Shown one piece after another: positions 1-41,593 of a DNA stretch of 41,593 nucleotides (within the stretch, counting starts at the first letter, position 1; each line of letters opens with the position of its first letter). The position numbers and the translations under genes were made by a program. Below the pieces are notes generated by a model. It had not been told where the DNA came from. It saw nothing but the letters and a program-made list of their open reading frames with translations, and did not search any database. Origin of the DNA: a bacterium (GTDB taxonomy: Bacteria > Actinomycetota > Acidimicrobiia > Spongiisociales > UBA5794); contig JAAETI010000237.1 of the NCBI GenBank assembly GCA_024228555.1, positions 1 through 41,593 of the forward strand, written 5' to 3'.

Positions 1-755
1 ACGGAAGCCTCGATGGACCCGGCCAGTTCACGATACGCCACTGCCGGCTTCGATGTCCGGGCGTGGCTGAGCACCGAGCGACCCCGCCCCGGGGCTTCAG
101 CGACTCGAACCGACTTCGGTATCGGAGGGTCGAGGACGGTCAACCCGTGGACACCCTCGACATCGGCCAACACTTGTTGGGCGAGCCGGGTTCTGCCGTC
201 GTACATCGTTGCGATTCCGCCAAGCACCTTGAGCTCCTCGTTGGTGAACGATCTGACGTCACCGACCGTTTCCAGCAGCTGCCCAACGCCGCGATGGCTC
301 AGCGTGTCGCAGTGGAAGGGGATCGCCACCCACTCCGCCGCGGTCAGGCCGTTGATCGTGAGGATGCCAAGCGATGGACCACAGTCGATCAGGACATAGT
401 CGTAGGAGTCGGAGAGTTTCTTGAGGGCCCGTGCGAGCACAAACTCGCGTCCCGTCTTGGTCAGCAGGTGCACCTCGGCTCCGGCCAAGTCGATAGATGA
501 CGGGAGGAGCGCGGGAAGATCACCCCTTTCAATAACAACGTCGCTGGCCTTGGCCCGACCCGTGAATACCTCATGGAGAGTCACCTCGAGTGAATCGGGA
601 TCGAGACCGGTCGCATATGTGAGACAGGCTTGGGGGTCGAGGTCGACGAGCAGTACCGAGCGACCCATCTCGGCGAGGGCATCGCCAAGCGAGTGGACGG
701 TCGTCGTCTTTGCGACTCCACCCTTTTGGTTAGCGAATGCAATCAGTGACGCCAT
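1..755 (-). CDS. ParA/Soj-family ATPase, 3' end outside window
   Basis: This is a partitioning-type P-loop ATPase, which in the family binds DNA non-specifically and moves chromosome, plasmid or other cargo with a ParB-like partner. The ATG at 755 gives a protein opening M-A-S-L-I-A-F-A-N-Q, followed by the deviant Walker A box KGGVAKTT (residues 11-18). LLVDLDPQA (A' box) and VLIDCGPS (Walker B) follow. About 251 codons are visible with no stop before the window edge, so most of a usual 250-300 aa ParA is present. No parB or parS-like array is visible, because the downstream side lies outside the window. It could therefore be the chromosomal ParA or an orphan ParA that positions other cargo. 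It follows gnd after 32 bp on the same strand and may be co-transcribed. Confidence 0.9.
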   Translation of the reverse strand, partial: MASLIAFANQKGGVAKTTTVHSLGDALAEMGRSVLLVDLDPQACLTYATGLDPDSLEVTLHEVFTGRAKASDVVIERGDLPALLPSSIDLAGAEVHLLTKTGREFVLARALKKLSDSYDYVLIDCGPSLGILTINGLTAAEWVAIPFHCDTLSHRGVGQLLETVGDVRSFTNEELKVLGGIATMYDGRTRLAQQVLADVEGVHGLTVLDPPIPKSVRVAEAPGRGRSVLSHARTSKPAVAYRELAGSIEAS

Positions 756-787
756 GGAGCGATTCTAAGGCTCGCGACGGCGAGCAA

Positions 788-2200
788 CTAAACCCAATCG
801 GTATGGAAGAACTCGCCACGGGGACGGTCGACCCGCTCATAGGTGTGAGCGCCGAAATAGTCACGCTGCGCCTGGATGAGGTTGGCGGACCCCCGGCTCG
901 ACCGATAACCGTCGAAGAAGGAAAGCGCTGAGCTGTAAGCGGGGATGGGGATACCCGCCGCGGTTGCCCGAGCGATGGTTCTGCGCCACCCCGCTTGGGC
1001 CTGATCGACTGCACTCGAGAAGAAGTCGCTTCTCAGGATGCTGGTGAGTTCGCGGTCTGCGGCGAAGACATCCATGAGCTCGCCGAGGAACCTGGAGCGG
1101 ATGATGCATCCTCCACGCCACATCGAAGATACCGAAGCGAAGTCGATATCCCAGTCGTGTTCCGCCGCGGCCGCGCCCAACAGCATGAACCCCTGGGCGT
1201 ACGAGACAATTTTGGACGCATACATGGCGTCATGCAGGTCTGCCAGCACTTCTTCCACCGGGTCGGTAATCGTCGGCGGGGGTCCTTCGAGAACAGCCGA
1301 CGCGGCGACGCGCTCATCGAGCATCGAGGACAGCACCCTGGCGTAGACGGCCTCAGCGACGAGCGTGGTCGGCTGGCCAAGCTCCATCGACGAGATCACT
1401 GTCCACTTGCCCGTTCCCTTCTGTCCGGCTCGGTCGAGGATCTTCTCCAGTAGCGGCGAGCCGTCCTCGTCGGACTTATTCATGACGTCGGCGGTGATTT
1501 CGACCAGATACGAGTCGAGGGGGCCTTCATCCCACGACGCAAACACCTCGCCCATCCGCTTGTGATCGAGGCCAAGACCGCGGTGCATGACGTCGTATGC
1601 CTCGGCAAGTACCTGCATGTCGCCGTATTCGATCCCGTTGTGCACGGTCTTGACGTAGTGCCCGGCGCCATCGGCCCCGATCCAGTCGCAACAAGGCACA
1701 TCGTCGACGACGGCCGCGATCCCCTGGAAGATCGACTGCACATGCGGCCATGCGGCTGCGGTCCCTGCGGGCATGATCGACGGCCCGTAGCGGGCGCCTT
1801 CTTCGCCACCTGAGATGCCGGTACCGATGTATGCCATCCCGGCTGCTTCAACGTGTGCGGCCCTCCGGATGGTGTCGGTGTAGAGCGAGTTTCCACCGTC
1901 GATGATGATGTCTTCGGGATCGAGGAGATCCAGCAGTGTCTCGATCAAGGCATCGACCGCGGGCCCGGCCTTGACCATCAGCAGGACGCGGCGTGGCGTC
2001 TGCAGCGATGCGACGAGCTCGGGGAGCGAGTGGGTTCCGATGATTGCCGTCCCGGCGGCTTCCCCTGCGATGAACTCGTCGACCTTGCTTGTTGTCCGAT
2101 TGAACACGGATACAACGACGCCGTGGTCGTCCATGTTCAGTACGAGGTTGCGACCCATAACTGCCAACCCGACGACGCCGATATCTGCCTGTGCTGTCAT
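788..2200 (-). CDS. gnd: 6-phosphogluconate dehydrogenase, decarboxylating
   Basis: The enzyme oxidatively decarboxylates 6-phosphogluconate to ribulose 5-phosphate, normally with NADP+, in the oxidative pentose phosphate pathway. The 470 aa length matches the long, E. coli-type family. The N-terminal Rossmann motif reads GVVGLAVMGRNL, and substrate-site segments include GGNSLY, GISGGEEGARYGPSIM and KTVHNGIEYGDMQ, with the Lys and His-Asn-Gly-Ile expected at the active site. The C-terminal all-helical domain includes GCIIRS. The ATG at 2200 has AAGGAA upstream as ribosome binding site. Its product feeds the same pathway as the transaldolase at 24.4-25.5 kb, though the two genes are far apart. 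All key motifs look intact. Confidence 0.97.
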   Translation of the reverse strand: MTAQADIGVVGLAVMGRNLVLNMDDHGVVVSVFNRTTSKVDEFIAGEAAGTAIIGTHSLPELVASLQTPRRVLLMVKAGPAVDALIETLLDLLDPEDIIIDGGNSLYTDTIRRAAHVEAAGMAYIGTGISGGEEGARYGPSIMPAGTAAAWPHVQSIFQGIAAVVDDVPCCDWIGADGAGHYVKTVHNGIEYGDMQVLAEAYDVMHRGLGLDHKRMGEVFASWDEGPLDSYLVEITADVMNKSDEDGSPLLEKILDRAGQKGTGKWTVISSMELGQPTTLVAEAVYARVLSSMLDERVAASAVLEGPPPTITDPVEEVLADLHDAMYASKIVSYAQGFMLLGAAAAEHDWDIDFASVSSMWRGGCIIRSRFLGELMDVFAADRELTSILRSDFFSSAVDQAQAGWRRTIARATAAGIPIPAYSSALSFFDGYRSSRGSANLIQAQRDYFGAHTYERVDRPRGEFFHTDWV

Positions 2201-2384
2201 GAAGCTGTTCCTTGGATGAGTCGTTGCATGTTCGCAGATGACGAACGATCACGTGACTGTCCCCGCGGGACGGCCAGAATCGGCCCTGGGTCGATCGAAT
2301 CATTTGCAGATTTCTTCGCGACCCGACGGTGTTTGGTAGTACCTTGCAGGCTGATGGGGTAGCCCATAACAAGTTGTCCAATGC

Positions 2385-5054
2385 GTGGTTGGTGGTGCAA
2401 CGGTGACCATCGGTAGCAAAAAATCTGCTCTGAATGTGGCGGCGCGTGCCGCACGTCGTATGAAGCGCGGGCGAGTCGCCCGCCGCGCCGCGCTTTGGAT
2501 CTGGCCAATTGCGTTGACCGGATTTGTGGCCGCCGGCCTGGTGGGGTGGTGGCAGTGGTCCGCAGAGGTGATTCTGCCTCGTCCGCTTGCCTGGTGGGGC
2601 CTGCTCATTGGGTTCGTCGTTTCCGAGTGGCTCGTCATCAACATGAGATTCGGCGGTCGGGTTCACACATTCACGATGGGTGCAGTGCCGCTGGTGGTCG
2701 GACTTGTTGCGGTTACACCGGTTGAGCTGCTGGCGGCCTTGGCAATGGCCGCGGTGGTGTTCGCAGGGAGCCGTCGTCGCGAACCGCTTGTGATGCTTGT
2801 TCTCTTGGTTGGGAGACGTCTGCTGGAAGGCTCGGTTGCGATCACAGTGTTCCGGGCTGCCGCCCCCAACAGCGACATATTCAATCCGACGGGTTGGTTG
2901 GTGGTCGTGGCTGCGGTGGTCTCAGCTCACCTTGCCGGCCACTTGTTGTTCTCGACTGCCAGCTGGGTCCAGGGAATCGAGTCCCCGACGAACGAGAGTC
3001 TCGAGGCCTACGGGTTCGGTGCTTTCGTCAACTTGGTCAACGCCGCGCTTGGAATGCTGATTGCCGAGGCAGTTCTCGACGCTCCCAAGGCCGCGGCATT
3101 TGCGATCATTCCTGCTCTCGCTCTCTATGGCGGCTTCCGTGCGTACGCCAGTTCCCGCCACGAACGTGTCCGGCTCAAATCGCTATACGAGGCAACGCGT
3201 GATCTTCATGCTTCTCCGCAGCTCGAGATGTCCCTAACCGCAGCCGCCGGGCATGCCCGCGACATTTTCGAGTCTGAATTCTGCGAGATCATCTTGGAGT
3301 TGGGCGGGGAGCGCAAGGGCTTCAGAACAATCGTCGGCCCCGGTGAGCACCATCAGGCAATGGACCCGATCGATCTCGAACGTTGGCGGATGGTGTGGAA
3401 CCAGGCAACGGATAGTGAGCGAGCGTTTGTCATCGATCGTTCCGGATCGCTGGCCTCTTCCGCGGGTGATCGGCGGCTGCCGATCACTGCAGCGATGGTC
3501 GCACCGGTAGCAATCGGGACCGAACAGACCGGGATAATCGTGGTGGCAAATCCCGTGAACGATGCGGCCTTGTTCTCCAAAGCTGATCTGAAGCTGCTCA
3601 CCTCTCTGGCGGGCCAGGTTGGGGTTGCGGTCGAGAACGGGCAGATGGAGGACTCGCTTGCGGAGCTAACCGAGCTCAAGGCCGAGCTCGCCCACCAGTC
3701 GTTGCACGACGGGCTGACCGGTCTCGCCAATAGATCCCTGTTCACCGAGAGCGTATTCCACGCATTGCAGATGACCCGCCGCACCAGCGGCAATGTTGCA
3801 GTGATGTTCATGGATCTAGATGACTTCAAGAACATCAACGACAGCCTTGGCCATGGCGCCGGAGATGAACTGCTGTTGGCGGCAGGCAACCTGCTCCGTG
3901 AGCATTGTCGTCCAGAGGACACCATTGCCCGTCTCGGCGGCGACGAGTTCGGTATCTTGATTGAAGACCTCGACGGTGTCCAGGATGGCACCGAGGCTGC
4001 CCAGAAGATCCTGGCGGCGTTTGAGGGGCCCCTCAGTATTGCGGGTCGCACCGTGCAGGCGAACGCCAGCATCGGCGTCGCCTTCGGTCGGTACGGTGAT
4101 ACGTCGAGCCAGGTCATGCGTAACGCTGACGCTGCGATGTATGCGGCCAAGAGTGACGGGAAGGGAACCTTCCGTCTATTCGAGTCCAGCATGCATGCCG
4201 AGGCTGTTGCCCAGCTCAAGCTGCGTGCCGATCTCGAAGCAGCGATTGCTCGTCAAGAGTTGCGTTTGCTGTATCAACCGATCGTCAATCTTGCTGACGG
4301 CTCTTTGCGCGGCTTCGAAGCGCTGGTGCGTTGGCAGCACTCACTGAAGGGCTGGCAGAACCCCGGATCGTTCATCCCGTTCGCCGAGGAGACCGGTCTG
4401 ATTCACGACATCGGCCGATGGGTCCTGTGGGAAGCCGCCAGGAAGTGCCGCGATTGGTTAGAGGTGCTCAAGCCGGAGCCGGGGGAGTTCAAGGTCACCG
4501 TTAACCTCTCCGCCCGCCAACTCGATGATGCTTCGATTGTGGATGAGGTCAAGAGGGTGCTTGCTGAGATGGCGTTCGATCCTGCGTTCCTCGTGCTCGA
4601 AATCACAGAGACGGCGATGATGAACGCCGCCCCGGAACGGCTTGAGGAGCTGCGCAGCCTTGGGGTGCCTCTTGCCATCGATGACTTTGGAACGGGTTAT
4701 TCGTCGCTGGCATCTCTGCACAAGCTCAAGATGGACGTTCTGAAGATCGACCAGGTCTTCGTACAGGGCATTACCGATGAGAAGGAAGACTCTTCGCCGT
4801 TCGTCGGGACCATGGTGGGGCTGGGTCAGGCGCTAGGGATGCAGACCATCGTCGAAGGCATCGAGACCAAAGAACAGCTAGAGAAGCTGATCGAGCTTGG
4901 CTGCAATACCGGTCAGGGTTTCTACTTCGCCAAGCCGCTTCCACTGGCGCAGGCTCGCCAGCTTGTCGAGCGTCAATCCGAAGGAGAGGCGATCTTCGAT
5001 CTCGAAGCAATGGCCCACGGCTACCGAGATCGCCGGCTACGTTCCGTTCCCTAG
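2385..5054 (+). CDS. Membrane GAF-GGDEF-EAL cyclic-di-GMP synthase/phosphodiesterase
   Basis: This 889 aa protein combines diguanylate cyclase and c-di-GMP phosphodiesterase domains. Residues about 35-255 hold roughly six to eight hydrophobic segments, a MASE-like membrane sensor I cannot assign to a named family. Residues about 265-420 look like a GAF domain. The GGDEF domain (about 435-600) has an intact GGDEF at 518-522 and an RPED inhibitory I-site at 509-512. The EAL domain (about 610-880) has FEALVRW at 644-650, EITET, DDFGTGYSS and VEGIE, so both activities are plausible. The GTG at 2385 has no clear Shine-Dalgarno; GTG at 2403 and ATG at 2460 are alternatives. The stop overlaps the convergent tetR stop by 4 bp, leaving no room for a terminator. 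Confidence 0.95.
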   Translation: MVGGATVTIGSKKSALNVAARAARRMKRGRVARRAALWIWPIALTGFVAAGLVGWWQWSAEVILPRPLAWWGLLIGFVVSEWLVINMRFGGRVHTFTMGAVPLVVGLVAVTPVELLAALAMAAVVFAGSRRREPLVMLVLLVGRRLLEGSVAITVFRAAAPNSDIFNPTGWLVVVAAVVSAHLAGHLLFSTASWVQGIESPTNESLEAYGFGAFVNLVNAALGMLIAEAVLDAPKAAAFAIIPALALYGGFRAYASSRHERVRLKSLYEATRDLHASPQLEMSLTAAAGHARDIFESEFCEIILELGGERKGFRTIVGPGEHHQAMDPIDLERWRMVWNQATDSERAFVIDRSGSLASSAGDRRLPITAAMVAPVAIGTEQTGIIVVANPVNDAALFSKADLKLLTSLAGQVGVAVENGQMEDSLAELTELKAELAHQSLHDGLTGLANRSLFTESVFHALQMTRRTSGNVAVMFMDLDDFKNINDSLGHGAGDELLLAAGNLLREHCRPEDTIARLGGDEFGILIEDLDGVQDGTEAAQKILAAFEGPLSIAGRTVQANASIGVAFGRYGDTSSQVMRNADAAMYAAKSDGKGTFRLFESSMHAEAVAQLKLRADLEAAIARQELRLLYQPIVNLADGSLRGFEALVRWQHSLKGWQNPGSFIPFAEETGLIHDIGRWVLWEAARKCRDWLEVLKPEPGEFKVTVNLSARQLDDASIVDEVKRVLAEMAFDPAFLVLEITETAMMNAAPERLEELRSLGVPLAIDDFGTGYSSLASLHKLKMDVLKIDQVFVQGITDEKEDSSPFVGTMVGLGQALGMQTIVEGIETKEQLEKLIELGCNTGQGFYFAKPLPLAQARQLVERQSEGEAIFDLEAMAHGYRDRRLRSVP

Positions 5055-5599
5055 GGCGAGGCAACGGCCGCAAGCACAGTGTGCACCGTGACGGCTACCG
5101 CGGCAGCTGCGTCCTCGGGATCGTCCCCGACCAGTTCCCCAGTTGCATTGATCATTCGTTGCACCAGCAATGGGTCGCGCCGGAGATCGAGATCGGCCCG
5201 GAATGCACCGCTAGCGATACCGTCGGTGAGGGCAGCCGCAACCAACGACCGCACCCCGTGATCGTACTCCGCAACGAGTTTCTGGTGTCGTGCTGAAAAC
5301 CCGTATCGGAAGGTGGGGTGACCGTGGGCCGCCACGGCCGCCGCATGACGCACCAGGTGCTCAAGGCGCCCGGCAGGGGAGTTGATTGTGCGCATCAACT
5401 CGGTGAGTGTGTCGAGGCTCTCGCGTTGGTGGGTCTCCATGGCGGCAGTCACGATGCTCTCGACATCGGGGTAGTGGTTGTAGAGGGTCTGCCTGGCGAC
5501 TTCGGCCTCGCGGGCTATTGCAGACATCGTGATACCGCTTATCCCGTGTTCGAGAATGAGCCCAAGCGTGGCGTGGACGATCCGGTCGGCAGCTTTCAT
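5051..5599 (-). CDS. TetR-family transcriptional regulator
   Basis: This 182 aa protein begins with a TetR-type helix-turn-helix (residues about 1-50, core ITMSAIAREAEVARQTLYNHY) followed by an all-helical ligand-binding region without recognisable specificity. I chose the ATG at 5599 because it overlaps the upstream permease stop as ATGA and because the longer upstream reading frame is only arginine-rich sequence in the permease shadow. The gene is third in an operon after the ABC ATPase and permease, so it probably represses its own operon in response to the exported compound. Two matched palindromes at the operon promoter (7362-7398) are the likely operator. The gene is convergent with the GGDEF-EAL gene, sharing 4 bp at the stops. 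Confidence 0.9.
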   Translation of the reverse strand: MKAADRIVHATLGLILEHGISGITMSAIAREAEVARQTLYNHYPDVESIVTAAMETHQRESLDTLTELMRTINSPAGRLEHLVRHAAAVAAHGHPTFRYGFSARHQKLVAEYDHGVRSLVAAALTDGIASGAFRADLDLRRDPLLVQRMINATGELVGDDPEDAAAAVAVTVHTVLAAVASP

Positions 5600-6393
5600 G
5601 TCTTGGCGTAGAGACGCGAAGCAACAGGGACAAAGACCAGCAACATGACGACGATCCAACCGATTGCATAGGCGATGTCGCCGCCGACCGCATCGCCGGC
5701 GACTAGACCCCGGATTGCGTCGGTGGCGACGGATACCGGTTGGTTCTTGGCAAACCCCTGCAGCCACCCCGGCATAGATTCTGTCGGAGCAAAGGCACTG
5801 CTCGCCATCATCAGCGGAAAGAGCCAGAACATCGACAACATGCCGACCATCTCGGGGTTGCGGATCTTGGCTGCAATGGCGGCACCGAGCCAGGAGAAGC
5901 CGTAGCCGGTTGCGACGGCAAGCAGAATCGCGGCGACCGCTCCACCCAGTGAACTGAAGCGGAACCCCATCAGCATTCCGACCAGCGCAACCAGAACTAG
6001 CCCGATCAGGTTGCGCATAGCATCGGCAAGCGTGCGGCCGGAGATGATTGCCCCCTGGCTGATGGGCAATGACCGGAATCGGCTGGTGACGCCTTGTGAG
6101 ATGTCGGTTGCCAGCCCGGTCCCGGTTTGCTGAGCACCCTGCAAGGCAGTGATGACCAATACGCCGGGCACGAGGAATTGGATGTAGTCAACATCGGTTC
6201 CTGCCCCAATGGCACCGCCGAAGACGTAGTTGAACAGGACGAGGAAGAACACGCCCATGATGACCGCAAACGACAGCATCTCGGGTTGGCGGGCAGTTCG
6301 AATCGTGTCACGCCACGCAACGGTTCGGGTGTCTGCGATGGCTGCAGAGATCCGTTCCGCTGGTGTCGGGCGTGCGGTTACCGAAGTTGTCAT
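5596..6393 (-). CDS. ABC-2 type export permease (DrrB-like)
   Basis: This is the membrane subunit of a type-2 ABC exporter, 265 aa with about six hydrophobic segments. After a cytoplasmic N-terminus of about 35 residues come transmembrane stretches such as MLSFAVIMGVFFLVLFNYVF and GLVLVALVGMLMGF. The late stretch GMLSMFWLFPLMMASSAFAP is typical of the ABC-2 family, as is the motif WLQGFAKNQPVS near residue 217-228. Daunorubicin-resistance DrrB proteins share this size and pattern, but the substrate cannot be read from sequence. It starts 4 bp inside the ATPase gene (ATGA at 6390-6393) and ends 4 bp into tetR, so the three genes are translationally coupled. Confidence 0.92.
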   Translation of the reverse strand: MTTSVTARPTPAERISAAIADTRTVAWRDTIRTARQPEMLSFAVIMGVFFLVLFNYVFGGAIGAGTDVDYIQFLVPGVLVITALQGAQQTGTGLATDISQGVTSRFRSLPISQGAIISGRTLADAMRNLIGLVLVALVGMLMGFRFSSLGGAVAAILLAVATGYGFSWLGAAIAAKIRNPEMVGMLSMFWLFPLMMASSAFAPTESMPGWLQGFAKNQPVSVATDAIRGLVAGDAVGGDIAYAIGWIVVMLLVFVPVASRLYAKT

Positions 6394-7358
6394 TGTGTGC
6401 TCCGTTCGGCCGGTGCGGACGGGCCGTCCCCGGTCAGCTCGAGGAAGACATCATCAAGCGTTGGTCGCCTCAGCTGGTAGTCGACGAGTTCGATATCGGC
6501 GTCGTCGATGCTTCTCAGGATGCTCAGGGAGCTTCTGGCGTTGCTCTTCACAGGGATCCTGATCAAGCCGGCGTCCCGATCTATTGACGAGATCAACTCG
6601 TCATCGATGACCGCAACGGCCTTGTCGAGTTCCCGCTCGTCGGGAAAGTGGACGTCGAGTACGTCGTTCTCCAAGCCTCGTTTCAGTTCCTCCGGAGTGC
6701 CTCTGGCAACCGCAATACCTTGATCGATCAGAAGGATTTCATCGGCAAGTCGGTCGGCCTCCTCGAGGTACTGCGTCGTGAGCACGATGGCCGTGCCGCC
6801 GGCGGCCAGGTCGGTAATGGCATCCCACATATCAGCACGGCTCCGGGGGTCGAGACCGGTTGTTGGTTCGTCGAGGAACAACGCGGGCGGATTGGCGACA
6901 AGAGCCGCAACCACATCGAGGCGACGGCGCTGTCCGCCGCTGTATGTTTCGGCGGTGCGGTCGGCGTAGTCACCCATGCGGAAGGTTTCGACCAGATCTT
7001 CGATGCGTCGCTTCAGAGTGTCCTTGGGGATCTTGTAGAACCGACCAAACAGCTCCAGATTCTCACGGGCGGTTAGCTTCTCGTCGACGGCCGCGTTCTG
7101 GCCGGCGAGCCCGATGAGTTGCCGCACCGCGTGGGGGGAAGAGGCAACATCGAAGCCTGCCACCGTTCCGGCTCCCGAATCGATCGAGATCAGAGTGGTG
7201 AGCATGTTGATGGTCGTTGTCTTGCCAGCCCCGTTGGGGCCGAGCAACCCGATGATCTTGCCTGCCTCCACCGCAAAGCTGAGATCTTCGACGGCAACGG
7301 TGTCGCCATAGCTCTTGCAGAGGCTGTCTGCTTGGATGACTGACACTTTCGACTCCAT
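6390..7358 (-). CDS. ABC exporter ATP-binding subunit (DrrA-like)
   Basis: This 322 aa nucleotide-binding subunit energises the adjacent permease. It shows Walker A (GPNGAGKTTT), the signature YSGGQRRRLD, Walker B (LFLDEPTTGLD) and the H-loop position replaced by Gln in LTTQYLEEAD, as is usual in DrrA-type subunits. The C-terminal extension of about 90 residues after the ATPase core (IRIPVKS...LDDVFLELTG) is also typical of DrrA. I prefer the ATG at 7358; the in-frame codon before it (7361) is TTG. There is almost no leader: the operator palindrome ends 4 bp upstream of the ATG and no Shine-Dalgarno is visible, so the mRNA may be nearly leaderless. Confidence 0.94.
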   Translation of the reverse strand: MESKVSVIQADSLCKSYGDTVAVEDLSFAVEAGKIIGLLGPNGAGKTTTINMLTTLISIDSGAGTVAGFDVASSPHAVRQLIGLAGQNAAVDEKLTARENLELFGRFYKIPKDTLKRRIEDLVETFRMGDYADRTAETYSGGQRRRLDVVAALVANPPALFLDEPTTGLDPRSRADMWDAITDLAAGGTAIVLTTQYLEEADRLADEILLIDQGIAVARGTPEELKRGLENDVLDVHFPDERELDKAVAVIDDELISSIDRDAGLIRIPVKSNARSSLSILRSIDDADIELVDYQLRRPTLDDVFLELTGDGPSAPAERSTQ

Positions 7359-7361
7359 CAA

Positions 7362-7398
7362 TGGACACTATGTCCAGAGATCATAGACAGAGTGTCTA
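7362..7398 (-). promoter_or_regulatory. Paired TetR-type operator palindromes
   Basis: Two perfect 15-bp palindromes with the shared pattern T-R-GACA-NNN-TGTC-Y-A lie in the 49-bp gap before the ABC operon: TGGACACTATGTCCA at 7362-7376 and TAGACAGAGTGTCTA at 7384-7398. Their centres are 22 bp apart, about two helical turns, so two dimers would bind the same face. They flank and overlap the predicted -10 box. The TetR gene is the third gene of this operon, which makes negative autoregulation the simplest reading. The palindromes are seen directly; the binding protein is inferred. Confidence 0.7.
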
Positions 7399-7408
7399 CC
7401 GTTGGGAA
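7380..7408 (-). promoter_or_regulatory. Predicted sigma-A-type promoter of ABC-tetR operon
   Basis: Reading the minus strand, TTCCCA (7408-7403) as a weak -35 box is followed after exactly 17 bp by TATGAT (7385-7380) as a near-consensus -10 box. Transcription would start around 7373, inside the proximal palindrome and about 15 nt before the ATG. The distal palindrome covers the -35/-10 spacer and the first base of the -10 box, and the proximal one covers the start site. Confidence 0.55.
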
Positions 7409-7410
7409 TC

Positions 7411-8616
7411 TCAGACGGTGGTCAGAACCGTGGCGAACTGCTCGAGGGCCCAGTCCACCTCATCCTTGGTTATGACCAAAGGAGGTGCAATGCGAATCGT
7501 ATCCTCGTGGGTGTCCTTTGCCAGCACCCCACGGTCCTTCAACGAATCGATCAAAGGGCGGGCGCCACCGGCTTCAGGGTGTAGCTCGATTGCCAGCATC
7601 AAGCCGCGGCCGCGAACCTCTTTGATTGCAGGCGAGTCGATACCGCAGAGCTGCTCAAGGAAATAGGAGCCAAGTCGAGCAGAGTTATCAATGAGATTCT
7701 CCTCGACCAGCACTTTGAGGGCCTCGCGAGCGATTGCTGCGGCCAGCGGGTTGCCCCCGAATGTGCTCCCGTGCTCGCCGGGCTTGAGGACCCCGAGTAC
7801 CTCCAGGTTCGAAAGAACGGCCGATACTGGATAGAAGCCGCCGGACAACGCCTTGCCGATCAGGGTTACGTCTGCCTCTATGCCTTCGTGCTCTTCGGCG
7901 AGCAGTTTGCCGGTGCGGCCGAGTCCGGTCTGGATTTCGTCGAGGATCAGCGTGACGCCAAGACTGGTGCAGAGGTCGCGGACCTGTCGGAAGTAGCCCT
8001 GCGGCGGAATGATCACCCCGGCCTCGCCCTGAATCGGCTCGACAAGGAACGCAACGGTATTCGGATTGACGGCTTGTTGCAGGGCATCGAAGTCCCCAAA
8101 CGGCACCACGTTGAAACCAGGCGCAAACGGGCCGAAGCCCTTCCTAGCGGTGGGATCGGTGCTGAACCCGACAATCCCGATCGTTCTGCCATGGAAGTTG
8201 TTTGAGGCAACGATGATCTCTGCCCGATTCTCGGGAACCCCCCTGACCTCATATCCCCATTTGCGGACGGCTTTTATCGCAGATTCCACGGCCTCTGCAC
8301 CGCTGTTCATTGGAAGGATCTTGTGGCTACCGGTGAGCTGCGCAAGATCCTCATACAGAAGTGCGAGCTGGTCGTTTCGAAATGCCCGCGAGGTGAGCGT
8401 CAGTCGCGATGCTTGGTTCACCATTGCATCCATGATCCTCGGGTGGCAATGCCCCTGATTCACCGCTGAGTAGGCAGCGAGACAGTCGAGGTACTTGTTG
8501 TCCTCGGTGTCCCAGACCCAGACACCGCGGCCTCTGGTCAGCACCACATCAAGCGGCTCGTAGTTGTGGGCGCCAAGGCGTAGTTCGCTGGCTATCAGAT
8601 CAGGGGCAGATTTCAT
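7411..8616 (-). CDS. rocD: Ornithine aminotransferase
   Basis: This PLP enzyme transfers the delta-amino group of ornithine to 2-oxoglutarate, giving glutamate semialdehyde, in arginine/ornithine breakdown and proline synthesis. The 401 aa protein matches ornithine aminotransferases along its length: [22 protein letters not shown], the PLP Asp in [13 protein letters not shown] (D226), the Schiff-base Lys in LIGKALSGG (K255), and [13 protein letters not shown]. The ATG at 8616 has GGAGG five bases upstream and begins where homology begins; the frame stays open further upstream, into the end of the protease gene, without recognisable homology. It is the first of the fully housekeeping-type genes after the protease on the minus strand. 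It ends 49 bp before the ABC operon start. Confidence 0.95.
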
Positions 8617-8695
8617 CGAGGCCTCCGGGGACGAGCTGAAGATCGCGGGGTGATTCGAGCCTAGATGGCGGGGAGTCCCCGCCATCCGCGCCTGG

Positions 8696-11563
8696 CTAGT
8701 CCTCGAGTACCCAACCAGGGCAAACCGGCTCGTCACATAGGGCTCCTGCCCACAGCTCAACCGGGAATGCGTTGATCGGGTCGTCGACGGCCGGTGGGGC
8801 CAGATCCAGGCCTTCCGGAGTGCGGAGGACATCTTCGAGCCAGTCATCGAGAGTCCCGTCCGGCACCGGCATCGTGGTTGACGTCACCAGTGTCGTCGAT
8901 GTTGTCGGTGCGGCGCTTGTCGTCGTCGTGATGGTTGTCGACGGACTCATGACCGTTGTGGTCGTCAGCGATGGCGACGTTGTGGTCGTGGTCGTGGTGG
9001 CAGGTACCTCGCCGTCGGCAACGTACTGGAAGCCGTCGCGGTAGACGGTGGCGGCACCCGTAGTGCGGTCGGTGACCGTCACATCTACAAAGCCGGCGCT
9101 GCCCGGTGGGGTATCGACGACGATGAACGTTGGAGCGATCACGGAGACAATCTCGACCCCCCGCTCTCCGAACGTAACCTCGGGTAGTTCCGGCAGATTA
9201 CCGCCGGTGATCGTCACCAGTGTGTTGCCGGCAACAGGGCCTTGGGCTGGGTTTATACCGGTGATCACGATGGCGTTGGGATCAACGGGCGCTCCCGTGG
9301 TTGTCGTAGTTGTCGCAGGTGGAGCTGTGACGGTTGTCGTTGTAGTTGTCGTCGACGCAACCGTTGTGGGCGGTGCGATCGTCGGGGGAGCGCTAGTCGT
9401 TGGTGCGGGCCCGGCCGTGGTTGTCGTGGGGACTGGTGGCTGGGTTGTGGTGCTCGTGACTGTCACGGCGGTTGTCGTCGTGGTGTTCGGCGCAGCGGTT
9501 ATGGTTGTAGATACCGCCTCCGGGATCGTTGTGGTTGTTGCTTGGCTGGTCGTTGTGGATGTGATAGTTGTCGTGGTCTCGTGCGGAGCGGTGGTAGTCG
9601 AACTGGTGGGCACGGGGTCGCCACCGACTGGAATCTGTGGCATTTCGGTGACGTTGCCTGCGTCATCGACGATGAAGAACACTGCAGAGGGATCTCCCAA
9701 GGTCACCGGCGCAGTCGGGTCGGTCACGTCGACGACCTCGATGACAAAGGCATAGGTTCCGGCGGGCAACTCCATCGCCAGCGGGGTGAAGTCACCATCC
9801 TGGACGAATGCTGAACGGCGTTGCCTCTCGAACTCTGTTCCAATCAAAGCTCGGCCAGTGGCGTCCGTTGTGACCGCTAGGTCGCCGCCCTCTCCGGTGT
9901 ATGTGATCTCTTGGCCCACCACGGCCATGGGGTTGCCGTCGACGGGTACATAGAGACCGGCGCGATACATCGCAGGGGTCTGGGGGTGGATGATCCAGGG
10001 GTCTACGGTCTTTGCGGTGATCGCGACCTTGTGAGGGACGTGGGGTTCGAAGCTGTTGAATTCGTAGAAGTCGTACATGAGCGACGGTTGGAAGAGGCGT
10101 GTGTAGATGGATCTCTCGATGTTGAGTCGGCCATCGGACGACGCCAGGTTTCGGAAGCTCGTGACTCCGTCATTGGGGCCATCGGATCGATCGAGTAACG
10201 CACCCTTCACCTCGGCGTACGTTGCGCCAGGGGTTGCTGCCCATAACAGCGCTGCCGCCCCCGAGACCATTGGAGCCGCCATCGAGGTTCCGCTGTAGAC
10301 GCCATACCCACCGGGAACTGTGCTGATGATGTATTCCCCCGGAGCGAACAGGTCGACCGTCTGCTGGCCGTAACCGGACCAGGAGGCGGGATCATCGGTC
10401 GGGGTGGACGCCCCGACCACGATCACGTTGCTGAGGCTCGACGAAGCGGGGTAGATGGGGGACGCGTCAATGTCGACGGGTTCATTGCCTGCACCGGTTA
10501 CTACAAGGACACCGGCATCTGCCGCGGCGGTGAGAGCTGTTTCCAGATAAGGGGCCGCGGCGGGATCGTCGACCGCCCACGAAGCATTGATGACTCGAGC
10601 TCCGTTGTAGACCGCGTAGGCAATGGCTTCGATTGCTGCAGACAATGCAGGAGTACCGTCGCCGATCTTGAGCACCATGACGTTTGCCTCGTAGGCAACC
10701 CCGGCAACTCCGATGCCATTGTCGGCCTCGGCGGCAATGATCCCTGCAATATGGGTCCCATGGCCAACATGGTCATCAACGGAGGCGTCACCGTTGGCGA
10801 AGTCCCAACCAACGCAGTCATCGATATATCCGTTCGCATCGTCGTCGGTACCGTTGCCGCAGACCTCACGGGGGTTACGCCAGATGTTGTCGGCCAGGTC
10901 GGGATGGGTGATATCGGTACCGGAGTCGATCACCGCAACAACGACACCAGCGCCACGGGTACGGTGCCAGCTCTCCGGGGCGTCAATATCAGCGTCGGCG
11001 TTCATCGGCCACGGATCAACCGCATCGCCGTCGTTCTCAAGAGCCCATTGGGTCGGGTAGTACGGGTCGACAGATGTTGAGATGACGCCCGTGTCTGCGA
11101 CGACTTCTGTGACGCCGGGTATAGCGGATAGCTCTGCTGCGCTTGCCGCCCCTGCCACTGCGTAGATGTCGAAGCCGATCGCTTTCATTGACGTGACGGC
11201 GGGGTGATCGACCACCGCTTCCACAACTTGGCCTCGATCAGGGTGAGTCGGTTCGGCGACCGCTTCCTCAATGTCCTGTACCGATACCCGATTCTGAGGA
11301 TCGGCAGCGACGAGGTGATCCTCTGCATCGAGGCGGAGCCACGAATCGCCCTTCTGGCCGACGGCGGAGTCGATGCGGACCAGATAGTGGTTGAGATCAT
11401 CGGCGAATGGATCGCCGTCCCAGGCCAGGAACTGCGGCTCGATAGCGGACTGTGCCGCAACCGGAACAGCTGTGGTGCCAGCGGAAATGAGGGTGGCCGT
11501 GACGACGAGGGAGAGAATGGCCGCAATACCAAGATGGCTTCGACGGAGTGGCGATACCCGCAT
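8696..11563 (-). CDS. Secreted subtilisin-like serine protease with Thr-rich stalk and IPT/TIG domain
   Basis: This is a 955 aa exported S8-family peptidase. A signal peptide (residues 1-38: RRSH, a hydrophobic stretch, then PVAAQS) precedes a propeptide-like region to about 160. The catalytic domain has Asp213 (VIDSGTD), His268 (GHGTHIAG), oxyanion Asn360 (GAGNEP) and Ser427 (SGTSMAAP), all intact. After a beta-rich region of about 150 residues come two Thr/Pro/Ser-rich low-complexity stalks (DNA about 9300-9600 and 8880-9010) on either side of an IPT/TIG domain ([15 protein letters not shown]). The last 50 residues are unusual, with two Cys and the ending CPGWVLED, and no LPXTG or membrane helix. 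The ATG at 11563 is preferred over the TTG at 11572. The Thr-rich stalks may be O-mannosylated and span the wall. Confidence 0.93.
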
Positions 11564-11572
11564 TTGGTGCAA

Positions 11573-11777
11573 ATCCTTTGCTGTGTCGTGCCGATCCTTC
11601 GGCTCGTCTGGTATCGACGAAATCGGCCAGAAACTTGAATGCGGGCACTGCAGATTTCGAACCGAGTTTGGGGACGGGCCATTTCTGAGCAGGGGAACTG
11701 ACTAGTATCTCCGGACAGAAACACAATGGTCGTTTTTTGCGATCAAGTGCCACAACCTTTGGCCGATAGAAAAGCTT
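11573..11777. other. Divergent intergenic region between protease and coiled-coil gene
   Basis: This 205-bp gap must carry promoters for both the protease (minus) and the coiled-coil gene (plus). It is more AT-rich than its surroundings, with a T-run at about 11733-11738 and a TAGTAT stretch at about 11703. No box pair with good spacing stands out. The plus-strand gene lacks a Shine-Dalgarno before its ATG at 11778 and may be leaderless. Confidence 0.4.
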
Positions 11778-14700
11778 ATGAACAGCGCAAATGCCCCCAG
11801 CGGCCCCCAGCGGCCAAAATTCTCTACGGCCCGTAGAGGATTCGAGAAGGATCAGGTAGAAGCCTATTTGGACGAGGTGCGGGTGACGCAAGACAAGCTT
11901 GCATCATCGGCAGCTCTTTCCGAAAGAAGGCTGACGGATGCGACGTCGCGTCTCGAGGAGAGCGAGTTCCGTCTCAACGATGCCACGACTCGCATAGAGG
12001 AGCTGGAAGCCCGGCTTGCGGACGCCGCAGATGCGGTCCCGGTCGTCACCGACGAATCCGACGAGAACATGAAGTCGATGCTTGCTGCCAAGGAGCGCAT
12101 CATCGACCGCGCCAGAGAGCGAGCCCGCCAAATAGAAGAGGAGGCTCGCTCCTCCGCCAACACCATTGTCGACAAGGCCCAAGAGCAGGCCGCATCGTTT
12201 GTGGCAGCGGCCCAGGAACAGACCGCAAGCGCTGTTGCAGTCGAGGTCCCCGTTGTCGATCAGCCTTCCGCTTCACATGAGAGCGTTGTTCTTGCGAAGA
12301 AGGAAGCCGCAGTTGTCCTTGCACGGGCCGAGCAAAGAGCTGCCACCATTATTTCAGATGCCAAGCAGATCGAGTTCCAGGCTCGCGAAGCCGGTATCGA
12401 GGGGGCCAATTTCGACGAGTTGCAACGGGGCACGCTCGAAGCCGCTCGCGCTCGCGGCGAGTCGATCACCGCACGCGCCGAAGCCGTCGCAGCCGAAGCG
12501 TCGCAGGACGCCGCCCGTCTCAGAGCCGAAGCCGCGGCCGCAACCGCACAGGCTCGTGAGAAGCTAGCCGGGGCTCGGGCCGAGGCAACCCGACTCACCG
12601 AAGAGTCGAACGCCATGCTCACCAAGGCACAGATGGTCATCGCAGCTGCCCGCGACGAGGCCGACACGTCCTCTGCGGAAGCTGAGTCACGGGTGCAAAT
12701 GCTCACTCGTACCGCCGACAACTATTCAGCCCGGGTTCGCTCCGAAGCCGATCAGGCATCAAAGAGGGTTAGAGCCCTTGCCGATGACGACTCCGGCAAG
12801 CTGCGGGCGCAGGTTGACGCTGAGGTCGGAGAGACCAGGGCAAAGGCTGAAGGCATGTTGGCCAGTGCGGCGACTGCCCAGGAGACAGCGCAGACGACTC
12901 TGCGCAGCGCCAATATTGAGGCGAAGACACGGGTCGACGAAGCTACAGCCACTGCCGACGAGATCAAGGCTGCCGCCGAGGTCTATGTCGAAGAGATGCG
13001 GGGACAGGCTGATCGCGAGCTGGAAGAGCTTCGCTCCAATGCCGCAGAAGAGATTGCAGCAAAGGATCGCAAAGCCAAGGGGGCCTTGAAGGAAGCTCGC
13101 AACCGCGCCAATCAAGCTCGCAAGGACGAAGAGAAGGCAGCTGCTGCTGTCGTCGATGCCGAGTCAAAGGCTACCGGGATCGTTGCCGCTGCTGAGCAGG
13201 CTGCGGTGAACCGCCAGGCGGACTTGGAGCGGCAAGCCGCCCAGGCCAAAGAAGAGGCAGCCGTGCGTATGGCTGTAATCGTTGAGACCGAAGAAACTCT
13301 GGCCAGGAAACTGCAGCAGCTCGAAGTTGATCGTGAAGATATTGTGGCCCAGGCTGCAGCGGCTGAGGCCGATGCCGCGGCACTCCGCGAGAAGGCTGCC
13401 GCAAAGGTCGAGAAAGCCAAGTCTGCGAGCGCCGTCATCATCGAGTCGGCCAAAGCCGAGGCTCTCCAGGTTGCGGCTGACGCAGACGCCACGATCGGGC
13501 AGCGTTTCGCAGGATCTGATGCCGAGATCGCCAGCCGCGTCCAGGCCAGCGAAACACGGGCAGCGGGGATCATCTCTGATGCCAACAGAGCGAAGTCCGA
13601 CCTTGCAGCTGAGGCCGAGGCGGTCCTCGCTGATGCCCAACAGCAAGCCGTTGTCGTCCGGCGTGATGCCGGTGAGGCGGCTGGGGAGATGCGTAGCGCA
13701 GCTGCCGCCGAGTCCGACATGACCCGTGCCGAGGCTCGCCGCTACCTCGGTGATGCCGAGCGAGAGCGTCGTCAGGCGAGAGATGAACATGCCGAGGCGA
13801 AGGTCATAATCGACAGAGCCCGCACCGATGCCGAGTCGATCAAGGCTGAGGCCGAGCGCGATGCAACAGCTCTGGCCAGCTCCCATCGTGCTGAGGGCGA
13901 GCGCTTGGCGAAGCTCGCCGAGCAGCTGGAGGCACAACGCACCGAGATCGAGGTCGAGCAGTCATCGCTGGCTGCGCAGAAGTCGCAGACAGAACTGGCG
14001 CAACGAGAGGCCGAGGAAGCCCTGGCCCGGGCCCGTGCTGACGTGACCCGGATGCTCGAGGAAACCCGCAGCCAGTCCAACGAGGACAAGGCGCAGATTG
14101 AGCTCCGCCACGAAGAGATCACTCAAGAGCGTGAGGCAATCGAGAACTGGCGTGGCGAATTGGCAGGCTGGCGGGCACAACTCGACAAGGAACGTGCTGC
14201 CCTCGACGCAGCCAAGGGCCTGGTCGATCAGGACCGTTCGGAACTCGAGAAGGAACTGGCCAAGGCTGAGAATGGTTGGGCCGAGATGGAGCGCAAGGGA
14301 AGCCAGCTGCTCCACGGCGCTCAACTTGAAGCAGACGCCATCATCGAGCGAGCGTGGTCAGAAGCTCGCCGCGTAATCGGGCACACCGATAGCGATGGCA
14401 CCGACGATGCAGCCAAGCTTGCTGAGCTGCGGGCCGAACTCGAGAATCAGCGTGGTGACTTCGAGAAGAAGAAGGTCGAGTTCGAGCAGAGCCAGGCTCA
14501 GCTGGAGCTAGACCGAGCTGAACTCGCCAAGGACCGCGAAAACTACGAAGCACAGATTGCGGCTCAGGACGAAACCGATGGCGCAACAATCAGTGAGGCG
14601 CTTACCGAGCTCGAAAAAGAGCTGGCCCGTCTCGATGCTGCTTCTTCGGAGTCCAAGGAGATCGAAGCTCCCAAGCCGGTGAGCGAGCAGAACGGCTCAA

Positions 14701-15002
14701 CGAGCGATGACCCGGCTGCTGCAGTCGGCAATTGGGACATGCTGTGGACCGAAGAGGCTGACGATGAGTCAGTGTCCGAATCGGTTGATGGTGAGCCGGC
14801 CGACGAAGCAACCGATCCTGTAGAGGAAGCCGAAGATGAGGATGCATCGAGCGAAGCCTCGTCCGAGTATGGAGAGAGCCGCTATGCCCGCAAGGGTCGG
14901 CGTCTTCCCCACATTGACGACGGGGAGGCGTCATCGACGGTCGGTACCGGACTACGTAACGCGATCATTGGAGGCAGCAAGCGTGGTGGCGACTCCGCCT
15001 AG
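11778..15002 (+). CDS. Giant DivIVA-domain coiled-coil protein
   Basis: This 1074 aa, highly charged, Ala/Glu-rich protein is probably a cytoskeletal or polar scaffold. Residues about 14-35 (KFSTARRGFEKDQVEAYLDE) match the N-terminal DivIVA (DivI1A) motif that binds curved membrane; the Arg-Gly-aromatic pattern corresponds to KRGY in Wag31. Almost everything from about residue 36 to 960 is predicted continuous coiled coil, with mixed 11- and 7-residue spacing. An acidic linker follows, carrying NWDMLW (Trp986), and then a basic tail (YARKGRRLPH, residues about 1037-1046). DivIVA proteins are usually 160-400 aa, so this is two to six times larger. A 20-bp palindrome covers the stop codon, and the related gene at 15032 follows. 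Position and composition resemble the Streptomyces DivIVA/Scy/FilP polarisome proteins. Function is inferred. Confidence 0.88.
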   Translation: MNSANAPSGPQRPKFSTARRGFEKDQVEAYLDEVRVTQDKLASSAALSERRLTDATSRLEESEFRLNDATTRIEELEARLADAADAVPVVTDESDENMKSMLAAKERIIDRARERARQIEEEARSSANTIVDKAQEQAASFVAAAQEQTASAVAVEVPVVDQPSASHESVVLAKKEAAVVLARAEQRAATIISDAKQIEFQAREAGIEGANFDELQRGTLEAARARGESITARAEAVAAEASQDAARLRAEAAAATAQAREKLAGARAEATRLTEESNAMLTKAQMVIAAARDEADTSSAEAESRVQMLTRTADNYSARVRSEADQASKRVRALADDDSGKLRAQVDAEVGETRAKAEGMLASAATAQETAQTTLRSANIEAKTRVDEATATADEIKAAAEVYVEEMRGQADRELEELRSNAAEEIAAKDRKAKGALKEARNRANQARKDEEKAAAAVVDAESKATGIVAAAEQAAVNRQADLERQAAQAKEEAAVRMAVIVETEETLARKLQQLEVDREDIVAQAAAAEADAAALREKAAAKVEKAKSASAVIIESAKAEALQVAADADATIGQRFAGSDAEIASRVQASETRAAGIISDANRAKSDLAAEAEAVLADAQQQAVVVRRDAGEAAGEMRSAAAAESDMTRAEARRYLGDAERERRQARDEHAEAKVIIDRARTDAESIKAEAERDATALASSHRAEGERLAKLAEQLEAQRTEIEVEQSSLAAQKSQTELAQREAEEALARARADVTRMLEETRSQSNEDKAQIELRHEEITQEREAIENWRGELAGWRAQLDKERAALDAAKGLVDQDRSELEKELAKAENGWAEMERKGSQLLHGAQLEADAIIERAWSEARRVIGHTDSDGTDDAAKLAELRAELENQRGDFEKKKVEFEQSQAQLELDRAELAKDRENYEAQIAAQDETDGATISEALTELEKELARLDAASSESKEIEAPKPVSEQNGSTSDDPAAAVGNWDMLWTEEADDESVSESVDGEPADEATDPVEEAEDEDASSEASSEYGESRYARKGRRLPHIDDGEASSTVGTGLRNAIIGGSKRGGDSA

Positions 15003-15010
15003 GCGGAGTC
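14991..15010 (+). repeat. Perfect 20-bp palindrome over a stop codon
   Basis: GACTCCGCCTAGGCGGAGTC spans the last codons and TAG stop (15000-15002) of the first coiled-coil gene. As RNA it can fold into an 8-bp GC-rich hairpin with a CTAG loop, ending 21 bases before the next start codon. No T-run follows, so it does not look like an intrinsic terminator; it could affect termination, message stability or relative expression of the two genes. Confidence 0.7.
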
Positions 15011-15031
15011 TCCCACGATTGTGGAATCAGC

Positions 15032-18000
15032 GTGAAGAAGAGAAGCAAACCGGCTGCGAAACAGCCAAATGCGGAATCGAATCGCCCTGATAGTGATGCC
15101 AGGAATCGGTATCGGGCCCCCGCAGCTGACACCTCCGTCGCGACGATCCCTCACGATGCCACTCTCGATGATCCTGAACGAGAGTTCATAGATCGACTCG
15201 GCGCAAGAGCCGACGAAACCACTCGAGACTTGCTCGCCGCCGCCGAGGCGCGGGCGAGCTCGATTCGCGCTCGGGCTGAGGTGGAGGTGGCCGACGCCCT
15301 CGCCGCGAGCGCCAAGATGCGATCCGAGGCTGCCCACCTCTCCGCATCAGTCCGTGAGACGTTGGCCACTGCCAGCTCAGATGCTGAGGTGACCAGAGAG
15401 ATGGCGCGCGAAGCGCGCGAGGAAGCCGAGGCGTTGCTCGAGCGTGCCAGAACCGAGGTGCCGGTCACCCTCGAGACCGCACGAAACGAAGCCACGGCGA
15501 TCCTCAAGGAGGTGCGAAAGAAGGTTGCGCAAGCCGAGCTCGACACCGAGATTAGGGTCTCCGAGCAGCTCGATATCGCCCGTCACGAAGCCGCCGAGAT
15601 AGTTGCAATCGCACAAAGGCGCGCCGATGAGATCAGGGAAGAGGCGGAACAGCTGGCTGCGACCAAGAGCGACGACGTCGCCAAGGCGCTCGCCGATCGT
15701 CGCGCAGAAGCTGAGGAAGAGACGGCAGAGATGTTCAGCGTTGTCGACAGCGCTCGTGCCGATCTTGATCAAGCGATCATCAGGGCTGCCAATGATGTTG
15801 CCAGCGCAAATCGGTCGGCCGAAGCGATCCTGGCCGATGCTCAGCTGATGGCGGACGAGCTGCGCTCCGAAGCAGCCAAGGACCATGCTGCCGCCCAAGC
15901 CGAACTGGCGGCGGCAAGCGATGAGGCTGAAGTCTTGCACCGCGAGGCGCAGGAGCGTCTTGACGCGGTTGCGCTCACTGAGAACGAAACCGAGGAGCGG
16001 CTGGCTGCCTCCGAGCAAGCCGCAGAGGATCTTTACCAGAAGGCGGAGGAAACCCTCACCGCAGCTCGGGTTGACGCAGACGTGATGCAACGTTCCGCTG
16101 AGGAGCAACTTGCGGCAGCCAAAGAGCAGGAGAAGCTCTCAGCCGGGCGCATTCTTGCGGAAAAGCAGCAGAGCACCGAGATTATTGCCGCCGCCCAGAA
16201 AACCGCAGAGCGTATCGAGGTTGATGCCAGGGGCAGGGCCGCGGAGATAGTGGCCGAGTCAGAATCGCAGCTGGCCAGGGCCGCCGACAAGTTCGAAGAG
16301 AGTGAACGTCGGGAGCGGGACTCGCTCCAGGTCCGCGAGGACGCCGACACTGAGGCGCGACGTCTCCGCCAGGAGTCTGATCTTGCCTCGATCGCTTTGG
16401 AGCGGAGCCGCACCGAAGTCGAGAAGGTCACTCAGGAAGCCACCGAAGGTGCCCGAGCTACCAGGGAAAGGGCGTCAGACGAAGCTGCCGAGATGCGAGA
16501 AGCGGCCTCGGCCGCGGCCGAATCCCTGCGTGCCGAAGCTGAGAAGGAACTCCAGGATGCTCGCTCGGAAGCTGCCGTCGTCTTGGCCAAGGCCGAAGAG
16601 ACGGCAGGCACTGTCGAGCACCGACGCCGCGAAGCGGCAGACGAGTATGTTGAGACCCGCCGCGTCGATGCCGCGGGCCTGGTCTTTGACGGCGAGCAGC
16701 GTGCGGAAGCACTGCTTGCGGAAGCCGAGGAGCAGGCTGCCGCCATCCGAACCCAGCAGAGTGACGAGCTGCAGGCAGAACTCGAGCAGCTCCGCAACGA
16801 GGCAAATGAGGCCACTGAAGAATCTCGAAACGAAGCACACCGAAAGGTGGACGCTGCCCTGGCTCGTGCCGACCGGATTGCGGAAGAGTCGAAGCAAACG
16901 CTCGCCGCAAGCGAGGCCGTAGCCCGGGCCACTGCCGACAAGATCGTTGCTGATGCGAACACGGAAGCTGAGACCATCCGCACTGATAGCGAGCAGGAAG
17001 TCGCCGCTGCCCGTGAGCGGCTGACAGAGGAGCGCGATCGGCTTAGTGCCGATGCTCGCAAGCTCGCAGACGAGATCCTCGACGAAGCCCGCGAGGAATC
17101 GGAGGCCATGCTGGAGGTGGCAACAGCGGAGACTGCACGGCTCTCCGAAGACACCGATCAGCGAGCCACCGCCCAGCTTGCGGAGGCCGAGGAGTCAGCC
17201 CGGCGAACTCAGGCCGAAATGGATGAGTTGCGGTCGACCGCTACGGCTGAGGTTGCTGAGTTGCGGGCGAAGGCCGATGAGGAAACTGCTGAGTTGCGGT
17301 CGACCGCTACGGCTGAGGTTGCTGAGTTGCGGGCGAAGGCCGATAGGGAAACTGCTGAGTTGCGGGGGACTGCGGAGCGGGAGAGCTCTGAGTTGCGGTC
17401 GACCGCTTCGGCTGAGGTTGCTGAGTTGCGGGCGAAGGCCGAGTCTGAGATTGCGGAGTTGCGGGAGACGGCCGACAGCGACGCAGCACGGCTACTCGAA
17501 GACGCCAAGAAGGAAGCCTCGCAATTCACCGAAGCGGCAAGCAGCGCCGGCAAGTCGGCCACTTCCGAGGCAAACCAGTTGCTCGAGAACGCTAGGACCG
17601 AGGCTGCCGGGATGGTCGCCACCGAGAAGGCTCGCATCGAAATCGAACTTGGCGCCGCAACCAGCGGGGCCGCTGAGATCACTGCCAAAGCCCAGCAGGA
17701 GGCTGACGGGCTGTTGGCGGCGGCAAAGGCCGATCGCGAGGAAGCAACATCGTGGTCACTCGAAATGGTGGAGAAGGCGGAGGCCGAGGTTGAGGAGTTG
17801 CAGGCTGCTGCCCGCTCAACCGAGGAAGCCGCAACGCTTACCGCTTCTGAGTTACTTGACAATGCTCGCACCGAAGCTGGCGAGCTAGCGGCAGCTGGCC
17901 GGGCCAAGGTCACCACTGAGGGCGAGGATGCTGTGGCGAAGGCTGTGGAGTTGGTGGCGAAGGCTGAGCAGGAGGCTGAGGAACTGACTGCGGCTGCCAC

Positions 18001-18772
18001 CGCCGAGCGTGAGGATGCTGTGGCGAAGGCTGTGGAGTTGGTGGCGAAGGCTGAGCAGGAGGCTGAGGAACTGACTGCGGCTGCCACCGCCGAGCGTGAG
18101 GATGCTGCGGCGAAGGCTGTCGAGCTAATCGCCCGCGCCGAGACAGAAGCCGAGGAGATTTCTAGCCACGTCGAAACCGAGGTCGCCAGCGAGCGTGACG
18201 CACAGTTGGGGGCCAAGGCCGATCTGGCTGCGCAGCAGGACGCCCTTGCGATGGAGAGACAAGAATTCGAGACGGAGCGGGCCTCACTGCAGACGGAAAT
18301 GGAAGAGAGCAAGCAGCGCCGAGCCAAGATTGATGCCGAGAATGCCACCATCTTCAAGAAGCAAGCCATTCTGACCGAGGCCCAAGACGCGTTCATAACC
18401 GAACGTACGTTGTTGCAGCGGCGCTGGGCCGAGGTCGAACGAGAGAGCTTGGCGGCACTGGAGCGAGCCCACGAACAGGCTGAGAAGATCCTGTCCGAGG
18501 CAAGGGAGCAGGCTGCTGAGGTGTCCTCAGAGGAGGCGGCACCGGCATCCGAAGAAGAGGAAGCCACCACCGCCCAGACGGCCCTCGATCAACTTGACTC
18601 GATGCTCGCGCAAGCGCGTGAGGTTTCCACACAGCGCAGCGAGGCCGAAACCGAGGCCGCCGGTGACGACAACGACACTGCAATGTCCGGCGTTTGGGAC
18701 GCCGTTGTCGACGAATCCGAAACCGAAGGAGCCGATGCTCCGATCGGCTTCGATGTCCCCACCGGCGAATAG
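15032..18772 (+). CDS. Giant hendecad-repeat coiled-coil protein (Scy/FilP-like)
   Basis: This is a 1246 aa Ala/Glu/Arg-rich protein. A basic, disordered N-terminus of about 45 residues without a DivIVA motif leads into almost unbroken coiled coil (about residues 50-1180). Much of it has 11-residue spacing, as in ILAEKQQSTEI, IAAAQKTAERI and EVDARGRAAEI, with occasional heptads. Residues 732-819 hold very regular hendecads; residues 965-1022 are an exact duplication of a 29-residue block. An acidic tail carries VWDAVV (Trp1222). The C-terminal third resembles that of the preceding protein (WAEVERE here, WAEMERK there), so the two are probably paralogues. The GTG at 15032 has only a weak GGAA upstream, suggesting re-initiation after the upstream gene. 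The expected role is a filament or scaffold at pole or membrane; this is inference. Confidence 0.87.
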   Translation: MKKRSKPAAKQPNAESNRPDSDARNRYRAPAADTSVATIPHDATLDDPEREFIDRLGARADETTRDLLAAAEARASSIRARAEVEVADALAASAKMRSEAAHLSASVRETLATASSDAEVTREMAREAREEAEALLERARTEVPVTLETARNEATAILKEVRKKVAQAELDTEIRVSEQLDIARHEAAEIVAIAQRRADEIREEAEQLAATKSDDVAKALADRRAEAEEETAEMFSVVDSARADLDQAIIRAANDVASANRSAEAILADAQLMADELRSEAAKDHAAAQAELAAASDEAEVLHREAQERLDAVALTENETEERLAASEQAAEDLYQKAEETLTAARVDADVMQRSAEEQLAAAKEQEKLSAGRILAEKQQSTEIIAAAQKTAERIEVDARGRAAEIVAESESQLARAADKFEESERRERDSLQVREDADTEARRLRQESDLASIALERSRTEVEKVTQEATEGARATRERASDEAAEMREAASAAAESLRAEAEKELQDARSEAAVVLAKAEETAGTVEHRRREAADEYVETRRVDAAGLVFDGEQRAEALLAEAEEQAAAIRTQQSDELQAELEQLRNEANEATEESRNEAHRKVDAALARADRIAEESKQTLAASEAVARATADKIVADANTEAETIRTDSEQEVAAARERLTEERDRLSADARKLADEILDEAREESEAMLEVATAETARLSEDTDQRATAQLAEAEESARRTQAEMDELRSTATAEVAELRAKADEETAELRSTATAEVAELRAKADRETAELRGTAERESSELRSTASAEVAELRAKAESEIAELRETADSDAARLLEDAKKEASQFTEAASSAGKSATSEANQLLENARTEAAGMVATEKARIEIELGAATSGAAEITAKAQQEADGLLAAAKADREEATSWSLEMVEKAEAEVEELQAAARSTEEAATLTASELLDNARTEAGELAAAGRAKVTTEGEDAVAKAVELVAKAEQEAEELTAAATAEREDAVAKAVELVAKAEQEAEELTAAATAEREDAAAKAVELIARAETEAEEISSHVETEVASERDAQLGAKADLAAQQDALAMERQEFETERASLQTEMEESKQRRAKIDAENATIFKKQAILTEAQDAFITERTLLQRRWAEVERESLAALERAHEQAEKILSEAREQAAEVSSEEAAPASEEEEATTAQTALDQLDSMLAQAREVSTQRSEAETEAAGDDNDTAMSGVWDAVVDESETEGADAPIGFDVPTGE
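17225..17488 (+). repeat. Tandem 33-bp / 66-bp hendecad-coding repeats
   Basis: Eight consecutive 33-bp units each encode an 11-residue motif starting E-L-R: ELRSTATAEVA, ELRAKADEETA, ELRSTATAEVA, ELRAKADRETA, ELRGTAERESS, ELRSTASAEVA, ELRAKAESEIA, ELRETADSDAA. The first two pairs form a 66-bp unit repeated at 17225 and 17291 with only a few base differences. The block uses TTG, GTT and GCG codons more than flanking sequence, consistent with recent expansion by slippage or unequal crossover. Confidence 0.9.
17924..18097 (+). repeat. Perfect 87-bp tandem duplication
   Basis: The 87-bp block at 17924-18010 is repeated without a visible change at 18011-18097. A partial, diverging third copy begins at 18098 and fades after about 30 bp. 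Each copy encodes 29 residues starting EDAVAKAVELVAK, a length equal to two hendecads plus one heptad, so the insertion preserves coiled-coil phase. Identity at synonymous sites implies a very recent event or active homogenisation. Confidence 0.92.
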
Positions 18773-18878
18773 TCTGCCGACGAGCAGCACCGCAGGTTGA
18801 TCGACCCGGCAACCATCGTTGATCTCAAGAGCGAGTATCGTGTCGCCGGTATTGCTCCCATTCTTTGAGGTACCCCCT

Positions 18879-19787
18879 TTGAAACGCTATCTTTTTGCCC
18901 TGGTCGCCGTCGTTCTGCTGACCTCCTCCTGCTCCAGCTCGGCTGACGTGGCGGCTACCGTCAACGGGACTGACATCGAAACGACGTCAGTGCACTCGCT
19001 GACCTTTGCCCAGGATGAAGACATCCCAGACGAAGAGTTCCTGCAGCTACTCGACATCCTCGTGCAGTGGACTGTGATAGCCGACTCCGCCGAGGTCGAA
19101 TTCGGCATCGAGCCGAGCGAGGAAGAGGTCGACGGCGAGGTGGACCGGATAATCGCAGAGCAAGGAGCTGATCTGGAGCTCGAACAGTTTCTCGAGCAAC
19201 AGAACATCTCCGAGGAAGGGCTGGATCTCTACGCCGAGCAGTTGGTGATCGGTGAAGCGGTACTCACCGAACTCACCGCATCGATCGAACGTCCGACAGA
19301 GCAAGAAGCACTACAAGTATTGGCCGATGATCCATACAACTGGACCAACGTCTGCAGCGCCCACATCCTTGTCGAGACGACCGAAGAGGCATCCAGTGTC
19401 CTTGATCGTCTTGCGGGCGGCGAAGACTTTGCCGCCGTTGCGATCGAGGTCTCTATCGATACTGGTAGCGGCGCCGCCGGCGGCGAGCTCGGCTGCACAG
19501 TTCCTTCCTCCTATGTTGAGAGTTTCGCCGATGCGACGATGACTGCTGAGATCGGTGAGGTGGTGGGTCCGGTTGAGAGCCAGTTTGGCTTCCATCTCAT
19601 CAGGGTTGACAGCAGAACCGAGGCCACAGTCGAGGAACTCCAGACGGGTCTCTACGACACGACGGTGGCGGAGGCCGTGGATGGGTGGTACCTGGACTCA
19701 ATCATGTCTGCCGAGGTGACTGTCGCCGAGGAGATCGGATCCTGGGAAACCGAGCCGGTCCCCGGCATCGTTCCTCCGGTGTCGTGA
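18879..19787 (+). CDS. Exported parvulin-type peptidyl-prolyl isomerase (PrsA/SurA-like lipoprotein)
   Basis: This is a predicted extracytoplasmic folding factor, 302 aa. The TTG at 18879 has GAGG eight bases upstream (18867-18870) and gives a clean signal sequence KRYLFALVAVVLLTSSC, with Cys18 as likely lipidation site (the lipobox LTSSC is not ideal). A SurA/PrsA-type helical chaperone region (VNGTDIE through about residue 145) is followed by a parvulin domain (about residues 155-255) with the conserved AHILVET, GELGC and FGFHLIRV segments. It lies 106 bp after the coiled-coil pair and overlaps the next gene. The parvulin active-site loops look shortened, so isomerase activity is uncertain while the chaperone role is likely. 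Confidence 0.9.
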   Translation: MKRYLFALVAVVLLTSSCSSSADVAATVNGTDIETTSVHSLTFAQDEDIPDEEFLQLLDILVQWTVIADSAEVEFGIEPSEEEVDGEVDRIIAEQGADLELEQFLEQQNISEEGLDLYAEQLVIGEAVLTELTASIERPTEQEALQVLADDPYNWTNVCSAHILVETTEEASSVLDRLAGGEDFAAVAIEVSIDTGSGAAGGELGCTVPSSYVESFADATMTAEIGEVVGPVESQFGFHLIRVDSRTEATVEELQTGLYDTTVAEAVDGWYLDSIMSAEVTVAEEIGSWETEPVPGIVPPVS

Positions 19788-21166
19788 TCGGATCGACCGG
19801 CACCGCTCTGACCGCCGTTGTGGCGTCGGTTCTCGACGCCCCGACACGCGGCGAGCTCCGCGTCAGACACGAGGCTCTTGTGACCGTCGATCAGGCTGGC
19901 ATCATTGTCTCGGTGCTGGATCCGTCCGACTCCGAATACGAGCAGCTGCGGGATCGGTTCGCCCGCAACGGCCATCTCACCGAACTCGAGGAGGGGCAGT
20001 TTCTGCTCCCTGGTCTGATCGATCTGCACAACCATGCACCGCAATGGCCGCAGTTGGGCAAGGCGCTCGACGTGCCGCTCGAAGTCTGGCTGAACCGCTA
20101 CACCTTTCCCCTGGAGGCCAAGTATGCGGATCTCGGCTTTGCGGGTGAGGTGTACGAGTCCCTAGTCGATTCGATGATCGGGAACGGCACCACAACCGCT
20201 GTCTACTTCGCCACAACCCATCTGCCAGCCACCAAGCTCCTTGTCGACCTGTGCATCGAGAAGGGCCAACGGGCACTTGTCGGCAAAGTTGCCATGGACG
20301 ATCCCGACGGTTGCCCCGATTTCTACCGCGACGAGTCGGCAGCAACTGCCATCGCAGCCACGGCGGAGCTCATCGACTACGTAGAAAGCCATCCCGGCAA
20401 CCGAGACGGGCTTGTGCTGCCGGCAATCACGCCACGGTTCATCCCAAGCTGTACTGACGAACTGATGGCGGGGCTGGGGGAGTTGGCCACCCACAGCTCA
20501 GCCCATATCCAGACACATTGCTCAGAGTCGGACTGGGCTCATTCGTACGGTGTGTCGAGATTCGGTCAGACCGATACCGCCACCTACCGAGACTTCGGGT
20601 TGCTCACGTCCAAGACCGTGTTGGCGCACTCGAACTTTGTCAACGCTCAGGACCTAGCGATGATCGCCGATGCCGGCGCCGCCGTCGCCCACTGCCCCCT
20701 GTCCAATGTCTATTTCGCCAACGCAGTCTTCCCAACCCGTGATGCCTTCGCCGCGGATGTGCATATCGGACTGGGTACCGACGTGTCGGGCGGCCCCGGT
20801 CCCTCGGTCTTTAGTGCGGCCGCCAGTGCCGTCGCGGCGTCACGGGTCCGAGAGGACGGTGTCGATCCCATTGTCACGGCTGACGAGCGGGGCGTGCCGG
20901 ACAGCCGTATCTCGTTTGCTGAGGCGTTTTGGATGGCGACCACGGGAGGGGGCGAGGCGCTGCGACTGCCGATCGGTGTCTTGTCGCCGGGGTACTCATT
21001 TGATGCGATAGCCATCGACACTGCGGTCCCGGAGACGGATCTCAATATCTGGCCGGATATCGACTCCTCGTTGGATGTTCTTCAGAAGATCATCAATAAC
21101 ACCGTCCGTCGCAACGTCAGCCGCGTCTGGATCCAGGGAGTCCTTGTGAAGTCGCCCTCTCGCTGA
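19784..21166 (+). CDS. guaD: Guanine deaminase
   Basis: This amidohydrolase-family enzyme converts guanine to xanthine and ammonia in purine salvage or breakdown. The 460 aa protein has the metal-binding HxH in LPGLIDLHNHAPQ, and the guanine-deaminase hallmark region running from WPQLGKALDVPLEVWLNRYT to FPLEAKYA. Further metal or catalytic residues are in QTHCSESDWAH and GLGTDVSGG. I chose the GTG at 19784 because it overlaps the PPIase stop (GTGA) and because homology begins soon after; the frame extends upstream only inside the PPIase gene. The coupling with an exported PPIase has no obvious functional logic. A convergent ABC exporter gene begins its stop 8 bp downstream. Confidence 0.93.
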   Translation: MIGSTGTALTAVVASVLDAPTRGELRVRHEALVTVDQAGIIVSVLDPSDSEYEQLRDRFARNGHLTELEEGQFLLPGLIDLHNHAPQWPQLGKALDVPLEVWLNRYTFPLEAKYADLGFAGEVYESLVDSMIGNGTTTAVYFATTHLPATKLLVDLCIEKGQRALVGKVAMDDPDGCPDFYRDESAATAIAATAELIDYVESHPGNRDGLVLPAITPRFIPSCTDELMAGLGELATHSSAHIQTHCSESDWAHSYGVSRFGQTDTATYRDFGLLTSKTVLAHSNFVNAQDLAMIADAGAAVAHCPLSNVYFANAVFPTRDAFAADVHIGLGTDVSGGPGPSVFSAAASAVAASRVREDGVDPIVTADERGVPDSRISFAEAFWMATTGGGEALRLPIGVLSPGYSFDAIAIDTAVPETDLNIWPDIDSSLDVLQKIINNTVRRNVSRVWIQGVLVKSPSR

Positions 21167-21174
21167 GCCGGCCG

Positions 21175-22863
21175 CTACTCCGTCCCCTCTTCTTCGGTCG
21201 GGAGTGCCGCGGTGTCCTCGATCAGCTGCCGACCTTCGATCCGGTAGAAGCGATCTACGTTTTCGATAGCACGGGGATGATGGCTCGTAATGACAACGGT
21301 TGGCCGGGTGGGACCTCTGGAGATATTGGCGATGATGCGGCGCAGCGTGCCGATGTCGAGATGGCTGGTTGGTTCGTCCATGACAAGCAGTTCAGGGTTG
21401 CGGACGAGAGCTCTGGCGATTGCGATCCGCTGGCGTTGCCCTCCAGACAGCGTTCGACCCCCGAAGCCGAGTTGGTGGTCATAGCCACCTGCGAAATCAA
21501 CTATGAAGTCGTCGACGGTGGCGAGGTGGGCAGCTTGCCATAGCTCGACATCCGTGACATCAGGTGACCCGTATCGGATGTTGTCGGAGATGGTCCCGGC
21601 GACAATTACGGGCTCCTGCGCCACCAACCCCACCTTGCTTCTCATGGCGGTCATGTCGAGGTCCTCGTATGGAGTGCCATTCATTGTGATGCGCCCGTGA
21701 TCCGGTCGGAACATGCCGACCAGCAGGCTCACAATCGAGCTCTTCCCTGAGCCGTTGAGTCCCGAGATCAGCGATACCGTTCCCGGCGTGAGCTCCATAC
21801 TGACGTTGGTCAGTAGTGGTTCGTCGCCGTAGCTGAACGCGACGTCCTCTAGGCGAATAGTCCCCACAGTGTCGGTGACAACGGAACCCCGATAGGGCCG
21901 ATCCATCTTCATGTTGAGAAAGTCGGTGACGCGGCGTAGGGAGTTGGTGCCTTCCCTAGCGATCGGCGCAGCTGCGAGTGTCAGACCGATCGGGATGACC
22001 AGAAGTGCAATTCCGACGAGGAAGCCAAACATCTCTCCAACCGAGATGTCGCCATGTGCCGAGGCAGCTCCGAGAGTGCCGAGGATTGCCGTTGCGAATA
22101 CGGCCAGCGCGGTCCGTTCGGCCGCTCGGTAATAGCCCCTGACCTTGCGGGTGCGTTCGTCGGCATCACGAACCTCATCGAAGAGCTGATCGGTATCTGC
22201 GATATCGATGGCCTCGGTGCCCTGCGTCCTGGTCAGCTCGACCGACAGCAGCGAGCGCATCACCCTATCACTCATTGCCGCGGCGCCCTCGTCGCGGAGA
22301 TCCTGGGCTTGCTTGATACGGGGCTGGAAGAACCGGTAGATGCCATACACCGTTGGGACGAGCAGTAGAGCCTCTAGAAACGCAAGCCACTGAATCGAAA
22401 GGAGAACCCCTGCCATCCCTGCGGTCAAGACGATTGCGGGTAGAACGGTGGCCAGCAACTCCTGCACCATCCGATCTATGGCCGATGTGTCGATGAGGAT
22501 GCGCTCGTGGATGTCGCCCGGCTCAGTGTTTCGGTAGTAGTCGATGTGTGTGCCGTGGAGCTTGTGCACCATTGCCTTGCGCAAGTCGGCAACTGCGGCC
22601 TTGCCCTGCTGCGTGATTATCGATCGGCGCACCAGACTTGCCCCTTCGTTGCCGACGAGCAGTGCCACCAGCACAGCGCCTGCACCAACGATCCGTGATG
22701 TCTTCATCGAGGGAACTGCCTCGTCGAGGATGTACTGGACAAGAACCGGGATCGGGATGATCAGGAGAGCGCCGAGTAGCGACAGGCCAGCCACTATCCC
22801 AAGCCTCACGCGCCGTCTCGGAAAGAATGAGCGCAGCTGGCGCCATTGATTTGTGATCGTCAC
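21175..22863 (-). CDS. ABC transporter with fused membrane and ATPase domains (exporter type)
   Basis: This 562 aa half-transporter probably works as a homodimeric exporter, since no partner half-gene lies next to it. The N-terminal ABC type-1 transmembrane domain (about residues 1-310) includes GLSLLGALLIIPIPVLVQYI and other hydrophobic segments. The nucleotide-binding domain has Walker A (SGLNGSGKSS), Q-loop (GLVAQEPVI), signature LSGGQRQRIAIARAL, Walker B (LLVMDEPTSHLD) and the H-loop (ITSHHPRA). The family exports lipids, drugs or peptides; the substrate cannot be read from sequence. The GTG at 22863 has AGGAG seven bases upstream. About 75 bp separate it from the upstream SDR gene on the same strand. 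Confidence 0.93.
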   Translation of the reverse strand: MTITNQWRQLRSFFPRRRVRLGIVAGLSLLGALLIIPIPVLVQYILDEAVPSMKTSRIVGAGAVLVALLVGNEGASLVRRSIITQQGKAAVADLRKAMVHKLHGTHIDYYRNTEPGDIHERILIDTSAIDRMVQELLATVLPAIVLTAGMAGVLLSIQWLAFLEALLLVPTVYGIYRFFQPRIKQAQDLRDEGAAAMSDRVMRSLLSVELTRTQGTEAIDIADTDQLFDEVRDADERTRKVRGYYRAAERTALAVFATAILGTLGAASAHGDISVGEMFGFLVGIALLVIPIGLTLAAAPIAREGTNSLRRVTDFLNMKMDRPYRGSVVTDTVGTIRLEDVAFSYGDEPLLTNVSMELTPGTVSLISGLNGSGKSSIVSLLVGMFRPDHGRITMNGTPYEDLDMTAMRSKVGLVAQEPVIVAGTISDNIRYGSPDVTDVELWQAAHLATVDDFIVDFAGGYDHQLGFGGRTLSGGQRQRIAIARALVRNPELLVMDEPTSHLDIGTLRRIIANISRGPTRPTVVITSHHPRAIENVDRFYRIEGRQLIEDTAALPTEEEGTE

Positions 22864-22938
22864 GAGAAGTCTCCTGAGGCCTGGCTCAGCCTATTGGGGC
22901 GATGGCGATCGCCGCGATGGGCCTGCCACGGAAATGTA

Positions 22939-23667
22939 TCACCATTCCGGAAGCAACAGCGATGCCCCCCTGTCAATTGTGAGGGTGCTGCCGGTTATGC
23001 CTGAACTGAGATCATCATTGGCTAGGAACCAGGCGACCTTGCCGACCTCTACCGGGTGCACCGACACATGGCCAAGTGGGGATACCCGGCTCGCTATCGG
23101 ATTGCCGCGCCGGTTGGCGGCGACGTGACCGGGAGCAACGGCGTTGACCCGGATTGCGTTTGCAGTCAGTTTGCGGGCCATTCGCTCCATCTCGGCACCG
23201 AGGAAGGCGGCCGCGGCGGCATCTTCGCCCTCAGTTGCAATCCCTGTCACAAAGATGATGCTCCCGGTGTGGCCTCGGTCCTGCATCTGTTGGGCAATGG
23301 TTGCGGCCAGGGCCACGGCGTCCTGGGGACCGGGTAATGGCCCGTCCCCGAAGCCGTGCCCGGGGTTCAGGATGAGGATGTCGATGGTCTTGCCGACATC
23401 GTCGAGAAGCTGATGGCGTGCGGTGTCTGTCCTCGTGTCGGACACAACGCCGGTTGGCTGGTGCGGCATGCTGCCGAGCTTGCCCAGCTGGATATCGAGC
23501 TTGGGTGAGTCGGCGCCGACAACGGTCACCACGGCGCCCGCTTCTGCGAACACTCTCACGATGCCGGGTCCGGCGCCGTGGGTTCCGTCTGCGACGAGAA
23601 CCACCTTCGACTCGAGCGAACCTGCAACGCCGCGGATTCTGTCAGCTCTCTTGCGGAATACAGCCAT
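22939..23667 (-). CDS. Short-chain dehydrogenase-fold protein without catalytic Tyr/Lys
   Basis: The 242 aa protein has an SDR Rossmann fold. The cofactor loop is GTHGAGPG (residues 28-35), LNPGHG replaces the usual NNAG, and the C-terminal part has RVNAVAPGHVA and ITGSTLTIDRG as in classical SDRs. By alignment with the usual YxxxK motif, positions 153 and 157 are Ala and Gly, and the catalytic Ser region reads FVTGIAT, so the standard dehydrogenase triad is missing. It may be a non-catalytic nucleotide-binding protein, or use different residues. It lies upstream of the ABC exporter gene and is divergent from the DUF2461 gene (64 bp gap). Confidence 0.82.
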   Translation of the reverse strand: MAVFRKRADRIRGVAGSLESKVVLVADGTHGAGPGIVRVFAEAGAVVTVVGADSPKLDIQLGKLGSMPHQPTGVVSDTRTDTARHQLLDDVGKTIDILILNPGHGFGDGPLPGPQDAVALAATIAQQMQDRGHTGSIIFVTGIATEGEDAAAAAFLGAEMERMARKLTANAIRVNAVAPGHVAANRRGNPIASRVSPLGHVSVHPVEVGKVAWFLANDDLSSGITGSTLTIDRGASLLLPEW

Positions 23668-23731
23668 CGCCGCAGAATACGCCGTTTCGTACCCCTGTCA
23701 TCTGTCATCCACGCCATGTAGGTTATGCGAC

Positions 23732-24418
23732 ATGAGCAAGAGATATTTCACCCCAAAGCTGTTTGCGTTCCTCAAGGACCTTGAGGAGAACAATGATCGG
23801 GACTGGTTCAAGGCCCACCAAGATCTCTATGAGAACTACGTCCGCGAGCCGGCCCTCGACTTCATCAATGACTTTGCAGCTCCGCTGAAGAAGATCAGCC
23901 CGCATTTTGTTGCAGATTCCCGCACCGTGGGTGGATCACTTTTTCGGATACAGCGGGACACCCGGTTCGCCAAGGACAAAACCCCGTACAAATTGAATAC
24001 CGGTATGCAGTTCCGCCACATTGCGGGCAAGGACGCACATGCTCCCGGCTTCTACATGCACATCCAGCCGGGCGGGTCGTTTGTGGGCGTTGGTCTGTGG
24101 CGACCTGAAACCAAGACTGCTTATGTGATCCGGGAAGCCATTGCAGATGATCCAGCCCGCTGGAAGAGGGCGTCACGATCAAGACGATTTGCAGACAGCA
24201 TGGAACTCGGCGGCGACTCGCTAAAACGACCGCCGCGCGGATATGACGAGGATCATCCCTTGATCGACGATCTCAAGAGGAAAGACTTCATCGCCTCGAC
24301 CCGGATCACGCAGAAGGTCATCGTTTCCGATCACCTCATGGAGGACTTCACCGACATCTGCCGTCGCTCGGCGCCGTTCATGAAGTTTCTTTGCGAAGCG
24401 GTTGGCGTTCAGTTCTAG
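23732..24418 (+). CDS. DUF2461 family protein
   Basis: This 228 aa soluble protein belongs to the widespread DUF2461 (TIGR02453-type) family, whose function is not established. Family features visible are the N-terminal FTPKLFAFLKDLEENNDRDWF, the FRIQRDTRFAKDKTPYK segment and GFYMHIQPGGSFVGVGLW. I chose the ATG at 23732, where homology starts; the frame is open far upstream but only as antisense of the SDR gene. It ends directly against the transaldolase stop (TAG then CTA, adjacent), so the genes are convergent with no spacer. Length is typical for the family. Confidence 0.9.
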   Translation: MSKRYFTPKLFAFLKDLEENNDRDWFKAHQDLYENYVREPALDFINDFAAPLKKISPHFVADSRTVGGSLFRIQRDTRFAKDKTPYKLNTGMQFRHIAGKDAHAPGFYMHIQPGGSFVGVGLWRPETKTAYVIREAIADDPARWKRASRSRRFADSMELGGDSLKRPPRGYDEDHPLIDDLKRKDFIASTRITQKVIVSDHLMEDFTDICRRSAPFMKFLCEAVGVQF

Positions 24419-25513
24419 CTAAGAAAGCTGATCGATCTTTTTGGCAACCGTTGCCAGCAGATCGTCGAAGGAGTCGGCGAACGACCGTACCCCGTCGTCC
24501 TGGAGTTGCTGTGTGATCGCATCGAGATCAACACCAAGGTCGGCAAGGCTGGCGATATCAGAGCGTGCGACGTCGACGGCATCCGTCAAAGCGGCGTTGG
24601 CCGCGTCTCCGTGGTCGAGGAATGCGTCGATCGTTGCCGGGGGCATGGTGTTGACGGTGGCCGGTCCAATCAGCGGCTCTACATAGAGCACATCAGAATA
24701 CGCCGGGTTCTTGACCCCGGTACTTGCCCAGAGAACACGTTGCGGCTGGGCCCCACGCTCGACCTGATCGGCGAAATCGGGGCCGGCAAAGATCTCTAGG
24801 TAGCGGTCGTACGCAAGCTTTGCGTTGGCAACAGCTGCCTTGCCCCGCTGATTGAGGGCAGCATCCGTGCCGATCACCTCGAGTGCGGTATCGACGGTGG
24901 TGTCGACCCGGCTAACGAAGAATGAGGCGACAGATGCGATTCTCGCCGGGTTGTCGGCACGGCGGACGCCACGAACGTAGGCCTGGGCCACTGCTTCATA
25001 GTCAGCCATGGAGAACATCAAAGTGGCGTTGACATTGATCCCCGCCGCGATCAGCTCTTCGATTGCCGGGATCCCCTGGGGGGTTGCCGGGACCTTGATC
25101 ATGAGATTTGGTCGCGCCACCAAAGCCCACAGCCGGTGGGCCTCAGCGATGGTCCCTTCGGTGTCGGCAGCCAGCAGCGGTGACACCTCGAGGCTGACGT
25201 AGCCGTCGGTGGCAGCGCTGTCGTCGTAGACGGGGTGGAGCGCATCTGCTGCGTCCTGGATGTCGCGAACCGCCAATGTCTCATAGACATCTTTGGGGCC
25301 AAGAGCAGGGTTGGCAGCCAAGGCGTCGCGGATTGCGCCGTCGTAGTCTGCGGAGCCGCCGATGGCCTTCTGGAAGATGGTTGGGTTTGAGGTGAGCCCG
25401 CGGATCCCATCGGCGACCATGTCTTTGAGTTCGCCGCTCTCGAGCATGTCTCGCCTGATGAAATCAAGCCAGATCGACTGTCCCTTGGATTGCAGTTCGT
25501 GCAGTTTGCCCAT
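24419..25513 (-). CDS. tal: Transaldolase
   Basis: This 364 aa enzyme of the non-oxidative pentose phosphate pathway transfers a dihydroxyacetone unit from sedoheptulose 7-phosphate to glyceraldehyde 3-phosphate. It matches the long actinobacterial and cyanobacterial type: QSIWLDFIRRDML, GLTSNPTIFQKAI, the Schiff-base Lys in NLMIKVPAT, INVNATLMFS and LWASTGVKNPAYSD. The ATG at 25513 has GAGGA just upstream and begins at the homologous N-terminus; the frame is open further upstream without homology. In many actinobacteria tal sits with tkt, zwf and opcA; here it stands between a DUF2461 gene and galU. Confidence 0.95.
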   Translation of the reverse strand: MGKLHELQSKGQSIWLDFIRRDMLESGELKDMVADGIRGLTSNPTIFQKAIGGSADYDGAIRDALAANPALGPKDVYETLAVRDIQDAADALHPVYDDSAATDGYVSLEVSPLLAADTEGTIAEAHRLWALVARPNLMIKVPATPQGIPAIEELIAAGINVNATLMFSMADYEAVAQAYVRGVRRADNPARIASVASFFVSRVDTTVDTALEVIGTDAALNQRGKAAVANAKLAYDRYLEIFAGPDFADQVERGAQPQRVLWASTGVKNPAYSDVLYVEPLIGPATVNTMPPATIDAFLDHGDAANAALTDAVDVARSDIASLADLGVDLDAITQQLQDDGVRSFADSFDDLLATVAKKIDQLS

Positions 25514-25580
25514 GAGGTCCTCTTCAGTGTCGAGTTCTATTGGTAACCCGGAACGGGTAGGTGCTGTTCCCGGCGATACG

Positions 25581-26459
25581 CTAGTGGCTGGTCTCCAGGA
25601 CGGCGAGAAGCCTTTCCCGCAGGTCAGGCCCCAGATCATCCCTTGCCAGACCGTATGCAACGCTGGCCTCGAGGAACCCCGACTTGGTGCCGCAATCGAA
25701 GCGAGTACCGCTTAGCCGCAGACCGGTGAACGGGGCCTCTCCAATCATCTCGAGCATCGAATCCGTCAGTTGGATCTCGTTGCCGGCTCCGGTCTTGCCT
25801 TTGCCGAGATGGTGCATGATCGACGGCTGCAGTATGTAGCGCCCGACAATCGCCAGATTCGACGGCGCATCGGCCGGGTCTGGCTTCTCGACGAGTCCGT
25901 TGATCTCGACGAAGGGCCCGTTCATCGCTCCCGGATCGACAATCCCGTACCGGGAAGTGTGATCGTCGGGGACCTCCATGAGAGACACGACATTGCCGCC
26001 GTGCTCTTCATACGCCTCGACCATCTCAACCAAGGTCGGTTTGTCGGCCTTGATGAGATCGTCCGCGAGCAACACAGCAAACGGTTCGTCGTTGATCAGG
26101 TTGCGGGCGCACCAAACCGCATGACCCAGGCCAAGCGGTGACATCTGTCGCACGTAGGCGACCTGTCCCGGTTCGAGCTTTGAGGCGTTCAGCAGTGCGA
26201 GTTGGTCCTCCTTCCCGCGTTCGCCGAGGGTCTGCTCCAACTCGTAGTGATTGTCAAAGTGGTCTTCGATGGCACTCTTGCCACGCCCTGTCACGAAGAT
26301 GAACTCCTCGATCCCGGCTGCTCGTGCTTCCTCGACGGCGTACTCGATAAGCGGTTTGTCGACGACGGGAAGCATTTCCTTGGGCAGTGCTTTGGTGGCC
26401 GGCAGGAACCGAGTGCCAAGCCCTCCGACTGGGAATACTGCTTTGCGTACTGGCTTCAT
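25581..26459 (-). CDS. galU: UTP-glucose-1-phosphate uridylyltransferase
   Basis: The enzyme makes UDP-glucose from UTP and glucose 1-phosphate, supplying cell-wall glycans and polysaccharides. The 292 aa protein has the nucleotidyltransferase signature GGLGTRFLPATKALPKEMLP, KPLIEYAVEEA, the metal-binding DD pair in VLLADDLI, and the EKPDPADAPSNLAIVGRYI segment typical of bacterial GalU. The ATG at 26459 begins directly at the family N-terminus (MKPVRKAVFPVGG); the frame extends upstream to 26633 but only over the antisense of the peroxiredoxin gene. It sits 67 bp before tal and 73 bp after bcp, all on the minus strand, and may share their transcript. Confidence 0.95.
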   Translation of the reverse strand: MKPVRKAVFPVGGLGTRFLPATKALPKEMLPVVDKPLIEYAVEEARAAGIEEFIFVTGRGKSAIEDHFDNHYELEQTLGERGKEDQLALLNASKLEPGQVAYVRQMSPLGLGHAVWCARNLINDEPFAVLLADDLIKADKPTLVEMVEAYEEHGGNVVSLMEVPDDHTSRYGIVDPGAMNGPFVEINGLVEKPDPADAPSNLAIVGRYILQPSIMHHLGKGKTGAGNEIQLTDSMLEMIGEAPFTGLRLSGTRFDCGTKSGFLEASVAYGLARDDLGPDLRERLLAVLETSH

Positions 26460-26532
26460 AGGTGCGTCCCCTTTTGTGGTCGATCGTACCGCGTCGAGAT
26501 CGGATGGCGACACAGCAATAGACTCTGATGCG

Positions 26533-27003
26533 TCATGCGGGGGTCTCGAGAACTGCCTTGCTGACTCGGGAGACGTGGGCCTTGGCGCGCACGTTGTACC
26601 AGGCATGTTCGATGATGCCGGTTGGGTCGACAACGATCGTCGAGCGAATCAGCCCTTCGTACTCCTTGCCGTAGTTCTTCTTCATGCCCCATGCGCCAAA
26701 GTCGTCCGCCATCTTGTGCGTTTCGTCGCTGAGTAGCGGGAAGGGAAGTTCGTACTCAGTTCGGAAGTCGGCGAGGCGACAGACCTCGTCCGGACTGACC
26801 CCGACGACCTCATAACCGGCATCGAGGAAACGCTGGTGGTTGTCGCGGAAGTCACAGGACTCGCCGGTGCAGCCGGGAGTGAAAGCTCTTGGATAGAAGT
26901 AGATGACAAGGCCTTTGCCCGCATAGTCGGTGTTGGTGCAAGAGATACCTTCGTGGTCGATTGCGGTGAATTTCGGTGCCTTGATGCCTGGCTCGAGGTT
27001 CAT
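26533..27003 (-). CDS. bcp: Bcp/PrxQ-type peroxiredoxin
   Basis: This thiol peroxidase reduces hydrogen peroxide and organic hydroperoxides in the cytoplasm, with recycling by thioredoxin. The 156 aa protein has the peroxidatic Cys45 and the resolving Cys50 in AFTPGCTGESC, the arrangement of atypical 2-Cys PrxQ enzymes. The catalytic Thr42 and Pro43 precede Cys45. The usual FYPK is FYPR here. The start codon overlaps the RlmN stop (ATGA, 27000-27003), so its translation is coupled to rlmN. A plausible benefit is joint production of an iron-sulfur radical enzyme with an oxidant scavenger, but that is inference. Confidence 0.95.
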   Translation of the reverse strand: MNLEPGIKAPKFTAIDHEGISCTNTDYAGKGLVIYFYPRAFTPGCTGESCDFRDNHQRFLDAGYEVVGVSPDEVCRLADFRTEYELPFPLLSDETHKMADDFGAWGMKKNYGKEYEGLIRSTIVVDPTGIIEHAWYNVRAKAHVSRVSKAVLETPA

Positions 27004-28070
27004 AGTTGGGCTCCGTTCGGCGTTTCGGTTGCGCTCCGGATGCGGAGTTGTCCGCAGGCTGCGTCGATTTCGTGTCCCCTAGTCTCACGGAATGTTGCGT
27101 TGGCACCATGGTGGTCAAGGTCGTCCATGAAGTCCCGGATCGTCATCCGGTCGGGCCGCTGATGCGGGGTGAGCGGTGTTGGGTTCATTGCAATGACATT
27201 GATGTGGGCGCTGAGACGATGTGCGATCCGGGACAGCTTCGCCGCTTGATCTGGGTTGTCGTTGACCCCGTCCATCATTGTCCACTCGATGGAGATGCGG
27301 CGGCCGGTTTTCCTGAAGAAGTACAGGCCGGCGTCGACGAGGTCATCGAGCGGGTAGCGCTTGTTCAGGGGGATCAGGCTTGTCCGGAGTTCGTCATCCG
27401 CAGCGTGCAGGCTGATGGCGAGGCCAACCTGCCACGGTTCGTCGGCGAGTTTGTGGATGCCGGGCACGACTCCGACCGTCGACACCGTGATTGATCGAGC
27501 CGCCATATCGATAACGTCGATCATGCGGTGGAGCGATTCACGTAGGTTGGCGTAGTTGGCGAGCGGTTCTCCCATGCCCATGAATACGACGTTGGTCACC
27601 CGACCGGGCGATCCCGCAATCGGTTGCTCCCGCAACGCGGCGTTGGCGTAGGCGATCTGGGCCACGATTTCGCCAGCGTCGAGATGACGCTCAAAGCCGA
27701 ATTGCCCCGTTGCACAGAAGGTGCACGCCATCGCACAACCGGCCTGTGAAGAGATACATAGCGTGGTCCGTTTCCGGTATCCCATGAGCACAGTTTCGAT
27801 GGACGCACCGTTGGGGGAGCGGAACAACCACTTTCGGGTCCGCCCGGCGTCGGCAGTCTGCTCGATCCCGACAACGAACGGCCAGAGTCGCCCGGCCAAG
27901 GACTTGCGCAATTCGCCGGGCAGGTTCGTCATCTGTGCCGGATCGAGGACTGGGTGTGCGTACAGCCACTCCCGAATTTGGTCGATTCGATATGGGGGCT
28001 CGTTCGGAGCAAGCGCATCGAGACCCTCGGGGTCGAGTTGGTAGGCGCTCAGCGCGAGGTCGTCTTGCAC
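27000..28070 (-). CDS. rlmN: Dual-specificity RNA methyltransferase RlmN
   Basis: This radical-SAM enzyme methylates C2 of adenine 2503 in 23S rRNA and, in some bacteria, adenine 37 of certain tRNAs. The 356 aa protein has the cluster-binding C112xxxC116xxC119 in GCAMACTFCATGQ, GMGEPLANY, and SISLHAADDELR-type substrate segments (ISLHAADD). The C-terminal IDAACGQL contains the methyl-carrying Cys, and the mid-protein catalytic pair appears intact. It begins at a GTG at 28070, 3 bp after the upstream HhH gene's stop. It overlaps bcp by 4 bp, giving a probable three-gene unit. Confidence 0.96.
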   Translation of the reverse strand: MQDDLALSAYQLDPEGLDALAPNEPPYRIDQIREWLYAHPVLDPAQMTNLPGELRKSLAGRLWPFVVGIEQTADAGRTRKWLFRSPNGASIETVLMGYRKRTTLCISSQAGCAMACTFCATGQFGFERHLDAGEIVAQIAYANAALREQPIAGSPGRVTNVVFMGMGEPLANYANLRESLHRMIDVIDMAARSITVSTVGVVPGIHKLADEPWQVGLAISLHAADDELRTSLIPLNKRYPLDDLVDAGLYFFRKTGRRISIEWTMMDGVNDNPDQAAKLSRIAHRLSAHINVIAMNPTPLTPHQRPDRMTIRDFMDDLDHHGANATFRETRGHEIDAACGQLRIRSATETPNGAQL

Positions 28071-28073
28071 CTG

Positions 28074-28406
28074 TCAGCTGATCCGGGAGCGGGCCTGCGC
28101 TACCCAGCCGGCGACGGTCCCCGGTGACGTTCCTAGATCGTCGGCGACAGCGTCTGGTGCGAGCTCTGACAGGCCTCGAAATGACTTGATGCCCAGGTCG
28201 GCGAGCTTGCGGGCGTACGCCGGGCCGATGCCTTTGATCGCAGTCAGGTCGTCCGGTACGGCTTGTGGGGGCGGAGGAGTCGATCGGTAGTGCGGGGCGG
28301 GCTCGTGAGATACCCGGGGCGTTGGCAACAGGTGCTCTCGCGTCAGCCAGACGATGGCTGAGGCCAGAGCCACGAGGGCGGCAAAGCGAAACAGCTTCCT
28401 AGTCAC
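28074..28406 (-). CDS. Membrane-anchored helix-hairpin-helix protein
   Basis: This is a small protein of 110 aa. Residues about 5-20 (FRFAALVALASAIVWLT) form one membrane helix, followed by a Pro-rich linker. A helix-hairpin-helix domain (about residues 53-107) contains LTAIKGIGPAYARKLADLGI, the DNA-binding-type motif seen in RuvA, DisA and flap-endonuclease-related proteins. If the N-terminus faces in, the domain would be outside; if the reverse, it could tether DNA to the membrane. The GTG start at 28406 has no strong ribosome binding site, and rlmN starts 3 bp downstream of its stop. Function is not known. Confidence 0.8.
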   Translation of the reverse strand: MTRKLFRFAALVALASAIVWLTREHLLPTPRVSHEPAPHYRSTPPPPQAVPDDLTAIKGIGPAYARKLADLGIKSFRGLSELAPDAVADDLGTSPGTVAGWVAQARSRIS

Positions 28407-28427
28407 AAGACGATTTGAGATCTCATG

Positions 28428-29156
28428 CTACGGCTTGCAGCTCCAGTGCTTCCACGCATCGTGACCCTGATTGATGCTCGTTTGCACAAGCCACGCCGCG
28501 CTGGCGATATTGGCTTCGGGGTCAAACGGCGACGCCCCGCCAAAGCCGGCGCCCGACGCGACCCAATCCCAGGTCGTAGGCAGGAATTGGAACAGTCCCG
28601 ATGCACCGTGGGTCGAGTTATAGGCGAGTGGATCGCCGTTGCTTTCGCACTGCATGACCACGAGCGCTTCATCGACCCGATCGGCGGCAAACCACTGCTC
28701 TACGACCGGACGCCACTCCTCGACATCGCGAGCGCCGCCGTCGACAGGCGGTGCAGTGGTGGTGGTTTTCGGGGGTGCGGTTGTCGTTGTTGCCGGTGGT
28801 GCGGTTGTGGTGGTCGTTGTTGCTGGTGGTGCGGTTGTGGTTGTTGCTGGTGGTGCGGTTGTGGTTGTTGCTGGTGGTGCGGTTGTGGTGGTGTCAACCC
28901 GTGGTGCCTTGGCTTGTGCGGCTGGTACAACCACAGTCTCCGCTTGCTGGGGTTCGGATTGGGTGATCTCGGGGTTGAACTCTGCCGAGAAACTGGCCGC
29001 TGCTACTCGGGCCGACAGCGAAGAGGGGAGGTGGGTGACGTCGGGTGCGACGACTTCTTCGGAAGGGGCATCGGCACCCACCGCGGCGAATCCGAGCGCG
29101 GCAATAAGGATCACGATAAGGGATCCTGCTGCAGAGATCTGAAAACGGGGCCGCAC
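28428..29156 (-). CDS. Exported lytic-transglycosylase-like protein with Thr/Pro stalk
   Basis: This is a predicted secreted or membrane-anchored peptidoglycan-cleaving protein, about 242 aa from the GTG at 29156 (GGAA eight bases upstream). The open frame extends to 29309, so a longer form cannot be excluded. One N-terminal hydrophobic helix (ISAAGSLIVILIAALGFAAV) is followed by a spacer and TTTTAPPA repeats. The C-terminal SLT-like domain of about 95 residues has the expected catalytic Glu in VMQCESNGD, then ASGLFQFLPTTW and an Ala-rich helix before KHWSC. The fold resembles resuscitation-promoting-factor and SLT lysozyme-like domains. A Cys near the catalytic Glu and a Cys close to the C-terminus (CES and WSC) could form a disulfide. 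The gene is divergent from the one at 29299. Confidence 0.82.
   Translation of the reverse strand: MRPRFQISAAGSLIVILIAALGFAAVGADAPSEEVVAPDVTHLPSSLSARVAAASFSAEFNPEITQSEPQQAETVVVPAAQAKAPRVDTTTTAPPATTTTAPPATTTTAPPATTTTTTAPPATTTTAPPKTTTTAPPVDGGARDVEEWRPVVEQWFAADRVDEALVVMQCESNGDPLAYNSTHGASGLFQFLPTTWDWVASGAGFGGASPFDPEANIASAAWLVQTSINQGHDAWKHWSCKP
28795..28890 (-). repeat. Tandem 24-bp repeat encoding Thr/Pro stalk
   Basis: GGTGGTGCGGTTGTGG-type units (plus-strand view) start at 28795, 28825, 28849 and 28873, i.e. periods of 30, 24 and 24 bp. On the minus strand they encode TTTTAPPA blocks of the transglycosylase-like protein. The 24-bp copies are identical, so copy number probably varies between strains by slippage, changing stalk length in 8-residue steps. 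Confidence 0.85.
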
Positions 29157-29298
29157 GAAAGTAGTTCCGCTCCTGGGTTCGGTCGAGTAGTCGGCCGGGC
29201 GCAACGCACGCCAGGGTCTCAGGCTAGAGGTTTCTGCCTCCGACGGGCAAGCCCAACCTGACACAATATGCCAGGTAGCCACGAGGTAGAGTTCGGCT

Positions 29299-30240
29299 GT
29301 GAGACACACAACTCTATTTGTGGTGGTGCTGGCCGTCCTCTGGATCCACGGCCCCGCTCAAGCCGATCAAGATCGTTGTGCGGAACACTTCCCCGGCTTG
29401 GACTGGATGACCGTCGACACGGAGGGGCCGGTCACCGTAGCCACCGCCGGAATGCCGACCGAGATGGCTACCAGGTTCGCCGCCGACGTCACCGCAAATG
29501 CCATCTTGATTGAGCGAGAGATTGGGGGCCTCGAGGGGACGATTGCCTGCCTCGCCACCCCCGAGTTGGCACCGGCCTTCTCTGATTTTGCGGCGCCGGG
29601 GCAGCGTCTGCATGCGGGGGTGTTCGGTGAGGAGAAGGTGTTCGTGATTTCCGCGGTGGAGATCCGCACGGTTGATGACGCCATCGCGTTCGGTCTACCT
29701 CACATCGCTCTCTCTCAGATCGCACAGGATCTTGACCTCGAGGACGGGTATCCGGAGCCGCTTGGCTCGACGATTGCCCACTGGTATCTGGCTCGGTATC
29801 AAGACCGATTGGACCGTTATCGCAGCGAATTGGCTGTCCCCCTGTTCCTTGATGATCCCAACCCTGACCTCCGAACCCTCGAAGACGCAACACCTTGGAC
29901 TCTCGACCGGAGGAGTGAGCCCTTCTTCTACGACCCGCAGTTCGTTGCATCCCCGATGGGGGTGTTCGTGGACTATGCGACTGCCACTCGTGGTCTCGAG
30001 GTCATTCGTGATCCCAGCCAAGAGACATGGGGCACCCTGGAGAACCAATGGCGGGTCGTACTGCGTGAGGAGTTTCCAGAGGGAGACTTTGGCGCCTATT
30101 GGGGAATGGCGATCGTGGCATTCTTCCTTCTGCTGGCGTCCTTGCTGGCCTGGCTGAAGTGGCGGCAGAACAAGCTGAAGGCGCAACGAAAGGCCACGCC
30201 GCCGGCTGATGAGAGGCTTTTTGTGTCAGGGCAGGAGTGA
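29299..30240 (+). CDS. Unknown type-I membrane protein, peptidase-MA-like outline
   Basis: I do not recognise this 313 aa protein with certainty. It starts with a clear signal peptide (MRHTTLFVVVLAVLWIHGPAQA), so the body is outside the cell. One membrane helix at about residues 269-288 (MAIVAFFLLLASLLAWL) is followed by a basic cytoplasmic tail of about 25 residues. The order of segments (beta-rich region, LPHIALSQIAQ, then a segment ending TIAHWYLARYQD) loosely recalls membrane-associated gluzincin (peptidase MA) proteins, but an HExxH zinc motif is absent. It could be an inactive relative or something unrelated. The GTG at 29299 is divergent from the transglycosylase-like gene, with a shared upstream region of about 140 bp. 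Confidence 0.75.
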   Translation: MRHTTLFVVVLAVLWIHGPAQADQDRCAEHFPGLDWMTVDTEGPVTVATAGMPTEMATRFAADVTANAILIEREIGGLEGTIACLATPELAPAFSDFAAPGQRLHAGVFGEEKVFVISAVEIRTVDDAIAFGLPHIALSQIAQDLDLEDGYPEPLGSTIAHWYLARYQDRLDRYRSELAVPLFLDDPNPDLRTLEDATPWTLDRRSEPFFYDPQFVASPMGVFVDYATATRGLEVIRDPSQETWGTLENQWRVVLREEFPEGDFGAYWGMAIVAFFLLLASLLAWLKWRQNKLKAQRKATPPADERLFVSGQE

Positions 30241-30278
30241 ACTACTTCCCGACCGTCTGCTCGATCGCTGGCTGACGA

Positions 30279-31877
30279 TCAGATGCTCTCGGACGCCGTC
30301 GCCGCACCCCTGGGATCGGCAGCACCGATCGCTACCTCTCCCGCAACGTTGATGACCGAGACCGGTCCCCAGCCTGCCATCCAACCGGGGGCGGCTTCCA
30401 TCGTGTGGCCCCGCACGCCAAGGTCGGCGACGACGGATCGATCGAGATGGGGTTCGTAGGTGACGGTGGTTCCCGAGTCGCGCCATTCAGAGGTAGTCCA
30501 TCGTGGCAGGAGTTGTGCGGCCGCCGGATCACAGTCGGCCCAGCGCATGTAGGCGAGCATCTGGAGGAGAGTCTGTGGCTGGAAGTGGCCACCGCGTGTT
30601 CCGAGCAGCATCGTTAGGGCACTGTCGCTGGTCCAGAGAGTTGGTGACAACGTGTGCAATGGTTGCTTGCCGGGTGCCAGCTCATTGGGATGTCCGGGCT
30701 CGAGCGTGAACCCCGAACCGCGGTCGTGAAGGAAGAATCCAGAATTGCCGACACCGATTCTGGACCCGATCCCGTGGAAATTTGACTGGATCAGGGACAC
30801 TCCCATTCCCTGGGCATCGCTCACGCAGAGGTAGGCGGTGCCCCCCGGGGCCTTGGTGGCGGTCGGCCACTCGGTGCGGTGGTCCATGGAGATGCGGTCG
30901 AGACGTCGGGCCAGGCGCTCTGTGGAAACCAGCTCAGCCGCGGATAACGGTGCGAACCTCGGGTCTGCGACGTAGTCGTCTCGTTCCCAGGCAACGGCAC
31001 GGAAGGCTTCGATGGCGGCGTGAGTGAACGCGGGGTCTTGGGGGTCGTGTGGTGGGTCGAGTTTCTCGAAGAGCCAGGCAGCAGCCAGCGTCAGATAACC
31101 CTGCGAGTTCGGCGGAATCGTCCACCCCCTCCATCCCATGATGTCGAGCGAGATTGGCTTGATCCATCTCGCTTGGATCTTGGCTAGGTCCTCGGCCCGC
31201 AGCACGCCTCGGGTTGCGGACACGATCTCTTCGGCGACCTGCCCTGCATAGAACGCTGATCGCCCGGACTGTCCGATGGCCGCCAATGTTGCGGCGAGGT
31301 CGGGTCGAGTCACCATGTCGCCGGTGTCGGGGGTGGCTCCGCCCGGATAGAGACCCCGAGACGCAGTCTGTGGCGCAAGGACATCCTGAAAACGATGCAG
31401 CGAACCCGCGAGCTCCGGGGTCACGGCAAAGCCCTCGGTGGCATGGGCGATAGCGGATTCGAGGATGGTGCCGAGCGGGAGCGATCCGTGACGATCGGCG
31501 AGGGCCTCCCAACCATCGACGCAGCCCGGAACAGTGATCGCAGATGGGCTGTCGATAGGGATGGACGTGAGGCCGCTGTCGCGCAGCATCGTTGCCGTGG
31601 CTCCGCTGCCCGCCCTCCCCGACGAGTTGAGAGTGTCGGGAGTGGTGTGGTTGGGGCTGTGGATCAGTGCAAATAGGTCACCACCAATTCCGCACGTCTC
31701 GGGGGCAACGACTCCGAGGGTGGCGTTGGCGGCAATTGCAGCGTCAGCGGCGTTGCCGCCCTTTTTGAGTATGTCGATGGCGGCCTGCGAGGCGAGTGCG
31801 TGCGGGGTAACCACAGCAGCGCGGCCTTTTGCCGTGAGCGATGCCCCGTCGATGCGAGCGGGGATATCTAGGGTCAC
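30279..31877 (-). CDS. ggt: Gamma-glutamyltransferase
   Basis: This Ntn-hydrolase cleaves gamma-glutamyl bonds of glutathione and related compounds. In actinomycetes other gamma-glutamyl compounds may be the substrate. The 532 aa precursor shows GGNAADAAIAA, ETCGIGGDLFALI and NSSGRAG near the N-terminus. The self-cleavage and catalytic Thr is Thr347 in PGGTAYLCVSD, replacing the commoner TTHxSVVD. GSRI and the later PLHTLSPTL (usual PLSSMSPTI) also fit the family. No signal peptide is visible, whereas many GGTs are exported, so it is probably cytoplasmic. It starts at a GTG overlapping the upstream gene's stop (GTGA, 31874-31877) with no Shine-Dalgarno, so translation depends on coupling. Confidence 0.93.
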   Translation of the reverse strand: MTLDIPARIDGASLTAKGRAAVVTPHALASQAAIDILKKGGNAADAAIAANATLGVVAPETCGIGGDLFALIHSPNHTTPDTLNSSGRAGSGATATMLRDSGLTSIPIDSPSAITVPGCVDGWEALADRHGSLPLGTILESAIAHATEGFAVTPELAGSLHRFQDVLAPQTASRGLYPGGATPDTGDMVTRPDLAATLAAIGQSGRSAFYAGQVAEEIVSATRGVLRAEDLAKIQARWIKPISLDIMGWRGWTIPPNSQGYLTLAAAWLFEKLDPPHDPQDPAFTHAAIEAFRAVAWERDDYVADPRFAPLSAAELVSTERLARRLDRISMDHRTEWPTATKAPGGTAYLCVSDAQGMGVSLIQSNFHGIGSRIGVGNSGFFLHDRGSGFTLEPGHPNELAPGKQPLHTLSPTLWTSDSALTMLLGTRGGHFQPQTLLQMLAYMRWADCDPAAAQLLPRWTTSEWRDSGTTVTYEPHLDRSVVADLGVRGHTMEAAPGWMAGWGPVSVINVAGEVAIGAADPRGAATASESI

Positions 31878-32500
31878 GAGGAGAAGGAGGCCAGACGTCG
31901 GTTCAACGCATCCAAGACGGCTTTGACCGCGGCTTCGTCGTGATCGTCATCCGAGATCGCGGAGCCGACGACGAGTTCCTCGCCCTGCTTCCCCGCAAAG
32001 ACGATGACGGCGATGAGCGCAGTGCGCATCCCCACACCGGCCGTACCGATGGCGTCGAGGGCAAGCGGCGGCGTGTCGGCAAAGATCGACTCGATGGCTT
32101 GCAGCGTTGCTTCGCCAATCAGCCGTAGCCGAGCCGATGCCGCGTCGGGTCCGGTGGCCGATCCGACGTGCTCACCGTTCTGCCATGCCAGGGTGATGGT
32201 GAGTGTTGTTCGTGTGTTGTCGGTTTGCTCACGGATACGCATCAGGGCAGGGCGTTGCAGGGTGCGCTGCTTGATGTTGTCGGCGGCCAGTTGCACGACT
32301 GAGATGACACGACGATCGATGTTCACCCCGTACTTGGCCATCGCCAACGACTGGATGTCTCGAGACACTTGTTTCGGGGACTTCGAAGGTGCTGCCAGGA
32401 CGTGCAACTCGACGATCCGGCCTCCCTTGCGCACAACTCTGACGGCTTCGACAGCTTCGAGTTGGGCGATCGTTTCTTCGAATTCTTCGTTGTCGAACAT
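31874..32500 (-). CDS. Protein of unknown function coupled to ggt
   Basis: This 208 aa soluble protein is not recognised. Residues 1-75 form a small mixed region with VRVVRKGGRIVELHVLA and a conserved-looking DIQSLAMAKYGVNIDRRVIS. Residues about 90-208 look like an alpha/beta domain with two internally similar halves: one around GSATGPDAASARLRLIGEATLQAIE, the other around GSAISDDDHDEAAVKAVLDALNR. This hints at an internal duplication. There is no signal peptide or membrane helix. The ATG at 32500 has GAGGAAGG upstream. Its stop overlaps the ggt start, so the two proteins are made together. A link to gamma-glutamyl metabolism is only suggested by position. Confidence 0.75.
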   Translation of the reverse strand: MFDNEEFEETIAQLEAVEAVRVVRKGGRIVELHVLAAPSKSPKQVSRDIQSLAMAKYGVNIDRRVISVVQLAADNIKQRTLQRPALMRIREQTDNTRTTLTITLAWQNGEHVGSATGPDAASARLRLIGEATLQAIESIFADTPPLALDAIGTAGVGMRTALIAVIVFAGKQGEELVVGSAISDDDHDEAAVKAVLDALNRRLASFSS

Positions 32501-32695
32501 GGTGCGCGGCCTTCCTCATGCTCTGTGCAGCTTCGATTGCACCCTAGCGACGTCGGGGGCCAGAGTCTTCACTGCTTGCCGGATGGCCTTGCGGTGCGTA
32601 ACGTGTCGGCGATCGGCATCGGTCGAGCCTTGGGTGGACGACCCGTTTGGGTCGCTGGGGCAGGCGTGTTGAACAGACACACCTGGAGAAAACCA

Positions 32696-32746
32696 GTGGG
32701 CAAAACTAGATCAAGCTACAAGCATCCGAGGACGTCGGATGGCTAA
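32696..32746 (+). CDS. Possible 16-residue leader peptide before the HD-domain gene
   Basis: A GTG at 32696 preceded by GGAGA at 32685-32689 (spacing 6) opens a frame of 16 codons encoding a basic peptide, read as M-GKTRSSYKHPRTSDG, ending TAA at 32744-32746. Its end overlaps the start of the downstream gene (ATG at 32739) by 8 bp. This arrangement could couple translation or act as a regulatory upstream ORF. The Shine-Dalgarno fit and overlap are the only evidence. Confidence 0.35.
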   Translation: MGKTRSSYKHPRTSDG

Positions 32747-33977
32747 AGCGCGTTTGTACCGCATTGCGGTGTTGGTGTTCCTCGCACTTTCCTTTGTCGC
32801 CGGAGTCTTTATCTGGGTGGTGAGGGACGACCCGCTCCCAGTCGTATTTGCTTCTGTTCTGATGGTTGCTTGTCTCATGCTGAATGTGCCGGCGCTGAGC
32901 GGCAACCGCGTCTACCTCGGGATCGGTGCCGCCGCGGCGGTGCCAGTGGCCATCGGCGATGCGACGCAAGCGGCGGCGGTCTACGTCATCTCGCTAGCTG
33001 TTGCCTGGCTTCTCTATTTGATCTTCCGCCCGATTGACCTGACCACACTCAACTCGGAGTACTTGGCCGAGGTTGTAGCAATCGCAGGGTTCGGTGGGAC
33101 CTTTCACATTGCATCGGTGGTTGCCGGTGTTCCCAACCTGGATTTCGCCGCGATTGCTCCCAACGACGGCTACGTCGCCATCTTGTGTGCAGTGCTCGGG
33201 GGAGTTGCTTATCACGCCTTGCGGGCTGTGTCGCGTTCGCTGATTGGGCTGGAACGCGCAGACCTGTCGGTTCGCTATCTGTGGCTGGCCGGTTTGGAGG
33301 ACTGGTCGGCGATCACCGCCCTCATTCTCACCGGGACTGTTGTCGGTATCGCATATGAGTCGTTGGGTTTGGTGGCAATCCTGGTGGCCGTCGTTCCCTA
33401 CTCCTTTACCCACACCGCCCTGGCCCGCTACCAGGGGACCAAGGTGACATACGGGCAGACCATTCAGGCGTTGTCGCAGATCCCAGAAGTCGCCGGTTTG
33501 GCACCACTCGGGCATTCGGTACGTACCGGGCATCTTGCTGCCGATATCGGCAGGGAAATGGGGTTACGCCCCGATCAGGTGCAGGATCTCGAATACGCCG
33601 GGTACATGCATGACATCGGGCGGATCACTCTCAATGAGCCCGCGATTCTGCGGGCCGGATTCACCGACCTTGATATTGCGCGCTGGGGTTCGCAGATCAT
33701 CTCCGAAGCTCCTCATCTGGGTGAGGTCGCAGAAATCGTCGGTGACCAATGTCTTCCGTATCGATCGCCGGGGCAAGAGCGTGACCCAAGTGTGTCGACG
33801 ACCTCGAAGATCATCAAGATCGTTAGTGCCTACGACCAAACGGTTCATGAGTCCGGGCTACCGCCGATCGATGCGCTAGAGCAGCTCCACCGTGGTTCTG
33901 CCTACGAGTACGACCCAGAGATCACGAGCTCCCTGCGGCGTGTTCTCGAATTTCGCGGCGAGCTGTCGGCGAGCTAG
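32739..33977 (+). CDS. Membrane HD-domain protein, HD-GYP-like but without GYP
   Basis: This 412 aa protein has about seven hydrophobic segments in residues 8-225, then a cytoplasmic HD domain (about residues 240-400). The metal-binding residues His259 (LGHSVRTGHL) and His291-Asp292 (YMHDIGRITL) are in the spacing seen in HD-GYP c-di-GMP phosphodiesterases. The downstream segment where HxxExxDGxGYP would lie reads VGDQCLPYRSPGQ (about residues 334-346), so the GYP motif and some metal ligands are lost. It may be a degenerate sensor, or hydrolyse another nucleotide. The ATG at 32739 has GAGGA six bases upstream. Its stop overlaps the convergent DUF5317 stop. Confidence 0.88.
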   Translation: MAKARLYRIAVLVFLALSFVAGVFIWVVRDDPLPVVFASVLMVACLMLNVPALSGNRVYLGIGAAAAVPVAIGDATQAAAVYVISLAVAWLLYLIFRPIDLTTLNSEYLAEVVAIAGFGGTFHIASVVAGVPNLDFAAIAPNDGYVAILCAVLGGVAYHALRAVSRSLIGLERADLSVRYLWLAGLEDWSAITALILTGTVVGIAYESLGLVAILVAVVPYSFTHTALARYQGTKVTYGQTIQALSQIPEVAGLAPLGHSVRTGHLAADIGREMGLRPDQVQDLEYAGYMHDIGRITLNEPAILRAGFTDLDIARWGSQIISEAPHLGEVAEIVGDQCLPYRSPGQERDPSVSTTSKIIKIVSAYDQTVHESGLPPIDALEQLHRGSAYEYDPEITSSLRRVLEFRGELSAS

Positions 33978-34549
33978 ACCTCGCCTCGCTTGCCTGCGGC
34001 CGAGCCGGGAAGGCCTTGAACGCGATGCCGGAAGAGCCGGAGTGGTTGGTGGAGTTGGTCTTCGATGAACACTCCGAGCCCGACCGCAAGCAGGACGTCG
34101 CCCATCGAGATCACCGAACCCGGCATTGGGATTATGTCCGCAAGAAATGGCAGATGCGATGTGCTGTCCAAGATGACGTGTTTGGCATCGAGCGTGAGGG
34201 TCTCCACGGACCCGCCGGCGAGTTCGAACGCTTCCGGGAGGATTGGCATGCCATTGTTGAGCGCAATCACCGTGAAGTTCATCAAGATGCCAATTCCGCT
34301 GATCCACATTCCCGGCATGCGTTGGTTTAGCGCCACCACCACAAGCAATGGCAGGTAAGACAAGAGGACGAGCCAGACGGCAAGTTCCCGGTTGTCGGTG
34401 TTGACGAAGTCGGCCGCCGTTTGCATTCCGAAGCCGACGAAGAGCAGCCACCAACCGCGCACATACATCTCTGAGAGACTGGAGAGCTTTCCACCTCTCA
34501 GCAACGAAACCGCCACTGATACGGCAATAACGACGAACAACCACTTCAT
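33974..34549 (-). CDS. DUF5317 family membrane protein
   Basis: This is an integral membrane protein of 191 aa from the ATG at 34549, with about five hydrophobic segments (KWLFVVIAVSVAVSLLRG, WWLLFVGFGMQTAADF, LAVWLVLLSYLPLLVVVAL, ISGIGILMNFTVIALN, ISMGDVLLAVGLGVFIEDQL). The motif GGKLSSLSEMYVRGWWLL and the pair NGMP...STHLPFLADIIP-like region fit the DUF5317 family, which has no established role. The ten codons upstream of 34549 in the same frame add no homology. It is convergent with the HD-domain gene, sharing 4 bp, and divergent from the enoyl-CoA hydratase gene, 81 bp away. Confidence 0.8.
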   Translation of the reverse strand: MKWLFVVIAVSVAVSLLRGGKLSSLSEMYVRGWWLLFVGFGMQTAADFVNTDNRELAVWLVLLSYLPLLVVVALNQRMPGMWISGIGILMNFTVIALNNGMPILPEAFELAGGSVETLTLDAKHVILDSTSHLPFLADIIPMPGSVISMGDVLLAVGLGVFIEDQLHQPLRLFRHRVQGLPGSAAGKRGEV

Positions 34550-34630
34550 GCTCGCGACGTTAGCTGAGTCTCGTGGCAAGTAGGGGCGCGGTTGCGGCGG
34601 TATGCTCGGGCGACGATTGGGAGGCTAGAG

Positions 34631-35398
34631 ATGCTGCGCTACGAGTGCAATGGGGCACGGGCGACCTTGACCATTGATGACCCTGCCCGACGCAATCCCA
34701 TGTCGCTGGAAACGATGGCCGAGCTTGCGAAGGCCATCAACGATGCGGCGAATGACGCTGAGGTGCGGGTGATCGTTGTCACCGGAGCGGGTGACAAGGC
34801 GTTCTCCGCGGGCGGGGATCTCAGCGGCAGATTCGTTGACGCTCCACTTTCGGACCACGACGCCAGAGGTGCGCTCGCTGATCTCTTTCGGGCAATACGA
34901 CGGTGCGGTAAGCCGGTGGTTGCCCGTGTTAACGGCCATGCGCTTGCCGGCGGGTTTGGGCTTGCGGCCGCTTGCGACATCGTCGTCGCTGTCGAGGATG
35001 CGACGTTTGGTACCCCTGAGATCCGGGTTGGTCTGTGGCCGATGATGATTACTGCGGTCCTGCAGCGGCTCATACCGCGTCGCACAGCCTTCGACTTGAT
35101 GGCAACCGGCCGGCGGATCACCGCCGACGAGGCTTTGCGGATTGGTGCGGTATCGCGGGTTGTTGCGGCTGACGAATTGGACGACGTTGTCGATGAGACC
35201 GTTGAACAACTGCTCTCTGCCTCTCCAGCGATTCTTGCTCTTGGCAAGGATGCCTTCTACGCAACTGAGGACATGCCGCTCGATGCCGCTCTCGACTATC
35301 TACACAACGGTCTCACTGCAGTCGCGATGACTGAAGATGCGGCCGAGGGCGTTGCTGCGTTCGGCGAGAAACGCGACCCGATCTGGCGGGGTCGCTAG
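34631..35398 (+). CDS. Enoyl-CoA hydratase/isomerase family protein
   Basis: This 255 aa crotonase-fold protein acts on acyl-CoA thioesters. It has the oxyanion-hole segments SAGGDLSGRF and AGGFGLAAACDIVVA, and FGTPEIRVGLWPMM. Of the two catalytic Glu residues of classical hydratases, the one in PEI is present, but the one expected in GGCELA is Gly here and the GAGGTQRL loop is replaced by MITAVLQRL. It may therefore be an isomerase, hydrolase or other crotonase-fold enzyme rather than a canonical hydratase. The ATG at 34631 has GGGAGG six bases upstream. The stop overlaps the convergent TlpA-like gene. Confidence 0.9.
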   Translation: MLRYECNGARATLTIDDPARRNPMSLETMAELAKAINDAANDAEVRVIVVTGAGDKAFSAGGDLSGRFVDAPLSDHDARGALADLFRAIRRCGKPVVARVNGHALAGGFGLAAACDIVVAVEDATFGTPEIRVGLWPMMITAVLQRLIPRRTAFDLMATGRRITADEALRIGAVSRVVAADELDDVVDETVEQLLSASPAILALGKDAFYATEDMPLDAALDYLHNGLTAVAMTEDAAEGVAAFGEKRDPIWRGR

Positions 35399-35985
35399 CT
35401 GAAGAGCTCGGCAATGTCGTCGTCGATCGAGTCGACGGTGACGAGCCCGAAATGGCGTTTAACGATCGTTCCTTGGCCATCGATGAAGAATGTGGCGGGC
35501 AGGCCGAGCACGGGGTAGGCATCTTCAACCGTTCCGTCATCAAACGCGATCGTGTAGGTAACGTTGATTTCGTTAGCGAATGCGGTTGCGTCTTCCACGT
35601 CGTCTTGAACCGACACGCCGACGAACGCAACATCGGGATGCCGTTGCGAGGCAGTGTCGATCGCCGGCATCTCTGCCCGGCATGGGGCGCACCACGATGC
35701 CCACAGATTGACAACGACAGGGCGCCCGTCATTGGCGATATGGTCCTCGAGAGAGAAGGTGCCGCCATCGTGGGTGGTGAGGACAAAGCCGGGGGCGGCT
35801 TCATCGGTTCCCGGCACGTTCGGGTCTTCAGCGGTTAGGTCGCCCAGATCCGGAAAGGTCGAATCGCTCGATGAGTCGCCGTGCGTTCCGACTACAAGGG
35901 TTACGGCCATCGCGGCGACAAAGACGGCGCCGAGAATAAGCCAGGTCGTTCGGCTGGAGCTAGGGGGCTGGTTCTGGGGTTCCAT
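35395..35985 (-). CDS. TlpA/ResA-like membrane-anchored thioredoxin
   Basis: This 196 aa protein faces the outside of the membrane. Residues about 13-29 (WLILGAVFVAAMAVTLVV) form a single anchor. An acidic Ser/Asp-rich linker follows, then an AhpC/TSA-type thioredoxin fold (about residues 62-196) with GGTFSLEDHI, the active site WASWCAPCRAEMPA and the cis-Pro in VLGLPATFFIDGQG. Such proteins reduce disulfides, for example in cytochrome c maturation or exported proteins. No ccd or ccs partner gene is next to it. It could serve the cysteine-containing exported proteins in this window, but that is only a guess. It is convergent with the crotonase gene (4-bp overlap). Confidence 0.92.
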   Translation of the reverse strand: MEPQNQPPSSSRTTWLILGAVFVAAMAVTLVVGTHGDSSSDSTFPDLGDLTAEDPNVPGTDEAAPGFVLTTHDGGTFSLEDHIANDGRPVVVNLWASWCAPCRAEMPAIDTASQRHPDVAFVGVSVQDDVEDATAFANEINVTYTIAFDDGTVEDAYPVLGLPATFFIDGQGTIVKRHFGLVTVDSIDDDIAELFS

Positions 35986-36023
35986 GAGGCGAGAATAGCT
36001 CTAGCTCTGGTTTGTGAAATCAC

Positions 36024-36310
36024 TCAGTTGAGCGTGTCGAGGGCCTGCGCCAGATCGGCGAGGAGGTCCTTGGTGTCGGCACCAAGGTCTGGTGGGCGTT
36101 GTAGCTGCGGTGTGGCGAAGGCGTTGTCGACCACGAGCAGAAGGTCGTGTTCCTTGGCGATTGCCGTGCAGGCTGCGATATCGGTCGGCCGGATAGTTGG
36201 GCTCCCAGGTGTCTCGATATAGAGCATCTCTGTTTCGGGGCGCAACGCGGCCCGAATGTTGTCCGGAGTGGACGTGTCAGCAAAGGTGGATTGCTTCAAG
36301 ATGACGAACT
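36024..36310 (-). pseudogene. Remnant of a Cys/Met metabolism PLP enzyme (internal deletion)
   Basis: About 95 codons match two separate parts of the cystathionine gamma-synthase / methionine gamma-lyase family. The first part resembles the middle of the enzyme, with IETPGSPTIRPTDI, VVDNAFATPQLQRP and DLGAD. It then jumps directly to the family's C-terminal end, DLLADLAQALDTLN. The Schiff-base Lys region (normally SxTKY after GAD) and roughly 150-200 residues around it are missing, as is the N-terminal half. The upstream edge (about 36310) is approximate; the remnant abuts the start of the sigma-factor gene. The frame is still open across the junction, consistent with a deletion of a multiple of three. 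Confidence 0.75.
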
Positions 36311-36335
36311 TCCTCGATACCGTGTCACCCAGGGG

Positions 36336-36349
36336 CGTCACCGGTGACG
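36336..36349. promoter_or_regulatory. 14-bp palindrome upstream of the sigma factor gene
   Basis: CGTCACCGGTGACG is a perfect palindrome 4 bp before the first possible ATG (36354) and 13 bp before the second (36363). A GTCACC half-site also occurs upstream near 36324, in direct orientation. It may be an operator or part of the promoter of the sigma factor pair. No -10/-35 pair is clear. Confidence 0.45.
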
Positions 36350-36362
36350 TCTTATGGGTGTA

Positions 36363-36815
36363 ATGACTGACGAAGAGATCTATCGCAAGTATTCCGACGA
36401 CCTGGTGCGATTCGCTACCGGGCTCGTCGGCCCGTTCGACGCCCAAGACGTGGTGACGGACGCATGCTTGCGATCGTTCAGGGCCAAGGACTGGGCGCAA
36501 GTCCAGAACCACCGGGCATATCTCTATCGATCAGTCCTCAACCATGCCCGTTCGCACCATCGCAGCACATTGCGACGTCGGTTGCGGGAGATGAAAGCTG
36601 CTTCTCCTGCGATCCACTGGCCTCATGAGGTCGATGTCGATGTGCTCACTGCGGTCGATCGGTTGAGTGTGCAGCAACGCGCTGCGGTCGTTCTCACCTA
36701 CTGGGAAGACCTCAGCGTCGCCGAGGTGGCGCATCGTCTTCGGATCTCAGAAGGATCCGTCAAGCGTCATCTGGCCAGGGCACGCTCACGACTCAGGGAG
36801 ACTCTCGATGAGTGA
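36363..36815 (+). CDS. ECF-type RNA polymerase sigma factor
   Basis: This is a small sigma-70 family protein, 150 aa (153 if started at the ATG at 36354). Region 2 covers about residues 5-75, with DLVRFATGLVGPFDAQDVV and the -10-recognising segment RAYLYRSVLNHARSHHR. Region 4 covers about 97-148, with LSVQQRAAVVLTYWEDLSVAEVA and the recognition helix ISEGSVKRHLARARSRL. Regions 1 and 3 are lacking, as in ECF factors. Its stop overlaps the start of the next gene by 8 bp, the usual arrangement for a sigma factor and its membrane regulator. Neither start has a strong ribosome binding site. Confidence 0.92.
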   Translation: MTDEEIYRKYSDDLVRFATGLVGPFDAQDVVTDACLRSFRAKDWAQVQNHRAYLYRSVLNHARSHHRSTLRRRLREMKAASPAIHWPHEVDVDVLTAVDRLSVQQRAAVVLTYWEDLSVAEVAHRLRISEGSVKRHLARARSRLRETLDE

Positions 36816-38553
36816 TCAAGACCAGACGGATCGCTCCGATCCGCGCGTTCGGGAACTGACTTACCGGCTGATGGCGATGGCGCCTGACGCGCCACCATTT
36901 CCGGAGGAGGCCACCATGAAGGTTCCTGAAACCAAACAACGACAACCCATATTCGTGTGGGCGGCCGCAGTGACAGCTGTAGTGCTGCTTGTCGGTCTAC
37001 CCCTGTTCCTGTTCCGCGGAGGTGATGGCACCACCGACCCGGCGACAACGATTGTGGCCGGTCTCGCGACGACGACTGTGGCTGAGCCGACTACGACAGT
37101 GCCGGGTACGACGACGGTTCCATCCGAAGGCGACTTTGTCTTCTTCCATAACGTCTATCTGTTTTCAGAAACGCAGACAGCATCAGGTGGAGACCCGGCC
37201 TTCATTCCCGTCCGCAGATCTTGGGATCTTGCGGCGAATGACCCGGATCCAGAAGAGGTGGTTGCGGGGGCGTCGAGTTCGACAGCGTTGTCAGTTGCGG
37301 CTGCTATCCAGGACCTGATTGGGTTGTCGGGGAGTGGTTTGGCAGGCTATTCGACATCTATTCCCGGTGATGTCAACCTCTTGGACGTGGCGGTTGACAA
37401 TAGCGTCGCCACCATCTCCCTCTCTTCCGAGTTCGAGTCCGGTGGGGGCACGATGGCGATGACAACTCGGCTCGCCCAGGTCGTGTTTACGGCGACCCAG
37501 TTCCCGGAGGTCGACTCGGTCCTGTTCCTGATCGATGGCGAGGTCGTTGACGTGTTCTCCGGAGAGGGGATCGTTCTCGACGGTGAGCCACAGACCCGGG
37601 AGGGCTACGTCGACATTCTGCCGCTGATCTTCCTCGATGAGCCGGCGATCGGTTCGATCGCTCCGAGCCCGATTGCGCTGACCGGCATCGCCAACGTCTT
37701 TGAGGCAACGGTTATGTACGAAGTAGTGGATGCCGGGGGCACGGTCCTGAATGCCGGTTTCACCACCGCAACGTGCGGTACTGGATGCTGGGGCGAGTTC
37801 AACGTCGAGGTTCCGTACTCCGTCGAAGCGGAGACCCAAGGCGAGGTAGTTGTCTACGAGGAGTCCGCAAGAGACGGGTCTCGGGTCAATGAGATCCGCT
37901 ACGGAGTCACCTTGGTCCCCGGTGGTGACGCCCCGGTACCGACGACAACCGTGCCGCCGACGAGCACCACTCTGCCGGGTGAGGCGTTTGACATCGGTCC
38001 GCAGGCCGGCGACGTGGTTGCAGTGATCGGTGTTGCGCATGACGACCTGCTCAACGTGCGTGAGATCCCCGGGGCCAACACCACGATCGTCACGACCCTT
38101 GATCCGCTTGCCGATGACGTTGTTGCCACCGGCCGGCATCGCTTGCTGACGAGTTCCATCTGGAACGAGGTCGAAGCGAACGGCGTGACCGGTTGGGTCA
38201 ACTCCCGCTACATCGGTCAGCTGGGTGGCGTCGAGGACCTCACATCGTGGATCGTCAGCCAGATGGACGGTATCCCGTCAGCAGAGACCATGCTCGATTT
38301 GGGCACGATGATTGCCGAGTCGTTTGACCCGGGGGAGGGTGGCTTCCGTTACGAGATGGTCATTCCGCCGACCGTGGGCGATCTTGGCGACGTCACCTTC
38401 GATGTGGTCGGGTTGCTGGACGATGCACAGCTCGGCTGGCGGCTGCATATCTTCGCCCAGCCCATGGACAGCGGAGAGGGTTTCTCGCTGATGAGCGTCG
38501 AAGCCACATCCATCTGCGGCCGCGGCGTAACCGCCGAAGGATTCTGCGTGTAG
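36808..38553 (+). CDS. Membrane-anchored GerMN-Gmad2-SH3 protein, probable sigma-factor regulator
   Basis: This 581 aa protein has a cytoplasmic N-terminus of about 47 residues, one membrane helix (FVWAAAVTAVVLLVGLPLFLF, about 49-69) and a Thr-rich stalk. Three outside domains follow. The first, about residues 95-260, is GerMN-like (spore germination family; SGLAGYSTSIPGDV, LAQVVFTATQFPEVDSVLFL). The second, about 270-375, is a Gmad2 immunoglobulin-like domain (PIALTGIANVFEATVMYEV). The third, about 400-475, is an SH3b domain (LLNVREIPG, GVTGWVNSRYIG). A fourth region of about 95 residues (478-581) is not recognised. GerMN and Gmad2 proteins occur widely outside spore formers. The 8-bp overlap with the ECF gene suggests an anti-sigma or sensor role, though the short cytoplasmic part has no clear zinc-binding anti-sigma motif. 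The start is ATG at 36808. Confidence 0.85.
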   Translation: MSDQDQTDRSDPRVRELTYRLMAMAPDAPPFPEEATMKVPETKQRQPIFVWAAAVTAVVLLVGLPLFLFRGGDGTTDPATTIVAGLATTTVAEPTTTVPGTTTVPSEGDFVFFHNVYLFSETQTASGGDPAFIPVRRSWDLAANDPDPEEVVAGASSSTALSVAAAIQDLIGLSGSGLAGYSTSIPGDVNLLDVAVDNSVATISLSSEFESGGGTMAMTTRLAQVVFTATQFPEVDSVLFLIDGEVVDVFSGEGIVLDGEPQTREGYVDILPLIFLDEPAIGSIAPSPIALTGIANVFEATVMYEVVDAGGTVLNAGFTTATCGTGCWGEFNVEVPYSVEAETQGEVVVYEESARDGSRVNEIRYGVTLVPGGDAPVPTTTVPPTSTTLPGEAFDIGPQAGDVVAVIGVAHDDLLNVREIPGANTTIVTTLDPLADDVVATGRHRLLTSSIWNEVEANGVTGWVNSRYIGQLGGVEDLTSWIVSQMDGIPSAETMLDLGTMIAESFDPGEGGFRYEMVIPPTVGDLGDVTFDVVGLLDDAQLGWRLHIFAQPMDSGEGFSLMSVEATSICGRGVTAEGFCV

Positions 38554-38864
38554 CGAGGGAGGGGAGGGCGCAGCCCTTCGTGGCTACGTCTTCCCCCTCC
38601 TGGTCTGGTCTCTCCCTGTGGTCGAGTCCAGCCCCGTCCTCCCGCAAGGGGAGGACTGTTCAGAAAGCAATCCCCCCTTGATGGGGGGATCGGTCGGGCG
38701 GAGTCTGATCGAGGGGGGTGAGGACGTGATGTTGTCACGGGGTGTCCGTAAGAAGTGGTGTTCTTACGTCTTGTGGCAGGTGTGGTTGGTCTTTCTTGGG
38801 GTGGGGGGATGCAACCGGTCTGTATCCTGGTTGAACTTAGAGAACCAACCGGAGAGGACACCTC
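38554..38864. other. 311-bp intergenic region with two GC-rich hairpins
   Basis: No gene is visible. The region holds two strong inverted repeats (38636-38656 and 38670-38690) and an unusual stretch of C- and G-runs from about 38560 to 38720. It becomes more T/G-rich toward 38720-38830, where the aconitase promoter should lie. I could not pick out a convincing -35/-10 pair. The aconitase ribosome binding site GGAGAGGA is at 38851-38858. Confidence 0.6.
38636..38690. repeat. Two adjacent GC-rich inverted repeats
   Basis: GTCCTCCC / GGGAGGAC (38636-38643 and 38649-38656, loop GCAAG) and ATCCCCCC / GGGGGGAT (38670-38677 and 38683-38690, loop TTGAT) form two 8-bp hairpins 13 bp apart. Read on the minus strand the area gives the SPPLAGG-type pattern common in dispersed intergenic repeats, so it may belong to such a family. 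It could also end transcription after the GerMN gene, though no T-run follows. Confidence 0.6.
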
Positions 38865-41540
38865 ATGACCAGCCACGATCCTTTCGCCGCACGAGCGACG
38901 ATCGACACCCCGCTCGGTTCCCGCACCGCTTATCGCCTCGATGCCCTGCGTGACGTGGGCGATATAGACAGCCTGCCGTATTCCATCAAGGTCCTGCTCG
39001 AAGCCGCACTTCGTGAGCACGATGGTGTGACTGTTACCGATGAGGACGTGCGCGCTCTCGCCCAATATGACGCCAGCAAGGTTGAAGAAACCGAGATTGC
39101 CTTCAAGCCGGCCCGCGTGGTTCTCCAGGACTTCACCGGTGTCCCGGCTGTTGTGGACCTTGCCGCGATGCGTGCCGCTGTGGTGCGGATGACGGGTGAT
39201 GCAGAGTCGGCGCAGAAGGTCAACCCGCTAATCCCGGTCGACCTTGTTATCGACCACTCGGTGCAGGTGGATGCGTTCAACTCTGGGATGGCGCTCCAGA
39301 TCAACAGCGAGCGTGAGTTTGAGCGGAATCACGAGCGCTATCAGTTCCTCAAGTGGGGCCAATCTGCCTTTGACAACTTCCGGGTGGTGCCGCCTGCGAC
39401 GGGCATCGTTCATCAGGTCAATCTCGAGTATCTGGCCAAAGTGGTTTGGGACGACGGCGAAGCTCTCTATCCCGACTCGCTCGTTGGCACAGATTCGCAC
39501 ACGACGATGATCAACGGGCTTGGTGTTCTGGGATGGGGGGTTGGCGGGATCGAAGCCGAAGCCGCCATGGTGGGCCAACCGATCTACATGCTGCTGCCCG
39601 AGGTGGTCGGGTTCAAGCTCACCGGCAAACTGGCCGACGGCGTAACTGCAACCGATCTTGTGCTGCGGGTTGTAGAGATGTTGCGTGAGCACGGTGTGGT
39701 TGCCAAGTTCGTCGAGTTCTATGGACCAGGCCTTGCCGACATGCCGCTGGCGAATCGAGCGACGATCGCCAACATGGCGCCGGAGTATGGGGCCACAATG
39801 GGCTTCTTCCCCGTCGATGAGCAGACGACGACATACATGCGTTTGTCGGGTCGTGACGAAGAGCTGATCGAGACCGTCGAGCAATACAGCAAGATGCAAG
39901 GGCTGTGGCGAGATGACGATCGTGAGATTGTCTACAGCTCGAATCTCGAGCTCGACATGTCGACTGTCAGTGCGGCTCTGGCCGGCCCGAAGCGACCGCA
40001 GGATCGTATCGATCTTGGCGACATGAAATCGCAGTGGGGGAGCGATGTGGGCGCATTGCGCAAGGAGGGAGTCGCCGCATCCCCGCCCGTCGCGGTTGAT
40101 TCTGATGGCGCCGCTTTCGAACTCGAGGATGCCGATGTCGTTATTGCCGCCATCACGAGTTGCACGAATACGTCCAACCCTGATGTGATGGTCGGCGCCG
40201 GTCTGGTTGCCCGCAAAGCACGGGCACTTGGACTCACCCGCAAGCCATGGGTCAAGACATCGCTAGCGCCTGGGTCGAAGGTGGTCACCGACTATCTGAC
40301 CAAGGCCAATCTGCTTGATGACCTCGAATCTCTTGGCTTCTATCTGGTTGGATACGGATGCACCACCTGCATCGGCAATTCGGGTCCGCTGCCGGAATCC
40401 ATCAGCGCTGCGATCAACGAGAACGATCTCGTGGTCACGTCTGTGTTGTCCGGTAACCGCAACTTCGAAGGCCGCATCTCACAGGATGTGCGAGCCAATT
40501 ATCTAGCGTCGCCTCCTTTGGTTGTTGCCTATGCGATTGCCGGGACGGTCGATATCGATCTGACCTCCGACCCGCTTGGCAAGGACTCCGACGGCAACGA
40601 TGTATTTCTTGCCGATATCTGGCCGACGCAGAGCGAGATTGACGAGATCGTCCGTCGTGACGTGACCAGCGATCAGTTCCGCACGAAGTATGCAGCGGCC
40701 TTTGATGGCTCTGAGGAGTGGCGGGCGGTCCCTTCGAGCACCGAGCCGCTCTACAACTGGGATGCGGCCAGCACGTACGTCCAAGAACCACCGTTCTTCA
40801 TGGGTCTTGGTGCAGATGTTGCTGCCTTGGCGCCGATCGAAGGGGCGCGGGTCCTGCTCAAGCTTGGCGATTCGATCACGACTGATCACATCAGTCCCGC
40901 AGGCGCCATCGCTCCGGAGACACCGGCAGGCAAGTACCTCACCGATAACGGTGTCGAACAGCGGCTGTTCAACAGCTACGGGTCGCGCCGCGGCAACGAC
41001 CGGGTGATGACTCGAGGGACGTTCGCCAACGTGCGGATTCGCAACCAGATTGCCCCGGGAACCGAAGGCGGGTTCACCACTGATTACACCGATGGCGAAG
41101 TCAAGTCCGTCTATGAGGCGAGCCTGAGCTACAAGGCTGCGGGTGTTCCGCTCGTTGTACTTGCAGGCATCGACTACGGCATGGGCAGTTCGCGTGACTG
41201 GGCCGCCAAGGGGACGTTCGAGCTTGGCGTCAAGGCGGTTATTGCCTCGAGCTATGAGCGGATCCATCGCTCCAATCTGGTGATGATGGGTGTAATCCCG
41301 CTGACCTTCCCCGAAGGCGAGAATGCGGATTCCTTGGGCCTCGATGGAACCGAGACGTTTGCCATCGACATCGATGACGATCTCAAGCCGCGTCAGTTGG
41401 TGCGAGTGACCGCCGCCAAGGGTGATGGGTCGGCGGTGGAGTTTCTGGCTCAGTGTCGGGCCGACACTCCGGTTGAGATCGAGTACCTGCGCAACGGCGG
41501 GATCCTGCACATGGTCCTGCGCCGGATGGCAGCAAGCTAG
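38865..41540 (+). CDS. acnA: Aconitate hydratase A
   Basis: This 4Fe-4S enzyme of the TCA cycle interconverts citrate and isocitrate. The 891 aa protein is of the AcnA/IRP1 type. Cluster ligands are in TSCTNTSNP and [10 protein letters not shown]. Other family segments are [73 protein letters not shown] and [23 protein letters not shown]. The swivel domain is at the C-terminus. The ATG at 38865 has GGAGAGGA at 38851-38858. It stands alone behind a long non-coding region, so it probably has its own promoter. Homologues in actinobacteria can act as iron-responsive RNA-binding proteins, which cannot be judged here. Confidence 0.97.
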
Positions 41541-41543
41541 GCC

Positions 41544-41593
41544 TTGGCCACCACCGAGATCCGTACGAAGCGGCTGGTGCTAACCCCGCTACG
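41544..41593 (+). CDS. Start of a GNAT-like N-acetyltransferase, cut by window edge
   Basis: A TTG at 41544, three bases after the aconitase stop, opens a frame reading M-ATTEIRTKRLVLTPLR up to the window end. The pattern TKRLVLTPLR resembles the common opening of RimJ-like GNAT acetyltransferases (TERLxLRPL). Only 16 codons are visible and the ribosome binding site is weak, so this is a tentative call. Confidence 0.45.
   Translation, partial: MATTEIRTKRLVLTPL

Follow-up and report, generated by a model that had tools for sequence, protein, structure and literature searches.

A two-gene locus for giant coiled-coil proteins, one with a divergent DivIVA-like head, behind a putative sigma28/WhiG-type promoter in a genus of Acidimicrobiia

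The window analyzed here, i.e., the whole stretch of 41,593 nucleotides, carries two adjacent long genes for Ala/Glu-rich coiled-coil proteins, P1 and P2, whose coordinates and lengths in a preliminary description of this DNA proved exact. The nearest neighbours of the pair code for a subtilase, a PPIase, an amidohydrolase, and an ABC transporter, and the orthologues have the same genes downstream of it. A functional link between the pair and the downstream PPIase was considered and rejected: as this gene occurs widely without the pair, their adjacency reflects no conserved functional link outside the genus. The locus comprises:

11612..11638, minus strand: putative divergent sigma28-like site TCAAG-N15-GTCGATA before the subtilase gene
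11699..11706, plus strand: TGACTAGT element, 44 nt upstream of the -35 box
11743..11768, plus strand: putative sigma28/FliA/WhiG-type promoter TCAAG-N14-GCCGATA, 9 nt before the P1 ATG
11778..15002, plus strand: P1, a 1074-aa DivIVA-like giant coiled-coil protein (from the ORF, its orthologues, and structure prediction)
11814..11963, plus strand: DivIVA-like head and first heptad coil of P1 (residues 13-62), with RGFEKDQVE replacing RGYDxxEVD
12078..12158, plus strand: second family motif of P1, MLAAKERIIDRARERARQIEEEA (residues 101-127), homologous to the sister giants
12276..14642, plus strand: rod of P1 (residues 167-955), its helices broken at about 206, 296, 499, 692, and 869
14643..14999, plus strand: acidic disordered tail of P1 (residues 956-1074) with GNWDMLW, GESRYARKGRRLP, and GLRNAII..KRG
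15032..18772, plus strand: P2, a 1246-aa headless, hendecad-rich coiled-coil protein, 29 nt downstream of P1 and probably in the same operon
17224..17475, plus strand: DNA repeats in P2 of 33, 66, and 99 nt, multiples of an 11-residue unit
17924..18124, plus strand: 87-nt (29-residue) DNA repeat in P2
18368..18511, plus strand: conserved C-terminal block of P2, ILTEAQxAFxxERTxLQRRWAExE...ALERAHEQAEKIL

The head motif of P1, FSTARRGFEKDQVEAYL, covers residues 15-31. It scored below the curated cut-offs of both Pfam DivIVA (E = 0.009, 16.4 bits, cut-off 28) and TIGR03544 (E = 0.002, 17.7 bits, cut-off 22), and a head HMM trained without P1 matched it at 3e-9 while recovering no shuffled or reversed decoy at E ≤ 0.01. 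The family head profile matched the solved N-domains of DivIVA, GpsB, and Wag31 (2wuk, 2.5e-6); the P1 head alone was weak against solved domains of this type (GpsB, E = 0.24). Its AlphaFold model has a short beta/loop segment followed by a helix at residues 24-86 (pLDDT mostly > 89), for which Foldseek and VIA-align returned no match. An N-terminal RGYDxxEVD-type motif followed by a heptad coiled coil, the definition of the DivIVA-like superfamily (PMC9858780), is found in P1, the strict pattern GY[DN]xx[QE]V[DN] being unmatched (GF-E...V-E). The DivIVA-type start that had been proposed for P1 is thus present in divergent form. Its designation as a membrane-curvature motif is not established, because the position of Phe17, the residue of B. 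subtilis DivIVA that inserts into the membrane, is taken by Arg19. P2 had been described as free of such a motif, and neither the head HMM (same threshold) nor the Pfam and NCBIfam DivIVA models matched P2, whose N-terminus is basic.

Both rods are long, P1 being free of prolines between residues 164 and 964 and P2 between residues 145 and 1170, and their hydrophobic period of ~3.6-3.67 points to hendecad or mixed coils and not to plain heptads. The low-confidence AlphaFold model of P1 consists of eight helices (18-86 ... 877-955, ~874 residues) and a tail disordered from residue 956 onward, so that "nearly continuous" coiled coil, the wording of the preliminary description, is slightly overstated for P1. 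Matches to Pfam TPR_MLP1_2, Apolipoprotein, and FliH were attributed to coiled-coil composition and discarded, all lying far below cut-offs. The C-terminal thirds of the two proteins, previously taken to be related, reached 85% in hhalign, against < 30% for most mismatched pairings but 84% for one pairing of different regions, and as a sign of kinship this similarity is suggestive only. Likewise, a Trp-Asp motif ascribed to both tails is borne out in part: GNWDMLW (residues 984-990 of P1) is kept as GNW-x-MLW in the P1 orthologues, whereas P2 has SGVW/SGAW and the next Asp is not conserved.

P1 belongs to an apparently undescribed protein family in this Acidimicrobiia group, with members of 260 to 1468 aa in all, in which a DivIVA-like head is followed by a conserved AKxRIxxRA segment, a rod, an acidic linker, and an SRY-x-x-LP tail. 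The head and second motif of P1 are homologous to those of its sister giants, every one of which has a DivIVA-homologous head. In the tail of P1, the motif GESRYARKGRRLP (residues 1032-1044) is accompanied by GLRNAII..KRG; since a tail model trained without P1 gave it marginal scores (0.014 to 1.5), the link to the family tail is based on the SRY...LP pattern in the alignment and on the terminal location of this pattern.

In the genomes compared, all of them draft MAGs, the pair is limited to one genus, and it is complete in 5/7 genomes of that genus. In G004 the pair has disappeared from its locus, and in G005 only a P2 remnant is left, with the promoter motif still present over the remnant ORF. 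The two losses mean that the pair is not essential, and the conservation across a clade that had been envisaged holds within the genus only. Beyond the genus, a search of 296 genomes of the class with the A1 profile yielded no more than weak, partial matches to coiled coils or heads, and no homologues were found on plasmids or viral contigs. Purifying selection is clear for both P1 (dN/dS 0.08-0.18) and P2 (0.17-0.30), with dS near saturation. This already disfavours the view that the pair drifts neutrally as fast-evolving, repeat-rich sequence of little function, an explanation which we regard as very improbable: the middle of P2 does vary in length and contains recent 33/66/87-nt duplications, and the pair was lost or reduced in two genomes, but the dN/dS of P1 is low, both ends are conserved, the spacing of the promoter is invariant, and the promoter was retained over the remnant.

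This promoter and the family-wide tail, both absent from the preliminary description, are the two most informative features. Upstream of P1, the sequence TCAA-N15-GCCGATAG has identical spacing in 5/5 P1 orthologues, in all of which TCAAG-N14-GCCGATA ends 9 nt before the ATG, and the P1 transcript is predicted to be (nearly) leaderless. TGACTAG occurs at the matching upstream position (-79) in 4/5 of them, and the divergent site on the subtilase side reads GCCGATA in G001 and G005. In the 5.4-Mb genome, the exact motif occurs twice, once before P1 and once before a second giant (C489, 899 aa), in six genus orthologues of which it lies 8 nt before the GTG. The looser TAAA-N15/16-GCCGATA has 5 matches in the genome vs 0 in the reversed control, and a third DivIVA-like gene (C355) starts 8 nt after one of these matches. 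Across 50 genomes of the family, 157 matches were counted vs 25 in the controls (summed), and in other genera the motif is found in front of genes for DivIVA-like giants, receiver proteins, a PilT/T2SSE-type ATPase, and an Hpt kinase. The motif alone is insufficient to define a regulon because some matches fall within unrelated ORFs.

Two sigma28-type factors are encoded in the same genome. A WhiG gene in an xerC-like/rpsB/tsf neighbourhood (C923) reached 264.8 bits with TIGR02479 (cut-off 189.6), its best PDB match being the Streptomyces-type WhiG 6pfj (1e-76), and a FliA-like factor (C549, 184.7 bits with the same model) adjoins FlgE/FlgK/FlgL-type flagellar genes. According to PMC8325347, WhiG shares the flagellar consensus TAAA-N15-GCCGATAA, and P1-P2 would depend on a WhiG/FliA-like factor.

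A polarity or scaffold role, as first suggested, is the natural reading of a headed giant rod with a headless neighbour. We consider it somewhat probable that P1 and P2 build a scaffold, inducible and anchored to pole or membrane, that serves a motility, dispersal, or differentiation programme. The promoter, the homology of head and second motif, the operon layout, selection, and genus distribution have support in the sequence; we infer the acting sigma factor, dimerization, localization, P1-P2 contact, client, and function. Both genes would be transcribed as a two-gene operon from the single sigma28/FliA/WhiG-type promoter and would therefore be produced only while this factor is active, during motility, dispersal, or differentiation. 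The P1 head would dimerize and bind either the membrane or a DivIVA lattice at the poles or septa, the mixed heptad/hendecad rod could reach into the cytoplasm, and the acidic linker and SRY-x-x-LP tail may hold a client. P2 has no head and a basic N-terminus; it probably co-assembles as a rod that P1 recruits, much as DivIVA recruits FilP, and together the two proteins would position a lifestyle-specific machine.

The promoter class is common to motility and pilus-type genes of the family, which together with rods of ~870 helical residues and a P2 rod that varies in length (1076-1334 aa) between conserved ends would also suit a mechanical or motility structure, i.e., a filament or ribbon in the cytoplasm of a motile cell, which it would stiffen or drive, the head being a mere assembly nucleus rather than part of a polarity organizer. 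Such a structure is unlikely in view of the DivIVA-homologous head in every sister giant, and of the loss of the pair in two genomes of the genus.

Alternatively, P1-P2 could be the Acidimicrobiia equivalents of Scy-FilP, housekeeping scaffolds of polar growth (a tip-organizing centre), given that P1 combines a DivIVA-like head with a hendecad, Ala-rich rod and that another rod gene lies next to it, which is also the arrangement of scy-filP (PMC9858780). We hold this for quite unlikely, and orthology of P1 to Scy was rejected: the Scy model NF041483 gave 4.1 bits (E = 6.3) against a cut-off of 1040 bits, the pair is genus-restricted and was lost twice, and its promoter is of the sigma28 and not the sigma70 type. 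Nor does the synteny agree, as the neighbourhood of P1 (subtilase, PPIase, amidohydrolase) differs from that of Scy in PMC9858780 and contains neither crotonyl-CoA reductase nor methylmalonyl-CoA epimerase.

Returning to an inducible anchored scaffold, several giant members with one common tail stand directly behind flagellar/WhiG-type promoters, and most of what is known of DivIVA-type scaffolds concerns constitutive factors of polar growth or division. The position of P1 and P2 behind a promoter of the class that serves flagellar and spore genes, and the membership of P1 in a so far apparently undescribed set of related giants, suggest that this uncultured actinobacterium makes a dedicated internal scaffold upon a lifestyle switch. 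Only tentatively, as a possibility short of probable, we propose that in a family of Acidimicrobiia a sigma28/WhiG-type factor switches on a set of DivIVA-headed giants with a new docking tail, SRY-x-x-LP, in common at their C-termini. Such a set would be a polarity apparatus specific to one lifestyle and apart from the vegetative polar-growth machinery, of which apparatus P1-P2 would be a genus-specific, expendable extension. If true, this would link cell-polarity scaffolds to the WhiG switch, which has different targets in Streptomyces (spores) and in Rubrobacter (type IV pili; PMC8325347), and what the switch controls in the poorly studied Acidimicrobiia could be clearly tested, with the leaderless promoter and the tail motif as concrete starting points in the search for further members and their client.

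Compared with known systems, the fusion of a DivIVA head to a Scy-like rod, which the preliminary description regarded as new, is not: Scy and FilP already bear an N-terminal DivIVA-like motif followed by a hendecad coiled coil (Martinez-Goikoetxea and Lupas 2023, PMC9858780), and novelty as a fusion of separate DivIVA and Scy was rejected on this basis. P1 shares with them the N-terminal motif and the long Ala-rich hendecad/heptad rod, and the locus shares the two adjacent rod genes with a larger protein of > 1000 aa. In contrast to Scy, which is truncated there, P1 retains residues N-terminal of the RG motif, and it differs from both proteins in its RGFExxQVE motif, second AKxRIxxRA motif, SRY-x-x-LP tail, neighbourhood, and putative sigma28-type promoter, as well as in going unmatched by the Scy equivalog, while P2 is headless, unlike FilP. 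With DivIVA and Wag31, P1 has in common the family head profile that matches their solved N-domains, and with Wag31 the basic loop residues (PMC7340271); however, it is four- to five-fold longer, has Arg at the Phe17 position, does not lie beside sepF/ftsZ, and is dispensable within the genus. As for the WhiG regulons of Streptomyces sporulation and Rubrobacter type IV pili, the excerpt of PMC8325347 names no DivIVA-like scaffold as a target and the sigma dependence of P1-P2 is deduced from sequence, whereas a promoter consensus of the flagellar type and the presence of a WhiG gene in the same genome are shared.

The two adjacent open reading frames of the preliminary description were confirmed as P1 and P2, and are listed here with the other genes considered (L, extracted loci; G000, window genome):

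8696–11572, minus strand: subtilase carrying a TIG domain and linkers rich in Thr, transcribed divergently from P1
11778–15002, plus strand: P1, open reading frame of 1074 aa
15032–18772, plus strand: P2, open reading frame of 1246 aa
L157:761–1444 and L137:5171–5842, minus strand: headless coiled-coil proteins of 224–228 aa with an LPRIGE tail and a putative sigma28-type promoter (one mismatch in G000)

P1 and P2 share a strand and are separated by 29 nt, and no plus-strand terminator-like site was found between them, which makes a single operon most likely. Both are rich in Ala (22–24%) and Glu (14–18%) and proline-free over long stretches (800 residues in P1, 1025 in P2), while the hydrophobic period of their rods (3.6–3.67) fits a hendecad or mixed coiled coil better than plain heptads. 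From five orthologues, AlphaFold predicted eight long helices for P1 with breaks near residues 87, 155, 206, 296, 499, 692, and 869, followed by a tail disordered from residue 956 (mean pLDDT 66, pTM 0.27). The long reach proposed for the rod holds as an upper limit only (~874 helical residues, at most ~130 nm end to end), because the modelled rod is jointed and model confidence is low. DNA repeats of 33, 66, 99, and 87 nt suggest that the P2 rod grows by duplication of 11-residue units.

Residues 13–35 of P1 (PKFSTARRGFEKDQVEAYLDEVR) resemble the DivIVA N-domain, and the head alone scored below the curated cut-offs for DivIVA models. The window genome holds eight further DivIVA-like loci, among them an 899-aa giant adjoining a 269-aa protein (contig C489), a 656-aa (C162), and a 260-aa protein (C355). 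When no P1 sequence was used in training, a head model still matched all P1 orthologues (3e−13 to 3e−9) and, at E ≤ 0.01, no shuffled or reversed decoys and no P2, which secures the head claimed for P1. This match spans the head and a second motif ~80 residues further on (AKERIIDRARERARQIEEEA in P1, AKDRILERARRKADEIEEEA in its sisters), between which P1 carries an insert of 21 residues (three heptads). As the family head profile also matched the solved N-domains of DivIVA, GpsB, and Wag31 (2wuk, 2.5e−6), and the AlphaFold head has a loop-then-helix layout with good confidence, P1 is DivIVA-like. In the alignment to solved N-domains, Arg19 of P1 takes the position of Phe17, the lipid-inserting residue of B. 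subtilis DivIVA (PMC7340271). The loop shares its basic character with that of Wag31, in which the lipid-contact residues differ as well; membrane binding by the head is therefore plausible. The C489 tandem pair (L043:4884–7583 and 7644–8453 in G000, both DivIVA-headed) neighbours a PEPCK_ATP-family and an aldolase-like gene, is kept across the genus, and is wider in distribution than P1-P2, with single giants of 1404–1468 aa in other genera.

The sister giants have a striking common C-terminal tail (RESRYRSRSAQLPRLGNQAKSNMTTMANLRKKSRG in C489, SRYSRNSAGLPRIGEDGEASVIETMKGLRTKF in C355, SRYERNSAKLPRIGDQGESVLESMRNLRAS in genome G013), which a headless coiled-coil protein of 228 aa (C377) carries with slight changes, as does the counterpart of this protein in the genus relative G004. 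P1 ends in a divergent form, GESRYARKSRHLPxI...GSGLRNAII..KRG, with a core invariant in five orthologues, and P2 is without the tail. A tail model trained without P1 scored P1 marginally (E 0.014–1.5), so this kinship rests on pattern and position.

Upstream of P1, all five orthologues carry TCAAG, exactly 14 bases, and GCCGATAG, with the ATG 9 nt past the GCCGATA box. A published study (PMC8325347) gives the flagellar-type consensus, common to WhiG, as −35 TAAA and −10 GCCGATAA, and by sequence the P1 element conforms to this sigma28/WhiG type. A search for sigma70-like sites around the operon found none. Given the short promoter–ATG distance, the P1 transcript is expected to have little or no leader. 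In the 5.4-Mb genome the exact 12-base pattern has two sites, one upstream of P1 and the other 8 nt ahead of the GTG that starts the C489 giant; its count is unremarkable, since the reversed control likewise yields two sites, and its positions are remarkable. In six genomes of the genus, the C489 giant has this element at the same 8-nt distance from its start. TAAA-N15/16-GCCGATA gave five matches against 0 in the control, one lying 8 nt ahead of C355, and a TAAA version lies 45 nt upstream of a sortase gene (C477). The headless C377 tail protein is preceded by a one-mismatch version, and the divergent subtilase has its own one-mismatch sigma28-like site on the opposite strand (exact box in G001 and G005). 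Over 50 family genomes, TCAAG-N14/15-GCCGATA was found 157 times (our own sum) versus 25 for the reversed pattern; in other genera it precedes DivIVA-like giants (G017, G296), M23 peptidases, receiver-domain proteins, an Hpt/HATPase kinase, and a T2SSE/PilT-type ATPase. Not all matches are promoters, as 4 of 12 in the own genome fall within unrelated ORFs and one is ambiguous. A TCAA-N16-GCCGATA box ends 8 nt short of the start codon for a secreted protein of 851 aa that carries four lamin-tail domains (L220:4575–7130; C519:21566 site in G000). A second conserved upstream element, TGACTAG(T), lies at 11699–11706 (plus strand), at −79 in four of five P1 orthologues, and upstream of several sister genes, with sites in C377, C732, G004 C220, G027, G029, and G296 (background only 12 TGACTAG in 248 kb); it is possibly the site of a putative co-regulator.

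A bona fide WhiG is encoded in the window genome between a recombinase-like gene and rpsB-tsf (264.8 bits against a cut-off of 189.6; closest PDB entry 6pfj, 1e−76); whiG has this neighbourhood in Streptomyces as well. A second, FliA-like factor adjoins FlgE-, FlgK-, and FlgL-type genes (L180, C549), which makes flagella probable in these Acidimicrobiia. Either factor may read the P1 promoter. For three of four Acidimicrobiales species a twin-motif RsiG has been reported (PMC8325347), and the literature searched, with partial coverage, yielded no DivIVA-like WhiG target.

P1-P2 is a real, well-conserved gene pair. Orthologues within the genus are 64–66% (P1, end to end) and 41–49% (P2) identical; purifying selection acts throughout P1 (dN/dS 0.08–0.18), strongest at the head, and more weakly on P2 (0.17–0.30), whose middle varies in length. 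The expected pairing across a clade held in five genus genomes (the window genome, G002, G003, G006, and G001, where the pair is spread across two contigs; two of the five bear Acidimicrobiia MAG names, MO_035.B13 and MO_207.B6) but not beyond: among 296 class genomes, profile searching gave no full-length relative outside the genus. In G004, ~240 bp with nothing between separate the flanking 883-aa gene from the PPIase, and G005 has in place of the pair one headless 288-aa ORF matching P2 fragments (L053:3500–4400), directly under the retained promoter; this ORF may be a functional mini version. Because a tree of two flanking genes groups G001 with G004 and G003 with G005 (full support), both states look to have arisen by separate losses, although the draft MAG assemblies call for caution.

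Homology, operon, and promoter of P1-P2 are supported, and we lean slightly towards the following reading as a whole. Release of a sigma28/WhiG-type factor would have P1 and P2 transcribed together with the sister giants; the P1 head would dimerise and attach to curved or polar membrane, or to an existing DivIVA lattice, its rod pointing inward and its tail holding a client, while P2 would co-assemble along the rod. Localisation, contacts, and client are what we infer here, and candidate programmes are motility, adhesion, or a dispersal cell. The closest precedent is the recruitment of FilP by DivIVA in Streptomyces, where filP is repressed by WhiA (PMC3781837), a known case of polarity proteins tied into a developmental programme.

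The fusion of a DivIVA head with a rod is not new, and the premise that Streptomyces keeps them on separate proteins was wrong, since Scy and FilP unite a DivIVA-like motif with a coiled coil containing long hendecad stretches, in a protein set ranging from <200 to >1000 residues (Martinez-Goikoetxea and Lupas, PMC9858780). P1 is not Scy (4.1 bits against a cut-off of 1040). Scy is confined to Streptomycetales and adjoins the CCR and methylmalonyl-CoA epimerase genes (PMC9858780), whereas both are absent at the P1-P2 locus. Our partial literature coverage returned no paper joining Acidimicrobiia with DivIVA. P1-P2 is a new branch of the known superfamily that includes Scy and FilP, and its regulatory link is unexpected and can be tested.
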